From an uncultured Nitrospira sp. (GTDB lineage: Bacteria > Nitrospirota > Nitrospiria > Nitrospirales > Nitrospiraceae): DNA of 64,000 nucleotides. Below are positions 1 through 64,000 of the stretch, in pieces. Within the stretch, counting starts at the first letter, position 1. Every line of letters begins with the position of its first letter. Under the pieces are notes generated by a model. That model made no database searches. It had not been told where the DNA came from and was given only the letters and a program-made list of their open reading frames with translations. A program made the position numbers and the translations under genes. The DNA lies in NCBI GenBank assembly GCA_902500825.1, contig CABVRX010000007.1:1-64000 (forward strand), read 5' to 3'.

Positions 1-912
1 GGGAGCAACGACCAGATTCTGCAGAACACGGCAAGCGGCTATCAGGTCAAGCCGAAGGAGTTCAATGCCAAGGCCACCGACGCCATCAACCATGGGTGGC
101 GGGTGCAGGACTCAGTGACGAGAGGCTACGTGGATGTGCTGCCAGGCTTCACGGGCTTTACAATTCCCACTCAAACCACGGCCCCTGTGAGCGGGTATGC
201 CAATCACACGGTGTTCGGACGGCTCTACAAGAGCGCTGAGGACACGGGCTGGACCTATGGCCCGAATGTCCAAGTCCCGTACAACAATGGCGAGGCGATT
301 GATGGGAAGGACCTCGTCTTCTGGTACGAGGGCTATCTCCCGCATAGCGCGGCCGAGGGCAGCGGGCTCTGGCATTCCACGGGCCTGCGGCTGGTGGTGA
401 ATGGTGGCACCACGCAGACTTTTACGAACCCCACAGCCATATCGATCCCGGATAATAGTAGCGGAATACCCTATCCTTCCACTATCGCGGTGGCAGGGCT
501 GTCCGGCGCCATCAGCAAGGTGGTTGTCAAGCTGAACGGTCTGAAGCATACCTATCCCGATGATCTTGATATTCTTCTTGTGGGTCCGGGGGGGCAAAAA
601 GTTCTCCTCATGTCGGATGCCGGCGGCGGATCTGATCTGGTGAGCGCGAACCTGATATTTGACAGTGCTGCGACAGCTTCTTTACCAGACACAAGTCAGA
701 TTTCTTCCGGAACAACCTATCGCCCTACCAATTATAAGTCCCCAGACCCGTTTAGTGCCCCCGCTCCAGTGGCGCCATACGGCACAAGCTTGGACGTATT
801 TAATGGTACGTCTCCAAACGGGTCATGGCAACTATTCGTGGTCGACGACGCCGGGGAAGATTTTGGATCCATGGAGAGAGGATGGGAACTGATCATCACA
901 ACCAACAACTGA
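1..912 (+). CDS. Secreted protein, C-terminal part with P-domain (5' end outside window)
   Basis: The reading frame is open from base 1, so this is the last 303 residues of a longer protein. The last ~165 residues match the proprotein-convertase P-domain, a beta-sandwich appended to secreted proteases and other extracellular enzymes: a TYPDDLDILLVGPGG segment, a LMSDAGGG segment, then PNGSWQLFVVDDAGEDFGS and GWEL at the end. The first ~130 residues (DLVFWYEGYLPH, LWHSTGLRL) may be the end of a large catalytic domain. They vaguely recall the tail of copper amine oxidases, but I would not rely on that. The product is probably exported; the secretion signal would lie outside the window. The next gene starts about 180 bases later on the same strand. 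Confidence 0.8.
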   Translation, partial: GSNDQILQNTASGYQVKPKEFNAKATDAINHGWRVQDSVTRGYVDVLPGFTGFTIPTQTTAPVSGYANHTVFGRLYKSAEDTGWTYGPNVQVPYNNGEAIDGKDLVFWYEGYLPHSAAEGSGLWHSTGLRLVVNGGTTQTFTNPTAISIPDNSSGIPYPSTIAVAGLSGAISKVVVKLNGLKHTYPDDLDILLVGPGGQKVLLMSDAGGGSDLVSANLIFDSAATASLPDTSQISSGTTYRPTNYKSPDPFSAPAPVAPYGTSLDVFNGTSPNGSWQLFVVDDAGEDFGSMERGWELIITTNN

Positions 913-1093
913 GGTTGAGCAGCGGCAGAAGTGAGCCGGCCTAGCGGAAGATTACAATCGAGAAGGAACAACCCTCGACGAGATGGAGTCAATACTCCAC
1001 CCTCAGAGGCCACCTCAGCCCGATGCAACACGTAGAATAGCCCCCGCTTCCTGACCATTCCGATTTCTGAATGCCTTGGAGAGCTTCACATCG

Positions 1094-1834
1094 ATGGAGG
1101 TGAAGGACACCTATGTCGTCACGATTCTCTTGGATGTCAACAACGACCAGGACGTGGACGATCGAGCGGAAAGTCGATCCTACATCGTGGCCGATCGCAA
1201 TTCCGGTCAGGCAATCATCATTGATACCGTCATCGAAAATGTCGATCGCGACCTCCGAATTACCAAAGAGCTTGGACTGACCCTCCTCTTCGCCGTTGAA
1301 ACACACATCCATGCCGACCACATTACAGGAGCCTCGCTCATTCAAGAGAGAACCGGGGCGCAGATCGTGTATGGCGGGGGCGCGAAAGGTACAGTCACCG
1401 GCGCGGATCAATTTCTGTTCGAGGATGAGGCGCTGCGGTTCGGTCACACGGTCCTGACGGCACTCGCAACTCCAGGTCATACGGACGGCTGCACGAGCTA
1501 TATGCTGCCTGGTGCTGTCTTCACAGGCGATGCGTTGTTCATCCGAAGCAATGGGCGAACCGATTTGCAGGGCGGCTCCGCAGAGAAATTATTCGACTCT
1601 GTTCGGAAGAAACTGTTCGCGCTGCCGGACGACACGGTGGTCTATCCCGGCCACGATTATCAAGGCAGGGTATCCTCCACGATCAGGGAGGAGAAGCAAT
1701 TCAATGAACGCCTGAACCTCTCGATCAGCAAAGACACCTTTGTGGGGGTCATGAATCAGAGAAAAACGCCCCGTCCTGCCAAAATGGATATCGCTATTCC
1801 CGCCAATATGCGAGCCGGCAAGATCGGACCATGA
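1094..1834 (+). CDS. MBL-fold hydrolase, persulfide dioxygenase (ETHE1)-like
   Basis: Metallo-beta-lactamase-fold protein of 246 residues from the ATG at 1094 (a TTG at 1076 would add six residues; neither start has a strong ribosome site). The metal motif THIHADH is at residues 70-76, with further ligands in TPGHTDG (H129), the Asp of FTGDALFI (D146) and YPGHDY. The length and the HxHxDH...GH...D pattern match the ETHE1/glyoxalase-II-like persulfide dioxygenases, which oxidise glutathione persulfide to sulfite with Fe(II). The NERLNLSISKDTFVGVMN segment near the C-terminus is typical of that subfamily. Location is expected to be cytoplasmic. No sulfur-metabolism partner lies next to it, so the substrate is inferred from family only. 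Confidence 0.8.
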   Translation: MEVKDTYVVTILLDVNNDQDVDDRAESRSYIVADRNSGQAIIIDTVIENVDRDLRITKELGLTLLFAVETHIHADHITGASLIQERTGAQIVYGGGAKGTVTGADQFLFEDEALRFGHTVLTALATPGHTDGCTSYMLPGAVFTGDALFIRSNGRTDLQGGSAEKLFDSVRKKLFALPDDTVVYPGHDYQGRVSSTIREEKQFNERLNLSISKDTFVGVMNQRKTPRPAKMDIAIPANMRAGKIGP

Positions 1835-1962
1835 CATCAACTGAATACAGAGGAGGTTATGAATGAGGTTGTTGTAATGGCCCGAAAGATCGATGGCGTA
1901 TTATAGTCCAAGACGGGTGTATAATAATGACGTGCCGAGTCGTTGGTCTCCCAGGGGCTCTC

Positions 1963-2289
1963 ATGGCGCGAAGCAACCACGATCTCTCCTACCGGACCCG
2001 CGCTCTTAAACTCTTTCCTTGGATCTGTGCGCACTGCGGACGAGAGTTTGACGGCAAGAAACTCAGTCAGCTCACAGTCCATCACAAAGATCACGACCAT
2101 GACAACAACCCGCTGGACGGAAGCAACTGGGAGTTGCTGTGTCTCTATTGTCATGACAATGAACACCAGCGGTATCTGACGGCTGAAAAGCCTGGTGAGA
2201 CACCATCAAACCGGCAGAAAGAACGCCCTTCGACCTTTACGCCTTTCGCCCATCTCGCGGACTTGATCAAACGCAAACACGTTGCTTAA
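1963..2289 (+). CDS. yajD: YajD-like HNH nuclease family protein
   Basis: Small (108 residues) HNH-domain protein resembling E. coli YajD. Two Cys pairs (CAHC near residue 24 and LCLYC near residue 62) would bind a structural zinc. The core VHHKDHDHDNNPLDGSNWELLCLYCHDNEHQ, read in two parts, gives the His-Asn-His nuclease signature. I chose the ATG at 1963 rather than the in-frame ATG at 1927 because AGGGG sits seven bases upstream of it and the extra 12 residues do not look like the family. Family members bind or nick DNA, but the cellular role of YajD is not established. It stands alone between unrelated genes. Confidence 0.8.
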   Translation: MARSNHDLSYRTRALKLFPWICAHCGREFDGKKLSQLTVHHKDHDHDNNPLDGSNWELLCLYCHDNEHQRYLTAEKPGETPSNRQKERPSTFTPFAHLADLIKRKHVA

Positions 2290-2431
2290 CAGACCATACA
2301 AGCGGCCCATGTTTCTGCGCATTCTTTTGCGTTAACACCTCGCCTCGTTGTTCATCACATCGACCCTCCCAATGTAGGATATCCCGTCCTGTGATTGGCC
2401 GATACAATCGGCACCAGTCACGAGGGCAGCC

Positions 2432-2800
2432 ATGATCCTCTTTCCTCACACGCGAACCTACAACCGATTTCCCTTCCATTTTCCACTGATCGTTGGTAGC
2501 GAGGCATGTGTCTGTGAAGGTACCTTGAGAAATCTCTCAATGCATGGGGGTTCGATGGTCTGCGATGGTGAGCTGAGCCTTGGCAGCAAGGTACGCGTGA
2601 GTCTTCTCCTGCCGGATCAGATGTCGGCCGTGCCGATTGAGCTGGGCCGGGTAGCCTGGGTACAGGGCCGCGAATGTGGAGTGGAATTTATGCAGCTGCC
2701 GCTGCAATCAAGACTGCGCCTCAATCGCGCGCTGCGTATCGCACTCATCCAATTCCTGGACGCTTGTAACAATCGGGAATGGCACGAACCTGTCGTGTAG
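2432..2800 (+). CDS. PilZ domain protein
   Basis: A 122-residue protein made of essentially one PilZ domain, the receptor fold for cyclic di-GMP. The N-terminal RTYNRFPF region supplies the Arg-rich c-di-GMP loop in a shifted form, NLSMHGGSM corresponds to the D/NxSxxG motif (residues 34-42), and GVEFMQL is the usual closing strand. It converges with the pyrophosphatase gene 24 bases away. The pair is duplicated at 9.5-10.7 kb, where the PilZ copy is dead. c-di-GMP binding is inferred; the first Arg motif is not the canonical RxxxR. Confidence 0.8.
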   Translation: MILFPHTRTYNRFPFHFPLIVGSEACVCEGTLRNLSMHGGSMVCDGELSLGSKVRVSLLLPDQMSAVPIELGRVAWVQGRECGVEFMQLPLQSRLRLNRALRIALIQFLDACNNREWHEPVV

Positions 2801-2823
2801 GGTTTTCGGTCACTGGGCATGCC

Positions 2824-3552
2824 TTACATATCCTTCGGCCACAAGGAACTCAGCTCCGGGTACTTCGCGCGATAGTCGGTGTGGCTGGCGCGGATGACTT
2901 TCAGCGCCTCCTCCCGTCCATACACGCTGGTAATTTCCACCTTGTGATGCGTTGTGCCGGGCGCACTCTTATAGGTGAGGAAATAATGTCGGAGGCGGTC
3001 CAGAAGTGCCGTCGGGCATTGCGACACATCCGTGAAGTTGCCGTATACCGCATCGTCCCGCATCACAGCGATGATCTTATCGTCCGCTTCACCGCCGTCA
3101 GCCAGGCTCAACCCACCGATCGGCAGCGCGGTCAAGAGAATGTCGCTGTGCGGAATGCTCTTTTCCGATAACACGCAGATATCGAGCGGATCGCCGTCCC
3201 CGACCATCCCCTTGCGGCGGGCCCGCTTCGCAAAAATACTCGCTACCTGCTCCCCCGAGTAGGTCTGCGGAATGAGTCCATAATAGACCGGGCAGAAATT
3301 GGAAAACCGCTGCGGCCGGTCCACTTTCAGAAAGCCGCTGTTCTTGTCCACTTCGTACTTCACAGTGTCGGTCGGAACGATTTCGATGTAGGCCGTCACG
3401 ATATCCGGGGCTTCATCCCCGATGGACACGCCGTGCCATGGATGTGCCTTGAACATCAGTCCGAGCAACCGCTGAAAAGGATCGCTGCCTGCGCGTATCT
3501 CGGCCGTCTTGTCTGTGTCTTCTCCCTTCCCTCTCCCCTTTTTCTCTTTCAT
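2824..3552 (-). CDS. ppa: Inorganic pyrophosphatase, family I
   Basis: Soluble family I pyrophosphatase (242 residues), which hydrolyses PPi to two phosphates with Mg2+. Active-site residues are easy to read: IEI and KYEVDK (residues 56-70), the DRPQRFSNFCPVYYG strand with the Arg and Tyr residues, and the metal triad in GDGDPLD (D119, D121, D124). It is longer than the ~175-residue E. coli enzyme because of a charged N-terminal extension (about 50 residues) and a C-terminal tail with a THHKVEI segment. The start ATG at 3552 follows GGAGGGGAT, a good ribosome site. It is the intact member of the duplicated pair; the copy at 9954-10682 is a pseudogene. Confidence 0.93.
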   Translation of the reverse strand: MKEKKGRGKGEDTDKTAEIRAGSDPFQRLLGLMFKAHPWHGVSIGDEAPDIVTAYIEIVPTDTVKYEVDKNSGFLKVDRPQRFSNFCPVYYGLIPQTYSGEQVASIFAKRARRKGMVGDGDPLDICVLSEKSIPHSDILLTALPIGGLSLADGGEADDKIIAVMRDDAVYGNFTDVSQCPTALLDRLRHYFLTYKSAPGTTHHKVEITSVYGREEALKVIRASHTDYRAKYPELSSLWPKDM

Positions 3553-3669
3553 ATCCCCTCCGGATTGTTTTCGAACATCGCGGAGAGCTGCATCTCTCCC
3601 GAATCGTCACTCAGTATCTCTCAAGAGATCGGTAGGGGCAATAGTTTCTCATCGCCTGTGTCGAAATGG

Positions 3670-4020
3670 TCATCCCATCCGGCGCCGTTTGAGCTTGTGG
3701 CCGACCTGCACGATGGCTTCGATGGCCGGCGTGATTTCCCGTCCGAGATCGGTCAACGCATACTCGACGGTCGGCGGCGAGGTCGGCATGACCTGCCGCG
3801 TCAGAATCCCGTCTCGTTCCAACCGCTTGAGTCGCGCCGAAAAGACTTTGGGAGAGACGCCGGGAATGTCCGCCATCAATTCACTGAATCGCCTCGGCTC
3901 TTCCCTGAGATACCAGATCACGTTCGGTGTCCAGGCACCCTTCAAGAACTGCATGCAAGCAGTCAGAGGACACCCTGGCGGCGGTGGTGTCACCTTAGAT
4001 TTCCGACGTCTGACGGCCAT
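3670..4020 (-). CDS. HxlR-family transcriptional regulator
   Basis: Winged-helix regulator of the HxlR (DUF24) family, 116 residues. CPLTACMQFLKGAWTPNVIWYL near the N-terminus (read in two halves) is the family opening, with the conserved Cys at about residue 17; RRFSELMADIPGVSPKVFSARLK is the recognition helix region. The ATG at 4020 has GGAGG five bases upstream, while the longer TTG start at 4056 has no such site. It is divergent from the SDR gene at 4180, so it probably controls that gene and itself from the 160-base gap. HxlR proteins often sense electrophiles through the Cys. Confidence 0.87.
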   Translation of the reverse strand: MAVRRRKSKVTPPPPGCPLTACMQFLKGAWTPNVIWYLREEPRRFSELMADIPGVSPKVFSARLKRLERDGILTRQVMPTSPPTVEYALTDLGREITPAIEAIVQVGHKLKRRRMG

Positions 4021-4179
4021 CCGAACCTCCTGACTCGCTGAAAGGGCACTTTCCAAACGGAAAGCGCAAAGTTAACTTACCAAAAGATAGCATATTGCCA
4101 TCTGATAGTCCATGCACTACCTTGATTCATAAGAGGCGTCCCATTCATTTTCAACCTCACTGATGAAAGGACTCAGATT

Positions 4180-4902
4180 ATGACAACGAAGAAGACGGCA
4201 ATTGTCACAGGGGCATCCAGCGGGATCGGGCTCGGCCTGACAACTGCGCTGATCGAGCGTGGCTACCGCGTGGTCGCCAACTCAAGACGCATCACGGAAG
4301 CGGGTACGCTAGTGCCCTCTGAGGACCTAGCTCTTGTGGACGGCGATATCGCCAGCCTCGAAACTGCGCGTCGGATTGTCGGAACTGCAATCGAACGGTT
4401 CGAGACGGTGGACCTGCTGGTCAACAACGCCGGTATCTTCATTCCCAAGCCGTTCACGGATTACACGACGGAGGACTTCGAGCACCTGGTCTCGACCAAT
4501 CTGACCGGGTTTCTCTACGTGACCCAAGAAACGGTCAGACAGATGAAGCAGCGGGGGACCGGCCATGTCGTCAACATCACGACGACGCTGGCCGACCAAC
4601 CGATCGCCGGCGTGCCGGCCGCCATCCCTGTTCTAACCAAAGGCGGACTGAACGCCGTCACCGCCGCGCTCGCAATTGAGTATGCAGGCGAAGGCATCCG
4701 ATTCAACGCCATCGGCGCCGGCATTATCGACACTCCGATGCATAAACCTGAGACGCATGGATTTTTGAAGAGCCTGCATCCGATCCAAAGGATCGGCAAG
4801 GTGTCGGAAATTGTCGACGCGGTGCTCTATCTCACGGAGGCGACCTTCGTGACCGGTGAAGTACTGCATGTTGACGGTGGCGCCCATGCCGGGAAATGGT
4901 AA
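4180..4902 (+). CDS. SDR-family protein with replaced catalytic tyrosine
   Basis: Rossmann-fold short-chain dehydrogenase/reductase, 240 residues. The NAD(P) motif TGASSGIG is at residues 10-17, NNAG at 82-85, and the C-terminal LHVDGGAHAG is typical. In classical SDRs a Tyr-x3-Lys pair does catalysis; here K154 is present but the residue four before it is Pro150, and the catalytic Ser is in a TTT run (134-136). So it is either a divergent subfamily or a non-redox NAD(P)-binding protein. It is divergent from the HxlR regulator and is followed after 59 bases by a tautomerase gene, probably in one transcript. Confidence 0.85.
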   Translation: MTTKKTAIVTGASSGIGLGLTTALIERGYRVVANSRRITEAGTLVPSEDLALVDGDIASLETARRIVGTAIERFETVDLLVNNAGIFIPKPFTDYTTEDFEHLVSTNLTGFLYVTQETVRQMKQRGTGHVVNITTTLADQPIAGVPAAIPVLTKGGLNAVTAALAIEYAGEGIRFNAIGAGIIDTPMHKPETHGFLKSLHPIQRIGKVSEIVDAVLYLTEATFVTGEVLHVDGGAHAGKW

Positions 4903-4961
4903 CCGGGGACGCTATCGCTCACTCCACGCGACGATCCAGACATCGAAAGAAAGGGAGTCTC

Positions 4962-5171
4962 ATGCCATACGTCCTTATGCAGGTGACGCGCGAAGGCGTC
5001 ACCATAGAACAGAAAGAAGCGCTTATTAAGGGAGTAACAAACATCCTGGTTCGGGTGTTGAACAAAAAACCAGCCCAAACCTTCGTCGTGATCGAAGAAG
5101 TCGAGACCGACAATTGGGACGTCGCCGGAATGACTGTGACGAAACTCAGACAAAAGAAAGTCGAGGTATGA
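4962..5171 (+). CDS. 4-oxalocrotonate tautomerase family protein
   Basis: Small 69-residue tautomerase. Choosing the ATG at 4962, with AAAGGGAG seven bases before it, puts Pro directly after Met (MPYVLMQV), and this N-terminal proline is the catalytic base of the superfamily; the longer ORF start would bury it. The KEALIKGVTNILVRVLNKKPAQTF segment (read in parts) matches the family helix and the VVIEEV strand follows. Members ketonise enols in aromatic degradation or act promiscuously. It lies downstream of the SDR gene. Its stop codon is inside a perfect 34-base inverted repeat. Confidence 0.88.
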   Translation: MPYVLMQVTREGVTIEQKEALIKGVTNILVRVLNKKPAQTFVVIEEVETDNWDVAGMTVTKLRQKKVEV

Positions 5172-5192
5172 CTTTTAAGTCATACCTCGACT
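5159..5192. terminator. Perfect inverted repeat, likely bidirectional terminator
   Basis: AGTCGAGGTATGACTT is followed two bases later by its exact reverse complement, a 16-bp stem. It lies between the convergent tautomerase and TPR genes. On the minus strand the stem is followed by a T-rich tract (TTTCTTTT), fitting a rho-independent terminator for the TPR operon. The upstream arm codes for the last residues and stop of the tautomerase. Confidence 0.75.
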
Positions 5193-5257
5193 GGTGAAGA
5201 TAATTTGGTTTCTTGATTTACCTCTATGAATGTCGCGCGACTGATTGTCTACTTTCG

Positions 5258-6949
5258 CTAGAACCTCGATGCCGTCAGCGTCACGTCGGTATCAGGCCAG
5301 GCTTTGCGGAAGCGCGCCTCGGCTGCGGCCGCTTCGGTGTCCTTCCCCTGTCCTCGAAGCGCCTGCGCAAGACCGAATAGGGACCAGCCATTCTCAGGGA
5401 AGCGACGAAGGTCCTCATGATACACCTTCTCGGCCTCGGCATACTGTCCCGCTTTCAGCAGCACGGCGCCGAGCGAGTGCCGAATCGGGTAGTACCACTT
5501 GGGCGGTTCAAAGTAGAGCCCCCCGTCCTCGATCTTGGCCGCCTCCCGGAAACGGGTGATGCCCGTGTCGAGGTCCCCGCGGCGGGTTGCGATCTCGCCG
5601 GACAGCGCATGCACGGCGATCAAGAGCACCGTCTTGCCCTCGGCATCTTCTGGCGTTGCGGCCTCAGTCGCCGTCACCTGGTCGAGCGTCGCTTGTGCCT
5701 CCGCCCATTCTCCTTTGGCGGCGTGCGCTACGCCGCGAGCGTAGAAGGCCATCGCATACGAGAAACGGATATCTTCAGGCGGAAGCGGGACGGCGAGCAC
5801 CTCGTCCCATTTTCCGAAGGTCGTGAGGGTGAGGGCGTGGTACGGCAGCATTTCTTGTAATAACCCAACCTGACGCGCGGCATCGAGGTTCACCTTGGTA
5901 GTGAGTGTATTGGCCGCTTCGATTGCCTGCGCACTGCGGCCCGCCATCGTGGAAGCGAAAGCGAAAAAGTGGATATTGTGCGGGTAGTACGCGAGCGGAT
6001 AGACGCCCATCGGGCGCTGCCCTTCGATGAACTCCTCGTCCGTATGGATCGCATGGTGGTTAGCCTGCACCGCGTCGTTCCACCGACCGACCCGGATGAA
6101 GATGTGCGAGGGCATGTGGACCATATGTCCCTCCCCCGGCATGAGCCGAGCGAGTCTTTCGGCGCACGGCACCGCGGCCTTCGGGTTCACCGCTTCGACG
6201 GCGTGGATGTAGTAGTGGCACGCGCCGGGGTGATTGGGATTGCGCGCGAGGACGCTCTCCAGCTGACGTACGATTTCCTTCGTGCCGGGATAGGGAGTTC
6301 CGTCTGGGCGCCAGTAGTTCCACGGGCGGAGATCCATCAGCGATTCGGCGTACAGGGTCGCGACGTCGAGGTCCTTGGGGTAGGTCTTAGCGACCTGCCC
6401 CATCGCGCGCGAATACGACGCGTCCAACTTTGCACGATCGGCCGGTGGGTCCGCTTCGTAGCGCTGTGCGAGCGCTTCGATGTACGCGCGCTCCTGCGTC
6501 GTGGCATGGGACTTGAGCGCCAGCGCTTTCTGCACCGCCGCGTAGGCCGCAACTCCGCTCGCCTGGTCCATAGGAGCGTTGACATGCGGCCCGTAGGCGA
6601 GTGCGATCCCCCAGTAGCACATGGCGCAGGTAGGCTCGATCTCGGCGGCGCGCGTAAACGAGCGAATCGCTTCGGCATGGTTGAATCCGTAGACGAGTCG
6701 CAAGCCCTGATCGAAATACTGTTGTGTGACCGGAACTTTCGTGGAGATCCGTTTGTGATGAGAGCCGAGGTCCTTATAAAGAGGAACCATGCCAGAATGA
6801 TTCTGCGGCGGCGCGGGCGTGGCCGTCGACTCTGTGCCTGAGCTGGGAGCGGCACTGGCCAGCAAGACAGCCGTGGTGAATCCGATGATATGGACGGACA
6901 TCATGGCGTGCCGCCGTCCAGTCAACGCGAGTGATCCTAATAGTTTCAT
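5258..6949 (-). CDS. Exported TPR-repeat protein
   Basis: 563-residue protein with an N-terminal signal segment and tetratricopeptide-like repeats. One clear repeat is FNHAEAIRSFTRAAEIEPTC near residue 105; others occur at the C-terminus (AGQYAEAEKVYHEDLRRFPE and WSLFGLAQALRGQGKDTEAA). The longer reading frame to 7189 is rejected, because it overlaps the CMD gene and the ATG at 6949 is preceded by GGGAGG at ideal spacing. The repeated CAMCYWGIALAYGPHVN-type sequence is seen in a widespread uncharacterised TPR family. It is the last gene of a minus-strand operon: methyltransferase, CMD, TPR. Role unknown, probably protein-protein contacts in the periplasm. Confidence 0.85.
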   Translation of the reverse strand: MKLLGSLALTGRRHAMMSVHIIGFTTAVLLASAAPSSGTESTATPAPPQNHSGMVPLYKDLGSHHKRISTKVPVTQQYFDQGLRLVYGFNHAEAIRSFTRAAEIEPTCAMCYWGIALAYGPHVNAPMDQASGVAAYAAVQKALALKSHATTQERAYIEALAQRYEADPPADRAKLDASYSRAMGQVAKTYPKDLDVATLYAESLMDLRPWNYWRPDGTPYPGTKEIVRQLESVLARNPNHPGACHYYIHAVEAVNPKAAVPCAERLARLMPGEGHMVHMPSHIFIRVGRWNDAVQANHHAIHTDEEFIEGQRPMGVYPLAYYPHNIHFFAFASTMAGRSAQAIEAANTLTTKVNLDAARQVGLLQEMLPYHALTLTTFGKWDEVLAVPLPPEDIRFSYAMAFYARGVAHAAKGEWAEAQATLDQVTATEAATPEDAEGKTVLLIAVHALSGEIATRRGDLDTGITRFREAAKIEDGGLYFEPPKWYYPIRHSLGAVLLKAGQYAEAEKVYHEDLRRFPENGWSLFGLAQALRGQGKDTEAAAAEARFRKAWPDTDVTLTASRF

Positions 6950-7041
6950 GACAACCTCCCTGTACGTTTCGAATCGTGGAATAGGCACATCATCTGCTGG
7001 ATATCTGGATATATGCGCGCACTGTCCGACTACCCACTCTT

Positions 7042-7392
7042 TTAGACTCCCTTCAGCGCATGGGTGCCATGTGTCACCGCCCCACCCGCTCGCAACGCTG
7101 CCGCGACCAGAACGCATTCCGCAATTTCCTGGTCGGAAGCCCCCCATTCCCGTGCCTTGTTGGCATGGATGTCGATACAGTACGGACATTGCGTCGTGAA
7201 GGCGACACCCAGTGCGATAAGCTCCTTGTATTTTCCTGGTATCGCACCCTCGGCCAGTGCCGCTTTATCGAAGGCCACGAATGCTTTCATGGCCTCCGGG
7301 GCATGAGCGGCCAGCAACTTCAGCTTGCTCATATTGCTTAACTCGTACAGACCTGTTTCCCGTTGATCATTGGCTGCGTTCGACTGTGTCAT
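7042..7392 (-). CDS. Carboxymuconolactone decarboxylase / AhpD-like protein
   Basis: 116-residue all-helical CMD-family protein. QCPYCIDIH (C69, C72, H76) is the AhpD-type redox CxxC plus His, so peroxidase-linked or general thiol reductase activity is more likely than decarboxylation. ATG at 7392 has AAAGGAG seven bases upstream. It follows the methyltransferase gene by 23 bases and precedes the TPR gene by about 90, so the three are probably co-transcribed. Confidence 0.88.
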   Translation of the reverse strand: MTQSNAANDQRETGLYELSNMSKLKLLAAHAPEAMKAFVAFDKAALAEGAIPGKYKELIALGVAFTTQCPYCIDIHANKAREWGASDQEIAECVLVAAALRAGGAVTHGTHALKGV

Positions 7393-7415
7393 GTCAAACT
7401 CCTTTGATAGCTGTG

Positions 7416-8234
7416 TTAGTGGCGGACTCCGATCACTTCCAAATACTCGGCAAAGACTGCGGTACTCTCGCCGTCGGCCCGATTATGGGCAGACCACAAG
7501 GCTTCAAGATCTTGACGGAGCCGGTCGCGGCCTAGCTCGTCGAGCGAGGCGAATGCCTGATGAGTCGGCCCATAGTAGAGACGAAAGAATTCCACCACCT
7601 CCGACGGTGGAAAAGGGTAACTGAAAAGGTACTGCCGCCTTGTGAGGCTGAGTTCCGAAAGCCCATGGCCAAGTCGCCCACGGACAGTGGCTTCGTCTCC
7701 CCACAAAACCGGCGACGGCATCCCCGACGGCGCGATGAATTTTGACACAGTCTTGAACATCTGCCCGACAAATCCCTCCGGCGTCCAATTGGCCATGGCG
7801 ATGATGCCGCCCGGCACGCAGACACGGAGCAATTCTTGGGCAACGAGCTGAGGCCGAGGGGCGAACATCGCGCCGATCAGACTCGTCACGACGTCGAAAC
7901 TCGCCTCATCGAATGGAAGCGCTTCGGCATCGGCCTCCTCGAAACGAACGCTCACTCCTTCCGCTTGCGAGCGGACCCGTGCCCGCTCGACTAAATTGCC
8001 GGCGATATCCACGCCGGTCACTTGGAGGCCCTCTTTCGCCGCCATCAGCGACAGTTGACCGGACCCGCAAGCGACGTCCAGCAACCGTGATCCCGGCGCG
8101 ATATTGAGCCGCTCATAAAACTCTCGCGCTCCGCCTTCCATATAGCGTGAGAATCGATCGTAGTCTCCAGCCGTCCAGACTGATTTGAGCCGAGCCTTTA
8201 CACTGTCTATTTCCCCAATAGCCACACTCGTCAT
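7416..8234 (-). CDS. Class I SAM-dependent methyltransferase
   Basis: 272-residue methyltransferase. Motif I is LLDVACGSGQ (residues 51-60), followed by VTGVDIAGNLVERAR and the acidic EEADAEALPFDEASFDVV loop that binds S-adenosylmethionine. It resembles UbiE/COQ5-type small-molecule methyltransferases; the substrate cannot be read from sequence. I use the ATG at 8234, with GGAGG eight bases upstream, over the ATG at 8264. It is divergent from the AraC-family gene at 8431, whose shared promoter region has two inverted repeats. Confidence 0.88.
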   Translation of the reverse strand: MTSVAIGEIDSVKARLKSVWTAGDYDRFSRYMEGGAREFYERLNIAPGSRLLDVACGSGQLSLMAAKEGLQVTGVDIAGNLVERARVRSQAEGVSVRFEEADAEALPFDEASFDVVTSLIGAMFAPRPQLVAQELLRVCVPGGIIAMANWTPEGFVGQMFKTVSKFIAPSGMPSPVLWGDEATVRGRLGHGLSELSLTRRQYLFSYPFPPSEVVEFFRLYYGPTHQAFASLDELGRDRLRQDLEALWSAHNRADGESTAVFAEYLEVIGVRH

Positions 8235-8291
8235 GATGACTTCCTCCTTCTCTTGTCGATTCACTACGCTGTCGAATATGCCGCGCTGTCT

Positions 8292-8313
8292 CTGTTCGCA
8301 CTATACCGAACAG
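8292..8313. promoter_or_regulatory. Inverted repeat, candidate operator
   Basis: CTGTTCG, eight-base spacer, CGAACAG: a perfect 7-bp dyad in the 196-base gap between the divergent methyltransferase and AraC-type genes. Position and symmetry suggest a regulator-binding site. No experimental support. Confidence 0.45.
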
Positions 8314-8346
8314 GCGTGACGTCGTCTTATCAGCGCGTCTGGCTCT

Positions 8347-8366
8347 CTTAGCAAGAGCATGCTAAG
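8347..8366. promoter_or_regulatory. Inverted repeat CTTAGCA-N6-TGCTAAG, candidate operator
   Basis: A second perfect 7-bp dyad in the same divergent gap; a further single CTTAGCA lies at 8398-8404, 27 bases before the AraC-type start. Repeated half-sites next to an autoregulated AraC-type gene fit a control region. Confidence 0.45.
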
Positions 8367-8430
8367 CTGCAGTTCGTTTGTCCAGGCGTCCGATTTGCTT
8401 AGCAGGGACCTCTTACTCATAGCAATCGAT

Positions 8431-9447
8431 ATGGATGTGCTCTCTGAAGTTCTGAAAGCCGTGAAACTGGACGGCGCGGTGTTCTTCAACGGCGAATTCT
8501 CGTCGCCATGGTGCGCACGTGAGCCCGACGCAGACGCCTTGGCGTCATATCTCCCCACCCGTCCGAAACACGTCATTATCTTTCACCTGATCACCGAAGG
8601 ACGAGGTTACGTTCGCCTCGAAGAGGATGGTAGGGCAACACCCCTTGAAGCCGGTGATATCGTCATCCTTGCGCAAGGCGATGCGCACTTTATGGGCAAC
8701 GGCCCTTTCGTCACGCCGATCGACAGCGCAGAGCAATTGCGGCAGGTACTGATCGAAGGACACATCATTTCCCATTCCGGAGGCGGGGGAGAACTCACCA
8801 AACTGATCTGTGGCTACCTCACTTGCGACCCGCAACTCAGTCAAGTCTTCCTGGCTGGACTTCCCTCGATCGTCAAGGTCCACATCCGCGACAGCCCATC
8901 AGGACAATGGCTGGAAGACACCCTTCGATATTCCATCGATCACGCGAAAACTTCAGGCCCAGGCGGCGCCGCCGTCATTGCTAAGTTGTCGGAGGTGCTG
9001 TTCGTCGAAACATTGCGACGGTACATCGCGAAATTGCCGCCGTCGCATACAGGCTGGCTCGCCGGTGCGCGCGATCCGGAAATGGGAAAGGCGCTCACGC
9101 TCCTGCATAAACAACCGGCTCACCCTTGGACGATCGCCTCGCTGGCGCAAGAAGTTGGTGTATCTCGCTCCGTACTGGCCGAGCGGTTTCGGCATTATTT
9201 GGGTGACACGCCGATAGGGTACCTCACACGCTGGAGATTGCAGCTTGCCGCTCAAGTGTTGCGCTCAACCTCCAAAAGTGTGGCCGAAGTCGCAGGCGAC
9301 GTAGGCTACCAATCGGAACCGTCGTTCAACCGAGCGTTCAAACGGGAATTGGGCCTTCCGCCCGCCGCGTTCCGCAGCCATGCACGTTCCTCTCACCGGT
9401 CCGTTTCGGTCACCACTCGTCCGCAGCGGCGCATTCCGTCCCGATGA
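8431..9447 (+). CDS. AraC-family transcriptional regulator with cupin sensor domain
   Basis: 338 residues from the ATG at 8431. The N-terminal ~190 residues are a cupin-type ligand pocket (HVIIFHLITEGRGYVRLEE, LEAGDIVILAQGDAHFMG). The C-terminal ~100 residues are the double helix-turn-helix: WTIASLAQEVGVSRSVLAER and later KSVAEVAGDVGYQSEPSFNRAFKRELGLPP, ending in PAAFR. This is the cupin_6/AraC architecture, often an activator or repressor of neighbouring oxidoreductase or methyltransferase genes. It is divergent from the methyltransferase operon. The longer frame from 8359 lacks a ribosome site and runs through the operator-like repeats. Confidence 0.88.
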   Translation: MDVLSEVLKAVKLDGAVFFNGEFSSPWCAREPDADALASYLPTRPKHVIIFHLITEGRGYVRLEEDGRATPLEAGDIVILAQGDAHFMGNGPFVTPIDSAEQLRQVLIEGHIISHSGGGGELTKLICGYLTCDPQLSQVFLAGLPSIVKVHIRDSPSGQWLEDTLRYSIDHAKTSGPGGAAVIAKLSEVLFVETLRRYIAKLPPSHTGWLAGARDPEMGKALTLLHKQPAHPWTIASLAQEVGVSRSVLAERFRHYLGDTPIGYLTRWRLQLAAQVLRSTSKSVAEVAGDVGYQSEPSFNRAFKRELGLPPAAFRSHARSSHRSVSVTTRPQRRIPSR

Positions 9448-9497
9448 GACTCTGAACACGGGTCACCATCAGTTCATGCGAGTAGCTCCAAGGAAGC

Positions 9498-9887
9498 AAT
9501 CATCAACCTTACTTCTCCCATGCACGAACCTACCAACGGTTTCCCTTCCATTCTTCACTGATTGTTGGCGGAGAGTCGTGTGTCTGCGAGGGCACGCTGA
9601 AGAATCTCTCGATGCACGGTTGTACGATGGAATGCAACCGCGAATTCCCTGTTGGCAGCAGAGTACGCGTGAGCCTGCTCTTACCGGATCACACGTCGGC
9701 CTTACCCATTGAGCTTGGCTGAGTGACCTGGGTGCATGGCCACGAATGTGGAGTGGAATTTATGCAGCTGCCGCCGCAATCGAGGTTGTGCCTCAATCGC
9801 ACACTGCGAATCACGCTCATCCAATTCCTGAATGCTCGTCAGAATCGGGAATGCAGAAACCCGACGTCTAAAGTTTGCGATCACTGA
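9498..9887 (+). pseudogene. Decayed PilZ domain gene (second copy)
   Basis: Homologous to the PilZ gene at 2432-2800. After alignment the start region carries a one-base deletion (around 9515-9530) and no matching ATG. An in-frame TGA at 9720-9722 replaces the CGG Arg codon that follows IELG in the intact copy. The rest still reads as PilZ: NLSMHG and, after the stop, GHECGVEFMQLPPQSR. No continuous product is possible. Confidence 0.85.
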
Positions 9888-9953
9888 TCCAACTGATGGA
9901 GCTTCTATGCGGGACGTCCCACTCACACCGCATGAACGGCCCCATCGCACATC

Positions 9954-10682
9954 CTATAGACTCTTCGGCCATAAGGAACTCAGCTCAGGATACTTCACGC
10001 GATAGTCGGCGTGACTCGCTCGGATGACTTTCAGCGCCTCTTCCCTGCCATACACGCTCGTGATTTCCACCTTGTGATGCGTTGTGCCAGGTGCGCTCTT
10101 GTAGGTGAGGAAATACTGCCGGAGGTGGTCCAGAAGCGCCGTTGGGCATTGCGAAATGTCTAAAAAGTTTCCGTACACCGCATCATCCCGCATCACGGCG
10201 ACGATTTTGTCGTCGGCCTCGCCGCCGTCGGCCAGGCTCAACCCACCGATCGGCAGCGCCGTCAGGAGGATATCGCTGTGCGGAATGCTCTTTTCCGACA
10301 ACACACAGATATCGAGCGGACCGCCGTCCCCGACCATACCCTAGCGGCGGGCTCGCTTGGCAAAGATGCTGGCCACCTGCTCTCCGGAATAGGTCTGCGG
10401 AATGAGTCCATAATAGACCGGGCAGAAATTGGAAAACCGCTGTGGCCGGTCCACTTTCAGAAAGCCGCTGTTCTTGTCCACTTCGTATTTGACCGTGTCG
10501 GTCGGGACGATCTCGATGTAGGCCGTGACAACGCCCGGGGCTTCCTCTCCGATGGACACGCCGTGCCACGGATGGGCCTTGAACATCAGTCCAAGCAGAC
10601 GTTGAAAGGGATCGCTTCCCGCACGCATGTCGGACGTCTCGTCTGTGCCCTCTCGTCGTCCCTTCCGCTTCTTCTCTGTCGT
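9954..10682 (-). pseudogene. Decayed inorganic pyrophosphatase gene (second copy)
   Basis: Very similar to the gene at 2824-3552 but with three independent lesions. The aligned start codon is ACG (10680-10682). Codon 114 is TAG (10341-10343) where the intact copy has AAG Lys. Downstream of the stop, the second Asp of the GDGDPLD metal motif is Gly (GDGGPLD). The two open pieces, 10341-10628 and 9954-10337, are therefore fragments of one dead gene, not two genes. Confidence 0.88.
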
Positions 10683-10790
10683 GTCCCCCCCGGATATTTC
10701 CTGAACGTCTCGGTTATCTACAACTCATCGGCACTGGAACCCAGTATCACCTAAGATCTGGGTGGGAGCAACGGCTTCCCAGCTTTTACC

Positions 10791-11090
10791 CCATGCTCGT
10801 GCTCCGAACGACACAAAACAGATCGCTTCGAGCTAACCCAGCTTGACGGGCACCTGACGGAACAGAAAACACACCCAGTTGTAAATACGTATACTCTCAT
10901 GATATACAACGCGCCCGAGACGGGTTCCTAATCATCAGCACTGCATATAGAGTCGACCGAGCGGATGTTGTTCAACGACCAGAGAATAATTTCAGTGTTG
11001 GTCTGAAGGACTTCTGTGCGAAGTCACTGTCGAGGAGTGATATCGCAACTGCTTTTTTCATCTATATTTCCCATACGGAAGGAGGCCCTT
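10791..11090. other. Intergenic stretch, no gene seen
   Basis: About 300 bases after the decayed pyrophosphatase. No ORF with a ribosome site and no hairpin-plus-T-tract were found. It probably holds the promoter of the small ORF at 11091. Confidence 0.5.
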
Positions 11091-11243
11091 ATGAAGGCAA
11101 TGTTTTTTGTGTTACTGGGTGTTCTGCTTGCAAGTCCAATCTTTCTCGATAGTTCCTCACGTCCTTCTCCATCACCGTCGACCACGATGGATACCCCTGC
11201 CTCAGCATCTTCGGCTCCTGATTGCCGGATACAAACTTGCTAA
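11091..11243 (+). CDS. Small exported hypothetical protein (possibly truncated)
   Basis: 50-residue ORF starting MKAMFFVLLGVLLASPIF, a clean signal-peptide-like hydrophobic stretch. It has an AAGGAGG ribosome site seven bases upstream, stronger than most genes here. After the signal comes a Ser/Pro/Thr-rich tail and an abrupt end at DCRIQTC. The good start and poor tail suggest either a very small secreted peptide or a gene truncated by a frameshift. I recognise no family. Confidence 0.45.
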   Translation: MKAMFFVLLGVLLASPIFLDSSSRPSPSPSTTMDTPASASSAPDCRIQTC

Positions 11244-11435
11244 CATCGATCTGCAAATCGCTGTTGGTTGGCAAAGCCGCATCTTTCTCCGTTTGTGTCT
11301 TGAGCAAATTGCTGATTTGGCACTATCACGCTAGAACCACTGCCCTGCGACTCGCATCCGCCGGATCGGTTGCAGAGTTGTTGCGCCATTTCGAGACAGA
11401 TTCGTGTTTACATCACAACTATGAGGTGAAGCCAT

Positions 11436-12449
11436 ATGAAAAAGCATCTTATGAGAGTCGGCACACTTGGTATCGCCACCATGTTGCTCGGTAGCCATGT
11501 CGGTGCAAGCTCTTGGGATCATACGCTCAGCAGTCAAGGGAGCGATGGAACGCTCTGGGCAAACATTCCCGGTCCCGCAAGTTCTAATCAAGCCAATCTG
11601 CTCCTCCCATACGCCGAATGCGGCATCGGATTCCATCAGTCGCCGATTGCCATTAATCTCACATCGAGTCTCGTCACGACAAATCCGAAAACCTTTAGCG
11701 TCGATAACAACCCACAAGCCGAAACCGAGCGTCATGCCGACCGCCTGATTGCCCAGTATGCACGCACGAACAGCACCACGGAAGGTACTGCCATCTCGAC
11801 GGATGATGGGAACGCATATGTCTTTCTCAATACCGGCCATGCGGTACAGGTCGCATTTTCAAAAGGATATCCCGGCAGATTACTTGTCGGACGAGATGTG
11901 TATCCGCTCGTCCAGTTTCACTTTCACACACCGAGTGAACACATCGTCGAAACCAAATCACATCCAGCCGGAATACAATATGCCGGCGAATTGCATTTTG
12001 TGCACCAACGTGAGGACGGCAAGTTGGCCGTATTGACCGTGTTCTTGGACGATTCACACGGCTCCGCCACTGAGAATCCCATACTGAAGATGATTATTGA
12101 CCACACGCCGAAAGAATCCGAGCATCACCCAGCTTTTAATTCGACCGGGGCTGGTCTTTCCCTGGATCCTTCGCGGTTGATCCCCCTGGAGAGCGAACAC
12201 GTATTCGCCTACGCGGGCTCTTTAACCACGCCACCATGCAGCGAAGGCGTGAGCTGGTATATTCTCTCAGAACCGTCGAGAGTGGCTCCTGATCAGATTC
12301 AGCAGCTCAGAAAGTTTTATCACTCGAACAGTCGCGTCGTTCAAAACACCAATTACAGTAATACTAACGCTCAGCGCACTGTGACAATTCGCGAACATCT
12401 GCATGTCGATCAAGATCATGACCGAGATGATGGTTCAAAAAGGTACTAG
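11436..12449 (+). CDS. Alpha-class carbonic anhydrase, periplasmic
   Basis: 337-residue protein with an N-terminal signal segment (IATMLLGSHVGASS) and a full alpha-carbonic anhydrase domain that interconverts CO2 and bicarbonate. Zinc ligands are H162 and H164 in QFHFHTPSEH and H187 in ELHFVH. HQSPIAI (67-73) and LTTPPCSEGV (about 265-275, with the gatekeeper Thr) are conserved. The distance from QSPI to the first zinc His is about 28 residues longer than usual, owing to a polar insert (residues ~90-120). A periplasmic enzyme could help bicarbonate supply for carbon fixation, which is inference. A terminator follows. Confidence 0.93.
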   Translation: MKKHLMRVGTLGIATMLLGSHVGASSWDHTLSSQGSDGTLWANIPGPASSNQANLLLPYAECGIGFHQSPIAINLTSSLVTTNPKTFSVDNNPQAETERHADRLIAQYARTNSTTEGTAISTDDGNAYVFLNTGHAVQVAFSKGYPGRLLVGRDVYPLVQFHFHTPSEHIVETKSHPAGIQYAGELHFVHQREDGKLAVLTVFLDDSHGSATENPILKMIIDHTPKESEHHPAFNSTGAGLSLDPSRLIPLESEHVFAYAGSLTTPPCSEGVSWYILSEPSRVAPDQIQQLRKFYHSNSRVVQNTNYSNTNAQRTVTIREHLHVDQDHDRDDGSKRY

Positions 12450-12541
12450 TGCGGTAGATTGCACGACCCATGATGTCTCGGGTTGAAGAAACTGAGTCAT
12501 ACATCGCTTTTCAAGATAGCTTCCGCCTACATTTTGTCACA

Positions 12542-12576
12542 CGCGGCGGGCTGATTTCCCGTCCGCCGCGTTTCTT
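12542..12576 (+). terminator. Rho-independent terminator after carbonic anhydrase
   Basis: CGCGGCGG and CCGCCGCG form an 8-bp GC stem with a 13-base loop, followed by TTTCTT. It lies about 95 bases after the carbonic anhydrase stop. Confidence 0.75.
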
Positions 12577-12718
12577 CTATCAGGTATAGGTCTTAGGGAG
12601 GTAGTATTGAGCCGGTACCCTATCCTGCGCTTTCTCGTCAGATCGGACGGGAAAGGTTGTGTGTGCCTTCCCACTCTCGATGAAAAAAGAGCGGTGAGTA
12701 GCTTCCCCACCCAACCAT

Positions 12719-13083
12719 TTAGGCACTGTCGCAGTGGACCGTCTCGAGTGAGAAGGCCGGAATGCAGACGGCGAGATACTCGGCCCCGTCCGGACCAGGC
12801 GTGCTATACCGCACCCACTCGCCACGCGCGGTCCTCACTGCCTGTCCGGCCCGGACATCCAGCACATCCTGTCTCGTTTCCACCCGCAGCAACCCGTGCA
12901 AGACCACGGTATATTCGTCGAACTCCGGCGTTTGCCCAGGCTCCTACCATCCTGTTGGACTTTGCATACGGGCGATGCTCACCGTGGAGGAAGCGGAATT
13001 CACCCGGCCGATAAACTCGTCGATCAACTTCGGTTTATTTCCAGCCGCTTGACCCTCGTTGAACGCTCTATCAGAGTCGCCAT
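12719..13083 (-). pseudogene. Decayed cupin-domain gene
   Basis: A good start (ATG at 13083 after GGAGG) reads MATLIERSTRV and then goes out of frame. In the next frame the sequence continues AAGNKPKLIDEFIGRVNS and so on to SPTGW, then a TAG (12944-12946), then EPGQTPEFDEYTVVLHGLL and a typical cupin end (GEWVRYSTPGPDGAEYLAVC). One frameshift and one nonsense change therefore separate it from an intact ~120-residue single-domain cupin. The open piece 12719-12907 is only its C-terminal half. Confidence 0.8.
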
Positions 13084-13222
13084 TGGACCTCCTCGCCATC
13101 GTACACCCACTTCAAACTGATGTCCCTTCATTCGACGTCACAAATGGAAGCACTCGGCTCTTGGAACCAGAGACTTTCGTATTGCAGGCTAAGAGGCGAG
13201 CGCATCGAACCGAGAACAGCCG

Positions 13223-13510
13223 TCACTGGATGGGCGTCCGCGTTACGGGTGGTTGGAGAAGCTTCTTCTGCCTCTCGTAGTCTTGGTCTATCAGTTTCAA
13301 CGCCTCCAGTTGAGACTCCAACTCCGCAATACGCTTGTCCCGCTCTCGAAGTTGTCTTTGCAGTGATTGCACCTTGCCCGATAGATCAACGACCGGATCG
13401 TTCTTCTGTTTCACCGACGCGACAGGAGCTGTTCCGCAGGCGCTCAAAACAACGGACAGCATCGCTGCACCTCCCAGGATACGCCAGCCCTTTTCACCGC
13501 ATCGACTCAT
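13223..13510 (-). CDS. Small coiled-coil lipoprotein, hypothetical
   Basis: 95 residues. The N-terminal signal ends in the lipobox LSAC (Cys at about residue 25), so it is probably lipid-anchored in the envelope. Residues 42-82 (DLSGKVQSLQRQLRERDKRI, then AELESQLEALKLIDQDYE) form a strong coiled coil. No enzyme motif. It starts six bases after the frameshifted gene at 13517, so the two were probably one transcript. Function unknown. Confidence 0.72.
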   Translation of the reverse strand: MSRCGEKGWRILGGAAMLSVVLSACGTAPVASVKQKNDPVVDLSGKVQSLQRQLRERDKRIAELESQLEALKLIDQDYERQKKLLQPPVTRTPIQ

Positions 13511-13516
13511 AACCGC

Positions 13517-13836
13517 CTACTTCGTGCGAACCTTCACGATCACTGCCGCAATTTCATCCAGCTTCACCGTCGCATCGAAATGATTCATCCCCGTCAATTC
13601 CGCAAGCTGTACGACATAAGACCCGACCGTTGCAACCTTGCCGTCCAAGTCCTGGCCCGATTCCAATTTTACCCTCACCCGCTTTCCGACCTGTTGTTCG
13701 AGCGCAGACTTGATGGCATCGGGCGATTGAGGCCCACGGTTGATTCTTCTCCTGCCGCCACTGTCGCCGTTCCAGCAAAGCCCAGACCGAAGATCAACGG
13801 GAGGGCGACAACCATGCCCATCATTCGTCTCTGCAT
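13517..13836 (-). pseudogene. Exported LSm/SH3-like small protein, frameshifted
   Basis: The C-terminal ~70 residues (SPDAIKSALEQQVGKRVRVK, then LESGQDLDGKVATVGSYVVQ) look like a compact beta-barrel domain with a good stop. The signal peptide that should precede it, MQRRMMGMVVALPLIFGLGF then AGTATVAAGEE from the ATG at 13836, is in another frame. A one-base indel near GGAGAAGAATC (about 13740-13750) would join them. Either a recent frameshift or a sequencing error; the 179-residue ORF read upstream to 14056 is an artefact of the shift. Confidence 0.65.
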
Positions 13837-14149
13837 GAAGTCCGTCTTGTGGGTGAGTAGGCTTCATGCCATAACAGGATCCGAGCATACCGTGAGCATG
13901 GGGGAATGTCACCTGTCTCCAGATACAACCATCACAGACCCCGGACTGTCGAATACAACAGTTTTGAGTCTCAGCGGAGATGAAGCCGGAGAAAGACTCC
14001 CGGATCATTTTGTTCATAACGGAGATGAGCAATTTGATCGGTCGTTCACCGGACACTATGAAGCCTTGATTCCACCGTCACAAAAGTACTTAGATAGACC
14101 CGGCTGGTCAACGCCTGCAAGACACACGTCCTGTGCCGAAGGAGGAACA

Positions 14150-16417
14150 ATGCTGATTGACACAACCTTACTCGGTGAGACGGAACAGCGATTTGCAGAA
14201 CGACGGACCGCGCGTGAGGAAGGTATCCGGCTCATTCATGCAGGGAAGCTTTTGCAGGCAGACTCGCCGAAGCGGGTACGGGCGCGATTGAACCGCTTGG
14301 GAATTGATCGACGAGTGGCAGAGCAGGTGGTCGCCGCACAAGCCGGGCTCGGGAACGAAGCGAAACGAGGACGCGTGGGCAACGCCAAGCGGACACAGGC
14401 CCCCGACAGCACGGAACATAGGAAGGTGTACGCGGTGACGGCCGAGACGCTGGGGATCGAGCCAGGGGCCATGCACCCTGCAGAGCTGAAGATCAATGAA
14501 TTGCTCTTGGAGCGGGTCATAGGGCGGAACGATTTGCTGAGTGTTTCCTACATGGATCGCGGCCTCGCCGCAAGCCGCACCGTCGGGTGCGTACGACTCT
14601 TCGACAACGGACAATTCGTGGGCTCCGGTACGGGGTTCATGGTGTCGCCACGATTATTGCTGACGAACAATCACGTCATCGAAGATGCGGCAATAGGGCG
14701 TCAGGCGCGCGTCGTCTTCAATTTTCAGGACGATCCCGAAGGCAACGCCTTGCCGCCCACCACATTTTCACTCGACCCCGACACATTCTTCCTTACGAAT
14801 CACCCGTTAGATTTCACGCTGATTGCTGTGAGTCCACTAGCGGCAGAGGGAATGATTGATCTCCAGCAGATCGGATGGTCTCGCCTGATCGAAGCCGAAG
14901 GCAAGGCTATTAATGGTGAATATGTCACGATTATCCAGCATCCCAACGGCCAACCCAAACAGATCGCCCTGCGCGAGAATCAGATTATCGACGTCCTGGA
15001 AAATTTTCTTCACTATCACACCGATACGGCGCCCGGGTCATCAGGGTCACCTCTGTTCAACGATCAATGGGAAGTGGTGGGGCTGCATCATTCCGGAGTT
15101 CCCAAGCGGAACGCACAGGGAAAGGTTCTCACGCACGACAACACCGTTTGGACGGCCGTTATGGGAGATGCGGCAATCCACTGGATTGCCAACGAGGGTG
15201 TACGGATCAGTCGAATTCTACAACACGTCAAAACCCGATCGTTCAGCGGAGAGGCCCGACGGTTGAAAGAGCAGCTTTTTGAGGAGAAGCTGCCCCTCCA
15301 TAATACGAGACCGGTATCAATGTCTGCCGCCGTGTCGGATCGTACCCCGGTAGGAGATCCATCGCAATCGTTCGCGGTCGAAGGACCGGCCACTTCTGAT
15401 GGAGAGGCGACCTGGACCATTCCTCTCCGGATCACAGTCCAGGTAGGTGAGTCGCGATTGAATCAGGGCTCAATTCGACCAGTGACGGCGGGCGCTGTGC
15501 AGCCTCGACCGAATCCACCGACCCCACAGGCTGTCGCGACGACACCAATGGATGCCGAGGTAATGGCTGCCATCGACGAAGCGCGCCGAGCAGGAACCAG
15601 GCAATACTATGACAAGTCGACAGATTTGAAGGCTCGGAAACAGTACTATGCAGGCATCTCCAGTTCTCTTTCCCCTGCCAAGCTCTTTGCCAAACTATCC
15701 AACCTCGTCACGCGCACGCACGCCAACAAGCCTCCGTACCGACCAGGCAAGGAAGTCTATCCCTGGATCGATCTCCGCTCCAATCTTACCCTGCGCAGCA
15801 TCTACTCAGGCAAAGAGTTCCAGCCCGAAGAGCTGATCCGGGAGGATTTTCGTATCGAGCAGGAGCGGGCGGGGCGGCTCCGCGAGTTTGCGTTTCAGGA
15901 ATCGACCTTGAGTACAACGCAGTTTCAAGAACGCATGGACCTCTTAGAAGCCTCTTTACCGTTCAATTGCGAGCACGTCGTTCCGCAATCTTGGTTCGGA
16001 AAAATGGAGCCGATGCGCGGCGACCTGCATCATCTCTTTGCCTGTGAATCGGGTTGCAATAGTTTCAGGGGCAATACCCCGTACTTCGATTTCCCCGACG
16101 TTGAAGAAGTCGTACGAAGTGAGTGCGGCAAACGGGAACAACACATGTTTGAACCTGGTGCAGGGAAAGGGACGGTCGCAAGGGCGACGCTGTATTTTCT
16201 CCTGCGCTACCCGGGGGAGATCAACCGAACGGCGAAAGAGTACACGCACGATCGTATCGCCACGCTCCTCAAATGGCATAAGGACTTCCCGGTGGATGAC
16301 TACGAGCGGCACCGCAACCAGGCGATCTTCGAGCGACAAGGCAACCGCAATCCGCTCATCGACCGCCCCAAGTGGGCGGCAAAGATCGATTTTCGGCTTG
16401 GCTTAGGTCCGGAATAA
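14150..16417 (+). CDS. Trypsin-like serine protease fused to endonuclease I
   Basis: 755 residues from the ATG at 14150, which has AGGAGG just upstream; the frame open from 13580 is longer but overlaps other genes. Residues ~150-345 are a V8/trypsin-like protease: GTGFMVSPRLLLTNNHVIED (H175), HPLDFTLIAV (D221), APGSSGSPLF (S298). After a Pro-rich linker (440-470), residues ~470-750 form an endonuclease I (EndA-type) domain: CEHVVPQSWF (E608, H609), GDLHHLFACESGCN (D625, H627, H628, N637), FRGN. The ~125-residue N-terminal part is helical and unassigned. No signal peptide is seen, so the nuclease, usually secreted, would be cytosolic. Protease activation of a nuclease is an inference. Confidence 0.85.
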   Translation: MLIDTTLLGETEQRFAERRTAREEGIRLIHAGKLLQADSPKRVRARLNRLGIDRRVAEQVVAAQAGLGNEAKRGRVGNAKRTQAPDSTEHRKVYAVTAETLGIEPGAMHPAELKINELLLERVIGRNDLLSVSYMDRGLAASRTVGCVRLFDNGQFVGSGTGFMVSPRLLLTNNHVIEDAAIGRQARVVFNFQDDPEGNALPPTTFSLDPDTFFLTNHPLDFTLIAVSPLAAEGMIDLQQIGWSRLIEAEGKAINGEYVTIIQHPNGQPKQIALRENQIIDVLENFLHYHTDTAPGSSGSPLFNDQWEVVGLHHSGVPKRNAQGKVLTHDNTVWTAVMGDAAIHWIANEGVRISRILQHVKTRSFSGEARRLKEQLFEEKLPLHNTRPVSMSAAVSDRTPVGDPSQSFAVEGPATSDGEATWTIPLRITVQVGESRLNQGSIRPVTAGAVQPRPNPPTPQAVATTPMDAEVMAAIDEARRAGTRQYYDKSTDLKARKQYYAGISSSLSPAKLFAKLSNLVTRTHANKPPYRPGKEVYPWIDLRSNLTLRSIYSGKEFQPEELIREDFRIEQERAGRLREFAFQESTLSTTQFQERMDLLEASLPFNCEHVVPQSWFGKMEPMRGDLHHLFACESGCNSFRGNTPYFDFPDVEEVVRSECGKREQHMFEPGAGKGTVARATLYFLLRYPGEINRTAKEYTHDRIATLLKWHKDFPVDDYERHRNQAIFERQGNRNPLIDRPKWAAKIDFRLGLGPE

Positions 16418-16486
16418 CGAGCTGCGCGGTATCCTGATGCGCTGCCCGACACCTACTGTCTCCAGTCCGTCATCGTCACTAAAGAG

Positions 16487-17449
16487 ATGATGCAGCCGCC
16501 AATCATTCGCACTATCTCGCTCGTTGTTCTCTGCCTGTCACTGGCAGGTTTTGATAACCGCACTCGCTCTTCTATAGAAATCATACCTCACTGGATGAAG
16601 GGAGACTCGTTTACGCTTACCATTGCACGGGCTCGTGAAAAATCCGTTGGCGGCCAATCAATCGTTTCTGGAAAAACACGCACACATTTTACTATTGAAG
16701 TCCTCCGTGCAGATGACACGGGATACTCCGTCGGCTGGACAGCAGGAGACACGACATTTGAGACTTCCCTTCCATCGGAAACATTCCTGCGACAGATCGT
16801 CGACCTCATGAAAGGCAAGCAGATCGTCCTCCAGGTTGATGCACGCGGAACCATCACAGGCGTTCAGAATTGGAAGGAACTACGAAGCGAGACCTTGAAG
16901 GCGCTGGATGCTCTCCTGGCCAAGACACCGGACTCACACAACGGAAGCGCCGATCAAACGCTTTTGTCGAATCTGCGTGCACAATGGGAAACCATGTTTG
17001 CGACGAAGGAGCAAGTTGAACAACTCTGTACTCGAGATGCCAGAATCTATTTTATGATCTTCGGGAGAAGGTATGTGCTCAACGAACCGCACGAGTACGA
17101 TGATCTGCTTCCGAATCCGATCGGCGGCGATCCATTCCCGACGAAGGCAAGAATCATCTTACAGGCGTTCAATCAACAGTCTGGGCAAGCCACGCTGAGC
17201 TGGAATCAAAAGACAAACCCCAAACAAACCGCTCGCATTCTGGAGTCGATGCTCAAAGACCTGGCCGCACGCCGAGGGAAGAGATCACCGGAGACAGAAT
17301 CCACGACGACTCTATCCATGGAAGATAATGCGGACATCACGGTCGATGTCCGCACGGGATGGGTAAACAGGCTCATCCTGACACGATCTATCAATCTCGG
17401 TACACGAGCACAAACCGATATTACATCCATCGTCAGATCGGCACAATGA
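16487..17449 (+). CDS. Exported hypothetical protein
   Basis: 320 residues. A hydrophobic N-terminus (IRTISLVVLCLSLAG) suggests export; there is no lipobox Cys. The body has alternating strands (FTLTIAR, FTIEVLRADDTGYSVGW, KQIVLQVDARGTITGVQNW) and ends with LSMEDNADITVDVRTGWVNR and LILTRSINLGTRAQ. This order of strands is seen in uncharacterised exported proteins with a lipocalin-like or beta-barrel build; I do not recognise a named family. It follows the protease-nuclease gene by about 70 bases, same strand; whether they form a unit is unknown. Confidence 0.75.
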   Translation: MMQPPIIRTISLVVLCLSLAGFDNRTRSSIEIIPHWMKGDSFTLTIARAREKSVGGQSIVSGKTRTHFTIEVLRADDTGYSVGWTAGDTTFETSLPSETFLRQIVDLMKGKQIVLQVDARGTITGVQNWKELRSETLKALDALLAKTPDSHNGSADQTLLSNLRAQWETMFATKEQVEQLCTRDARIYFMIFGRRYVLNEPHEYDDLLPNPIGGDPFPTKARIILQAFNQQSGQATLSWNQKTNPKQTARILESMLKDLAARRGKRSPETESTTTLSMEDNADITVDVRTGWVNRLILTRSINLGTRAQTDITSIVRSAQ

Positions 17450-17796
17450 ATCCGATACCATCAACATCCAGCAACGCCGTTATCCGTTCAGCAGGCGCGA
17501 CCTGCCAACCAAGGGCGAGCACGTCAAACAATTGCTAACTTTCCCACCTCGTACCCGTCAAAGAGAAAACCCGGCTCCCTTTAACGATCACTTACCACCT
17601 CTACATAAATACCCATGGTGATCCTGAAACAAGAGATTACATAGCCTCGGTCACGCCGCTCCCTTTTAATCCTGCCTGAAGACTTCTAAAACTTAATAAA
17701 GAATTGTCAAATTGCACTGAGTGGTTTAGAGATTTTTCACATAGGCCATACACTGCATTTGGAAATGTACCTCATGAACTGAAAGGATAATGTTTC
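17450..17796. other. Intergenic stretch, no gene seen
   Basis: About 350 AT-richer bases without a supported ORF. The last ~60 bases before 17797 probably hold the promoter of the lipoprotein pair. No repeat or hairpin stands out. Confidence 0.5.
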
Positions 17797-18198
17797 ATGA
17801 ACAAACGATTCGAGATGCCGACTTTGATAGGAACAGCGCTGTTATCCTGTGCACTTTCCGCATGTACCGCCACTCCCATTAAACCCAGTGGGTTTCAGGG
17901 CGAATACGACAAACCGATTCAAGTCGTCAAACAGGCGGGCGTAGACGCCATGTCCGTACATGGTTTTGAGGTTACGCAAAACACAGACGTCTACATCGAA
18001 GGGCATCGTCCTCGGATGTGGGGGTTTTTCTGCACTCCCGGCGGGGAAGGAGCGGCTATTTGGTTGGAGCAAACCAGCCCCTCACACACGCGTGTTGCTG
18101 TGAACAGCGAAAAGTCGCTCTTTGGTATAGCATGTCAAAAGGAGTGGACCGGACCACTTCTCTCCGAGATGAGAACAACCCTAGGGCAAAGCAGGTGA
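17797..18198 (+). CDS. Small lipoprotein, hypothetical
   Basis: 133 residues. Signal peptide with lipobox LSAC (Cys at about residue 23), then a compact domain: VVKQAGVDAMSVHGFEVTQN, VYIEGHRPRMWGFFCTPGGE. No named family recognised. Its stop TGA overlaps the GTG start of the next lipoprotein by four bases (GTGA), so the two are translationally coupled. Base composition is lower in GC than the flanks. Confidence 0.75.
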   Translation: MNKRFEMPTLIGTALLSCALSACTATPIKPSGFQGEYDKPIQVVKQAGVDAMSVHGFEVTQNTDVYIEGHRPRMWGFFCTPGGEGAAIWLEQTSPSHTRVAVNSEKSLFGIACQKEWTGPLLSEMRTTLGQSR

Positions 18199-18575
18199 TC
18201 TCACTCTCATTGAGTAAATTCCATCGCTTGGTGGTCTTTATTTTTGTCATACTTACCAGTGGATGTTCTGCACAGAGTCGACATACGATGCTAGTCTCGG
18301 ATCACGCTCCAAAGCGTCCAGATTGTCAGATCGAAATATTCAGGAAAGGACATCCGGTAAGGCAATTCGACAGAATTTCTCGCCTCGATGTGCATATCGA
18401 GAGAACATACTATGTTCGATCTCGATTTGAAGATGCCTTACCTGCACTGCAGAAGGAAGCCTGTATATCCGGGGCCGATGCGATCATTGACGTTCAGGAA
18501 CAGAGTTCAACATTTAACATGTCCGAGAGCAACATGTATCATGTCACGGCTACGGGCATACGATTTCTTCCTTGA
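18195..18575 (+). CDS. Small lipoprotein, hypothetical (coupled to preceding gene)
   Basis: 126 residues starting at GTG 18195 inside the GTGA overlap. This choice gives a proper signal peptide (FHRLVVFIFVILTSGC) with the lipobox Cys at residue 24, whereas the longer frame starts (18018, 18132) run through the neighbour. The mature part has ALPALQKEACISGADAIIDVQEQS, read in two parts, similar in style to YbjQ/DUF-type envelope proteins in which a small molecule or metal may bind. Function unknown. Confidence 0.7.
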   Translation: MISLSLSKFHRLVVFIFVILTSGCSAQSRHTMLVSDHAPKRPDCQIEIFRKGHPVRQFDRISRLDVHIERTYYVRSRFEDALPALQKEACISGADAIIDVQEQSSTFNMSESNMYHVTATGIRFLP

Positions 18576-18673
18576 TATGCCTTGTGAGGCAAGGTTGTCC
18601 ATCCTATTTCCGGGCACACGGCCGGATGGAGCAGCACCCCGTCGATGAAGAAGTTGCAGGTGGGTTATTGCTG

Positions 18674-19116
18674 CTAGGGAGCCCCAGGAGTAGTGGTGAG
18701 TGCCTCGACGGGAGCCTTCGCGGTGGCCGTTCCACTTTCCAGCGGCACATGGAGTTCGGATGGATCAAGCGTGTATCCACCTCCGCTTAACACATCCACA
18801 ACGAGACCTATTAGGCCGCCAACGATCGCATTTCCTGCCAACCACCATGAGAGGCGTCTTTGAATCTGCTTGATCGACTCTTTGTACCCATCCGTCGACA
18901 ATATAATCGTATGCGCTTGCTTCCGTTCAAGATCCACCTCAAGGGGCGTCACCCCGCGTTCAGCTCCATCAACGACGACTTTTGCGCCTCCTGGCTCCGA
19001 AGTAACCTTGACGTCCTCAGATCCACCTAAATGGACGATCGTGCACATCCCGTGGTAATTAGAAATCCACCCATGAGCACGATGCTTAGGACAATGTGGT
19101 CGAAATAGGATTTCAT
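18674..19116 (-). pseudogene. PEGA-domain lipoprotein, frameshifted
   Basis: The ATG at 19116 (GGAGG upstream) gives a signal peptide ending in LITTGCA, a proper lipobox. The frame then stops at TAG after ARSSI. One base over, the sequence continues TIVHLGGSEDVKVTSEPGG, then AKVVVDGAERGVTPLEVDLE, a PEGA-type beta domain, followed by a hydrophobic WWLAGNAIVGGLIGLVVDVL segment. A single-base deletion at about 19035-19040 (expected G-C-A-T-I-V-H) explains it. The 124-residue piece 18674-19048 without a signal peptide would not be exported. Recent frameshift or sequence error. Confidence 0.7.
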
Positions 19117-19399
19117 ACTAATGACCTCCAATTGCCTGTGCCAGCGGACTTCACCTGTTCACATAGACCCCAATCGTATGCCTCACTTCCAATCTTGATA
19201 GCGAGTCTGCTTGGATTCTAACTGCTGGCAATAAATTAGGTGTTTTTCACAACACATACGCGAAGTCTCAGGCTCGCATTTATGCCTCGATGGCGCTGGT
19301 TGTACTATGTTGCACGCCCATCTCTTGAGTCGTCGATAGGAGAAAGCTACACTCTACAGGTGTTATTTCCAGCTCTCTGCGCTTTAAAAAGGAGAAGAT

Positions 19400-19858
19400 A
19401 TGAATACCGCGATCCCATTACCGCTGACTTTCATCATGGGCGCAGCACTGACCATTTTTTCGCCGGTCTTCGCGCAGAGTTTTCCTCCTGTCGTGAAACA
19501 GAAAGTCGAAGCAGCGCAGAAGCAGGTGAAGACGATCGGCATGGAAGAGTATCGGAAGCTCGTTGACAATCCAGGCTCTGCTTTAATTGTGGATGTACGG
19601 GAGCCGCACGAGTATGCTGCAGGGCATGTGCCCGGAGCGATCAATATTCCCCGCGGCGTGCTCGAATTCAAAATCTGGAGCCACGTCGGCTTTCCAGCCG
19701 ACACCGAGATGGACCGACCTCTCATTCTGCAATGTCAAAGCGGCAATCGTGCCTCCCTTGCCGCGCAATCCCTCGAGGATCTCGGATTCACGCGATCGAC
19801 GGCGGTTGTGATGAGTCTTGAAGACTGGCGGAAGGCCAGCCATCCATTTACAAAGTGA
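19400..19858 (+). CDS. Periplasmic rhodanese-like sulfurtransferase
   Basis: 152 residues: signal peptide (ending near SPVFAQS) then one rhodanese domain. VDVREPHEY (65-72) is the first signature and the active-site loop is CQSGNRAS with C112, the residue that takes up the sulfane sulfur. The ATG at 19400 follows AAAAAGGAG. Single-domain exported rhodaneses move sulfane sulfur or act in thiosulfate/cyanide handling. It has no obvious partner; the persulfide dioxygenase at 1094 is functionally related but far away. Confidence 0.9.
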   Translation: MNTAIPLPLTFIMGAALTIFSPVFAQSFPPVVKQKVEAAQKQVKTIGMEEYRKLVDNPGSALIVDVREPHEYAAGHVPGAINIPRGVLEFKIWSHVGFPADTEMDRPLILQCQSGNRASLAAQSLEDLGFTRSTAVVMSLEDWRKASHPFTK

Positions 19859-20016
19859 TCCTTCCCCGTACAGGAGCACGTTCTCCTCCCTTTTCAGACA
19901 AGCATGCATCGTATTGCACTTCGAAAGACCCGTCGATTCCTTGCGAAACCAGCATGGAATAAATACTTTTCCGCCTTGCAGCACGAACTCAATAATAATG
20001 TTGAGCGGAGAACAAC

Positions 20017-20319
20017 ATGATTCAAGACACTTCCATCCGAGTGATTGCACGCGTCAGGGCCAAGGCTGAGCACGTCGCGGAGGTTCAGGCAGTCTTATCC
20101 GCGATTGTTGAACCGACACGCCGCGAATCCGGATGCCTCAGTTACGAGCTTCTGCAGAATAGCTCCGATCCAGCCGATTTTGTATTCGTCGAGAAATGGG
20201 CGAGTGTGGCGGCGGAACATGCGCATTTCGCCACCCCACACGTTTCCGTTGCGCTGCAACGGTTAGGGGAACTTCTGGCCGACGAGCCGGAGATTTGTCG
20301 GTACACTGCCCTAACGTGA
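20017..20319 (+). CDS. Antibiotic biosynthesis monooxygenase (YgiN-like)
   Basis: 100 residues, one ferredoxin-like ABM domain: IRVIARVRAKAEHVAEVQAV, then CLSYELLQNSSDPADFVFVE and the conserved EKWASVAAEHAHFATPH. Family members are cofactor-free dimeric quinol monooxygenases or oxygenases for small aromatics. The ATG at 20017 has GCGGAGAA upstream. Stands alone between the rhodanese and the aldose epimerase. Confidence 0.87.
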   Translation: MIQDTSIRVIARVRAKAEHVAEVQAVLSAIVEPTRRESGCLSYELLQNSSDPADFVFVEKWASVAAEHAHFATPHVSVALQRLGELLADEPEICRYTALT

Positions 20320-20406
20320 CCATCGTGCGATGGGGTTCGGTTACGTTACGCTCTGCTCAAGCGTATGCCTTCGCCATCCACTGCTACGGTGCTATACTGC
20401 ACGACC

Positions 20407-21384
20407 ATGATACCTGTTACTCCGGATACTGAACTCTCTATATCGTTTGAAAACCAGCGCGCGGTTGTTTCTCCATGGGGAGCTTCGTTACGACGATACC
20501 TGCTGATCAACGATGGAGGCCATGACACAGATATTGTATGGGGCTATTCGGGTGGCAGCGGGAAGCGCGGCGGACAGGGCGATGTGCTCATCCCGTTTCC
20601 TGGCCGCGTCAGTGATGGACGCTATGTGTTTGAGGAACAGTCACTGCAACTGGAGTGCAACGACAAGGAAGGTCCGAATGCCATTCATGGATTCGTTCGC
20701 AGTCTGCCGTGGCGCGTGCAGGAAGTTCGCGCAAACAGGGTGACATTTGAGATTCATCTCGATGCTGATACATACGCTGGACGAGGCTATCCCTTTTCGC
20801 TTGCCATCTGGGTGACGTATGACCTCGGTACCTCCGGGCTCACCTGCACATTCACCGTGAGGAATATAGGGCACCAGGCGGCGCCGGTCGGAGTCGGATT
20901 TCATCCCTACTTCACCGTGGGAACGTCCTTGATCGACGAGGCCGAGGTACAGATTCCGGGAACCGCCTGTTTAGAATTCAACGAGCGGCTCGTCCCGACA
21001 GGAGCGGTTCTGAACGTAGCCGGCACGCCGTGGGACTACCGACGATTTCGTGCGATCGGACGTCAGCGATTCAACCATTGTTATGTACGGCTTGAACGCG
21101 ACGCCCAAGGAATGGCCACGGCATCCCTGCGTCATACCGCACGCGGTCACACAATCGACATTACGATGGACAGCTCTTTTTCCGCGGTGGTCGTCTATAC
21201 CGGAGATGCCATTGCAGACGCACCACGAGCTGCGCTTGCCATTGAACCGATGACCTGTGCAAGCGATGCGTTCAATCATCCTGACTGGGGGCTGAAGCGA
21301 CTCGCTCCCGGTGAGACATTTTCTGGACGTTATCACGTACGGCATCGAGACATAGAAAAGGGATCCTCTGTGCCCCAGAATTGA
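20407..21384 (+). CDS. Aldose 1-epimerase / mutarotase family protein
   Basis: 325 residues from the ATG at 20407; the upstream start 20365 adds 14 poorly conserved residues. Galactose-mutarotase fold: NAIHGFVRSLPW (His base region), VGFHPYF (catalytic His), and the Glu of LAIEPMTCASDAFN near the C-terminus. It interconverts alpha and beta anomers of a hexose; substrate preference (galactose, glucose or glucose-6-phosphate) cannot be told. Cytoplasmic. Followed by the tiny HicB-like gene on the other strand. Confidence 0.88.
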   Translation: MIPVTPDTELSISFENQRAVVSPWGASLRRYLLINDGGHDTDIVWGYSGGSGKRGGQGDVLIPFPGRVSDGRYVFEEQSLQLECNDKEGPNAIHGFVRSLPWRVQEVRANRVTFEIHLDADTYAGRGYPFSLAIWVTYDLGTSGLTCTFTVRNIGHQAAPVGVGFHPYFTVGTSLIDEAEVQIPGTACLEFNERLVPTGAVLNVAGTPWDYRRFRAIGRQRFNHCYVRLERDAQGMATASLRHTARGHTIDITMDSSFSAVVVYTGDAIADAPRAALAIEPMTCASDAFNHPDWGLKRLAPGETFSGRYHVRHRDIEKGSSVPQN

Positions 21385-21493
21385 GCCTCTGCTACGGCTA
21401 TGACTGATGCTCATTGGATGAGTCAGACGAACGAGTCCGATGACGGCTTGCGCTGTCGCCTGGGGGCTGTGATGTCTCAGCGGGGACTATCGC

Positions 21494-21664
21494 TCAGGCA
21501 ATCTTCCGAATGTTGGAAGGCTTGCCTCCGATAAGATCGCGGTGGAGCTGCCGAAGCTTAACCTGCAGTTCTTCGAACGACTCCCCTTGAACCTGCTGGT
21601 CAGGAGAGCCCTGTAGACAGCCGCGCCACTTACCCTGATCTTGCCAAATCATGTATTTCGTCAT
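21494..21664 (-). CDS. Small HicB-like protein (orphan)
   Basis: 56 residues read from the ATG at 21664, beginning MTKYMIWQDQGKWRGCLQGS and ending GGKPSNIRKIA. The pattern WQ-x2-GKW-x2-L with a QGESFEELQ turn and a following helix matches short HicB-family antitoxin-like proteins. There is no HicA toxin gene on either side, so it is an orphan or has another role. It was found by reading the minus strand; a good ribosome site is lacking. Confidence 0.6.
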   Translation of the reverse strand: MTKYMIWQDQGKWRGCLQGSPDQQVQGESFEELQVKLRQLHRDLIGGKPSNIRKIA

Positions 21665-21782
21665 GTCGCAGAGTATAACCGCAAGTCGAAATTCCTAACA
21701 GAATTTTGTAAATTTTGGCCGAAGCGCGCAAGGAAACGAGAAAGAATACGCGCATGGTTCTTAATACTATTACCTCACTAGC

Positions 21783-22655
21783 GTGACGTTTCAACAGATA
21801 TCCGCGAACCACCTGTCCTTTCGAGTAACAACATCTGGGTCCGGGAATCGATTGGTGCTCTGTCTCCATGGCTTTCCGGAATCCGCCATCTCGTGGCGCT
21901 ATCAGGTGGAGCCATTGGCACAGGCAGGGTACCGGGTCTGGGCTCCTGACCTCCGGGGATATGGCGGCACGACACGGCCGACAGGCATAGACGCCTATCG
22001 AATTGAATCCCTGATGGACGATGTGACCGGACTTCTCGATGCCGCTCAGGTTCAACGCGTCATTCTGGTCGGGCATGATTGGGGTGGGATCATCGCCTGG
22101 TACTATGCGATGCGGCACATCGATCGCGTGGAAGCCTTGGTGATTGTGAATGCGCCCCACCCGGCCTGCTTTGAGCGGGAAGTGCGGCATTGGCGGCAGC
22201 TGCGCCGTTCCTGGTACATGGGATTTTTCCAAATTCCCTGGCTTCCGGAATCGGCATTGTCGGCCGGTCATGGCTATGTGATCGGTGAGATTTTTTCGCG
22301 CATGGCGATTCATCGCGAGCGGATGCCTGACGATCTGGTTCGGTTGTATCGGCAACAGGCCTGCGAGCCGGGAGCGCTCACGGCCATGCTGAATTACTAT
22401 CGAGCGGCCTTACGAGACGGCGGGGCAATGCGTCAACGAAGGATGGGATATCCTACTATTCCCGCCCCCACACTGGTGATCTGGGGATTACAAGATCATG
22501 CACTCGTCTGTCAGAATCTTGATGGGCTGAATGATTTCGTCACCGATCTGACGGTGGTGAAGATCGCCGACGCCGGCCATTTCGTGCATGAAGACAGGCC
22601 CGAACAGGTCACGCGTGACATGCTGAACTGGTTGCAGCGTCACGTGAGCGCGTGA
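21783..22655 (+). CDS. Alpha/beta hydrolase, epoxide-hydrolase-like
   Basis: 290 residues from a GTG start. HGFPE (29-33) forms the oxyanion hole, GHDWGG carries the nucleophile D99, and DAGHFVHED near the C-terminus carries the catalytic His. An Asp (not Ser) nucleophile with HGFPE points to soluble epoxide hydrolases rather than haloalkane dehalogenases. The cap region has two Tyr-bearing stretches (RSWYMGFFQIP and MLNYYRA) that would hold the epoxide. Cytoplasmic, alone between convergent and divergent neighbours. Confidence 0.88.
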   Translation: MTFQQISANHLSFRVTTSGSGNRLVLCLHGFPESAISWRYQVEPLAQAGYRVWAPDLRGYGGTTRPTGIDAYRIESLMDDVTGLLDAAQVQRVILVGHDWGGIIAWYYAMRHIDRVEALVIVNAPHPACFEREVRHWRQLRRSWYMGFFQIPWLPESALSAGHGYVIGEIFSRMAIHRERMPDDLVRLYRQQACEPGALTAMLNYYRAALRDGGAMRQRRMGYPTIPAPTLVIWGLQDHALVCQNLDGLNDFVTDLTVVKIADAGHFVHEDRPEQVTRDMLNWLQRHVSA

Positions 22656-22739
22656 TTTGTTCCTGTAACTACCCTTATTGATGAAGGAGTCAAACGCTTC
22701 TAGAAGTTCTGTGACCTGTATGTACCGTACGAACGGCGC

Positions 22740-23981
22740 TCACGACGTCTGGGCTGGCGTGGCAATTGCCGAAGGGTTGGTCCCTGCTGGGAAGGGATTA
22801 CCTAGAAGCGGATTGAGGGGGACGAGGGTACCTGATCCCGACACGATTGTGTAAGCCGACACACTGCCTCCTCGATTTGCGACATACAAGAACCGACCAT
22901 CCTGAGATATTGTAACGGCGGTCGGACTGGACCCTGCCGGTGTTGGATTGAGAGTAGTCCCTGAAGCGGGCACGAGTGTGAGCAAGCCATTACTTCCTAC
23001 GGCAAACGCCGATACATTCCCTTCCCCATTTGCAATATAAAGATATGCCCCATTCGAGGCGACGGTGATGCTGTTCGGAGTAGCTCCACCTGTGGAAACA
23101 GGATTCGGATTGGACACGGTCGGTGGCACCAGCGTTAACAACCCCGATGTTGCAACCTGAAATGTCGTTACGGTATTGGATGTACCGTTGGTGACATAGA
23201 GAAACTGCCCATTCGGAGACATGGCCAGCGCGGTGAGACCTGTCCCACTGACCGAGATAGGATTCGTTCCTGGCCCAGCCGGAGGAACCTGTGTTAACAG
23301 CCCGGACGTTTCAATCTGAAATGCCGTTACGGTGTTGGATGTACCGTTGGCCACATAGAGAAACCGTCCAGGCGAAGAAGTTGTTAATGCCAGAGGAGCC
23401 GAACCTCCTGCTGCGACAGGATTGGGATTAGCCGAAGTTGGTGGGATACGCGTGAGAACTCCGGCTGTACCAATACTGAAGACGGTCACGCTGTCCGATC
23501 CACTGTTCGCGACGTACAGAAATCGAGAATCCTGTGAAATAGCGAGTGCTCGGGGCGCCGTACCTACTGAGGCCGGATTGGGAGTTGCCGTAGTCGACTC
23601 TCCTCGCAATAGCGCACCATTGGTACCGACCCTGAAGGCCGTCACATTGTTGGTTTGGCTATTCGCGGCATATGCAAAGAACCCACTGGATGACACGGCG
23701 ATTGCCGAAGGGGCCGAGAGATCGACAAAAGGAGAGCCGGGAATTTGGGCAAGGCCGCCGGTGGATGGGTTAATAGTGTATCCGGACACATTGTTGGACC
23801 CACTGTTTGTAACATACACAACTGCCGTCGTTCCCTCTCCCCCTCCGATTGTTCCTAGACCGCCGAGGCCTCCTTCTCCACCGTCATTGCCGCATCCAGT
23901 CGCAAACAACATGACTGGTATGCACCAGGCTAGTCGCAGTCTCTTTGCAATGGACCGCTTGTGCGTGCGTCGAAGTACCAT
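22740..23981 (-). CDS. Beta-propeller lipoprotein (YVTN / lactonase-like)
   Basis: 413 residues from the ATG at 23981, which places the signal peptide (LAWCIPVMLFATGC) at the N-terminus; a GTG at 24038 would bury it. After the lipid-anchored Cys comes a Gly-rich linker and repeats of about 45-50 residues. These repeats share a core of the type RFLYVANGTSNTVTAFQ followed by ETSGLLTQVPP, as in seven-bladed YVTN/6-phosphogluconolactonase propellers. No catalytic residues can be assigned; likely an outer-surface or periplasmic binding protein. The next gene upstream encodes a close relative. Confidence 0.87.
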   Translation of the reverse strand: MVLRRTHKRSIAKRLRLAWCIPVMLFATGCGNDGGEGGLGGLGTIGGGEGTTAVVYVTNSGSNNVSGYTINPSTGGLAQIPGSPFVDLSAPSAIAVSSSGFFAYAANSQTNNVTAFRVGTNGALLRGESTTATPNPASVGTAPRALAISQDSRFLYVANSGSDSVTVFSIGTAGVLTRIPPTSANPNPVAAGGSAPLALTTSSPGRFLYVANGTSNTVTAFQIETSGLLTQVPPAGPGTNPISVSGTGLTALAMSPNGQFLYVTNGTSNTVTTFQVATSGLLTLVPPTVSNPNPVSTGGATPNSITVASNGAYLYIANGEGNVSAFAVGSNGLLTLVPASGTTLNPTPAGSSPTAVTISQDGRFLYVANRGGSVSAYTIVSGSGTLVPLNPLLGNPFPAGTNPSAIATPAQTS

Positions 23982-24214
23982 ATTTGGTATATACCACTCT
24001 CGAGGAGCCCTGACAACAACGCAGTTGGGATAAGGCACGGTCGTGATGTGCGATCAACACAGGGTCGGTGTGAAATGGGAGTGGAAGACGCGGCGAGCGC
24101 TCTTGAATGTCGACGGTACTGATCGCCATCTCCCGGCTAAGCATCTTCGTGCATAAGAAACCCACAGCACATTGACCTGGGCCGCGATCTCCCAATTTAT
24201 CTATGGAAGAAGAC

Positions 24215-25300
24215 TTATGGCCGACCAGGCGTGGCGATACCTCTAGGACTCGTTCCAGCGGGAAAGACTGCTCCTAGCAACACCAATGTGCCAGTCCCTG
24301 CTGTAATTCGATAGCCGGATACGTTGCCGCCTCCACCGCTGTTTGATACGTATAAGAATTGCCCATCTGGCTCTATGGTTATTCCGCTTGGTGCTGTTCC
24401 AGCCGCAACGGAGGCGCCTATCCCCGTCAATGCACCCGTCGTTCCGTTGATCGTATATGCCGACACATCGTTGGAGCCCTGGTTGCTGACATAGAGAAAC
24501 AGACCGTTCGGCGATACGACCACTCCGCTTGGTGCTGTTCCAGCCGCAACAGGGACACCTATCCCCGTCAATGCACCCGTCGTTCCGTTGATCGTATATG
24601 CCGAGACGTTATTGGACGTCTGATTGCTCACAAAGAGAAATGAACTACTTCCTGACGTCAGCGCCGCCACTCCGGATGGCGATGTGCCGGCAGATTTATT
24701 CTCTTCAAAGGTCAGCGCTCCGGTTGTCCCGTCAACTCTGAATGCCGACACGTTGTTAGAGCCTTGATTGCTGACATAAAGAAATTGGCCGTTCGGCGAC
24801 ACGACGACTCCGCTTGGCGATGTCCCGACATTCTCGATGTCTATAGAAGTCAACGATCCGGTCGCCGCATTGATCGAATACGCGACGACGGTTCCGTTGC
24901 CATTCGCAGCATAGAGAGCTCGGTTGTTCGGCGAAACAGTGAGTGCCGTAAAGCTATTTCCAGCAGAAAAAGGAGAGCCCGATACCGACGAAAGCCCACC
25001 TGTTCCTAGGTTGACTCTAAACGCATAGACACCGTCGTTCGTTCCGACAAAGGCAAAGGCCGAATCCGAAGACACCGCGATCGAGGATGGGGCATCGGCC
25101 AGCGCGACCGTGCCGGCATCTCTGAGGGCCCCTACGACATCAGTCGTATAGGTCGAGATTTCGTTGGGCCCGGTGTTTACCACATAGGCGACCCCCGTTC
25201 CCCCTACCCCGAATCCTCCATCCCCTCCGCCTCCGGACGGACAACCAGTGGAGAGTAGCAGGATCGGCAACGTGAGCCATAAAAAGAAACGTCTGTTCAT
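24215..25300 (-). CDS. Beta-propeller lipoprotein (second of a pair)
   Basis: 361 residues, signal peptide with lipobox LLSTGC, a Gly-rich linker and YVTN-type blades. The blades are unusually alike: the sequence running from VVVSPNG through YVSNQGSN and VSAYTINGTTGALTGIG recurs with few changes, and at DNA level the unit is 141 bp long (24384 onward and 24525 onward). This points to recent internal duplication or gene conversion. AGAGGAC precedes the ATG. Together with 22740-23981 it forms a paralogous pair on one strand separated by ~230 bases. Confidence 0.88.
   Translation of the reverse strand: MNRRFFLWLTLPILLLSTGCPSGGGGDGGFGVGGTGVAYVVNTGPNEISTYTTDVVGALRDAGTVALADAPSSIAVSSDSAFAFVGTNDGVYAFRVNLGTGGLSSVSGSPFSAGNSFTALTVSPNNRALYAANGNGTVVAYSINAATGSLTSIDIENVGTSPSGVVVSPNGQFLYVSNQGSNNVSAFRVDGTTGALTFEENKSAGTSPSGVAALTSGSSSFLFVSNQTSNNVSAYTINGTTGALTGIGVPVAAGTAPSGVVVSPNGLFLYVSNQGSNDVSAYTINGTTGALTGIGASVAAGTAPSGITIEPDGQFLYVSNSGGGGNVSGYRITAGTGTLVLLGAVFPAGTSPRGIATPGRP
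24384..24665. repeat. Near-identical 141-bp tandem units inside a propeller gene
   Basis: The block starting CCGCTTGGTGCTGTTCCAGC recurs 141 bases later with only scattered changes; a third, more diverged unit follows. In frame (47 codons per unit), so copy number can change without breaking the gene. Confidence 0.75.
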
Positions 25301-25453
25301 GCGGTGTCCTCTTGTTCATCTCCAATGTGAGCTATCTATTCCTCGTATAGCACGGAGAAATACGTACACCAAATGAAATGACTTTTTTCGTTGGACTCTG
25401 ATCGGTTCTCGCTGGCACACTGCATGGGCAACTAGCACGGAGCTTGATCGGTC

Positions 25454-26278
25454 TTGCATCACTCACTTATCATTCTCGGATCCGGCTACACTGCTAAATT
25501 TCTCCTGCCGCTCGCCCTGCACCGCTACGCTCACGTCTTCGCCACCAGTCGGGATCCTGATCGGCACCTCTCACATGTGAGTCTCGACCAACGGATACGA
25601 TTCGATCTGGCACAGCCAGAGACATGGCAGGCGATTCCACCATCAGCCGATGTCCTGTGGTGCTTTCCCGCAGTACCGATCGAGTTGGTTCAGCAGTTCG
25701 CCGATGCGGCATCTCTACAAACTCGCCGCCTGGTCGTACTCGGTAGTACCTCAGCCTACGACGTCTCCACCTCAATCGAGTACCCTCCATCCTGGGTCGA
25801 TGAAACTGCCCCAGTTGATCTGAGTAAACATCGTGTAAAAGGTGAGGAATTACTCCGAAACAATTATGGAGCAATTGTTTTACGAGTTTCTGGGATCTAT
25901 GGCCATGGCCGCAATCCTATCGAGTGGATCAGAACAGGCCGAGTGAACCGATCGCGCAAATATGTCAACCTGATTCACGTTGAGGATCTGGTGTCTTTCT
26001 GTCTCGCAGCGCTCATGCATGCCGATCCCAGCGGAATCTACAACGTCAGCGATGGAAATCCGAGGACCTGGATGGAGATCTGTCACATGGTCGAGCAACG
26101 ATGGGATATTCGGTCCTCTGATTCTCCGACCGCCGGCTCAACAGGGAAGCGGGTGTTAAATAAACGGATGTGCGAGTTGCTGAAATTGGATGGCACAGGT
26201 CTACGCCACGGAGATCTCTTCGAGACGCTTGAGTTGATGCAGAGGAACTCGCTCAACGAAGCAACGCCATCACGGTGA
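25454..26278 (+). CDS. NAD-dependent epimerase/dehydratase family protein
   Basis: 274 residues from a TTG start, the only one that keeps the Rossmann motif LGSGYTAKFL (8-17). VLGSTSAYD carries the Ser/Thr region. The classical YxxxK is replaced by HRVKGEELL (K about 132), where the motif Tyr is His, as in YeeZ-type atypical epimerases. RVSGIYGHGRNPIEWI and YVNLIHVEDLVS are conserved in that YeeZ/SDR subfamily. The substrate is unknown. The gene is convergent with the CPBP protease and the two 3' ends overlap by 26 bases. Confidence 0.8.
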   Translation: MHHSLIILGSGYTAKFLLPLALHRYAHVFATSRDPDRHLSHVSLDQRIRFDLAQPETWQAIPPSADVLWCFPAVPIELVQQFADAASLQTRRLVVLGSTSAYDVSTSIEYPPSWVDETAPVDLSKHRVKGEELLRNNYGAIVLRVSGIYGHGRNPIEWIRTGRVNRSRKYVNLIHVEDLVSFCLAALMHADPSGIYNVSDGNPRTWMEICHMVEQRWDIRSSDSPTAGSTGKRVLNKRMCELLKLDGTGLRHGDLFETLELMQRNSLNEATPSR

Positions 26279-27740
26279 GGCACACGAGCAAGTTGTTCGT
26301 CGCGTGAGCGATCATGCCAGGAATCAGGCTCCCCGTCCGTTCGTAGATCCATGCCCAGAGGAATCCGCTCCAAAAAACGCTGAGGAATCCAATCAGGCTA
26401 TAGCCATGGGCCAGAGCAAAGACACTGGTGCTGATCAGGGCGGCCGGAAGGAATGTGAACCGGCGTCGAAGCATCGCAAACAGTAATCCACGAAACGCCA
26501 GTTCCTCGAAGATCGGCGCGAAGATCACGTACTCGAGCATACTCACGGCCATGACGCGAGGAGTCCCCCATACCAGCTCCTGATCAAACCATTCCGTCCA
26601 ATGGTTATTCAAATTCAGGAACTCGGCCGCCCGTCCCATCACCCATTCGCCCCAGAGTCCGGCTGCGACAACCACGAGGATGGCGCAGGCCAGGCGTCCA
26701 AGGCGCTCTCGCGTGATCCCGAGACCAAAGCCGTTCCGGAAAGTCAGACCGGCAGGCTTGAGCAATTGGACATACGCGAGGACAAGCAGCGGCAGGTTGG
26801 CCAAAGGAATGGCGAGTGCGCGCAACGACACATGCTGAAATGACGAAGTCGCCAGAATAGCTGCGGTCGTGATGGCCCCCAAGACACCGCCGCGGAGGAT
26901 AACCGCAGCGGCAGTTCCCCCAGGCCAAGGGGGCGGAACGCCGGGTACATGGAGACGCAGGATGTCCATCCGCCGTCCGACAACACCCACAAGCACGATC
27001 GATCCAGTCGCGAGGCACATCAATTCAAACACGATCAACGGGCGAATCCACTGCTGAACCCGATCCTCCCTGAGCACACGCTGCCCCTCAACCGTCGCCA
27101 AGAGATCCTGATCGCCCGCACGTCGTGCCAACCGTGCGGCAAGATGGTCATAGAACCACCCGTTCGGCAACGCTTCCGCCAGCGTGGCCTGTAATTCTGC
27201 TTCGTGTATCCTATCAAGCGGCTGAGAACCATACGCGGCTTCTATCAGTTGTCCGAATAGCAACGCAGACGTCCCACGGCTTTGCCATCTCTTGGCCTCC
27301 GCGAGCGCAGCCGTTTCTTGCGCGGACTCTCCCAGTAGAATGGCCAGCCGAAGTTTGGAGAGAGGATCATCGGTCGTCTCAACCAGTTCTCGGTACCACC
27401 GGATGGTTTGCTCCTTGGCTTCATCATCGGTGCCCATCGTCCAGTCAGCCAGCCATTGCTGCCACTTCGGCGCTCGACGAAGGCTGTCTTGTGCATCCAA
27501 CATACGGCCGGCCATCAGCTCAAGCGCACGATCCGGCTGCTCAAAGCGCTGGAGTTTTGGAGAAGTCACCGAAAACCACAGAATAGCGCCGAGCGCCGCA
27601 ATCAGGATGCCGGCGCATCCCACGCTCACAACCAGAGACCATCGAGAGCTATAGGGGGCAATCGATTGTTCGGGAACTACCGCCTGTTTGCGTGAAGGAA
27701 GATTCGGCAATTGTTGGATTGAAAGTGCTTGTTCGCTCAT
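26253..27740 (-). CDS. CPBP-family intramembrane metalloprotease
   Basis: 495 residues from the ATG at 27740. One N-terminal transmembrane helix (residues ~34-54), a ~170-residue soluble segment with helical repeats, then a C-terminal ~280-residue membrane domain with the CPBP (CAAX protease/bacteriocin-processing) signatures: FEELAFRGLLFAMLRRR for motif 1, FALAHGYS, and MIAHATNNLLV near the C-terminus. These supply the Glu, Arg, His and Asn of the glutamic-type intramembrane site. The soluble insert between helices is unusual for the family and may recruit a substrate. Cargo unknown. Confidence 0.87.
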   Translation of the reverse strand: MSEQALSIQQLPNLPSRKQAVVPEQSIAPYSSRWSLVVSVGCAGILIAALGAILWFSVTSPKLQRFEQPDRALELMAGRMLDAQDSLRRAPKWQQWLADWTMGTDDEAKEQTIRWYRELVETTDDPLSKLRLAILLGESAQETAALAEAKRWQSRGTSALLFGQLIEAAYGSQPLDRIHEAELQATLAEALPNGWFYDHLAARLARRAGDQDLLATVEGQRVLREDRVQQWIRPLIVFELMCLATGSIVLVGVVGRRMDILRLHVPGVPPPWPGGTAAAVILRGGVLGAITTAAILATSSFQHVSLRALAIPLANLPLLVLAYVQLLKPAGLTFRNGFGLGITRERLGRLACAILVVVAAGLWGEWVMGRAAEFLNLNNHWTEWFDQELVWGTPRVMAVSMLEYVIFAPIFEELAFRGLLFAMLRRRFTFLPAALISTSVFALAHGYSLIGFLSVFWSGFLWAWIYERTGSLIPGMIAHATNNLLVCLTVMALLR

Positions 27741-27870
27741 GAGCTGCCGACTATACCATTGACAGTCACCCGATCGAATCCCCCTCAAAGTAGCTACGGG
27801 GTGTTTCTCGCGTAGCCTTAGGCATCATACTTGGTTATACTAACCGCGCGATTTAAGGAGCCTATTTGCA

Positions 27871-29055
27871 ATGGAAAATTTTCTCGCCCCACGGCGGCTG
27901 CTCTTGGGACCTGGCCCCAGCATCGTGCATCCCCGGGTACTTCAAGCCCTGGCAACTCCGCTTGTCGGACATCTGGACCCTATTTTCCTAAAAGTGATGA
28001 ATGACGTCCAGGCGCTCTTGCGCCGCGTATTCTCGACGACTAATCAATTTACAATTGCAATCTCAGGAACTGGATCAGCCGGCATGGAGGCTGCCGTCGT
28101 CAACGTCGTTGAACCAGGCGATGCCGTCATCGTGGGCATCAACGGTGTGTTCGGGACGCGACTTGCGTCGATCGTTGAACGCTGTGGAGGGAAGGCTATT
28201 CGAGTAGAAGTTCCATGGGGGCGAGTGATCGAACCGGATATGATTGCCGCGGCGCTCCGACAGTCGAGTCCGGTCAAGGCCGTTGCGCTGGTGCATGCTG
28301 AAACTTCGACGGGGGCGTGGCAGCCCCTCGAACCGATCAGCGCCCTTTGTCGTCAGCACAATGCACTGCTGATCGTCGATGCGGTCACATCGCTTGGTGG
28401 AATCCCCCTGGAGGTCGATCGGTGGGGCATCGACATCTGCTACAGCGCCACGCAAAAATGTCTCAGTTGCCCGCCTGGCTTGGCTCCCTTGACGCTCAGT
28501 GAGCGCGCGCTGTCTGTCATCAAGCATCGCCGCTCTCCCTGTCAAAGCTGGTATCTGGACCTGTCTCTCATTGCGGATTACTGGACGGAGCACAACCGTG
28601 CCTACCATCATACGGCACCGATTTCGATGCTCTATGCCCTGCGAGAGGCACTGCGTTTGATCGAGGAAGAAGGGCTTCCAGCTCGGTTTGCCCGCCATCA
28701 ACTGAATAGTCGTGCGTTGCTCGCAGGGCTCATGGCGCTCGGTCTTGCTCCGTTGCCTCCCCCTGATCGGCGGCTTCCGACACTGATCTGTGTCACTGTC
28801 CCAGCACATATCGATGAGGCAGCCGTCCGATCCCAGTTGCTGGAGAGATTCGGCATTGAAATCGGCGGTGGCCTTGGCCCGCTCAAGGGAAAGGTCTGGA
28901 GAATCGGGCTGATGGGAGAATCGTCGACGGAGGCCAACGTGCTGACTCTGTTGAACGCCATGGAGGAGATCGGGATAAGGAGTGGGTGGGTGACTACTCC
29001 AGGCGTCGCGCTGCAAGCCGCTGCGCATATTTATAGTGGAGCCAGTACGTTGTGA
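27871..29055 (+). CDS. Class V aminotransferase (alanine-glyoxylate type)
   Basis: 394 residues. PLP-dependent class V enzyme: LLGPGPSIVHPRVL opening, SGTGSAGMEAA phosphate-binding turn (66-75), IVDAVTSLGG (Asp170), and the Schiff-base lysine K196 in YSATQKCLS. This is the alanine-glyoxylate/serine-pyruvate aminotransferase architecture, which may also act in photorespiratory-type or C1 metabolism. Its last four bases, GTGA, contain the start of the following amidohydrolase, so the two are translationally coupled. Confidence 0.9.
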   Translation: MENFLAPRRLLLGPGPSIVHPRVLQALATPLVGHLDPIFLKVMNDVQALLRRVFSTTNQFTIAISGTGSAGMEAAVVNVVEPGDAVIVGINGVFGTRLASIVERCGGKAIRVEVPWGRVIEPDMIAAALRQSSPVKAVALVHAETSTGAWQPLEPISALCRQHNALLIVDAVTSLGGIPLEVDRWGIDICYSATQKCLSCPPGLAPLTLSERALSVIKHRRSPCQSWYLDLSLIADYWTEHNRAYHHTAPISMLYALREALRLIEEEGLPARFARHQLNSRALLAGLMALGLAPLPPPDRRLPTLICVTVPAHIDEAAVRSQLLERFGIEIGGGLGPLKGKVWRIGLMGESSTEANVLTLLNAMEEIGIRSGWVTTPGVALQAAAHIYSGASTL

Positions 29056-30260
29056 CGATTGCTATTCATCACGCGCGCCTCATCGATGGAACGGGAAACC
29101 TTCATGACAACGCAACGCTCCTCGTGCGCGGCACAAGGATCTTGGCAGTCGGGTCAAACAACGAGATCCGAATCCCCAAAGGGGCTGTACGTATCGACGG
29201 TCGTGGCCTTTCGGTCATCCCAGGACTCATCGACTGTCATGTTCATCTGTGCTTGGGTGGAGAGCCGGATGTCGTCGGCACGCTCGAATCAGAGCAGCCT
29301 TCCTATACGTTGCTGAAGTCGGCCATGCATGCGAAGGCGACGATCGACGCCGGATTCACCACAGTGCGTGACGTTGGCTCTCGGGATCACTCTATCTTCA
29401 CCCTGCAACGCGCCATCGAATCGGGCTTGCTGCCTGGGCCACGCATCGTCGGAGCAGGACGCGCCATCTGCATGATCGGTGGCCATGCGCGGTTCATCGG
29501 CCGGGAAGTAGAAGGCACGGAGCAGGTCCGGCAGGTTGTGGCTGAAGAGGTCGCCGCCGGCGCTGGAGTCATCAAACTCATTGCTTCCGGAGGAGTCTTA
29601 ACGCCCGGCACCTCGCCGGACGAGGCCCAAATGACAATGGAAGAATTGGCGGCTGCGGTCGATGCAGCACGCCAAGCCGGGAAACGAGTCGCCGCCCATG
29701 CCCACGGCGCCGCCGGGATGAAGAATGCGATCCATGCCGGTGTGCGTTCGATCGAACATGCCACCTTGTTGGACGACGAGTCCGGAGCCCTTATGAAACG
29801 GTATGGCGTCTATATGGTCCCTACCCTTTCAGCCCTGGCTACGACGTCGGCCTGCCGACCGGGCTGCGGCGTCCCGGATAGTGCATTGGCAAAAGCCAAA
29901 TCCATGACCAAGCGCCACCAAGCTAGTTTTAAGACCGCCCATCGCAGCGGCATCGCCATCGCCATGGGTACCGATGCGGGAACGCCGTTCAACTACCATG
30001 GAGACAATGCGCAGGAACTTGAGCGAATGGTCGCTCTCGGTATGACGCCGATGGAGGCCATCGTCGCTTCCACTTTCACGGCAGCCCAGCTCATTGGGAT
30101 TCAGGATTCAGTCGGCACACTGACCAAAGGAATGGAAGCTGATCTTGTGATCCTGAAAGGAAACCCGCTTCGACGGATCGATGTGCTACGAGACCGTGAC
30201 AAGATCATAGGCGTGATGAAAGCCGGCAAGTTCGTAGCAGGTCCCTTCTCCAAGAATTGA
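29052..30260 (+). CDS. Metal-dependent amidohydrolase (imidazolonepropionase-like)
   Basis: 402 residues from GTG 29052, overlapping the aminotransferase stop by four bases. Binuclear amidohydrolase signature: DCHVHL (H63, H65), VIKLIASGG (probable carboxylated Lys), VAAHAHG, SIEHAT and the Asp of MGTDAGTPF. This is the prolidase/imidazolonepropionase-like branch, many of which cleave Xaa-Pro or Xaa-Arg dipeptides. Translational coupling implies the two proteins act in one pathway, but the substrate is not readable. Confidence 0.88.
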   Translation: MTIAIHHARLIDGTGNLHDNATLLVRGTRILAVGSNNEIRIPKGAVRIDGRGLSVIPGLIDCHVHLCLGGEPDVVGTLESEQPSYTLLKSAMHAKATIDAGFTTVRDVGSRDHSIFTLQRAIESGLLPGPRIVGAGRAICMIGGHARFIGREVEGTEQVRQVVAEEVAAGAGVIKLIASGGVLTPGTSPDEAQMTMEELAAAVDAARQAGKRVAAHAHGAAGMKNAIHAGVRSIEHATLLDDESGALMKRYGVYMVPTLSALATTSACRPGCGVPDSALAKAKSMTKRHQASFKTAHRSGIAIAMGTDAGTPFNYHGDNAQELERMVALGMTPMEAIVASTFTAAQLIGIQDSVGTLTKGMEADLVILKGNPLRRIDVLRDRDKIIGVMKAGKFVAGPFSKN

Positions 30261-30341
30261 GTTCAGAATTTTGAGTGTTAAGTCGAATGGTTGCTTTTTA
30301 CGAATTTAAGACATCGAGGTTACTCTACATTCAGAGTATCT

Positions 30342-30980
30342 TCACCGTCTTTCATAAAACAATTCCAGCGCGGATACGATGCCGTGCACGCGACCGTCAC
30401 GAAAGGCCGTGTCGAGACGATTCCGCAGCGCTCGAATTCCGCCCGCATCGCCCCGCTTCGTCACTCCCTGCGACAGCATCATCTCCACCGCTACTTCAAC
30501 CAGACGTTGTTTTCGTTTGTCCATTTCTTCCGTCACGAAGTCGCCCATAATGGCCGACGCGCGCGCGGCAACTACATGCTCCAGGAACGAATCGTAGCCC
30601 TGCTCGGCCACAACCTGTTCTCGAACGAGAGTCAGCTCCGCCTTCACCCGTTTCACGTCTTTCATCAAGATCGCGAACAATTCCTTCCTGCCTTCGTCGA
30701 AGAGCTTCCGCTCCATTTCATTGAGGATAATGCCGGGATCGATCTTTTCAGCGCGTGGCTCATCTCCCCAGGACAGACGGTCGTAGCTCTTGCGTTTGTC
30801 AGGGTCTCCGACGATCTCATACGCAACATTGATCTCTCTGATCCGCTCGTCCGCATCTTTCTTATGAGGATTCCGGTCGGGATGGTGCTCAAAGACCAGC
30901 TTTCGATAGGCCTTCTTGATGTCCTCGTCGGACGCCTCACGTGAGACACCGAGCACCTCGTAGTAATTCGTCCGTGGCAT
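30342..30980 (-). CDS. DnaJ-domain protein
   Basis: 212 residues from the ATG at 30980 (a GTG at 31016 is possible). Residues 5-65 are a J-domain with the HPD motif at 33-35 (EHHPDRNPHKK), the part that stimulates Hsp70 ATPase. There is no Gly/Phe linker or zinc finger, so it is a type III co-chaperone with a ~140-residue helical C-terminal region of unknown target. Convergent with the amidohydrolase, 82 bases apart. Confidence 0.9.
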   Translation of the reverse strand: MPRTNYYEVLGVSREASDEDIKKAYRKLVFEHHPDRNPHKKDADERIREINVAYEIVGDPDKRKSYDRLSWGDEPRAEKIDPGIILNEMERKLFDEGRKELFAILMKDVKRVKAELTLVREQVVAEQGYDSFLEHVVAARASAIMGDFVTEEMDKRKQRLVEVAVEMMLSQGVTKRGDAGGIRALRNRLDTAFRDGRVHGIVSALELFYERR

Positions 30981-31098
30981 GCGAAAGACTATAGCACGAG
31001 GTATCGCAGGCTTCACCTTGACAGTGACGGAGAACCTCCTTAGCCTTGCGCGCTATGCTGCCATTCGTCATTGGTCATTCGTCAGAGAGCCGTGAAGC

Positions 31099-32415
31099 GT
31101 GAAGCGTCAGACGGTAGATACTCAGTCCTCAGTCCTCAGTCCTCAGTCCTCAACGAATCGATCCTGGCGATCCGGTGTTACGTATTACCAGTGGTTGGTC
31201 TTGTTCGTTGCCTGGCTGGGCTGGGTGTTCGATGCGATGGACGCGACGATTTATGCCATTGTCTTGCATCCGGCCTTGCACGATTTGCTGCAGACGGCGA
31301 GCGGTCCGCCGACCACCGAGCAGATCGGCTGGTACGGCGGCATCATCTTTTCTATCTTTCTCATCGGCTGGGCCATCGGCGGCATCACGTTCGGCGTGCT
31401 TGCTGATCGATTCGGCAGGACCAAGGTCCTGATCGCGACGATCATCATCTACGCCGTCTTCACCGGCGCCGCCGCATTGGCGGAAACCTGGTGGCACTTG
31501 GCCATCGCCAGATTTCTGACCGCGCTCGGCATCGGCGGTGAATGGGCGGCAGGCGCGTCGATCGTGGCTGAAACGTGGCCGGAAGAGAAGCGTGCCAAAG
31601 CGGCCGGTATTCTCCAATCGGCTTGGGCCGTGGGGTTCTTTTTGGCGGCGACGATGAATCTCACATTGCGAGATACCTATGGCTGGCGAGGATTGTTTGT
31701 CATCGGTATCCTTCCCGCGTTCGTGGCCCTGCTCGTTCGCTGGTGGGTCAAAGAACCGGAACGCTGGACCCATGCGCATGAGCGGAAGGCCATCCCCCTG
31801 ACGTCCATCTTTCAAAGCGATTTACGACGAGCCACATTCGTGGGTTCAACGCTGGCGTTTGTCGCCGTGTTCGGCCTCTGGGGTGCGACGAATTGGGCCC
31901 CGACCCTGATTCGTGAATTGCCGGATTTGAAGGGGCAAGATCCAACGATACTCACCAGAGATGTCAGCTACGCCATCATGGCGTTGAACGCTGGGGCGAT
32001 CTTCGGCTATCTCGGATTCGGCCCTCTCGCAGACCGATTCGGCAGACGACCAGTCTTCGCCTTCATGTGCCTCGGCAGTTTCATCATGCTGCCGGTCACC
32101 TACTTAACGCCCGCGAGTTATATGGGTGTCCTGATGCTCCTCCCGATTCTCGGGTTTTTTAATAATGGAATTTTCAGCGGTTTTCCGATCTATCTCCCGG
32201 AGCTGTACCCCACACAGTTACGCGCGACAGGGGCTGGATTCTGTTTCAACGCGGGGCGCGTTTTGGCGTCGGCCTCCCCTCTCCTGACCGGCTGGCTGGT
32301 CACAACATTAGGCACATTTGGACGTGCAGCCAGCACCATTGCCTTAATCTATCTGCTTGGATTAGCGGTCCTTTTATTCGCTCCAGAGACAAAAGGCCGA
32401 CGCTTACCAGACTAG
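31099..32415 (+). CDS. MFS transporter, sugar/acid symporter type
   Basis: 438 residues, about twelve hydrophobic helices. Family signatures: VFDAMDATIYAIVL in helix 1, ADRFGRTKVLI between helices 2 and 3, and ADRFGRRPVFAFM between 8 and 9. Resembles SHS/AAHS family carboxylate or sugar symporters. The only available start is GTG 31099, and the first codons are written over a heptamer repeat (CTCAGTC)4, giving an odd QSSVLSPQSS N-terminus. The original start may have been overwritten by the repeat. Confidence 0.88.
   Translation: MKRQTVDTQSSVLSPQSSTNRSWRSGVTYYQWLVLFVAWLGWVFDAMDATIYAIVLHPALHDLLQTASGPPTTEQIGWYGGIIFSIFLIGWAIGGITFGVLADRFGRTKVLIATIIIYAVFTGAAALAETWWHLAIARFLTALGIGGEWAAGASIVAETWPEEKRAKAAGILQSAWAVGFFLAATMNLTLRDTYGWRGLFVIGILPAFVALLVRWWVKEPERWTHAHERKAIPLTSIFQSDLRRATFVGSTLAFVAVFGLWGATNWAPTLIRELPDLKGQDPTILTRDVSYAIMALNAGAIFGYLGFGPLADRFGRRPVFAFMCLGSFIMLPVTYLTPASYMGVLMLLPILGFFNNGIFSGFPIYLPELYPTQLRATGAGFCFNAGRVLASASPLLTGWLVTTLGTFGRAASTIALIYLLGLAVLLFAPETKGRRLPD
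31121..31155. repeat. Heptamer array (CTCAGTC)4 at an MFS gene start
   Basis: Four perfect tandem copies of CTCAGTC at 31121-31148, then a degenerate fifth. Just upstream GTGAAGC is also doubled. Related heptamers occur inside the glycosyltransferase gene near 38031. Confidence 0.8.
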
Positions 32416-32457
32416 CTTATGCTTACGCCTTGACTTTCCCTTCTCCCAGCTTATCTA

Positions 32458-33150
32458 ATGACTATGGATACAAAACAGACTCCCAGAATGCTTACCCATG
32501 ACGAGAGAAAAGCGGCCGAAGCGGCTTTTGGAGGCCGACCGTTTAACCCAGCTTGGTCCCAATCTGCCAGAAAGGTCTATGAAGGGCTGATCCAGGCCCT
32601 TCCCGCTCTGCCGGATGAGACCGTAGTGACAGCGAATCAAAACGCCATAGGCGAAGAAGTACCGCTCGAATCGGCTCCGACGTTACCGACAGCAGAAGAA
32701 CCGAAACTCGAAAATCCAGCTCATTCTGGGAATGAGCTGGAAGTGCGGACCGACCTCCCAGCCAACCAGCTCATCACGAATCGCCAACAGGCGATTCAAT
32801 CCGGATTCTTGATTGATGTGTCAACGGACGCCCAAAAACTCGGACTGACCTTCCCCGTCACGGTGACGAAGCCTCTCTGGGAAGTCGGGATCGCACCCGG
32901 TGAGTCGATGTCGGATGAAGAAAAGACCGAACGGTTACGTGATGTGTTGATGGCGTTTCGGCTCCGCATTGCCAGCCAAGCGACGCTGTCGCCGCTGATC
33001 GACTTTCCGGCGATGCTGGCCCTGCCGCCCGGCGGCGTACCGCAGCCGGTGCCCTTGTTCGCGCTGATTCAACCGGACGAACAGAATCGCGCGTCGGCCA
33101 CCCTATTGCTCCCCAACGAAGTCTCCGCGACGATCATTCCGATGAACTGA
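32458..33150 (+). CDS. Hypothetical protein, DUF6573-like C-terminal half
   Basis: 230 residues, no signal peptide. The first ~100 are low-complexity and acidic (PLESAPTLPTAEEPKLENPA). From about residue 120, GFLIDVSTDAQKLGLTFPVT then KPLWEVGIAPGESMSDEEK reads like the DUF6573 family, in which a VDVS, FPVA/TVTKPLW pattern opens a small domain of unknown function. Not in an obvious operon. I am only moderately sure of the family. Confidence 0.65.
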   Translation: MTMDTKQTPRMLTHDERKAAEAAFGGRPFNPAWSQSARKVYEGLIQALPALPDETVVTANQNAIGEEVPLESAPTLPTAEEPKLENPAHSGNELEVRTDLPANQLITNRQQAIQSGFLIDVSTDAQKLGLTFPVTVTKPLWEVGIAPGESMSDEEKTERLRDVLMAFRLRIASQATLSPLIDFPAMLALPPGGVPQPVPLFALIQPDEQNRASATLLLPNEVSATIIPMN

Positions 33151-33185
33151 GTAGAACACAGTGCTCGTCAAACCCTCCTGTATTT

Positions 33186-33578
33186 CTAGGGCTGTTCAAC
33201 GAGGGAGGGGGCACCGTTTGTGTCCATACGTGATAAAACTTCATCAACCTCGAACACTGACTCAAGACTGTTTAGTTCTTTTTCGTGTTGCAGTACAACA
33301 TCCACCGTATCTCTAAACCAAATTCTCACTGAGTAGGGACCACGGTTTTCTCCATAGTGGTCCTCTATCGTCCACTTCTCTAACTTAAACACCTTATATC
33401 CTTCACGGTTAGCTAGCGCAATACATTGCCATAGTATCTGCATGGGAGAAATCTGAGCCTCATCCCAAATAGCGATCGTAAACCTGTTAGGTTCCAGTTG
33501 AGTTACTTTGGCACCTGGTTGTACAAGGTCGTATTTTAGCGGCCAAGATTCTTGCGGATTGCTCGCTGGAAGAAGCAC
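33186..33578 (-). CDS. Hypothetical protein, downstream partner of lipoprotein
   Basis: 130 residues from a GTG start 13 bases after the preceding lipoprotein stop. It contains NRFTIAIWDEAQISPMQIL and CIALANREGYKVFKLEKW, resembling in layout the conserved strand-helix of the CC0125/CC1285 lipoprotein family, but without a signal peptide. Open frame upstream without a start makes an older, longer product possible. AT-richer than neighbouring genes. Function unknown. Confidence 0.6.
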   Translation of the reverse strand: MLLPASNPQESWPLKYDLVQPGAKVTQLEPNRFTIAIWDEAQISPMQILWQCIALANREGYKVFKLEKWTIEDHYGENRGPYSVRIWFRDTVDVVLQHEKELNSLESVFEVDEVLSRMDTNGAPSLVEQP

Positions 33579-33591
33579 AGAGTCGTAGGCG

Positions 33592-34224
33592 CTACTCGAA
33601 GAGCGCCACCGTTGGAATTTGCGAGGAACATGCCGGTCCTTGTGCTCTGGGTGGACCTACCATTCTCTGATACTCAGCTAATCCCCTATTTTCTCTGGCA
33701 AGGCTTTCTAGCAGAGAATCAGCCGAGTACACGTGATCATCATTCTTTGGAAGAGGAACCCCATCCACATCCAAAACTCTGATGATGACCCATGCTCCAG
33801 GTGATGACCTAAGCCCAATTGGGCCACGAGAAGACAATTTTCCGTACCCAGTATAATGCCAATCGTCTCTGTGCAAGACCACGAAGGATTGCTGTCCCTT
33901 GCTCTTGGTAAATTCCGCTGCACGATAGAGCGCATACTCCTGTGCACCCTTCAACCATTTTAAAGAATGAACATGCCAGTCACCCTCCAAAATTGCATGA
34001 GCAGTAACGTAGTTGGAATAGCCGATGAGGTATGTTCGGTCATCAATTTGGTACTCAAAGTATCCCTGCCGATACTCGTCCCACGTACTGCTCTGAGATA
34101 ATGGGTGATACAGCGGCTGAGATGGAAATGTACAAGCACCCATCGCCAATAGCGCCAACCCTAATAGGCATAATTGCATCACTTTCCTTGGCGATGTAGC
34201 CTTGGTCATGTCAGAACACACCAT
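33592..34224 (-). CDS. Lipoprotein, CC0125/CC1285-family-like
   Basis: 210 residues. The signal peptide ends in lipobox MGAC. The middle shows TYLIGYSNYVTAHAILEGDW and EYALYRAAEFTKSKGQQSFVVL, the pattern of the CC0125/CC1285 lipoprotein family, whose function is unknown. The N-terminal Met choice among M residues 1 and 6 is uncertain. First of a two-gene unit with the gene at 33186; both have lower GC content than their surroundings. Confidence 0.68.
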   Translation of the reverse strand: MVCSDMTKATSPRKVMQLCLLGLALLAMGACTFPSQPLYHPLSQSSTWDEYRQGYFEYQIDDRTYLIGYSNYVTAHAILEGDWHVHSLKWLKGAQEYALYRAAEFTKSKGQQSFVVLHRDDWHYTGYGKLSSRGPIGLRSSPGAWVIIRVLDVDGVPLPKNDDHVYSADSLLESLARENRGLAEYQRMVGPPRAQGPACSSQIPTVALFE

Positions 34225-34230
34225 TCCACT

Positions 34231-36882
34231 TTAGAAAATGCGCTTTACATCAGGAATCGTCTGCTGAACCAGCTGCCGTTCCTCCTGTTCCGTCTTCACC
34301 TCGCCATTGAGCCTGGCATCGAGCAGTTGGTCAAGGAGCTTCTTGAATTGCGGTCCCGGTTTGAGTCCCATGGCCTTCAGATCAGCACCAGTCAGAAGCG
34401 GCTTCACATGTTGATAGGTCGTTAGGAAGGCCGAGACCTGCCGCTTGACTGTTTCGCTTTTGCTCTTGGCCATGAGGATCAACAGCGTTTCATCGGATAG
34501 TCCCGACAAGAGGTGGTACACGTCAGCCGGTTTGAGCGATCGCTGCGTTGCAAGCTTTCGACTCACCTTGTGACAGCCCACACGAGCCATTTTGAGTCTG
34601 GTGGCTTCTTGCTCGGAAAAGGGAAATCGCTTGAGCATATCCGTCACAGTTCGATCGGGAAGCATCTCCAACAATGCCATCATATAGACAAGCCAGATCT
34701 CCATTTTCCGATCCAGGTACAGAAGCCGATACCAGTCCACCGCCTGCTCGACTGCCTCCAACAATGATTCCAACCGATTGGACCATTCCAGCTTGGAGTG
34801 GATGAATCGTAGCAAGCCGAAGTTCCCTAATCGTTTCACCGCTCGCTTTGGTTCCCGCTCGCTCAGCAGTAGCTTCAGCTCTTCCAGCAGACGGTGGCCG
34901 GACAGTCGGTGGAAGAGGTTCATCTTCACGGCGCCGGCGATCAGCGCCACCGTGTCCTTGCCCAGATGAAACCCAAAGCGAGTTTCAAACCGAATGGCTC
35001 GAAACACACGGGTCGGATCTTCGACGAAACTTAATCCGTGCAAGACCCGGATCACTTTCTCGTTCAAATCCCGCTGCCCGCCGTAGAAATCGAGCACATC
35101 CCCGAACCTCTTTCCATTCAACCGGACAGCGAGCGCGTTCATAGTGAAATCTCGACGATAGAGATCTTTCTTGATCGAGCTTTGCTCCACGGTCGGCAAC
35201 GCCGTGGGATACTCGTAATGTTCCGTTCGCGCCGTGGCGACATCAAGCTTCAATCCATCCGGCAGCAGCACGATCGCGGTCCCAAACCGTTCATGCACCT
35301 TCACGCGGGCACGCATCGTTTGGCCCAGCGCTTTGGCAAATGCGATCCCATCGCCTTCGACCACGAGATCCAGATCAAAATTGTCGATGCCCAACAGGAG
35401 ATCCCTGACGCAACCACCCACGACAAAGAGGGAAACCCCATAGTGATCCGCCAGTTCTCCTGCCTTCTCGATCACGTCCATGAGGCGACGCGGGAGACGG
35501 CTTCGCAGCAGCCCCTTCACATTGCGACGCGGCCCTCCGACCACAAGCTCGGATGGTCCATGGGGAGCGACTCGCTTTCTGGCCGTCTTCAGCACATCCT
35601 CGTGCAAGGTCCTCAGTAAGTCCGTCCTGGTAATCACTCCGATGATCTTTGCCTCTTTGACAACCGGCACAAACCGCTGGTTTCGTTCGATCATCGTCAG
35701 TTCAACGTCATGAAATGGCGTTTCCGGTTGGGCGATAAAGGCATCCGTCTGCATAATGTCCCGGACCGACGTCTTTCCAAGTCGGTGAAACAACGCCTTC
35801 TGAATCAACTCCCGGCTGACGAGCCCGGCATATCGATCTTTCTCATCCAGGATCGGAAAGACATTGATTCCATAGGTCGTCATCCGTTGCTCGGCTTCAG
35901 TGATGGTCGTATCGGTTCCGATCGTTTTGACGGGCTGGGTCATCACATCTCGGGCCAATAACGTGGGACGATAGTGCGTCGTCAACAGTTGAACGAGCCG
36001 CTCTTTGACCTCTGCAAGCGGTTGCTTCTTCACCGTGGCGGCTGCCGCCACGGCATGGCCACCGCCTCCGAATTCCCTGGCAATCCAGCCGACATCGATT
36101 TCGGGTCTTCGGCTTCTTCCGATCACCTCCACTCGATCGTCCATCATCACCGCCACGAGGACAGCATCGACTCCCTGTAGTTCAGCAAGCATGTGCACGA
36201 CGCCTGCCGCTTCGCCATGCCGACGATCGATGGTGCTTGTCGCCACTAACACCTTGCGTCCTTCCAAGTAATAGGCTTCACTGTGCTCCAACAAATCATT
36301 CAGCAATGCAACAGCATCCGGGTCAAGCGGACGTCGCAGGGAGTCCACCACCATGTTCAGGTCCGCGCCGGCTGCGGTGAGAAACGCCCCGGCCTCGAAA
36401 TCTCGACTGGTCGTGGAGGTAAAGGTGAACGACCCGGTCTCTTCATACAGTCCCAGGGCCATCACGGTCGCCTCAAACGGCGTCACGGCAAGGTGCCGCC
36501 GCCGGAGTTGCTCGACGAGAAGCGTGGTCGTGGCCCCGACTGATTCAATGATCGATTGCTTTGACCGATCGGCACAGGATGAGTCCGGTTCGATGTGATG
36601 ATCGAACACGACAACTTCGACCGCCGGATTCTCGACGTAGGCTTTGAGTGGTCCAATCCTGTCCGGATCTTGCGTATCCACCAGCACAAGTCTAGTGATC
36701 TGCGAGAGATCGATATCCTTGAGTTTGGCAATGTCGAGATCGTGCACGGCAAGAAAATTCCGGACGGCCTCCTGGCCTCCACCCGGCAAGACCAGCTTGG
36801 CGTCTGGAAAGAGTTTGTGCGCAGCAATCATGGAGGCAAGCCCATCGAAGTCCGCGTTGCTATGCGTGGCTATAACATCCAT
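34231..36882 (-). CDS. DHH phosphoesterase - CBS - CCA-adding nucleotidyltransferase fusion
   Basis: 883 residues with three parts. Residues 1-310 are a DHH/DHHA1 module (THSNADFDG, DHH at 94-96, FGGGGHAVAAAA). Residues ~315-425 are a CBS pair (DVMTQPVKTIGTDTTITEAE and the following repeat). Residues ~470-880 are a class II nucleotidyltransferase of the poly(A) polymerase/CCA-adding family (VVGGCVRDLLLGIDNFDLDL with the DxD metal site, then RRDFTMNALA). This large fusion is known from several deep-branching bacteria and adds part or all of the tRNA 3' CCA, with the DHH part as a putative nanoRNase. Cytoplasmic. CBS could sense adenosyl nucleotides. Confidence 0.9.
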   Translation of the reverse strand: MDVIATHSNADFDGLASMIAAHKLFPDAKLVLPGGGQEAVRNFLAVHDLDIAKLKDIDLSQITRLVLVDTQDPDRIGPLKAYVENPAVEVVVFDHHIEPDSSCADRSKQSIIESVGATTTLLVEQLRRRHLAVTPFEATVMALGLYEETGSFTFTSTTSRDFEAGAFLTAAGADLNMVVDSLRRPLDPDAVALLNDLLEHSEAYYLEGRKVLVATSTIDRRHGEAAGVVHMLAELQGVDAVLVAVMMDDRVEVIGRSRRPEIDVGWIAREFGGGGHAVAAAATVKKQPLAEVKERLVQLLTTHYRPTLLARDVMTQPVKTIGTDTTITEAEQRMTTYGINVFPILDEKDRYAGLVSRELIQKALFHRLGKTSVRDIMQTDAFIAQPETPFHDVELTMIERNQRFVPVVKEAKIIGVITRTDLLRTLHEDVLKTARKRVAPHGPSELVVGGPRRNVKGLLRSRLPRRLMDVIEKAGELADHYGVSLFVVGGCVRDLLLGIDNFDLDLVVEGDGIAFAKALGQTMRARVKVHERFGTAIVLLPDGLKLDVATARTEHYEYPTALPTVEQSSIKKDLYRRDFTMNALAVRLNGKRFGDVLDFYGGQRDLNEKVIRVLHGLSFVEDPTRVFRAIRFETRFGFHLGKDTVALIAGAVKMNLFHRLSGHRLLEELKLLLSEREPKRAVKRLGNFGLLRFIHSKLEWSNRLESLLEAVEQAVDWYRLLYLDRKMEIWLVYMMALLEMLPDRTVTDMLKRFPFSEQEATRLKMARVGCHKVSRKLATQRSLKPADVYHLLSGLSDETLLILMAKSKSETVKRQVSAFLTTYQHVKPLLTGADLKAMGLKPGPQFKKLLDQLLDARLNGEVKTEQEERQLVQQTIPDVKRIF

Positions 36883-36954
36883 GAGCGCATTCTAGCAGGG
36901 TCTTTGAGGACACAAAATGTCGGATCTGGCTGGATGCGGAACGAAATCCGGCAG

Positions 36955-36991
36955 AAAAAAGCAGAGCGCTTACGACACATATCGTAAGCGC
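36955..36991 (-). terminator. Rho-independent terminator for the gene at 37021
   Basis: GCGCTTACGA, a six-base loop, TCGTAAGCGC: a perfect 10-bp stem. Read on the minus strand it lies about 30 bases after the stop and is followed within 10 bases by TTTTTT (36955-36960). Confidence 0.8.
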
Positions 36992-37020
36992 CCCGTTGTT
37001 CCATCACGACCGTTCAGCAA

Positions 37021-37347
37021 TCAGCGATGCCTCACACCTTGGCGATCGTGCTTTTCACGTGCAATATCTCGTGAGGCACGATTCTGTGCGGCGCCGATCC
37101 GCGCCCGTTCCTTTCGCGTCATGACACCATCGGCTTTTGCTCTATCTTCCATTCGATCGATCCGATCCTGCTGCCGATCGAGACGGGTGGCTTCCTGTCG
37201 ATTGAGTTGCCCACCCGCAATTCCCTGATCAATCCGTTGCTCCTGATTCATCTGTCGCTGATCGATGACCGGAGTTTCCGCCTGGCCATAGACTACGCCG
37301 CTCACCAACAATGTCATCCCACTGATCGCGATGAGGATGCCCTTCAT
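37021..37347 (-). CDS. Small secreted hypothetical protein
   Basis: 108 residues: signal peptide (LIAISGMTLLVSGVVYGQ) then a charged, Gln/Arg/Asp-rich helical tail. The tail pairs QRIDQGIAGGQLNRQEATRLDRQQ with RAKADGVMTRKERARIGAAQ, each a helix-DG/G-helix unit resembling calcium-binding EF-hand-like periplasmic proteins. I do not know a named family. A strong terminator follows the gene, so it is probably monocistronic. Confidence 0.7.
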   Translation of the reverse strand: MKGILIAISGMTLLVSGVVYGQAETPVIDQRQMNQEQRIDQGIAGGQLNRQEATRLDRQQDRIDRMEDRAKADGVMTRKERARIGAAQNRASRDIAREKHDRQGVRHR

Positions 37348-37505
37348 CAGTCCCTCCTCTGGTAGAAATAGTTTCCAATAGCGCTTAAACGCCTATGACG
37401 GAGCAGCGCCTATTCTGGCTTGGTCTATCAGGCAAGACCAGAAACGTCCACTCTTTAAGGGTTTAGTGAGCGCCCCATCCTGACAGTGATAAAAAGGTAC
37501 TGGGT

Positions 37506-38210
37506 CTACCGAATATCTTGAAAAAATGCGCGTGGCAACACCGGTAAGCGGAATTCGACATGGAGGATGATCAGAAGCACGCGGATAAAGCTTCTCCAGA
37601 CACCCATTTTGAGAAATTTCCTGGCATCGGTAATGACAGGCGGAAACAGGAGCAAGGGGTCTGCCTCCTTGATGACTTTCTCACAGAACGCGACATCTTC
37701 CAAAATGGGCTGGTTAGGAAACCCGCCGAGTCGTTCAAAGAATGTTCGGCGAACGAACAAGGCTTGATCGCCGTAGATGATTCGGCTTCTGACACAGCGG
37801 AAATTATCCAAAAAGGAGATACATCTGAGCCGCCAGTCGTTTCCAGAAAACTGGTGCATGAACCCACCGGCTTGGATCTTGGGATCTGCTTCCAGTTGGC
37901 TCAACCGCTGCATGGCACATATGGGCAGAAGCGTGTCGGCGTGAAGAAACAACAGCCATTCGCCCTTGGCGACCTTTGCCCCCGCATTCATTTGTATGGC
38001 GCGACCTTTCGGGGAGGAGAGAAGACGGACAGTGCTGAGTGCTGAGGACTGTGGACTGAGCGCGAACTCTGAGACAATCGCGCGCGTGCGGTCGGTGCTA
38101 CCGCCATCGACGACGATCACCTCATAGTCACCGGTTTGCCGAAAGAGCACCTGCAAGGTTTCCGGCAACGCCTTTTCCTCGTTGTAGGTCGGGATGACCA
38201 CCGAGACCAT
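37506..38210 (-). CDS. Family 2 glycosyltransferase (TIGR04283-like)
   Basis: 234 residues, GT-A fold. SVVIPTYNEEKALPETL opens it, VVDGGSTDRTR is the nucleotide-binding turn, FLHADTLLP carries the metal-binding DxD region. It matches the TIGR04283-type transferases that sit near radical SAM genes and are often labelled arsenosugar biosynthesis, although the label is genomic rather than proven here. Codons for residues ~50-62 (SEFALSPQSSALSTV) come from heptamer-repeat DNA and form an in-frame insert. Last gene of the operon beginning at 40731. Confidence 0.87.
   Translation of the reverse strand: MVSVVIPTYNEEKALPETLQVLFRQTGDYEVIVVDGGSTDRTRAIVSEFALSPQSSALSTVRLLSSPKGRAIQMNAGAKVAKGEWLLFLHADTLLPICAMQRLSQLEADPKIQAGGFMHQFSGNDWRLRCISFLDNFRCVRSRIIYGDQALFVRRTFFERLGGFPNQPILEDVAFCEKVIKEADPLLLFPPVITDARKFLKMGVWRSFIRVLLIILHVEFRLPVLPRAFFQDIR
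38031..38061. repeat. Heptamer-type repeat inside glycosyltransferase gene
   Basis: The minus strand reads CTCAGTC, CACAGTC, CTCAGCA, CTCAGCA, the same family of heptamers as the (CTCAGTC)4 array at 31121. It lies in the open frame and adds about ten residues. Confidence 0.7.
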
Positions 38211-38221
38211 GTTTCCTGCCT

Positions 38222-38881
38222 TTATGATCTACCCACAGCAATCGGCTCTTCCCGCAACCACTCCGGTAGAAAATTCCGTACGTCTTGAACCCATGCTGCC
38301 GGGTCTTCCGCGATGGACTCAAACAAATCGCTCAATGCGAGCCCCATCCGATCCGTCAGGGCGAGGTACCTCTTAGCCAGACAACGGAGCGCCTTTGCAT
38401 CGACTCGCCCCTCGGCCATCGCCCGTTCGAGCATGCGGCGGCCGAACCCATGGTGCGCTTCTTCTTGCTTGAGCAAGATACGGCGAAGCGGTCCGAATGG
38501 TGCGGCCCGTTTCACCAACCCCTGTTCGATACGTGCGAGGATGGCTTCGCCCAAACCTTCGAGGACCACTTGTTCGGCAAGGAACGTCTCCATGAGATCG
38601 CGGCGAGCCAGCGCATCCTCCAGAATTCTGCGATATTCTTCCAAGGCAGGAAGAAACGGCGCATCACGGAGGTGCTTCGGTGCAAGCCAGGCAATGGCCC
38701 CATGGAAGACCCGTGCATGCATCGCTTCTTGTTTGGCCTGGCTCAGAAGAAATCGACGCGTTCCGGAATCCTCAGTCAACGCGGCTTGAGCCTTTGCACA
38801 ATCGTGGGCCATTCGTTCACCATGTTCCAAAAACGTCAGGAGCCTGGCGATGGGCACCCTCTCATCATGACCGACCAGCAT
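38222..38881 (-). CDS. Ferritin-like diiron protein
   Basis: 219 residues, mostly helical. Ligands for a non-haem diiron centre can be read in ferritin-like order: E22, then E52-A-M-H55, then E103 or E108, then E140-E-A-H143. This is the EXXH-twice layout of diiron oxygenases and rubrerythrin relatives, but no rubredoxin domain is present. It overlaps the preceding DUF547 gene by 17 bases and precedes the glycosyltransferase by 11, so it is tightly coupled to the operon. An oxygenase step in biosynthesis is inference. Confidence 0.75.
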   Translation of the reverse strand: MLVGHDERVPIARLLTFLEHGERMAHDCAKAQAALTEDSGTRRFLLSQAKQEAMHARVFHGAIAWLAPKHLRDAPFLPALEEYRRILEDALARRDLMETFLAEQVVLEGLGEAILARIEQGLVKRAAPFGPLRRILLKQEEAHHGFGRRMLERAMAEGRVDAKALRCLAKRYLALTDRMGLALSDLFESIAEDPAAWVQDVRNFLPEWLREEPIAVGRS

Positions 38882-39662
38882 GGGAAGTTTCCTCTAATGG
38901 GACTCCATTCAAGCTCCAGTCGTAGTCGAGATACTCGATGCGGTACTCCGACCGCTTCAGATCTAGACCTAGTTCCGGGTCGTTCACATAGCGCGTGATG
39001 TAGGTGAGGACTGACCCCGCAGCCCTCGTGAAATCGTCGTCAAACCACTTGAAGATCATCGAGAGTGACGCAACTTTCTGCGTACGGTCGAAGCGATTGC
39101 GCGTGGGATCGTTAATGAAGTCCCTGGCGACACGATCGAGTTGGCGTTCGAGCTGATCCGGTTCATATACCCATGGCTGGAGCTTTGGGCAAGACATGGA
39201 CGCGCACACAATGGCAAAATGGATCAACGGTTCCTGAAACTGCTTGATCAGCACCTGCCGTTCCATATCGTAGAGATTGATACCGGCTCCCCCAACCCGA
39301 TAGTCCCGCCCGATGAAGTAGCGATAGCGCCCCACATAGCTCACCGGTGAGTAGTGATCGAGTATGCCCTTGATGGCGAAGGCGTTGTACGCATTGATCC
39401 AGAAGGCCAGCCGTTCATTGCGCGTGACAAACGCGTTGGGGTTAACTCGGTCGAGTTCGATCAGATAGGTTTCGAAGCGTTCGTCTGTTTGAATGCCGGG
39501 ATAGTCGACCACACTATCTTTCACGTGGGTCTCCAGCACCTTTTCGAAGAGCCGGTAAGAGAACTCGGCCGGCGGAATCGGATCGACCGGCTTGAATGTG
39601 ACCGGCACGGTGGAACAGCCGGACAGCACTACCGCCAACCCAATCGCGATCCCCAGCTTCAT
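38865..39662 (-). CDS. DUF547-domain lipoprotein
   Basis: 265 residues with lipobox LSGC (Cys at residue 16). The DUF547 signature FWINAYNAFAIKGILDHYSP is present (about residues 86-105), together with IHFAIVCASMSCPKL (Cys/His cluster). DUF547 proteins resemble papain-like thiol enzymes in fold, and the family function is unclear. The gene starts 10 bases after the radical SAM gene and overlaps the diiron gene by 17, so expression is coupled. Confidence 0.87.
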   Translation of the reverse strand: MKLGIAIGLAVVLSGCSTVPVTFKPVDPIPPAEFSYRLFEKVLETHVKDSVVDYPGIQTDERFETYLIELDRVNPNAFVTRNERLAFWINAYNAFAIKGILDHYSPVSYVGRYRYFIGRDYRVGGAGINLYDMERQVLIKQFQEPLIHFAIVCASMSCPKLQPWVYEPDQLERQLDRVARDFINDPTRNRFDRTQKVASLSMIFKWFDDDFTRAAGSVLTYITRYVNDPELGLDLKRSEYRIEYLDYDWSLNGVPLEETSHAGRS

Positions 39663-39672
39663 ATTTTTTGCC

Positions 39673-40731
39673 TCACCACGATACCGGTGTTTTCCATGCT
39701 GCGATCGGATGTCGCAGTACCGACCCGATGACCCGCCCGTCTACTCTGTTGCAGGATGATCGATCGGAACAATGCCGAATCTCTTGTCGATCGAACCGGG
39801 CGAGTATGTCACTGAGGGAAGTTTCAAGAAGATTGCCGACCGTCGGAAGCGACAAGCACGGCGCAACATTTCCAGACGCATCGATTGCAATGCTGTATCT
39901 CCCCGCATCGCAGGGCTCTAATGCTTCTCCACGGAGCCACGTCACATTATCCTTCGTATATTGCCGAAGATAACCGGGAGGTAGGGCATCCTCTTCAAGC
40001 AATCGCTCGAAGACCATCCTGGCCTGTTGACGGTCATACATCAGCGTCGCATCCTGCTTGCCATACGATCCCACATCCCAATGGTAGGCCCCGACGATCG
40101 GCAAGAATCCCCGTTCCCGAGCGAACCGAACGACCTCATGTATCTCATCACGATTGACTTCACTCACGATGCAGGTCAGAAACTTCGGATGGCGATAGCG
40201 TTGCAACAAATCAATGCCCGCAAGAACTTCATCCAGCTGATCAGCACCTCGAATACGTTCGTACTCGATGCGATCCAAGGTATCGAGGCTAATCGAGAGG
40301 GATACCGAGAGATCGTCGAGCTGCTGGACAAGGCGTGAGGTCAACTTGGTCCCGTTCGTAATCAACGTCAGATGAAACCCTAGTTCGACTAAATCTTGAA
40401 GAATATCGAGCAAGTCTCGCCGTAGAAGCGGCTCGCCTCCTTGCACAAACACAAACCGTAGTCCGTCCCCATAGAGACCAGCGAAGACTTTCTGTATTTC
40501 TTGACGCGACATCTCATATCGGCCGACATTCAGCGGCAAGTTGCAGTAGCCACAGGAAGAATTACAACGGAGATTCACTTGAAACACGGCCAGCAGCGGA
40601 CGCCTCAGAACCAAGTTCATCAACCCGCCCCACAGAGCTCGGTGGAGACTCGGCCGTTCACTCATCTCAGTAGAGTGTCCGTTGCTATGCCCAGTCATGT
40701 GGTGATGTGGTCGTTCAATGTGTATCAGCAT
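39673..40731 (-). CDS. Radical SAM enzyme with C-terminal SPASM-like Cys cluster
   Basis: 352 residues if the ATG at 40731 is used (40698 is the other likely start; the longer frame reaches 40812). The 4Fe-4S site is C56-x3-C60-x2-C63 in NLRCNSSCGYCNLP. FVQGGEPLLRRDLL and LTLITNGTKL are the SAM-binding strands. The C-terminal Cys residues (EPCDAG, APCLSL, HCSDRSSC) suggest an auxiliary cluster of SPASM type. It is the first gene of a four-gene operon with DUF547, diiron and glycosyltransferase genes. Substrate unknown. Confidence 0.87.
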   Translation of the reverse strand: MLIHIERPHHHMTGHSNGHSTEMSERPSLHRALWGGLMNLVLRRPLLAVFQVNLRCNSSCGYCNLPLNVGRYEMSRQEIQKVFAGLYGDGLRFVFVQGGEPLLRRDLLDILQDLVELGFHLTLITNGTKLTSRLVQQLDDLSVSLSISLDTLDRIEYERIRGADQLDEVLAGIDLLQRYRHPKFLTCIVSEVNRDEIHEVVRFARERGFLPIVGAYHWDVGSYGKQDATLMYDRQQARMVFERLLEEDALPPGYLRQYTKDNVTWLRGEALEPCDAGRYSIAIDASGNVAPCLSLPTVGNLLETSLSDILARFDRQEIRHCSDRSSCNRVDGRVIGSVLRHPIAAWKTPVSW

Positions 40732-40935
40732 GATCCGGCTGGATGACGGTTGCCGTGCAGTTTTGCTCAGGGACTTGCCGTTTTTTCCCCTGGGCCCCGC
40801 AACACTCCGCATGTTTCATCAACCTTATTTCGTAACCTATTGAGACTCATAGGGTCATTCCGAATTTCGACCGGCATATCCCTTGCTGAACAGTCACCAG
40901 TTCACCATCCACGGCTTTCTACCAGGAGGTACATC

Positions 40936-41340
40936 ATGATGAACCATAATCACACGAATATCTTTCCTGTTATCCTTGGGAGCGTAGCGGTTCTCTCCAT
41001 GATTACACTTTTCGCGGAACCCGCAAGCGCTAAGGACGGGAAGAAATCGCGTGTCTATTCGTCCGCAGAAGCCGCAACTGAGCTGGTACCTTCAACGCGG
41101 GACACTGTCGCCCATTCCACTGTTGCGTCATCGGACCGTAAGCCAGGTCCCGCATGGAAAACAATCGGTGGAACGATCAAGCACATCAAGGGCGACGTCT
41201 ACACGGTCGAAGACTACGAAGGAAATCAGGTTCAGCTCTACACAAACCCAGAAACAAAGCAACTGCGCGGCAGCAAGAAGGTCGGAGACCGCGTGCGCGC
41301 TGAAATCACCCACAGCGGTTTCGCCAACTCCATTCAATAA
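40936..41340 (+). CDS. Exported hypothetical protein
   Basis: 134 residues from the ATG at 40936, preceded by AGGAGG. The longer ORF from 40750 is not supported. Signal peptide to about EPASAKDG, then a linker, then a small beta domain (KTIGGTIKHIKGDVYTVEDY, then EGNQVQLYTNPETKQLRG and GDRVRAEITHSG), like many bacterial DUF-type OB-fold proteins. Divergent from the radical SAM operon; a perfect palindrome follows directly. Function unknown. Confidence 0.78.
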   Translation: MMNHNHTNIFPVILGSVAVLSMITLFAEPASAKDGKKSRVYSSAEAATELVPSTRDTVAHSTVASSDRKPGPAWKTIGGTIKHIKGDVYTVEDYEGNQVQLYTNPETKQLRGSKKVGDRVRAEITHSGFANSIQ

Positions 41341-41348
41341 TCGATCTC

Positions 41349-41382
41349 AGAGCAGCCCGCCTCAATTGAGGCGGGCTGCTCT
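41349..41382. terminator. Perfect 34-base palindrome, terminator-like
   Basis: AGAGCAGCCCGCCTCAA and its exact complement form a 17-bp stem with no unpaired loop. It sits 8 bases after the stop of the exported gene and about 100 bases from the 3' end of the convergent propeller gene. No T-run follows on either strand, so it could be a terminator or a binding or recombination site. Confidence 0.6.
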
Positions 41383-41479
41383 GCCTCCAAGTGTTGGTCG
41401 GCCACTCCTTCAATTTCTTACAGGACAGTGTCAAGTACAATGGTGCACCGAATGATTAGATCAATCTCTCAGTGAATCG

Positions 41480-42574
41480 TTACTGCGCCACAAGGCCATT
41501 CGCTCCTGCAGGCAGGCCGGACATGCTGTTCAGGAGAGTAATCTCTCCACTCTTGCGATCGACGCGAAACACATCGATGGTACGCGCGACTGCATTCAAG
41601 ACATAGAGCAACCTGTTGTTTCCACTCAATGCCATATCAATCGGAGCAGCTCCGGTAGAAGCGGCGACGGCCTCACGCAAGGTGAGTGTCCCGTCTCGTC
41701 CGACACGATAACTCGAGATATTGTTGCTGCCGGTGTTGCTGGTGTAAGCAAATTTGCCGTTCTTGGTGACCACAATCCAACAGGCAGCCGATTGAAAATC
41801 AGGAACTGAACCGCTCCGAAGATCCAACACTCCTTTTCGTAACACATAGCTCGAGACGGCACTGGCATTGGCTCTGCCACCGAATGCCTCACTCACGATG
41901 AGCACGCCTCGTTTATTGAAGGAAAACCCGAATGGTGTGGCGCCCGACGAAGGTTGCGAGACTGGCCCAGTTGCGACACCGTCCTCATCAACCGTATAGG
42001 CATCGATAATCTGGGTGGCTTTTTCCGTCACCACCAGCGTGTCGCCCTCGGGATTAAACTCGATCTGCGCAGGTGCCGTGGCAGGACCACTAAGCGAACG
42101 CGTCGATCCAGGAATCGGCTTCAACGTGTCACGCTTCGTCAACAGAAACCCCGTGATGTTGCCCGTCCCACCCCCATTCAGCACATAGACCCAGTCCTCA
42201 TGAATTGCAATACTGATTGGACTCACGCCACCCGAACTCACCTTATCCGTGAGCCTTAAGCCATGCTCATGGACTTGAAACACCGACACCTCATTGCTTC
42301 CTGCATTCACGGCAAAGAGCGTCTCTCCGTCGTTACTGAGCACGATGGCACCTTGATTGCCAAGACCACCTCCTGATCCAGCACCCTGCGTGGGAAAGCT
42401 CCCAGCCGGTATCAAGATGTCCCCCCGTTGTTCAAACGCCAAGACAGCATTCCCGGAGGTGGCATTCGACATGGTATACACCATCTGCCCCTTCTGACCG
42501 GCGAAGGCGTTTCCGATCAACCCTCCCGATACAGTCAAGATCAGCACCATCATACGCACAAAACTCTTTCTCAT
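41480..42574 (-). CDS. Exported beta-propeller protein
   Basis: 364 residues from the ATG at 42574, with AGGAGG seven bases upstream; the longer frame to 42643 lacks a site. Signal peptide cleaved near AFAGQKG. The repeats share LFAVNAGSNEVSVFQVHEHG, as in 6-phosphogluconolactonase/YVTN propellers, but no lipobox is present, so it is probably soluble in the periplasm. The ECF sigma gene lies 120 bases upstream on the same strand and may control it. Substrate or ligand unknown. Confidence 0.85.
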   Translation of the reverse strand: MRKSFVRMMVLILTVSGGLIGNAFAGQKGQMVYTMSNATSGNAVLAFEQRGDILIPAGSFPTQGAGSGGGLGNQGAIVLSNDGETLFAVNAGSNEVSVFQVHEHGLRLTDKVSSGGVSPISIAIHEDWVYVLNGGGTGNITGFLLTKRDTLKPIPGSTRSLSGPATAPAQIEFNPEGDTLVVTEKATQIIDAYTVDEDGVATGPVSQPSSGATPFGFSFNKRGVLIVSEAFGGRANASAVSSYVLRKGVLDLRSGSVPDFQSAACWIVVTKNGKFAYTSNTGSNNISSYRVGRDGTLTLREAVAASTGAAPIDMALSGNNRLLYVLNAVARTIDVFRVDRKSGEITLLNSMSGLPAGANGLVAQ

Positions 42575-42696
42575 ATTCCTACCTCCTATGATTACTGCGC
42601 GAATTGCCAGATGCACAATTTCATCGTAGTTGTGAGTTATCACAAAACCTTCACGCGTTGATCACATCTCAGTCACGAGGGGAGAGAACCCTGGTC

Positions 42697-43389
42697 TCAT
42701 CCCAGAGTAGTTTCGATCGCCATTTTCACTCGTGCGTGAGCCCGGTGTAACCGCACATAGAGGTTGGTTTCGGTAACATTCATCCTCTTGCAGACTTCCT
42801 TGGTTTCCATTCCATCCGCATCACGAAGAATCAGGACTTCTTTGAGAGTGAGTGACGAGGCATCCATCGCGCGGCGCATACAGTCTACGGCTTCTTTTGA
42901 CAGCAAGAGTTTCTCCGGTGTGCGATCGTCGGAGAGAAGCCTGGAGAATGACCAGTGCCCAGCGCAATTCCCGTGCGATTGGAAGTGAACTGAGTCGAGT
43001 ACATCACCATGGTTATCACCATCGACCTCGAAGTCTGAGAAGGGCGTATAACGTTTTTCACACACGCCGCGATCCTTGGCTTTGTGGATCAGAATGCCGC
43101 AGATCCAGGCAAGAAGGGATGAGCGACCTCCAAGGCGATCTATACTTGTGAATACCGTTATCCAGGCCTCCTGTACGATTTCTTCTGCTACGTCCCAACT
43201 GGCGACATATCGCATGGCTATTCGGATCAGCAGGTCATGCTGTTGGGTCACAAGCTCATCGAAGGCTTGTTCCTCGCGGAGCCTTAGCCTCATGAGCAGC
43301 ACATCCTTGGCTGCTCGGACGCAGGCCGGCGTGCCTACTGCGGACCTCCTGTGGGTCGAGACAACATGATCGCTGACCTCGGTACGCAT
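42697..43389 (-). CDS. ECF-type RNA polymerase sigma factor
   Basis: 230 residues from the ATG at 43389, after GGAGGTGAG. Sigma region 2 spans about residues 40-105 (AFDELVTQQHDLLIRIAMRY, then DVAEEIVQEAWITVF). Sigma region 4 is LTLKEVLILRDADGMETKEV followed by NVTETNLYVRLHRAHARV (about 178-222). The two are separated by a longer than usual linker rich in Asp, His and Ser. No anti-sigma gene lies beside it, although a histidine kinase and response regulator are upstream on the same strand. Probably directs the downstream propeller gene. Confidence 0.87.
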   Translation of the reverse strand: MRTEVSDHVVSTHRRSAVGTPACVRAAKDVLLMRLRLREEQAFDELVTQQHDLLIRIAMRYVASWDVAEEIVQEAWITVFTSIDRLGGRSSLLAWICGILIHKAKDRGVCEKRYTPFSDFEVDGDNHGDVLDSVHFQSHGNCAGHWSFSRLLSDDRTPEKLLLSKEAVDCMRRAMDASSLTLKEVLILRDADGMETKEVCKRMNVTETNLYVRLHRAHARVKMAIETTLG

Positions 43390-43643
43390 CACTCACCTCC
43401 GATCTGCAGTGCGTGCCTTCCCAAGCTGAGCGTATCTGTCATGACTCATGAACAATTATTGCGATCGTTGATCACGAAAGGGTCACGAACGTATGGCCTT
43501 TCGGGCAGATCGAGAGAAAATCGGGGGACGGGGAATCGTGGCGATCCCATGATCCCAAACGTGCTCCATCCTCAAGGCTGGAAACAGGCCGTCACGATCT
43601 GAATCTTTTTGAGGTCCTATGCCTTGGCTGAAGAATCGGAAGG

Positions 43644-45134
43644 TTAAACCGTACCGAGATGAAACGTGAAGGTTGTTCCACCATCCAGGACACTGTGAGC
43701 CTCAATCGAACTTCCGTGAAGCTCCAGGATCCGTTTGGAGATAGCCAGTCCTAGCCCTGCCCCAGTCGCTCTCCCTTGCTCGCTGTTGCCAACTTGATAG
43801 TAGCGATCAAAGATGTATGGGAGGTCCTCTGGTGGAATCCCACAACCAGTATCCGTCACCTGCATCACCATCTTCCCATTCCCAAGGCTTAAGGCCACAA
43901 TCACAACGCCCCCCTCCGGAGTATGTTGGATGGCATTGACGATGAGGTTTTCAAGAACTCGTTCGATGAGCCCGATGTCAGCAGGCACAAATGGAAGATC
44001 CTCCCGTATATCCGTCTGAAGATTCACCCGCTTCTTCTCTGCAACAAGCTTGAGCTTTTGGACGACATCTTGGACAAGCTCGCTGAGGGAGAACGGTTCG
44101 ACATGCGGCGTCATTTCCTGAGAATTCAATTTGGCTAGTTCAAACAGCTCAGTAATTAACTTGCTTAATCGCTCGATATGCTTCATGGCAATTCCGAGGT
44201 AGTTTCGCTGCTCCTGTGGCGACAGCGTGCCTTCCTTCAGCAGCAGGGTCTCCAGATACCCCTGGAGCGATGTCAGAGGCGTGCGAAGGTCGTGAGAGAC
44301 ATTGGCGACCAGTTCGCGCCGTAACTGATCGATCTGATTGAGTTGCGTGAGCTGTGAATGAATGTGATCGACCATTTGGGTAAAGATCGCCTCCAATTCG
44401 TCAATTTCATCCCGTGGCTGAGCGCGCACTGATTGCAGATGAGATTGGTATGCCACCACTGATTGTTTGGAGAAGTTGCTCCGTTTGAAGTTCTCCATCA
44501 TCACCGCAAGCGCTCTGAGCCGGTGAGTCAAGAGCCTGAGAGTGAAGAGACCGGTCACAAGGGCAAACAACACCGTCGCCAGCACCGCCCACATGCTCAC
44601 ACGGAGGATGTAACTCCCTTCCAGCATCTGCGCTACGGAGTCAAACTCCTCTCCGCCCAGAATTACGTACAGATAGCCTTGGATCGAACCGCTCAGAGAT
44701 TCGATGGGAAACGCTGAAAATATCTTTTGGCGAGTGCTATCGCGTGGGTCGTCACCCAGAATTGGGAGATCTTCAGCTCCCGATAAGAACCGCTTGAGTG
44801 GGTCGAGAGCGATGCCGCGTCGTTTCACTTTTGACGGAGAGGCCGAAAAGGTCAGGATCGTTCCCTGAGCATCGAGCAGATAGACTTCGATACTGGGATT
44901 GATCACCATGAGCATGTGAAAAACCTCCTTGAGCGCCTCCTCATTCACCAGTCCTTCCTGCATCAGGAGTTTTTCAGACACGATGCGTTCGGCCAACGTC
45001 TGGTTGAGCTTTTGGTTCACCTCTTGGAAATGCAGCCGGGTCGTATACAGAGTCAATACAATGGCCCCAGTGCCTATGAGACAAAATAGCCCGAGGAGGA
45101 CAGTCGCCAGCTTGCCATAGAGGGTCGTGAACAT
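43644..45134 (-). CDS. Sensor histidine kinase
   Basis: 496 residues from the ATG at 45134. Transmembrane helices near the N-terminus and at about 175-200 flank a periplasmic sensor segment; a HAMP-like linker follows. HDLRTPLTSLQGYLETLLLK is the phosphoacceptor H-box, NLIVNAIQHTPEGG the N-box, TDTGCGIPPEDLPYIFDRYY the G1/F region and GAGLGLAISKRILELHG the G2. It autophosphorylates and passes the phosphate to the response regulator encoded 20 bases upstream. The signal sensed is unknown. Confidence 0.92.
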   Translation of the reverse strand: MFTTLYGKLATVLLGLFCLIGTGAIVLTLYTTRLHFQEVNQKLNQTLAERIVSEKLLMQEGLVNEEALKEVFHMLMVINPSIEVYLLDAQGTILTFSASPSKVKRRGIALDPLKRFLSGAEDLPILGDDPRDSTRQKIFSAFPIESLSGSIQGYLYVILGGEEFDSVAQMLEGSYILRVSMWAVLATVLFALVTGLFTLRLLTHRLRALAVMMENFKRSNFSKQSVVAYQSHLQSVRAQPRDEIDELEAIFTQMVDHIHSQLTQLNQIDQLRRELVANVSHDLRTPLTSLQGYLETLLLKEGTLSPQEQRNYLGIAMKHIERLSKLITELFELAKLNSQEMTPHVEPFSLSELVQDVVQKLKLVAEKKRVNLQTDIREDLPFVPADIGLIERVLENLIVNAIQHTPEGGVVIVALSLGNGKMVMQVTDTGCGIPPEDLPYIFDRYYQVGNSEQGRATGAGLGLAISKRILELHGSSIEAHSVLDGGTTFTFHLGTV

Positions 45135-45153
45135 TGGACTACTCGTGTGCGTG

Positions 45154-45885
45154 TTATTCGGAAAAACTATAGCCAATCCCCCAGACCGTCAAAATGTACC
45201 GAGGGCGGCTGGTATCATGCTCGATTTTGGCTCTGAGTCGATTGATGTGGGAGTTGACGGTATGTTCATAACCGGCGTGTGCGTATCCCCACACCAAATC
45301 GAGCAGTTGAGAGCGGGTATACACCCGGCCTGGGTGCTGGGCAAACTGAAGCAGGAGATCAAACTCTTTCGCGGTCAAGTCTATCGCGTTGTCACACAAG
45401 GTGACCTTGCGCTTCTCGGCATCAATCACGAGATCGCCCCTCTGAATCAGGTGTTGCTTGTCGGGCGTTCGTTGCGCGTCAAGCGCCTCCATGCGACGGA
45501 ACAACGCTTTCACCCGAGCAAAGAGTTCACGAATGCTGAACGGCTTGGTCAGATAATCGTCTGCACCGACCTCGAGACCAAGGACGCGATCCAGTTCTGT
45601 CGATTTAGCCGTCAGCATCAGAATGGGCGTGTAGTTTGGTTTGGTGCGTACGTTTCTGCACACCTCCAATCCATCCATTCCTGGCAGCATCAGATCGAGA
45701 ACGATTAAATCGTAGGGGTGAGACAGTGCTTGTTTGAGGCCTGTCGTGCCATCCTGGGCCACATGGACGTTATACCCTCCATCATGAAGATGGAGCTCCA
45801 GGAGACGCGCAATGTCCCTGTCATCTTCAATTACTAGGATATTTCGAGGCTTTCCGATTTGCCGATGCTGCGCATCGTTGACCAT
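45154..45885 (-). CDS. OmpR/PhoB-family response regulator
   Basis: 243 residues. Receiver domain with ILVIEDD (16-22) and the phospho-acceptor D64 in LIVLDLMLPGMDG; the conserved Lys is in YLTKPF. The C-terminal winged-helix ends with YTRSQLLDLVWGYAHAGYEH, then TVNSHINRLRAKIE and the ILTVWGIGYSF signature. Activates or represses promoters when phosphorylated by the kinase encoded next to it; the pair is a standard two-component operon. Confidence 0.93.
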   Translation of the reverse strand: MVNDAQHRQIGKPRNILVIEDDRDIARLLELHLHDGGYNVHVAQDGTTGLKQALSHPYDLIVLDLMLPGMDGLEVCRNVRTKPNYTPILMLTAKSTELDRVLGLEVGADDYLTKPFSIRELFARVKALFRRMEALDAQRTPDKQHLIQRGDLVIDAEKRKVTLCDNAIDLTAKEFDLLLQFAQHPGRVYTRSQLLDLVWGYAHAGYEHTVNSHINRLRAKIEHDTSRPRYILTVWGIGYSFSE

Positions 45886-46004
45886 GATCGACAGGATAAC
45901 AAGCGATTGTCACAAAAGCATCACGGACGAATGGGGGGAAGAATCGCAAAATGGATCAGGCGTTTAGCTATCTGCTGGAATGGAAGGATTAGGATAGGGG
46001 CAAC

Positions 46005-46787
46005 TTATTGGGCTGCTTTGGGGGCTACTTTTTCAAAAGTGATGTCCCCATAGTAGGCGATGGCGCGCTCTTTGGTGTTATCGGTATCGCTCATGATCGC
46101 CACGCCGTTGATCAAGGGGGGCTCCTCGCCGAAGGCCTTCTTATAGTCTTCATAGATATTGCGGGATTCGTCGATCCACATGCCGAGGTTTTGCGGTCCG
46201 CTTTCGACCACCACCATTTTGACGAAATCCGTATAAGCATTGTCGATGATCGCGCCGACCGGCGCCTTCCTCTCCCAGACATAATTGATAGCGCCGATGG
46301 GAATGTCCCCGAACAACACCTGACCTGCCTTATACTTGAGTTTTTTCCCCACACTCACCTTGTCCGGATCGTATTCGAACGTGATGTAGAGTCGAGCCGG
46401 ATAATCGTCGCCGTCTTTTCGCGTGGCATCGCTGGTCATAAGCAGGTTTTCGACTTTCCATTGCCACCGCACGACAGGGTATTCTTTAGGGTTGATCTGG
46501 ACCGCTTTGGTCAGCCCCGAAGCCGAAGCCTCGCTCACCGCTTTGACAACCATCCTGCCGCCATCCTTGATGACTTCGTACTGTGTCTGTTTCTGAATCT
46601 TCGTGAAGGTGAGCGGCTTCCATCCATCGGGCAGTGCCGCTCCTTCCGAGGTAGCTGAAAACTTGCCGATCTCTAACACGGAGGTATTTTGAGCCCATGC
46701 GGGGCCACATGCGCTAGAGAACAGGAGCATCGTCGAGATGAGAACAACGCCAGACATTGCACATCTCATCGTCAGCGTCTCATCCAT
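46005..46787 (-). CDS. DUF3047-family periplasmic protein
   Basis: 260 residues with a signal peptide (GVVLISTMLLFSSACGPAWAQ); a Cys is present, but the AQNT after it looks like signal-peptidase I cleavage. The domain PVVRWQWKVENLLMTSDATR, then YPARLYITFEYDPDK and KMVVVESGPQNLGMWIDESR, is DUF3047, an all-beta family of unknown role. The start overlaps the upstream flavoprotein gene by 16 bases, so it is coupled to it. Confidence 0.83.
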   Translation of the reverse strand: MDETLTMRCAMSGVVLISTMLLFSSACGPAWAQNTSVLEIGKFSATSEGAALPDGWKPLTFTKIQKQTQYEVIKDGGRMVVKAVSEASASGLTKAVQINPKEYPVVRWQWKVENLLMTSDATRKDGDDYPARLYITFEYDPDKVSVGKKLKYKAGQVLFGDIPIGAINYVWERKAPVGAIIDNAYTDFVKMVVVESGPQNLGMWIDESRNIYEDYKKAFGEEPPLINGVAIMSDTDNTKERAIAYYGDITFEKVAPKAAQ

Positions 46788-48325
46788 TCGAACAGCTTTG
46801 TTAAAAGTGTTTTTGTTCTCTGTGAAAAGTGCGCTTTTCTCCAGAGATTGACCACCTTTTTGCTCACCTCGGCCTGGGTGGGATAGGGATGAATCGTCCC
46901 GGCAATCGTTTTGGCCCCTGCTCCTGCTTTCATCGCGACCGAAAATTCGCTGATCATCTCACCGGCGTGGGCAGCCACAATCGTTGCGCCAAGGATCTTG
47001 TCCGTCCCCTTTTTAATATGAACCCGCGCGAACCCCTCGTCCTCTCCATCTAGGATTGCCCGATCAACCTCATCCAATTTATGTGTATGGGTTTCAATCT
47101 CGATCCCCTTTGCTTTTGCATCCTTTTCGTACATGCCGACATGGGCAATCTCCGGTTCGGTGAACGTACACCAGGGCATGTTCACCGACTCGATGCTGGC
47201 GTACCCCAAGCCCAGTGGGTGAGGAAACAGCGCGTTTTGGATGACGATTTGCGCCATGGCATCAGCGGCATGTGTGAACTTGTAGCGTGAGCAGACATCA
47301 CCGGCGGCGAAAATTTTGGGGTTGGTCGATTGTAATCTGGCATCCACCCTGATTCCGTTCTTATCGTACGAGACTCCCGCGGTTTCCAAGCCGATCCGCT
47401 CGACGTTCGGAATCCGTCCGACCGCGACGAGAATCTCGTCGACGATGACATCGTAATGTTGGCCATGTGAATCGACTGTCAGCCGTTTACCACCATCGAG
47501 TTTTTCCACCTTCAGGTATTTCCCGCAGCAGCGCAGCTTCACGCCATCGCGAAGCATCTGTTGTTCGACGATACCCGCTGCATCTCGATCCTCGTTCGGC
47601 AGGATGCCATGCGCCGCTTCGATCAGATAGACTTGGCTCCCGAAGCGGGCGAAGGACTGCGCGAGTTCGCACCCAATAGGCCCGGCCCCGATAACGCCGA
47701 GACGTTGCGGCAACTCAGTCAGCGAAAAAATGGTTTCGTTCGTCAGATAACCGGCTTCCGGAAGGCCTGGCGTCTCAGGCACTGCCGCTCTCGCTCCCGT
47801 ACAGACAACAGCTTTTGCGAAAGTCAGGAGGCGATTACCGGCTGGACCTTCCACTTGGACCGTATCAAAACCGAGAAACCGTCCGCTGCCGATATAGACG
47901 TCTACGCCGAGTTTCGTATATCGCTGGGCGGAGTCATTCCGGCTGATGCGGGCCCGCAGTTTCCTCATGCGCGCCATCACCGCACCGAAGTCATACTTCA
48001 CACCGGCCGGAATATGAAGGCCAAACTCCGTGGCCTTCCGCAAGTCTGCCCAGGCTCTGGCGGCTCGGATCATTCCTTTCGAGGGCACACATCCGACATT
48101 AAGACAGTCGCCACCCATCAGATGTTTCTCGATCAATGCGACCTTCGCCCCAAGACTTGCGGCGATGACAGCCGTGATCAACCCGGCAGTCCCCGCTCCG
48201 ATTACGACGATGTTATAGCGACCGGTCGGCTTGGGGTTGACCCAATCGGCGGGATGCACATTGGCGACGAGCTCTTGGTTGTAGTCGTCGTTCGGAAGCA
48301 TCAGAGGTTGGTCATGCTCGCTCAT
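46772..48325 (-). CDS. Flavoprotein disulfide reductase (mercuric reductase/Lpd-like)
   Basis: 517 residues from the ATG at 48325. Pyridine nucleotide-disulfide oxidoreductase class I: FAD-binding GAGTAG (43-48), redox disulfide C74-LNVG-C79, NAD(P) motif VIGAGPIGCELAQ, and the C-terminal GTIHPYPTQAE with the conserved His. It lacks the N-terminal metal-binding domain and the C-terminal Cys pair of true MerA, so I do not call it mercuric reductase. It follows a TVP38-type gene, a common pairing in bacteria. Confidence 0.88.
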   Translation of the reverse strand: MSEHDQPLMLPNDDYNQELVANVHPADWVNPKPTGRYNIVVIGAGTAGLITAVIAASLGAKVALIEKHLMGGDCLNVGCVPSKGMIRAARAWADLRKATEFGLHIPAGVKYDFGAVMARMRKLRARISRNDSAQRYTKLGVDVYIGSGRFLGFDTVQVEGPAGNRLLTFAKAVVCTGARAAVPETPGLPEAGYLTNETIFSLTELPQRLGVIGAGPIGCELAQSFARFGSQVYLIEAAHGILPNEDRDAAGIVEQQMLRDGVKLRCCGKYLKVEKLDGGKRLTVDSHGQHYDVIVDEILVAVGRIPNVERIGLETAGVSYDKNGIRVDARLQSTNPKIFAAGDVCSRYKFTHAADAMAQIVIQNALFPHPLGLGYASIESVNMPWCTFTEPEIAHVGMYEKDAKAKGIEIETHTHKLDEVDRAILDGEDEGFARVHIKKGTDKILGATIVAAHAGEMISEFSVAMKAGAGAKTIAGTIHPYPTQAEVSKKVVNLWRKAHFSQRTKTLLTKLFEWMRR

Positions 48326-48384
48326 TCCGATGACTCTTGAGAGGGATTGCGTAGTTATAGCCTGACATCCTTTGGTCGGTATCG

Positions 48385-48906
48385 TCAATCGATGCAAGAA
48401 GCATCACACCGGTTTCGCTGCAACCCGCTTAAGGTCAGCAAGTAGCTGAATGCATTCTTGGCAAATCCTTCTTGAAATGGTCCCAACCACTTCCCGACCT
48501 TCTGCTCGACCGTATCCCTCAACAAATATCGTGCGGTCAAAAATGCGAGCGTAGCTCCGGTCGCCGCTCCGACATTCACAAACAGCGTTGCCGACACAGC
48601 ACCGAACAAGAACCCTCCGGCCAATGTCAGGATGACGGCCCCTGGTAGGGACAACCCGGTCACAACCGCATAGGTCAGGATGAAGATCCCCACGGCTCCG
48701 GCAAAGTTGGCATCTGTGCATGCCAACAAGCGGTCCCGATTTTCTTTCAGCGCGGTTAACGAGAGGAAACGTCCAAGATCGAAATACAAGAAGACCCCGA
48801 CAGCTAAGGCACTACCGACTGCAATAGAGACTTTTCCTACATTCAAACCGCTGGACTCCCTCTGATTCGAAACCGAGGTCATCATAGTGACGTCGTGGCG
48901 TATCAT
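48385..48906 (-). CDS. TVP38/TMEM64-family membrane protein, truncated
   Basis: 173 residues from the ATG at 48906 (AAGAGGAG upstream). Hydrophobic helices, then the family core: SLPGAVILTLAGGFLFGAVS, and GFAKNAFSYLLTL, which normally continues with RLIPLFPF and two more helices. Here it breaks off into SGLQRNRCDASCID and a stop, so about 50-70 residues including the last SNARE-assoc helices are missing. A deletion joining it to the flavoprotein promoter region explains this. Probably non-functional; family members are DedA-like membrane proteins. Confidence 0.75.
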   Translation of the reverse strand: MIRHDVTMMTSVSNQRESSGLNVGKVSIAVGSALAVGVFLYFDLGRFLSLTALKENRDRLLACTDANFAGAVGIFILTYAVVTGLSLPGAVILTLAGGFLFGAVSATLFVNVGAATGATLAFLTARYLLRDTVEQKVGKWLGPFQEGFAKNAFSYLLTLSGLQRNRCDASCID

Positions 48907-49138
48907 GGTGGCTCCTCTTAGTTCTGTCAATGAGATAAGCTGCTTGTCATCTGTCCGACTAGGGCAGGGAGCCTTACATGGCCGAACGGCAGGTGACAGG
49001 CACGTAAGATACCTATCGATCTTCTGCTCAAGGAAATGTTCGATCGACCAAATTCTGATGCACGATCAACTGCCGGGGAGTAGGTTGCCAGATCGGCTTC
49101 AATTCCCGTACTCTGTGTAAAGGAAGAACGGAGGCGGA

Positions 49139-49783
49139 ATGGATGACTCGAGCAAACTGACAAGGACCAAAGAACAATGGGCCAAGGCTCGGCGAGGAGG
49201 AGAGGAACGAGAAGTCTTTTATGAAGGCGATGATCGCCTGCCTCCCGGCCAACATCTCGTCGACAATTTCCCCGTGCTTGACTTAGGCGTCAAGCCGGAG
49301 ATTCCATTACGTGAATGGAGGATCAGCATCGGCGGATTTGTCGCCGGCCCGCTTGTCTTGACATGGGATCAATTCATGGCACAACCCCAATTCAAAGACC
49401 GGTCGGACTTCCATTGCGTCACCTCCTGGAGCCGCTACGACAATGATTGGGAAGGCGTAAGCTTCAAGCACCTTCTTTCCGTCGTGAAACCGCTATCGCT
49501 TGCCAGGTTTGTCTTATTCAAATCCTACGACGACTACACAACGAACCTCCCGCTTGAGGCCTGTGACGATGACGATGTGCTGTTGGCCCATAGCTGGAAC
49601 GGCAAACCCCTCTCCCGAGACCATGGTGGGCCGGTGCGTGTGATCATCCCGAAACGTTACGCCTGGAAAGGTGCGAAATGGGTGAAAGACATTACGTTCT
49701 CGGATAAAGATGAGAAGGGGTTTTGGGAAGTCCGCGGATACTCCAACACCGCGCTGCCGTGGAAGAACGATCGTTATGGATAG
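49139..49783 (+). CDS. Molybdopterin-dependent oxidoreductase, YedY/sulfite-oxidase-like
   Basis: 214 residues, ATG at 49139 after GGAGG. Sulfite-oxidase fold core only: the cofactor-binding Cys C93 in DFHCVTSWSRYDNDW, then DHGGPVRVIIPKRYAWKGAK and the conserved DITFSDKDEKGFWEVRGY end. Length and sequence match the cytosolic YedY-like branch without Tat signal or haem domain; such proteins reduce sulfoxides or N-oxides. A true Tat signal or partner YedZ is not encoded here. Convergent with the YdbL-like gene. Confidence 0.88.
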   Translation: MDDSSKLTRTKEQWAKARRGGEEREVFYEGDDRLPPGQHLVDNFPVLDLGVKPEIPLREWRISIGGFVAGPLVLTWDQFMAQPQFKDRSDFHCVTSWSRYDNDWEGVSFKHLLSVVKPLSLARFVLFKSYDDYTTNLPLEACDDDDVLLAHSWNGKPLSRDHGGPVRVIIPKRYAWKGAKWVKDITFSDKDEKGFWEVRGYSNTALPWKNDRYG

Positions 49784-49786
49784 CAG

Positions 49787-50122
49787 TCATTTCTTCATCC
49801 ACCCACCCGGCCCTTCGATCAAGTTTCCCGACTTGGTATTCTGAATGGCTTTTTCTCCGGCGAGCGTTTCAACGGCTTGGACGCTGGTGCGGTTCCGCTT
49901 CGCGATATCTTCATAGGCCTGCCGCCGCTTCTGATTGACATCATCGATCAACATTTGGGCTTCGGTGTTGGATGGGGTGACCGCCCCCAGATAGCCGTTG
50001 TTCTTCTCCCCGACCAACCCCTTGGCTTTCGCATCATCCAATGACAGTGCAAAAACAAAAGGAACGACCGATGTCCATAAAATTGCCGCACACGTCGCGA
50101 TTGTCAGCCGTACGATGAACAT
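49787..50122 (-). CDS. ydbL: YdbL-like protein (DUF1318)
   Basis: 111 residues: a signal peptide then DUF1318 (LSLDDAKAKGLVGEKNNGYL, then TPSNTEAQMLIDDVNQKRRQ and YEDIAKRNRTSVQAVE). In E. coli the YdbH-YnbE-YdbL trio forms an intermembrane lipid-transport bridge in which YdbL is a periplasmic partner. Third gene of that operon here, in the same order, 15 bases after the YnbE-like gene. Confidence 0.85.
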   Translation of the reverse strand: MFIVRLTIATCAAILWTSVVPFVFALSLDDAKAKGLVGEKNNGYLGAVTPSNTEAQMLIDDVNQKRRQAYEDIAKRNRTSVQAVETLAGEKAIQNTKSGNLIEGPGGWMKK

Positions 50123-50137
50123 GATCCCCTCCAGTAA

Positions 50138-50347
50138 CTAGAATAGTCCGCTGTCGTTCGACAGGACCTGATCCAAGTCTTTGTCGACTTTTACCCGAAT
50201 CTCATGATCAATCTTCACATTGAGATTGATGGTAATCGGCTTCTCCGACGCAGCCACCTCCACTCGTGGAGTACAGGCACCGACGGTCAGAAGCAGCGCT
50301 ACCCACGCCGACATGCCCACGCCTATCCATATGGTTTCGCTCCGCAT
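50138..50347 (-). CDS. ynbE: YnbE-like lipoprotein
   Basis: 69 residues from the ATG at 50347, with GAGGAG just upstream; an upstream ATG at 50359 overlaps the YdbH stop (ATGA). Signal peptide with lipobox VGAC, then ITINLNVKIDHEIRVKVDKD, the short conserved part of YnbE. In E. coli the protein is an outer-membrane lipoprotein that stacks as beta strands on YdbH. Second gene of the trio. Confidence 0.83.
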   Translation of the reverse strand: MRSETIWIGVGMSAWVALLLTVGACTPRVEVAASEKPITINLNVKIDHEIRVKVDKDLDQVLSNDSGLF

Positions 50348-50355
50348 GGTGCTCC

Positions 50356-53154
50356 TCATAATGGTCCTAGCCGTCTATACTTTCGTTCAATGGTCCCATG
50401 GATATCCTCGACCAAGCGGAGGCTCTTGAAAAGCGTGGGGATATGCTCCTGCACGGTCAAGTTGAAGTGAATCGGAGGTGTATCCCTGAGGTCCGGATTC
50501 CGCCCTTCCAGCCGAGCATTCAGGTCCAACATGCCGGTTTCGCCGTATTTCACACCGACGCGCAACAGCGAATACTGAAAGTTGGCGAGCGATTGCGCGA
50601 CGAGCTGGAGCTGCCGATCTGATTCTGAAAGCGTCTTTGACGATTCCGGCGTCGAGATGTACCGTATGATCCCACCGGGAGGCTGCGCTTCGATCAGGCC
50701 ATCTTTCACCGCGATCCCTGTCGATGTGAAGGTTACGGGAAGCGTCCCGCTGAGCGTTCCGGTCCCCTGAAGTCCCTTCTGTTGTTCCACGCTAAGAATT
50801 TTCGCAAGATCGAGATTCCGAAGAGAAAACGTCGTCGTAACCGGTTGCTTGGTCAAGCCTAGCACAGGACCTGGATTGCTGATCGTTCCTCCGAATATTT
50901 CACACTGGAAGTCTCTTATATCAATAGTCGGCAGATCATCAGCCGGTTTCCATCTGATCTGGTAAGAAGCCGTAAGATTGGTGACATCCACACCGCTCTG
51001 AACTGCGGCAACAAAGATCGAGGCCGGCTGAGCCGTCACAATCGATTCAAGCCCCTGGGTGCGTACCTCCATCGTGGTGCTCAAGCCTTTCACGACATAA
51101 TCGTCGTAGTGGACGGACAGTTTCTCGGCGACAACCTTGGCGTTTGCCGATACGGTATGCATCATATTGGTCCGGTCATGAAGGCTTCCCGACCAGGTCG
51201 CATCAATGGTGGCTGTGACCATCCCATCGATCAGATCGACTGAAGACGAAAGTCCTATGATTATCTTGCTGAGCCGCCGGTCGGTGCCATTGAACGTCAG
51301 CGGACCAATGACACCATGCAGGCCCCCTTGCGCCGTCTGCAGCGGCTGCTCGATCCTGGCAGTCATGAAGCTGTCGTGCGTCGGAGTATTGACTCGAAGA
51401 TCGGCCTTGATGACGTCCTGATCAGCCGAAAACTTGACCGCCCAATCACTCATGGACGGCCACCAAGAACCCGGATCAGGACTTACCCCGTTGACCGACA
51501 ATGTCCCTTGCACAGCCCACGCAGCCCTGGTTGTTTCTGCCGCCTGGATTCTTAAGACACCTTGCATGATGCGAAAGTTCAGACCGCTTATTCTCATGGT
51601 CGGAGCCCGAACCATGGCAATCATCGGTCCCCCGTTGCAATGAATCGCCGTCAGATCACATTCCACTGTCAGCGGCTCCGACAAATTCAGCGTGACACTT
51701 GAAATGAGCGTGGCCCCCTGCCCGATCTGTTTCACCGTCACTGAAGAGGGGGGCAATAGCACTCCTTGTACATGCGTCCGAGCTAGCTTCACCGTACCTT
51801 GAACTCCTCCCATCGCCTCTTTCGCAGAAAGCAGCTCGGTAACAGCCTTCGGAAGGATACCCTCCAGATGATAGGCCCCTTCGGCCAACACCAGTTCATT
51901 TCCAAGGCCTTCGGCGCGGGTCGTTTCGAACTGGGCCACCAATGGTCCCGGTGTCCGACCGTACGTCACATGCAATGGCCCCTGCGCCACCGTACGTATG
52001 GGTGTTTCCTTCCAATAGAGGGTTCCCTGTACGGGCTTTCTGTTCTCAATCCGCACCGGCTGATCCCCATGGGGAAGTATCAACCGAACTGCCTCAGGAA
52101 TAATGCGAGGTTGGGTATTGATCGTCGCAGTAAGCAACACACCGGGGCGCATGACCCACTCCGCCTGGGTCGCATTCCCTCCGAACCGACCCTCATAAGC
52201 GACTGCAATATCCTTTGCCACGCCTTTCAGAGCCGGCAACGTGACATTGATGCGCATGTTGCCGTCAAGATGTGTGTGCTCATCTTCCCACAAAGAGCTG
52301 AGTGCGGCCTCCGCGGCAGCAATGCCGGCCCAATCTATCGCCACCTGTCCCGTGACTCTCTCCAGTTCCGGACCGATCGGGACAAGGAGTGCGATGAATG
52401 GAGCCAGTTCTTGCACATTGATCTGAAGGCGCCCATTGACCTGAATCTGTGAGCCGTTTGGATGCGCGTGCGACTGCCAGGAGACAATCGGCGTCGATTG
52501 CGGTCGCTGCGGCGCCAAGGTCACCGACCAGGTACTCGCGGAATGCCCCACCACAACCAGACCATAGGGAGCGGTATCACGTCCTCGAAACGCGAGGTGA
52601 CCACCGACCTCTCCCCCGCTATACGTCAGACTCCCATCAATCGTCACTCTGCGGAGCGGCCCCGTCGCTTGCTCACGAAAAATGGTGAGATGATTCAGCT
52701 GCAACTCGTCGAACGGAAGGATCGGAAGACTGCGCAGGAGATCTCCCGCCGTCAACAATCGCCAGGGTGATTCTCCATCATCAAGCTGATCGATCTCTCT
52801 TTCTTCCTTCGCAGTGGGCTCCATGGATTGCACGTTCAACACATGAATTGCCGCGTCTCGTAATAGGATGCGGCTGACACGCCCTTGAAGCAGCTGAGGC
52901 AAGTCATATCGAATCTCCGCATCCATCAGCGAGATCATCAATCGTTCTTCGCCCAAATCCTGCTGAAACGAGACCACAGGAATACGCATCTGCGTCCAAC
53001 CCGGATAACCGAGCTGGAGGATGACATTGCTGTACCCATGGTCACGAAGTTTATTCGCCAATAGATAGGATGCGCCCAGGGGCAACAGCAAATAACAGCT
53101 AAAGAGTGTCACCAGCCCTAGCAGTACGGCGATCTGGTATCGTTGCGCCAACAT
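50356..53154 (-). CDS. ydbH: YdbH-like AsmA/VPS13-type bridge protein
   Basis: 932 residues. A single N-terminal membrane helix (VLLGLVTLFSCYLLLPLGAS) anchors it in the inner membrane; the rest is a long repeating beta structure of the AsmA/TAM/YdbH family that forms a hydrophobic groove across the periplasm. The C-terminal domain (TFSLRNLDLAKILSVEQQKG, then GLIEAQPPGGIIRYISTPES) matches YdbH. It is followed by YnbE- and YdbL-like genes in the E. coli order, with a 4-base ATGA overlap. Substrate lipid is inferred from E. coli. Confidence 0.85.
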   Translation of the reverse strand: MLAQRYQIAVLLGLVTLFSCYLLLPLGASYLLANKLRDHGYSNVILQLGYPGWTQMRIPVVSFQQDLGEERLMISLMDAEIRYDLPQLLQGRVSRILLRDAAIHVLNVQSMEPTAKEEREIDQLDDGESPWRLLTAGDLLRSLPILPFDELQLNHLTIFREQATGPLRRVTIDGSLTYSGGEVGGHLAFRGRDTAPYGLVVVGHSASTWSVTLAPQRPQSTPIVSWQSHAHPNGSQIQVNGRLQINVQELAPFIALLVPIGPELERVTGQVAIDWAGIAAAEAALSSLWEDEHTHLDGNMRINVTLPALKGVAKDIAVAYEGRFGGNATQAEWVMRPGVLLTATINTQPRIIPEAVRLILPHGDQPVRIENRKPVQGTLYWKETPIRTVAQGPLHVTYGRTPGPLVAQFETTRAEGLGNELVLAEGAYHLEGILPKAVTELLSAKEAMGGVQGTVKLARTHVQGVLLPPSSVTVKQIGQGATLISSVTLNLSEPLTVECDLTAIHCNGGPMIAMVRAPTMRISGLNFRIMQGVLRIQAAETTRAAWAVQGTLSVNGVSPDPGSWWPSMSDWAVKFSADQDVIKADLRVNTPTHDSFMTARIEQPLQTAQGGLHGVIGPLTFNGTDRRLSKIIIGLSSSVDLIDGMVTATIDATWSGSLHDRTNMMHTVSANAKVVAEKLSVHYDDYVVKGLSTTMEVRTQGLESIVTAQPASIFVAAVQSGVDVTNLTASYQIRWKPADDLPTIDIRDFQCEIFGGTISNPGPVLGLTKQPVTTTFSLRNLDLAKILSVEQQKGLQGTGTLSGTLPVTFTSTGIAVKDGLIEAQPPGGIIRYISTPESSKTLSESDRQLQLVAQSLANFQYSLLRVGVKYGETGMLDLNARLEGRNPDLRDTPPIHFNLTVQEHIPTLFKSLRLVEDIHGTIERKYRRLGPL

Positions 53155-53478
53155 GATTTCCCTGAGTCGGTTCGATCACTTGGTCATGGTTGTCAAACAA
53201 ACTTTCAATGCCTGTCAAGAGGTCCAAACGGCTCTGGCCTTAGATGCGGTCCGAACGAGCTGTTTTTCTTGGCCGTTATAGTGAAATAACGGGAAGGCCG
53301 ACCGTTATTTGCAACGCACCAGTTGGATTTCTATCGACTGCGAGCATTGCCAATGTGCATCATCTCAAGCAGAAATTCATATCGAGCAATCCATCCTGCG
53401 CAGCTCACGGTATCATCGAGGCCGCCGCCGACCAAGTCAATGGAGCGTTCGTGACGGAGAGAACGGATGGTGCAGGAT
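53155..53478. other. Intergenic stretch, no gene seen
   Basis: About 320 bases between the YdbH start and the DUF3565 gene. The plus-strand ORF here has no ribosome site and no recognisable domain. The YdbH promoter is probably in the first ~100 bases. Confidence 0.45.
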
Positions 53479-53694
53479 TTATCTCGAAGTCGGAGAGGGC
53501 TCGACAGGCGGTTCGTCGCACTTCTTGCAATTCAAATAGGTCCCCACATACTGGTCACGTCCGGCGACAGTGAGCACCCAAGGGCGATTGATGAATGGAG
53601 GCTGATGTCGTACGTGTTGTCCATGACCACAGGCCAGCTCAGCAACCCAATCGCCATAGTCATCTTGGTGATATCCGATGATGGGCTGTTGCAT
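53479..53694 (-). CDS. DUF3565-family small zinc-ribbon-like protein
   Basis: 71 residues from the ATG at 53694, where homologues begin (MQQPIIGYHQDDYGDWVAEL). Conserved CGHGQHVRHQPPFINRPWVL and a C-terminal CKKCD give a possible zinc site from four Cys/His residues. This is the DUF3565 family, of unknown function. The longer ORF to 53754 adds 20 residues not found in the family. Confidence 0.8.
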   Translation of the reverse strand: MQQPIIGYHQDDYGDWVAELACGHGQHVRHQPPFINRPWVLTVAGRDQYVGTYLNCKKCDEPPVEPSPTSR

Positions 53695-53796
53695 GTCGTG
53701 ATGATTCTCGTGTTGCAGGAAGGCGTTGGAATCGCCACACCCCGATCTGATCACCGGTATGGTTTCCTCAGCGATTCACTCGGGTTTGCCCCAATG

Positions 53797-54252
53797 TCAA
53801 CGTTTCTCGAACGGCAGCTCCGCCCGTTGAGCGGCAGAAAAATACTTCCATCGCTTTTCCTCATCTTGATCGAAACTTCCTATAAATATCACGTCGCGAT
53901 CAAGATGGCGAAACTCTCTCAGGCTTGTTCGGCAGTCCTGCGGATCGATGACACGCGCATCATACTGCCCGACGACATACACGCTTCCTCTTAACGCCAG
54001 ATACACGTTACGTCGACCGGCATAGCCCGTATCCGGAAACAATTCGGTTGAAGAAGAACAGCCGTTCGCCCCCTTGACGTTCAGAGTGAGAGTAAATCGC
54101 TGGAGGAATGGATCCGTCGCCATTCTCACAATCGTCAGGCGAAGTCGCGTAGATCCTATTTCGACCGCAGCCGGCTCGGGAGTATTCCTGTTACACCCTC
54201 CGCAGAGAAGAACGACACTTCCAAAGACAGCAAACCATAGCGGCGCTTTCAC
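53797..54252 (-). CDS. Lipoprotein, hypothetical
   Basis: 151 residues. Signal peptide with lipobox CGGC (Cys at residue 20), then a beta-rich domain (LRLTIVRMATDPFLQRFTLT, then RNVYLALRGSVYVVGQYDAR). No named family. The first four bases overlap the stop of the upstream GlcG-like gene (ATGA), so the two genes are coupled. Confidence 0.7.
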   Translation of the reverse strand: MKAPLWFAVFGSVVLLCGGCNRNTPEPAAVEIGSTRLRLTIVRMATDPFLQRFTLTLNVKGANGCSSSTELFPDTGYAGRRNVYLALRGSVYVVGQYDARVIDPQDCRTSLREFRHLDRDVIFIGSFDQDEEKRWKYFSAAQRAELPFEKR

Positions 54253-54794
54253 TTCGGCGTAGAAATTTTATGAGCTGCGCCGATCGCGTCGAGCCCCTCT
54301 TGGGCGCAGGCATCATCCAGATGGGCGCCCGGTGCTCCACCGACACCGATTCCCCCAACTACTTCTCCTCCGATTTCGATAGGCAGCCCTCCACCTAAAA
54401 TAAGAATCTCGCTATTGATCTCGCGAAGGGCTTGAAGCGTGGGGACCTTCGTGATGAGGTCGGCTAGTTCACTGGTAGGACGTCGCAGGCTTACAGCCGT
54501 ATAGGCTTTTTTCCGGCTACTATCGACCGTATGCGGCCCAGCGCCATCGGCACGTCCCATCGCGCGAAGGACGCCGGCACGATCTACCACGGATACACCC
54601 ACGCGATATCCATCCCTCTTGCAAGCTTCCAATGCTGTTTGAATCGCCTTGTTGGCTACGCCGAGCGGCAATACGGACTCCTTCGACATCTCGTTGGCAG
54701 AAATCGCGCACGGCACCCCTCCCCCTAACAAGGACAACATCATCATGTATGCAACAACCGTCCAGCCTTTTCGATTCGGTATGAATAATGGCAT
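54249..54794 (-). CDS. GlcG/HbpS-like haem-binding-family protein (DUF336), exported
   Basis: 181 residues from the ATG at 54794, with GGAGGAC upstream. The signal peptide region (VVAYMMMLSLLGGGVPCAIS) is followed by one GlcG/HbpS domain: ALEACKRDGYRVGVSVVDRA, then DSSRKKAYTAVSLRRPTSEL, LPIEIGGEVVGGIGVGG and DDACAQEGLDAI. The family binds haem or other ligands in oligomers, often near oxidoreductases. Followed with a 4-base overlap by the small lipoprotein gene. Confidence 0.87.
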   Translation of the reverse strand: MPLFIPNRKGWTVVAYMMMLSLLGGGVPCAISANEMSKESVLPLGVANKAIQTALEACKRDGYRVGVSVVDRAGVLRAMGRADGAGPHTVDSSRKKAYTAVSLRRPTSELADLITKVPTLQALREINSEILILGGGLPIEIGGEVVGGIGVGGAPGAHLDDACAQEGLDAIGAAHKISTPK

Positions 54795-55307
54795 CGTGCG
54801 TTGTCCTCCCAACATATGCAGTACAGTCAGACTACGGATGCCTCCGAACTCTGTCAAGAGAGCAAGAGGCGGACGGGAGATAGCAGGGCCAACGCCTCCC
54901 GCCATCGGCCTCTGCGTGAGACCGCGCGTGCCCGCAACCGCACGAAGTCAAAAGTCCGGGTCCAAGTGGAGCCTGCGTTTTTGGTGAGCACGCGGATCTT
55001 TGGGTAGGCCAACGTCCGCCCCCGCGGGCTAGCGAACAATCCCCACTGGATGTTCATCCGTTGTGGCGTGGCGAATCTGTATGTGGCGCGACGGCTGGCT
55101 CTGGGCGGGCGCGTCGTAGTGGGTGGATGACTGAACGGGACTGCGGACAGTCTGGCGGCAGCCCAGCGCATTCCCAGCGGCGTGTCCGTGTTGCTTCACC
55201 CAGAATCAGAGTTCTTCGGGCAAACATGAACGAATCAGACGTTCCCTAGCTCCTGCTTATGAGGTATTGTCATTAGCACAACGATAAAGATACGACAGGA
55301 AAAACCT
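54795..55307. other. GC-rich intergenic stretch, origin unclear
   Basis: About 510 bases between the haem-binding-like gene and the glycan cluster. No ORF with start signal or domain is convincing. Its GC-rich composition differs from the flanks; it could be decayed foreign DNA. Confidence 0.4.
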
Positions 55308-56201
55308 ATGTATCCCATTGAGCCGCTCTCCCTTAGCGTGATCATCTGCACCCATAATCGAGCACCGCAACTTGAGCGCTGTCTGCAAGAGTTCAAAGAA
55401 ACACATCCTTTTCCCATGAGCTGGGAATTAATCGTCGTAGACAATAATTCTTCGGATGATACGAAGGCAGTTTTACAGAACTTTTCCAAGTCGGCTCCAT
55501 TTCGTGTGAGATATGTTTTCGAGGGTCGGCAAGGCTTGTCCCACGCCAGAAACAAAGGCATCGCGGAAACAACAGGCTCCATCATCGCGTTTACCGATGA
55601 TGATTGTCTGGTGGAGCGACAGTGGGCCAGCACAATCATCCGTGAGTTCTCGGCTGATCCGTCGTTGGCGGTGCTTGGAGGAAGAGTGGTGCCGGATGAT
55701 TCGAAGGGGCAGCCTGCCGGAACGCGCGCATTCCCGGATCGAAAGCAGCTCACCTCTTTCCCGGAGATATTTCGCTATATGATCGGCTGTAACATGGCCT
55801 TTTCAAGGAAGGTTTTTGAAGGGGTAGGAGGATTTGATCCTCGCTTGGGAAAAGGTACCTCGTTGGGATCTGCGGAGGATCTTGATCTGCTGTATCGCGC
55901 GCTCAAAAAGCAGTTGGCGATTGTGTACGTTCCCGAAGCGGTGGTGGTTCACGCGCATGGGCGTGCCTCGATGAGTTCACTACAGCAGGTGAATGACGAG
56001 TACGCGAAAGGACGCGGTGGGTTCTACTGGAAACATGTTGTGCGAGGCGATCTACACATTGCGAAACGCGCAGCCAAAGAAATTGTGAATCTAGGGCGAG
56101 CCAGTCTAGGCAGTACGCCCCGGCAGAGTGTGGGCTCCTCACCTCGCCGAATCTTGCGCAATCTAGCAACCGGGGCATTTTACAGATTGATGGGAGGCTG
56201 A
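55308..56201 (+). CDS. Family 2 glycosyltransferase
   Basis: 297 residues, GT-A fold. SLSVIICTHNRAPQLERCLQ opens it, VVDNNSSDDTKAV is the NDP-sugar turn, FTDDDCLVERQWA the DxD metal site, and MIGCNMAFSRKVFEGVGGFD followed by GSAEDLDLLYRALKK the acceptor and ED motif. The ATG at 55308 follows AGGAAAAACCT. First of three same-strand genes of a surface-glycan cluster; the next gene begins 4 bases after its stop. Confidence 0.92.
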   Translation: MYPIEPLSLSVIICTHNRAPQLERCLQEFKETHPFPMSWELIVVDNNSSDDTKAVLQNFSKSAPFRVRYVFEGRQGLSHARNKGIAETTGSIIAFTDDDCLVERQWASTIIREFSADPSLAVLGGRVVPDDSKGQPAGTRAFPDRKQLTSFPEIFRYMIGCNMAFSRKVFEGVGGFDPRLGKGTSLGSAEDLDLLYRALKKQLAIVYVPEAVVVHAHGRASMSSLQQVNDEYAKGRGGFYWKHVVRGDLHIAKRAAKEIVNLGRASLGSTPRQSVGSSPRRILRNLATGAFYRLMGG

Positions 56202-56205
56202 TCGC

Positions 56206-57792
56206 ATGGGACAACTTACAAAAATATTGTTTCTTGGATTTTGTGCAGGGGAGCGAGACCTCATCCTCCAATGGGCCGAGACGGGAGAGTTGCCAACCAT
56301 CCGATCACTCCTGGCAGGGGGACTGAGCGGGAAATCCATGGGACTTCCAGGTTTTTTTGTAGGGTCGACATGGGAATCGTTCAGTACCGGCGTGACCCCC
56401 GCAAGGCATGGCATTCATTGCTGGGAGCAGCTGCGACCTGGGACCTATGACATGTTCCGGTGTTACACAGGGGAAAACTACAAACATGAGCCGTTCTGGG
56501 ACGATCTGAGCCGGGCAGGCCGTCGGGTCGCAATCTTGGATGTTCCCCTAAGTGCTCCATCGAAGAATATGAACGGCATTCAATTGGTCGAATGGGGTGC
56601 CCACGACGCACAATACGGTTTCCAGACCTCGCCGCCTTCGCTCGCAAAAGAAGTCGTCGCTCGCTTTGGGAGCCATCCCTGGAGGGGCAATTGCGACGCA
56701 TCACGTGATGCCGACGATTTCAAAGTGTTTCGAGACGGTCTTGTGCGCGGCATCGCCACAAAGGCGGAATTGACCAAGCATTTTTTGCGACAGGGCGGCT
56801 GGGATTTCTTCGCACAAGTCTTTACTGAAAGCCATTGTGTCGGTCATCAGTGCTGGCACCTGCATGATCCCACTCATCCCTGGCACAAGAAGGAGATGGT
56901 CCGTATTGTAGGAAATCCGGTGAAGGACGTGTATGTGGCCATTGATGCGGCAATGGGACGAATCCTGGCAGAGGTGGACGATGATACGACTGTTGTATTC
57001 CTTGCGGGACATGGCATGGGTCCGAAATATCACGCGCAGTTCTTGTTGGATCAGATCCTCCTGCGCCTTGGAGTCGCGAAAGCTCCAAAGGCGGATACCA
57101 AAGCGCAGCCACCTCCACCCCCCACTCTCATGAATAAATTGAACTCAGCCTTGGGCTGGGGCTGGCAGCAGCTTCCCGCCCAAATGCGGAAAGGCCTTAA
57201 GCCTATGCGCAGATTGGTTCGCTCTTGGATTGATGATCCTCCGACTAGGCCCAAGCCCACGATTGATCCTGCCGCCGGACAATGCTTCATGGTCACCAAC
57301 AACTTCGCGCATGGCGGCATCCGAATAAACCTTATCGGACGTGAGCCGGAAGGAAAGGTCTCGCCAGGTAAAGAGTTCGACAATCTTTGCTTGGAAATAA
57401 CCAACGATCTATTGGATATCGTCAACGTGCAAACCGGCAAACCGATCGTACGGCGGGTTATTCGAACAGCGGAGATGTATCACGGTGACTATCTGAATGC
57501 TCTTCCTGACATTTTGGTGGAATGGACGAATGACGCACCGGTGTATGCTGTCAGCTCTAAGAAAATCGGTGAGATTCGCGGCGAATATCGTTACTGCCGC
57601 TCCGGCGACCATACTCCCCATGGATTGTTTATCGTGAAAGGCCCTTCCATCCCGCCTGGGAAATTGGACCGGACCGTCTCGATCCTGGATTTTGCCCCAA
57701 CGCTCACAGCCATGCTGGGAATCCACTTGCCCGACCCAGATGGTACCCCCATCACCGAAGTTGTGGGGCAAACACAGCTCATCGCTTCATGA
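56206..57792 (+). CDS. Alkaline-phosphatase-superfamily protein with atypical metal site
   Basis: 528 residues. The overall pattern is that of type I phosphodiesterase/nucleotide pyrophosphatase: GSTWESFSTGVTPARHGIHC near residue 50, and later GDHTPHGLFIVKGPSI. However, the first metal Asp is replaced (FLGFCAGERDLI has Cys where IGxDGA is normal) and the canonical SDHG is AGHGMG (Asp to Gly). The C-terminal His is kept. It may therefore transfer or bind rather than hydrolyse. Located between a glycosyltransferase and a flippase fusion, so a role in glycan phosphate or sulfate modification is plausible. Confidence 0.82.
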   Translation: MGQLTKILFLGFCAGERDLILQWAETGELPTIRSLLAGGLSGKSMGLPGFFVGSTWESFSTGVTPARHGIHCWEQLRPGTYDMFRCYTGENYKHEPFWDDLSRAGRRVAILDVPLSAPSKNMNGIQLVEWGAHDAQYGFQTSPPSLAKEVVARFGSHPWRGNCDASRDADDFKVFRDGLVRGIATKAELTKHFLRQGGWDFFAQVFTESHCVGHQCWHLHDPTHPWHKKEMVRIVGNPVKDVYVAIDAAMGRILAEVDDDTTVVFLAGHGMGPKYHAQFLLDQILLRLGVAKAPKADTKAQPPPPPTLMNKLNSALGWGWQQLPAQMRKGLKPMRRLVRSWIDDPPTRPKPTIDPAAGQCFMVTNNFAHGGIRINLIGREPEGKVSPGKEFDNLCLEITNDLLDIVNVQTGKPIVRRVIRTAEMYHGDYLNALPDILVEWTNDAPVYAVSSKKIGEIRGEYRYCRSGDHTPHGLFIVKGPSIPPGKLDRTVSILDFAPTLTAMLGIHLPDPDGTPITEVVGQTQLIAS

Positions 57793-57831
57793 GCCATTGC
57801 CGGATAAAAAAGCAGGAGACCAGGTGACTCT

Positions 57832-60657
57832 GTGCAACCGGGACTGACTCCCCAAGCTGTGTCGTCGATCGGCCGCCAGATGGTCAGAGGAGCCGGCTGG
57901 ATGGTCATGCTTCGCATGGCGAACCGAGGCTTGGATGTCATTAGTTTCTGTATCCTGGCCCGCATGCTCCTGCCCGAGGATTTTGGCTTGATCACCTTGG
58001 CAGGATCTTTGGGGGGGCTACTGGAAATCATCAGTGATTTCAGCGTCGACTTGGCATTGATTCGAGTGTCGAAAATCGACAGACGACTATACAACACGGC
58101 CTGGACTGTAAAAATTATAAGAGGCGTAACGGTGTCGGGCCTTCTTATGCTCCTGGCCCCGTCTGTTGCACAGTTTTTTGCTGAGCCGAGAATCGAGGTT
58201 GTTGTATATTTCCTTGCCTTAGCAAGCTTTATCAGCTCACTCGAAAATATCGGGGTTGTCGAGTTCCGAAAAACCCTCGCGTTCCAGAAGCAATTTACCT
58301 ACCTCTTTCTCGGTCGATGCATTTCCACAGCTGTCACCGTCGCGCTCGTCCTGACATGGCCAAGCTACTGGGCGTTGGTCGCCGGCATCCTGGCAGGAAG
58401 TGTGACGCGGGTCGCTCTTAGTTATGTGGTCCATGATTACCGTCCTCGAGTCTCGTTCGCAGGATTCGGAGAGCTGTTTCAGTTTTCCAAATGGATGCTC
58501 ATACAAAATTGTCTGCATGGACTCAACCAACGAATGCCGGCGTGGGTCATCGGCCGGCTTGCCGGAATAGGGGCCGTGGCGCATTACGGAGCGGCGTCGC
58601 AAATTGCCACTCTCACGACATCCGAGCTGCGGATGCCAATTCGCGCTGCATTGTACCCAGGATTCGCCAAGATGGCCGACGATCGGAGGGCCCTCCTTAA
58701 GAGCTTCTTCGACGCCTACGGTCTGATGGCATTAATTGGATTGCCTATTCCGATCATGCTGTGCCTAACAGCGCCACTGCTGATCCGCGTGTTTTTGGGC
58801 GACCAATGGCAGGCGGCAGAGCCAATCCTGGAAGTGCTGGCTCTCTACGGCATCGTGCAAGCTCTGGGCAGCAGTAGCCACCTGGTCTATCCCGCGATCA
58901 ATCGTCCCAATATCACCGCGCACCTGGTAGGGCTCTCTTTCATCATCCTGCTCCCGATGCTTGTGATTGGCGCAACCCTGGCTGGAGCCATTGGAGCTGC
59001 ATGGGCCGTAACCATTACGTCCCTCATTGTTCTAGTGGTCGATTTTGCCGTTGCGTTCAAGGTTCTGGATGTCCCCCCGCAAAGAATCTATTCTGCGCTC
59101 GTCAGACCTTTGGCTGGATCTTTGACCATGTTGGCAGGAGTCATGCCGTTGCGCCTCTTTCTTCCTCCAACGGAATCGTGGCTGGACTCAGTACTTCAGC
59201 TCAGCGCTCTTGTTGCGAGCGGCAGTATTCTCTATCTGGGCGCCGTGGTCGCTCTCTGGCATCTGGCTGGTCGGCCAGAAAGTGCCGAACGACAACTGTT
59301 CTCGGTTCTCCAGGACGTCTGGCAACAACTGTTAATGAAAGTCAACAGACGTGTTGCCTCAGACATATTGCAGACCGCCTCTGGGGTCCCTTCGGTGATA
59401 GTATTTGGCCTGAACGAATGGAATGACAACTGGCAGACGCGGCAATACATCAGTTCACAACTCGGGAAACGTAGCTGGTCAGTGATCTACACTACAGGTG
59501 CGGGAAAAGCGCAGGAGGTGCGAACTGCGGCGTGGCATGCAAAAAGATGGAACGGATATGTGGAAGAACGAGACCACGTCAAGATCTACCGCTTGGGGAA
59601 GTTCGACACTCGATTGCAGAGAGTCAAGATCTGGGATCGGTGGGCCATACGGCGACATGCTCAAAAACTCATGAAAATAGCTGGCTGGTCAACGGCCTCG
59701 CATCGCATCGCCTATGTCTTTCATCCGACTTTCTGGCCATATGTTCAACACCTTGGCAGTTGCACTGTGGTGTATCACGCAGACGATGCGTTCTCTCTCA
59801 TGCCCGGATGGAATACGCAATTTCAGGCAATGGAGGGCGAGCTCGTCGCGCGAGCCGACCTGTTACTCGCGACATCACCCGGCGTAGCACAGCAGATGCC
59901 GAACGGTGGAGCACAGCGAGTACGGCTCCTCCCTAATGGCGCCCTGGTTGAGTCGTTTCTGGATCAGGCGCAATGCCCTTGTCCGTCTGCTCTCTCGTCT
60001 ATCCCCCATCCACGCATTGGGTATGTCGGGTCCGTCAATATCAAGGTCGATTTGCTTCTAGTGGCGGAGCTCGCCCGATGCCGCCCCGATTGGCATTGGG
60101 TTTTTATCGGACAGGTGTCGAACAGTCGTTGCGAAGGCTTTCCGGGGCATACCGAATTCCAGGCGGGCTTAGCCGCTTGTAATCAACTTGAGAACGTCCA
60201 CTTCCTCGGCGCCAAACCCTACTACATGCTTCCGTCCTACACGACACACATGGATGTGAACACCATGCCCTACCGGCGCGTCCCGGGAGGCTGGTGGACC
60301 GCCATTTATCCACTCAAGCTCCATGAATACCTAGCGGCGGGTAAACCCGTTGTCGGCACGACCCTCGACGTCCTTCAGGAGTTCCGACCCGTCGTAGCCA
60401 TTGCTGAAACAGCGGAGGAGTGGTTGCACACCCTTCGCGCAGCTGTCGATGCCGGAGGGACGGGAACGAAGCACGAACGCCAAAGTGTGGCGTTCCAAAA
60501 TAGTTGGGACTCGAGGGTTGAAGTTTTAGTGAGATGGTTGGAAGACGTTGCTTCGATTCCTCGCTTAGAACCGACATCATTGAGAGAGTCGGTGCAATCG
60601 CGTACCTCCTGTAACATAGACCGCATGGAACTCCCGCTCACGAGTTTTCTGAACTGA
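57832..60657 (+). CDS. Flippase (Wzx-type) fused to glycosyltransferase
   Basis: 941 residues from GTG 57832. Residues ~15-490 are a polysaccharide flippase of the MATE/MVF type with about twelve to fourteen hydrophobic helices (RMANRGLDVISFCILARMLL, then PEDFGLITLAGSLGG). From ~515 on, IVFGLNEWNDNWQTRQYIS starts a GT-B-type glycosyltransferase: TVVYHADDAFSLMPG, VRLLPNGALVESFLD, PLKLHEYLAAGKPVVGT. The two are usually separate. The fusion joins lipid-linked glycan translocation with the addition of a sugar. Third gene of the glycan cluster. Confidence 0.88.
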   Translation: MQPGLTPQAVSSIGRQMVRGAGWMVMLRMANRGLDVISFCILARMLLPEDFGLITLAGSLGGLLEIISDFSVDLALIRVSKIDRRLYNTAWTVKIIRGVTVSGLLMLLAPSVAQFFAEPRIEVVVYFLALASFISSLENIGVVEFRKTLAFQKQFTYLFLGRCISTAVTVALVLTWPSYWALVAGILAGSVTRVALSYVVHDYRPRVSFAGFGELFQFSKWMLIQNCLHGLNQRMPAWVIGRLAGIGAVAHYGAASQIATLTTSELRMPIRAALYPGFAKMADDRRALLKSFFDAYGLMALIGLPIPIMLCLTAPLLIRVFLGDQWQAAEPILEVLALYGIVQALGSSSHLVYPAINRPNITAHLVGLSFIILLPMLVIGATLAGAIGAAWAVTITSLIVLVVDFAVAFKVLDVPPQRIYSALVRPLAGSLTMLAGVMPLRLFLPPTESWLDSVLQLSALVASGSILYLGAVVALWHLAGRPESAERQLFSVLQDVWQQLLMKVNRRVASDILQTASGVPSVIVFGLNEWNDNWQTRQYISSQLGKRSWSVIYTTGAGKAQEVRTAAWHAKRWNGYVEERDHVKIYRLGKFDTRLQRVKIWDRWAIRRHAQKLMKIAGWSTASHRIAYVFHPTFWPYVQHLGSCTVVYHADDAFSLMPGWNTQFQAMEGELVARADLLLATSPGVAQQMPNGGAQRVRLLPNGALVESFLDQAQCPCPSALSSIPHPRIGYVGSVNIKVDLLLVAELARCRPDWHWVFIGQVSNSRCEGFPGHTEFQAGLAACNQLENVHFLGAKPYYMLPSYTTHMDVNTMPYRRVPGGWWTAIYPLKLHEYLAAGKPVVGTTLDVLQEFRPVVAIAETAEEWLHTLRAAVDAGGTGTKHERQSVAFQNSWDSRVEVLVRWLEDVASIPRLEPTSLRESVQSRTSCNIDRMELPLTSFLN

Positions 60658-60923
60658 GAGTAATCGAGTACCTCACGTCGCCCCTTCTTCGAGGAGGGAA
60701 TGGAGCATCAGAGCATCCCCGCGCATTGTGTTTCATGGCAAGCCAGCTTGTGTGATTAGGAACCGGCGACCCGAACTGTGGCAAGGAAAAGACAAGCTCC
60801 TGAAGGGAGTCCTCCGCGCGCATCAAGTTCGATACGATGATAAAAAGCACACGAAACGCGCAACCTGTAGAGAACAAAAAGGCGACGGTTCAGGTTCAGT
60901 TATTGCTCAAACGTGGCAATGGC

Positions 60924-62921
60924 TTATTTGCGGTGAGATGAACGGGTTACTCCCGTCGCAATCGATACTCCAAGGTCTTCAACCAATGCACGGAGAGGCT
61001 CCGCAACGGACCAAGCTTGCGCCGGGCATCCTCGTGGACGATGTGGAGGATCACCATCAAAGATTTCAGACACCTGCCCAAGACAGGCTTCCTGTAGATG
61101 TGCTTCTATTCCATGAAGAAACGACCGCGCCTCAGTTCTTGTTTTGCCCGTATGTCCGAATGTTTTCAACCATGCTGTCACGAAAGGACCCAACAGAAAT
61201 GGCCAGACAGTTCCCTGATGATAGGCACGATCTCGTTCCATGGGACCGCCTTCGTACCGAGGACAATATCGAACGTCAGTCGGCGATAACGTTCTCAGTC
61301 CCACCGGCGTGAGGAGATGATCCTTGATGATGTGGAGGACCTGTATTGCTTGCTCCCTCGTCAGCAGATCATCGCAGAGGGCGATTGCAAAAACCTGATT
61401 AGGGCGAATCGATGTGTCGTCTGCCTCCGGTCCATCGATCGTATCGTACAAATACCGTCCGTCTTTGTACCAAAATTTTTTGCGGAAGGATTCCACCCCC
61501 AGTGCCCTATCTTTCCGACAGTCCTCAGCGTAATCCGGTTCACCAAACTGAGCAGCAAGTCGTGCGCTGATCTCCAGGGCTCTCAGCCACAAAGCCTGTA
61601 TCTCTATCGGCTTTCCGTACCGTGGTGTGACGACCCAATCGCTGTTTTTCGCATCCATCCAAGTCAGTTGTGTACCGGGCGCGCCGCCAATGATGAGACC
61701 ATCGACGTCCATGTGGATGTTGTAACGCGTGCCTTGGCGATAGCCGTCGAGAATCTGCTTAATCGCCGGCCAAGCAATCGATCGGACACGTGTTGCATCT
61801 TCACTGTACGTAAGGTACCGGTCGATGGCATGGACGAACCACAGGGACGCATCGATAGAGTTGTATTCCGGGTGTTCGCCCTGATCCGGAAAGCGATTGG
61901 GCACCATACCTTCCGAAATAGAGGAAGAAAAAGTCTGGATGATGTGCCAAGCCATCTCATGCTGCCCGGTAACGAGACAGAGCCCGGGAAGCGAGATAAA
62001 GGTGTCTCGCCCCCAATCCGTAAACCATGGATACCCCGCGATCATCGTGTGGTAAGTGCCTCGCTGGATCAAGAATGAATCCGCCGCCTGCCGTAATGCG
62101 TTGGACAATCGATCGGCATCCGGTACGGCCTTTTGCACCCGCATACGCCGGGCACGTTCCTTGTGGGCGAGATCCGCGCTATCAAGCCTGTTAACCGTTT
62201 CACTGGTGAATGTCAACGTTTGTTCTTCGCCCGGCTTCAACGTGAGTAAAAAATATCCAGGTGACCACCAGTCTTCTCCAAAATCGAGTCCTCGTTCCTG
62301 TTCCAGAGGAAACCGCACCTGCCGATACCAGTCGGGGGCATGTCGATAGGTTCCGGAGTGAAAGGCGCGCACGACCGGCAAACCTTGATATGGCTGCCAG
62401 GTCACCAACCCTTTATTGATCGTGGCTTGCGCGGAAAGCTGTTCGTTCTCGTGGTGCAGGGCATGGTAGTCGCGGCCTGTCAGCATCGGCCGCACCGTGA
62501 GAACTACATCGTCGCCCATTGGATCGGTTAACTTCCATCGGACAAGAGCGGCATCACGCCCCCAGATGCATAAGATTTCACGCTGAATTGTTTTGCGTTT
62601 GTACGTATAAATCCACGTTGGCCAGGGGATTGATACGAACGACGTGCAATGGAGATATCCCTGAGGATGGACTGTGTCCGGATAGAGGTTCGTTGAGAGT
62701 AAAATTTGCTCGCCGTCGACAGAGAGCCATTCTTCAATATGATTGACCAGCACGTAACGATCGGTTCCCGGCTGTTGCACGGTCAACAACAATGCCTGGT
62801 ACCGGCGCGTATTGGCACCAGACACCGTTCCCGATGCAAACCCTCCGCGACCGTTCGTCTCCAGCCATTCGAGGCTCAGAGCACGATTTAGATTTTGACA
62901 ATCTGCTTTCTTAACTTTCAT
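60924..62921 (-). CDS. Amylo-alpha-1,6-glucosidase (glycogen debranching enzyme)
   Basis: 665 residues. The N-terminal half is a GDE_N-type beta domain starting LEWLETNGRGGFASGTVSGA and NTRRYQALL; the C-terminal half is an (alpha/alpha)6 GH133-type barrel with MIAGYPWFTDWGRDTFISLP. The acidic residues in DWGRDT and in LWLRAL-DxxI regions are the likely catalytic pair. It cleaves alpha-1,6 branches of glycogen. It converges with the glycan cluster and is probably co-transcribed with the glucosidase gene upstream. Confidence 0.92.
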   Translation of the reverse strand: MKVKKADCQNLNRALSLEWLETNGRGGFASGTVSGANTRRYQALLLTVQQPGTDRYVLVNHIEEWLSVDGEQILLSTNLYPDTVHPQGYLHCTSFVSIPWPTWIYTYKRKTIQREILCIWGRDAALVRWKLTDPMGDDVVLTVRPMLTGRDYHALHHENEQLSAQATINKGLVTWQPYQGLPVVRAFHSGTYRHAPDWYRQVRFPLEQERGLDFGEDWWSPGYFLLTLKPGEEQTLTFTSETVNRLDSADLAHKERARRMRVQKAVPDADRLSNALRQAADSFLIQRGTYHTMIAGYPWFTDWGRDTFISLPGLCLVTGQHEMAWHIIQTFSSSISEGMVPNRFPDQGEHPEYNSIDASLWFVHAIDRYLTYSEDATRVRSIAWPAIKQILDGYRQGTRYNIHMDVDGLIIGGAPGTQLTWMDAKNSDWVVTPRYGKPIEIQALWLRALEISARLAAQFGEPDYAEDCRKDRALGVESFRKKFWYKDGRYLYDTIDGPEADDTSIRPNQVFAIALCDDLLTREQAIQVLHIIKDHLLTPVGLRTLSPTDVRYCPRYEGGPMERDRAYHQGTVWPFLLGPFVTAWLKTFGHTGKTRTEARSFLHGIEAHLQEACLGQVSEIFDGDPPHRPRGCPAQAWSVAEPLRALVEDLGVSIATGVTRSSHRK

Positions 62922-63114
62922 CCCTTTCCACCACTCAGACGACGTGGATTGCGTGGTTTCCTACTGCGCGCGATGTTTTTACCCAGCCAATCCCGGACGC
63001 GCCGAGACGCGCCCCTTCCCACGGAAGCACAGCCCGTTATTTTGACTCTCTATGGAGCTTGTATGTGCGTTGCGCGAACAAAGACACTGCTCAGTCCGTG
63101 CCGCCATCATGCCC

Positions 63115-64000
63115 CTACTCCCCGGACTGCTGAATCAACTTGGCGACGAGTCCTGTCCACCCTGTCTGATGACTGGCTCCAATACCGGCACCGTTATCAC
63201 CATGAAAATACTCGTAGAAAGGAATAGCGTCCCGCCAGAAAGGATCCTCTTGGAATTTGTGCGTCCCCCCGTAGACAGGACGCCGGCCGGTTTTATCGCG
63301 AAGGAAAATATGAGTCAGCCGGCGCGACAGTTCAGAAGCCACCTCATGCAAGGAAGCGAATTGGCCGGAACGTACCGGATACTCGACCTTGTACTCATTA
63401 CCAAGAAAGTAATGAAACTTCTGGAGCGACTCGATCAGGAGATAGTTGACTGGAAACCAGATGGGGCCTCGCCAATTCGAATTCCCTCCGAACAGCCCCG
63501 TGCTTGATTCGGCAGGTTCATAATCGACACGATAGTCTCTGCCCATGATGGAAAGCACATAGGGACGGTCCTTGTGGTAACGTGAGAGCGCGCGAATGCC
63601 GTAGGGGGAGAGAAATTCTTCTTCGTCAAGCATGTACCGCAACACCGACTTGAGTCGCGTCGGATTGACCAGGGACAGAAACCTCCGCACTCCTCCATCT
63701 TGTGAATGAGTCTCCACATGGGCGCTGAAATCCGGCCTGTTCTCAATGAACCACTGCATGCGGTGCTTAAACCGGGGAAGGCTATCGACCAACTCGGAGT
63801 CCAACGTTTCAACGGCGAAAAGCGGGATCAGTCCGACGAGGGATCGAACCTTGAGCGGCAAGGTTCGTCCATCAGGAAGATGCAATACATCATAGAAAAA
63901 TCCGTCTTCTCGGTTCCAGAGTTCGATGTTTTCTCCGCCGATGTTATTCATGGCTCGGCAGATGTAGACGAAATGCTCAAAAAACTTGCTCGCCACATCC
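63115..64000 (-). CDS. GH63-like glucosidase, C-terminal part (5' end outside window)
   Basis: At least 294 residues; the frame stays open to the window edge with no clear start. The part seen is the (alpha/alpha)6 barrel end of MGH/GH63-like glycoside hydrolases: [16 protein letters not shown], then [20 protein letters not shown] (read in pieces), [11 protein letters not shown], and the final [12 protein letters not shown]. Related enzymes act on alpha-glucosides such as mannosylglycerate or on trehalose-type sugars. Sits directly upstream of the debranching enzyme, suggesting storage-glycan or osmolyte metabolism. Confidence 0.85.

Follow-up and report, generated by a model that had tools for sequence, protein, structure and literature searches.

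The 64,000 nucleotide stretch of Nitrospira DNA analysed here (the window) carries a gene whose product, P0001, joins a trypsin-like serine protease and an Endonuclease I in one leaderless chain (Table 1), and this fusion is an old, widespread family. The reading we favour, at even odds, is that it is a cytosolic, single-chain, self-contained, protease-gated suicide effector; the evidence is laid out below.

Table 1. Positions in the window of the P0001 gene and its parts
Feature	Position	Strand	Basis
Trypsin-like protease/Endonuclease I fusion gene P0001, 755 aa	14150..16417	+	ORF translation without stop, Pfam, genome scan
Ribosome-binding site AGGAGGA, 3 nt 5' of the ATG	14140..14146	+	Read directly from the sequence
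N-terminal helical region, residues ~1-75, conserved R14/R18/R22/R46/L47/R49	14150..14374	+	No Pfam match
Trypsin_2-type serine protease domain, residues ~121-379	14510..15286	+	Pfam, alignment, structure comparison
Triad codons H175; D221; S298	14672-14674; 14810-14812; 15041-15043	+	Pfam, alignment
Disordered Pro-rich linker, residues 380-466	15287..15547	+	pLDDT 35-48 over 385-464; poor conservation
Linker motif DGEATWTIPLRITVQVG, residues 417-433	15398..15448	+	Conserved; P425 in 73/75
Endonuclease I domain, residues 467-752, cytosolic subtype, C607/C632/C636/C659	15548..16405	+	
Helical insertion, residues 557-602, immediately preceding the catalytic motif; candidate gate	15818..15955	+	Model, comparison
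Nuclease catalytic motifs EHVVPQSWF (608-616) and DLHHLFACESGCN (625-637)	15971..16060	+	E608, H609, D625, H627, H628, N637 in 74/74

The fusion gene and its product

The reading frame of the fusion stays open further upstream of the ATG at 14150, but the start is well placed because a strong ribosome-binding site lies just before it. A chance ORF or wrong start was rejected on the basis of this site, the conservation of the protein, its 268 relatives and a layout that is kept across phyla. An initial annotation, made from the sequence alone, had described a complete protease triad and a complete EndA-type nuclease in one protein, and Pfam recognises both domains: Trypsin_2 (PF13365) at residues 160-312 (E 6.8e-23, 82.4 bits against a cut-off of 27.6) and Endonuclease_1 (PF04231) at residues 601-740 (E 8.6e-31, 107.9 bits against a cut-off of 25), with H175/D221/S298, EHVVPQSWF and DLHHLFACESGCN all located. 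P0001 thus belongs to PF13365 by its score and a complete catalytic triad (75/75 full-length proteins), and to PF04231 by a score above the gathering cut-off and catalytic residues E608, H609 and N637 (74/74).

Export is typical of the characterised Endonuclease I members and not of the fold. The statement that these nucleases are normally exported held for four of five ordinary comparators, which have a hydrophobic leader. P0001 itself lacks the export that is typical of characterised PF04231 members: a simple hydropathy scan found no signal peptide or transmembrane segment in it or in 74 full-length relatives. The annotated absence of a signal peptide is therefore upheld, the secreted homologues that would have spoken against a cytosolic role were looked for and none with a leader was found, and an exported protein was rejected.

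Predicted structure and conservation

An AlphaFold2 model of P0001 built from a 43-sequence alignment (mean pLDDT 75.6, pTM 0.48) has an N-terminal helical region followed by two folded domains, the protease (~121-379) and a well-predicted nuclease (467-752), separated by a disordered linker (~385-464, pLDDT 35-48). The Pro-rich linker of the initial annotation is accordingly both disordered in the model and poorly conserved. In structure comparisons the protease aligns most closely with human FAM111A (Z 17.3), then with V8 (Z 15.3), with HtrA1 and V8/Esp at Z ~15, and for residues 525-741 the match is to the Endonuclease I Vvn (1ouo, Z 14.6). The protease loops around the oxyanion hole (296-304) and at 123-130 are of low confidence, which could reflect a zymogen-like state or merely the thin alignment behind the model. 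The N-terminal region, for which structure prediction had been proposed, gave only a few helices (mean pLDDT 64) when modelled alone; a CARD-like N-terminus was considered and not adopted on this result, the fold being unclassified.

Both active sites had been described as intact, and their conservation across relatives agrees. H175, D221, G296 and S298 are invariant in all 75 full-length proteins aligned, and E608, H609, D625, H627, H628, C636, N637, R640 and C659 in all 74 that reach that far, so that the poor conservation of catalytic residues that would have undermined the annotation was looked for and not seen. The putative S1-pocket residues D292, T293 and H313 are conserved. T293 and H313 occupy V8-like positions and might indicate a Glu-type P1 preference; this is only a lead, because D292 is likewise invariant.

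The linker is poorly conserved outside the 17-residue motif (417-433), and no single shared cleavage site is obvious in it in the alignment of full-length relatives. The motif is also found in the Lipase_3 versions and several of the Endonuclease_NS versions described below, and it forms the C-terminal end of one hydrolase-trypsin protein from Qingshengfaniella, in which the hydrolase-like region precedes the protease; it therefore travels with the protease module and not with the nuclease. The pattern used did not find it in the hydrolase-like, GDSL or EEP versions, and that scan is uninformative for L114 and L115, in which the serine was mislocated.

A protease module with exchangeable C-terminal domains

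The N-terminal and protease module of P0001 is common to proteins that end in Endonuclease I, Endonuclease_NS (NucA), Exo_endo_phos, Lipase_3, GDSL or alpha/beta-hydrolase-like domains. The versions are as follows: Lipase_3 in Cyanobium/Synechococcus (L103 and L106 by Pfam, L105 by similarity); Endonuclease_NS (PF01223) in Rhizobiales and Paenibacillus (L024, L114 and L115 from Pfam, L123-L125 from their annotation and L127 because it resembles L024); a hydrolase of the GDSL type in Geminocystis (L117, E 1e-6 although under the Pfam cut-off); alpha/beta-hydrolase-like domains in Streptomyces (L058, L061, L085 and L116, from an HSLG-type motif and not Pfam); and Exo_endo_phos in other Nitrospirota (L006 and L007, read by eye from the sequence). 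Double versions also occur, with Exo_endo_phos plus Endonuclease_1 in L023 and Endonuclease_1 plus DUF1353 in L050. In a tree of the protease module the 10 groups require 10 label changes, and Lipase_3 proteins nest within an Endonuclease I clade with support 98/96; the placement of long branches (e.g. L023, L125) in this tree is unsure. In Streptomyces, three loci have an Endonuclease I version next to a hydrolase version, the two genes being divergently oriented. Such exchange of toxin-like hydrolases on one protease module suggests a protease-controlled effector, for which it would be expected.

Several individual loci are recorded here for their own sake. The fusions of L050, L052 and L059 have a C-terminal extension of ~200 aa, which in L050 contains the DUF1353 domain, and in L052 and L059 a gene for a 612-aa protein (animal-haem-peroxidase-like in L052) lies directly upstream of the fusion, with an S8 gene further upstream. 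On a Geminocystis plasmid (L117:1468-7431) genes for GH19, TPR, amidase and murein endopeptidase proteins come after the trypsin-GDSL fusion and share its strand, possibly as a multi-enzyme lysis cluster. A leaderless trypsin-NucA fusion on a Cupriavidus plasmid (L125:833-8672) has gspF on one side and gspG on the other, within a type II secretion cluster.

The nuclease subtype

Nucleases of the same subtype (~45% identical) are encoded on Bacilli plasmids as separate genes directly downstream of an S8 protease gene (3/3 examined), and S8 genes lie near 12 of the ~83 loci. The Bacilli and fusion nucleases share C632/C636/C659, mostly C607, the lack of a leader and an insert of variable length before EHVVPQS. 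Judged by these shared sequence features, the nuclease belongs to a cytosolic sub-branch of Endonuclease I marked by conserved cysteines and by a helical insertion that precedes the active site, and it is a reasonable inference that C607/C632/C636/C659 make up a structural metal site in the reducing cytosol.

Distribution

A scan of species-representative genomes found 268 relatives, of which 80 were kept; they fall in nine phyla (Nitrospirota, Cyanobacteriota, Actinomycetota, Myxococcota, Planctomycetota, Chloroflexota, Acidobacteriota, Bacteroidota and Pseudomonadota), and the close relatives are from Nitrospira. The domain order, which had been singled out for a homologue search, is kept across these phyla. 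Within the same phylum only two other full-length copies (64-65% identity) were present among 296 genomes, and broken or partial copies were found in the Nitrospirota genomes G265, G199 and G220. The remnant in G220 immediately precedes the same DUF6263-like gene that the window has, and the one in G199 comes just after a carbonic anhydrase gene, which is also upstream of the fusion in the window; these shared neighbours indicate that the gene has long occupied this site and has often decayed there. A phage-borne gene was rejected, since the scan of viral contigs found no relative of the fusion and the search of phage records gave only two remote matches, both to the nuclease half.

Genomic surroundings

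In the window the fusion is surrounded by genes for a carbonic anhydrase, a DUF6263-like protein, a rhodanese, an aldose epimerase and an AraC-type regulator, with no tRNA or defence gene beside it and no mobile-element gene recognised in the window. Among ten window genes the PADLOC matches were a methyltransferase-domain match (mad2) and an HNH gene ~12 kb off; a defence island around the fusion was considered and not seen in the window. The small HNH endonuclease gene (PF01844, 1927-2289, + strand) matches the Zorya ZorE models weakly, and the protease domain of P0001 has a weak PADLOC match to defence proteases (RT-Protease_XI, E 2e-7). A second inorganic pyrophosphatase-like gene in the window, at 9954-10628 (-), falls into two ORFs and appears to be a duplicate, broken by a frameshift, of the pyrophosphatase gene at 2824-3552 (-), which looks intact. 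A search of the fusion's own genome gave only one other trypsin-like match, a weak one.

Neighbouring genes of homologues had also been named for examination. By raw count S8 peptidase (4), Amidase_2 (3) and LysM (3) lead among 138 neighbours of relatives; no obligate partner recurs among them, nor does an NLR/STAND partner. No EAD1 domain or STAND NTPase was recognised near the fusion or in the 25 commonest families of the 138 neighbours, and neither LypA (CARD-trypsin-ATPase) nor LypB (NLR-like) is beside the fusion, whose neighbours in the window are unrelated to them. Two further loci contain other trypsin proteins. In Streptomyces sp. ISL-1 an EAD5-trypsin protein (L054:18367-19491) is encoded ~6 kb from an Endonuclease I fusion, and on a Bradyrhizobium plasmid (L128:164-7750) a 1788-aa trypsin-containing protein is encoded beside caspase-family and M12 metallopeptidase genes, which together are possibly a protease cascade.

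Possible functions of the fusion

The above observations show that two enzyme domains with intact active sites are joined in one chain without an export signal, but what might their union do? As a suicide effector P0001 could work as follows: the nuclease would be silent, or unable to reach its target, for as long as the protease module is attached; a trigger, most simply infection or lysis-linked damage, would be sensed by the N-terminal helical region or through oligomerisation of the protease and would switch the trypsin-like domain on; the protease would then cut its own chain or that of a neighbouring copy, at the disordered linker and perhaps also at the helical insertion by the nuclease active site. 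The freed Endonuclease I, a member of a family that degrades DNA without sequence preference, would destroy chromosomal and invader DNA, and the cell would be killed or arrested. The intact invariant active sites, the lack of an export signal and the disordered linker argue for this role, as do the service of one protease module to several toxin-like domains and the occurrence in Bacilli of this nuclease subtype together with a protease of an unrelated kind. Against it are the lack of a defence island, of an NLR/STAND partner and of viral-contig copies, the poorly conserved linker with no obvious shared cleavage site, and the finding that lysis by Caulobacter LypC, itself a trypsin-endonuclease fusion, needs the protease serine and not the nuclease catalytic residues (Banks et al. 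2026, PMC13236601). The interpretation in the initial annotation is partly supported, in the intact active sites, the missing export signal, the disordered linker and the recombined protease module; release of the nuclease by linker cleavage and an abortive-infection or competition function are proposals. The absence of a recurrent adjacent small gene as a possible immunity gene and of an export signal speaks against a competition toxin, and the setting of ordinary metabolic genes in the window, with no recurrent NLR-type partner in relatives, speaks against readily filing the gene under phage defence.

The LypC result points to a different role, one we consider unlikely though well worth keeping in mind, in which the protease drives programmed lysis (for defence or particle release) and the nuclease mainly destroys DNA during or after lysis or just stabilises the protein. 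LypC has the same order of trypsin domain, linker and nuclease, with an essential protease and a nuclease that is dispensable for lysis; an Amidase_2 gene lies just downstream of one Nitrospira relative (and in 3/138 neighbours overall), and GH19, amidase and murein endopeptidase genes stand beside the GDSL version in Geminocystis. However, the invariance of the nuclease catalytic residues across phyla implies that nuclease activity is under selection, and no lypA or lypB partner adjoins the P0001 gene. The missing signal peptide would also fit cargo injected into other cells by a contractile or other apparatus, or a toxin set free by lysis, that the protease processes inside the target; modular C-terminal toxin-like domains and a DUF4157 gene near one Streptomyces copy accord with such delivery, which we nevertheless hold to be improbable, as no small immunity-type gene recurs next to the fusions, several recombinations retain the protease and not a trafficking domain, and no injection-system genes were recognised nearby. 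Slightly less probable again is an enzyme of stress or starvation scavenging or self-digestion that is released on lysis and has no regulated role in death; S8, M36, esterase and peroxidase genes adjoin some loci, but the protein has no leader, and a nonspecific DNase in the cytosol would be risky without control. Human FAM111A, the closest fold to the protease, digests DNA-bound proteins, and by analogy the protease and nuclease might act on the same DNA-protein crosslink or nucleoprotein substrate. This we rate lowest, since lipases and other hydrolases replace the nuclease in close relatives and the gene occurs patchily, with decayed copies, in Nitrospira.

Beyond P0001 itself, the family as a whole may be a bacterium-wide, single-gene death platform, although we lean slightly against so broad a claim. 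It would consist of a conserved helical-sensor and trypsin module with interchangeable nucleases (Endonuclease I, NucA, EEP) or lipase-like hydrolases (Lipase_3, GDSL, alpha/beta-hydrolase), with many members sharing the linker motif and all activating themselves by proteolysis without an NLR or other sensor partner; the Streptomyces nuclease and hydrolase versions that are divergent neighbours would both fall within it. If the suicide effector and platform proposals are true, proteolytic activation in bacterial immunity extends from MBL-fold nucleases to a second class that is fused in cis, and one protease module serves as an exchangeable trigger of enzymes that attack DNA or membranes, comparable to the use of caspases in animals. 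The whole mechanism may sit in one 755-aa protein and would thus be testable in one expression construct.

Comparison with known systems

Effectors that pair a protease with a nuclease are already known as a general kind. Kaur et al. (2020, PMC7159879) proposed a proteolytic cascade that deploys NucA for NucA-trypsin proteins, and Tuck et al. (2025, PMC12799240) showed that a trypsin-like protease activates a pro-nuclease unrelated to Endonuclease I and suggested that further classes exist. In the literature searched, which left most subscription papers outside, we found no description of an Endonuclease I-trypsin fusion, and this version appears to be undescribed there, as do its spread across phyla, the interchangeable lipase/GDSL domains and the shared linker motif.

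The NucA-trypsin System 3 of Kaur et al. (PMC7159879) resembles the fusion in joining a trypsin-like peptidase to a nonspecific nuclease, in its associated S8 subtilisin proteases, in the proposed proteolytic release of the nuclease and in its occurrence in multicellular bacteria. It differs in that the nuclease of the fusion is Endonuclease I (PF04231) and not Endonuclease_NS (PF01223), which relatives with the same module do carry; the text of that paper makes no mention of Endonuclease I or EndA. The EAD1/STAND partner found in a non-obligatory subset of System 3 was not recognised near the P0001 gene, and System 3 as described is mostly alphaproteobacterial, whereas the Endonuclease I fusion is far wider.

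LypC (PMC13236601) likewise has an N-terminal trypsin-like domain, a flexible linker and a C-terminal endonuclease, with catalytic S296 where P0001 has S298, but its partners are LypA and LypB (CARD/NLR-like), neither of which lies beside the P0001 gene. Its nuclease was aligned with Dns, EndA, Spd and NucA (catalytic H471 and N505), and we liken it to P0001 by layout.

In the HamM/Avs1a/CanC pairs of Tuck et al. (PMC12799240) a protease and a nonspecific DNase also travel together, an insertion lies near the nuclease active site and more than one protease class serves a nuclease family; the DNase is protease-activated in those pairs, as is proposed for P0001. There, however, the nuclease is of the MBL fold and in a separate gene, and the protease is fused to HamA/Avs/LmuA. 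The Endonuclease I of P0001 is fused in cis to a protease with no HamA/Avs/LmuA domain and no core immune sensor. With the secreted Endonuclease I enzymes (Vvn, EndA, Dns) the fusion shares its nuclease fold and catalytic motif, and it is set apart from them by the lack of a leader, the cysteines C607/C632/C636/C659, the helical insertion and the covalent link to a protease.
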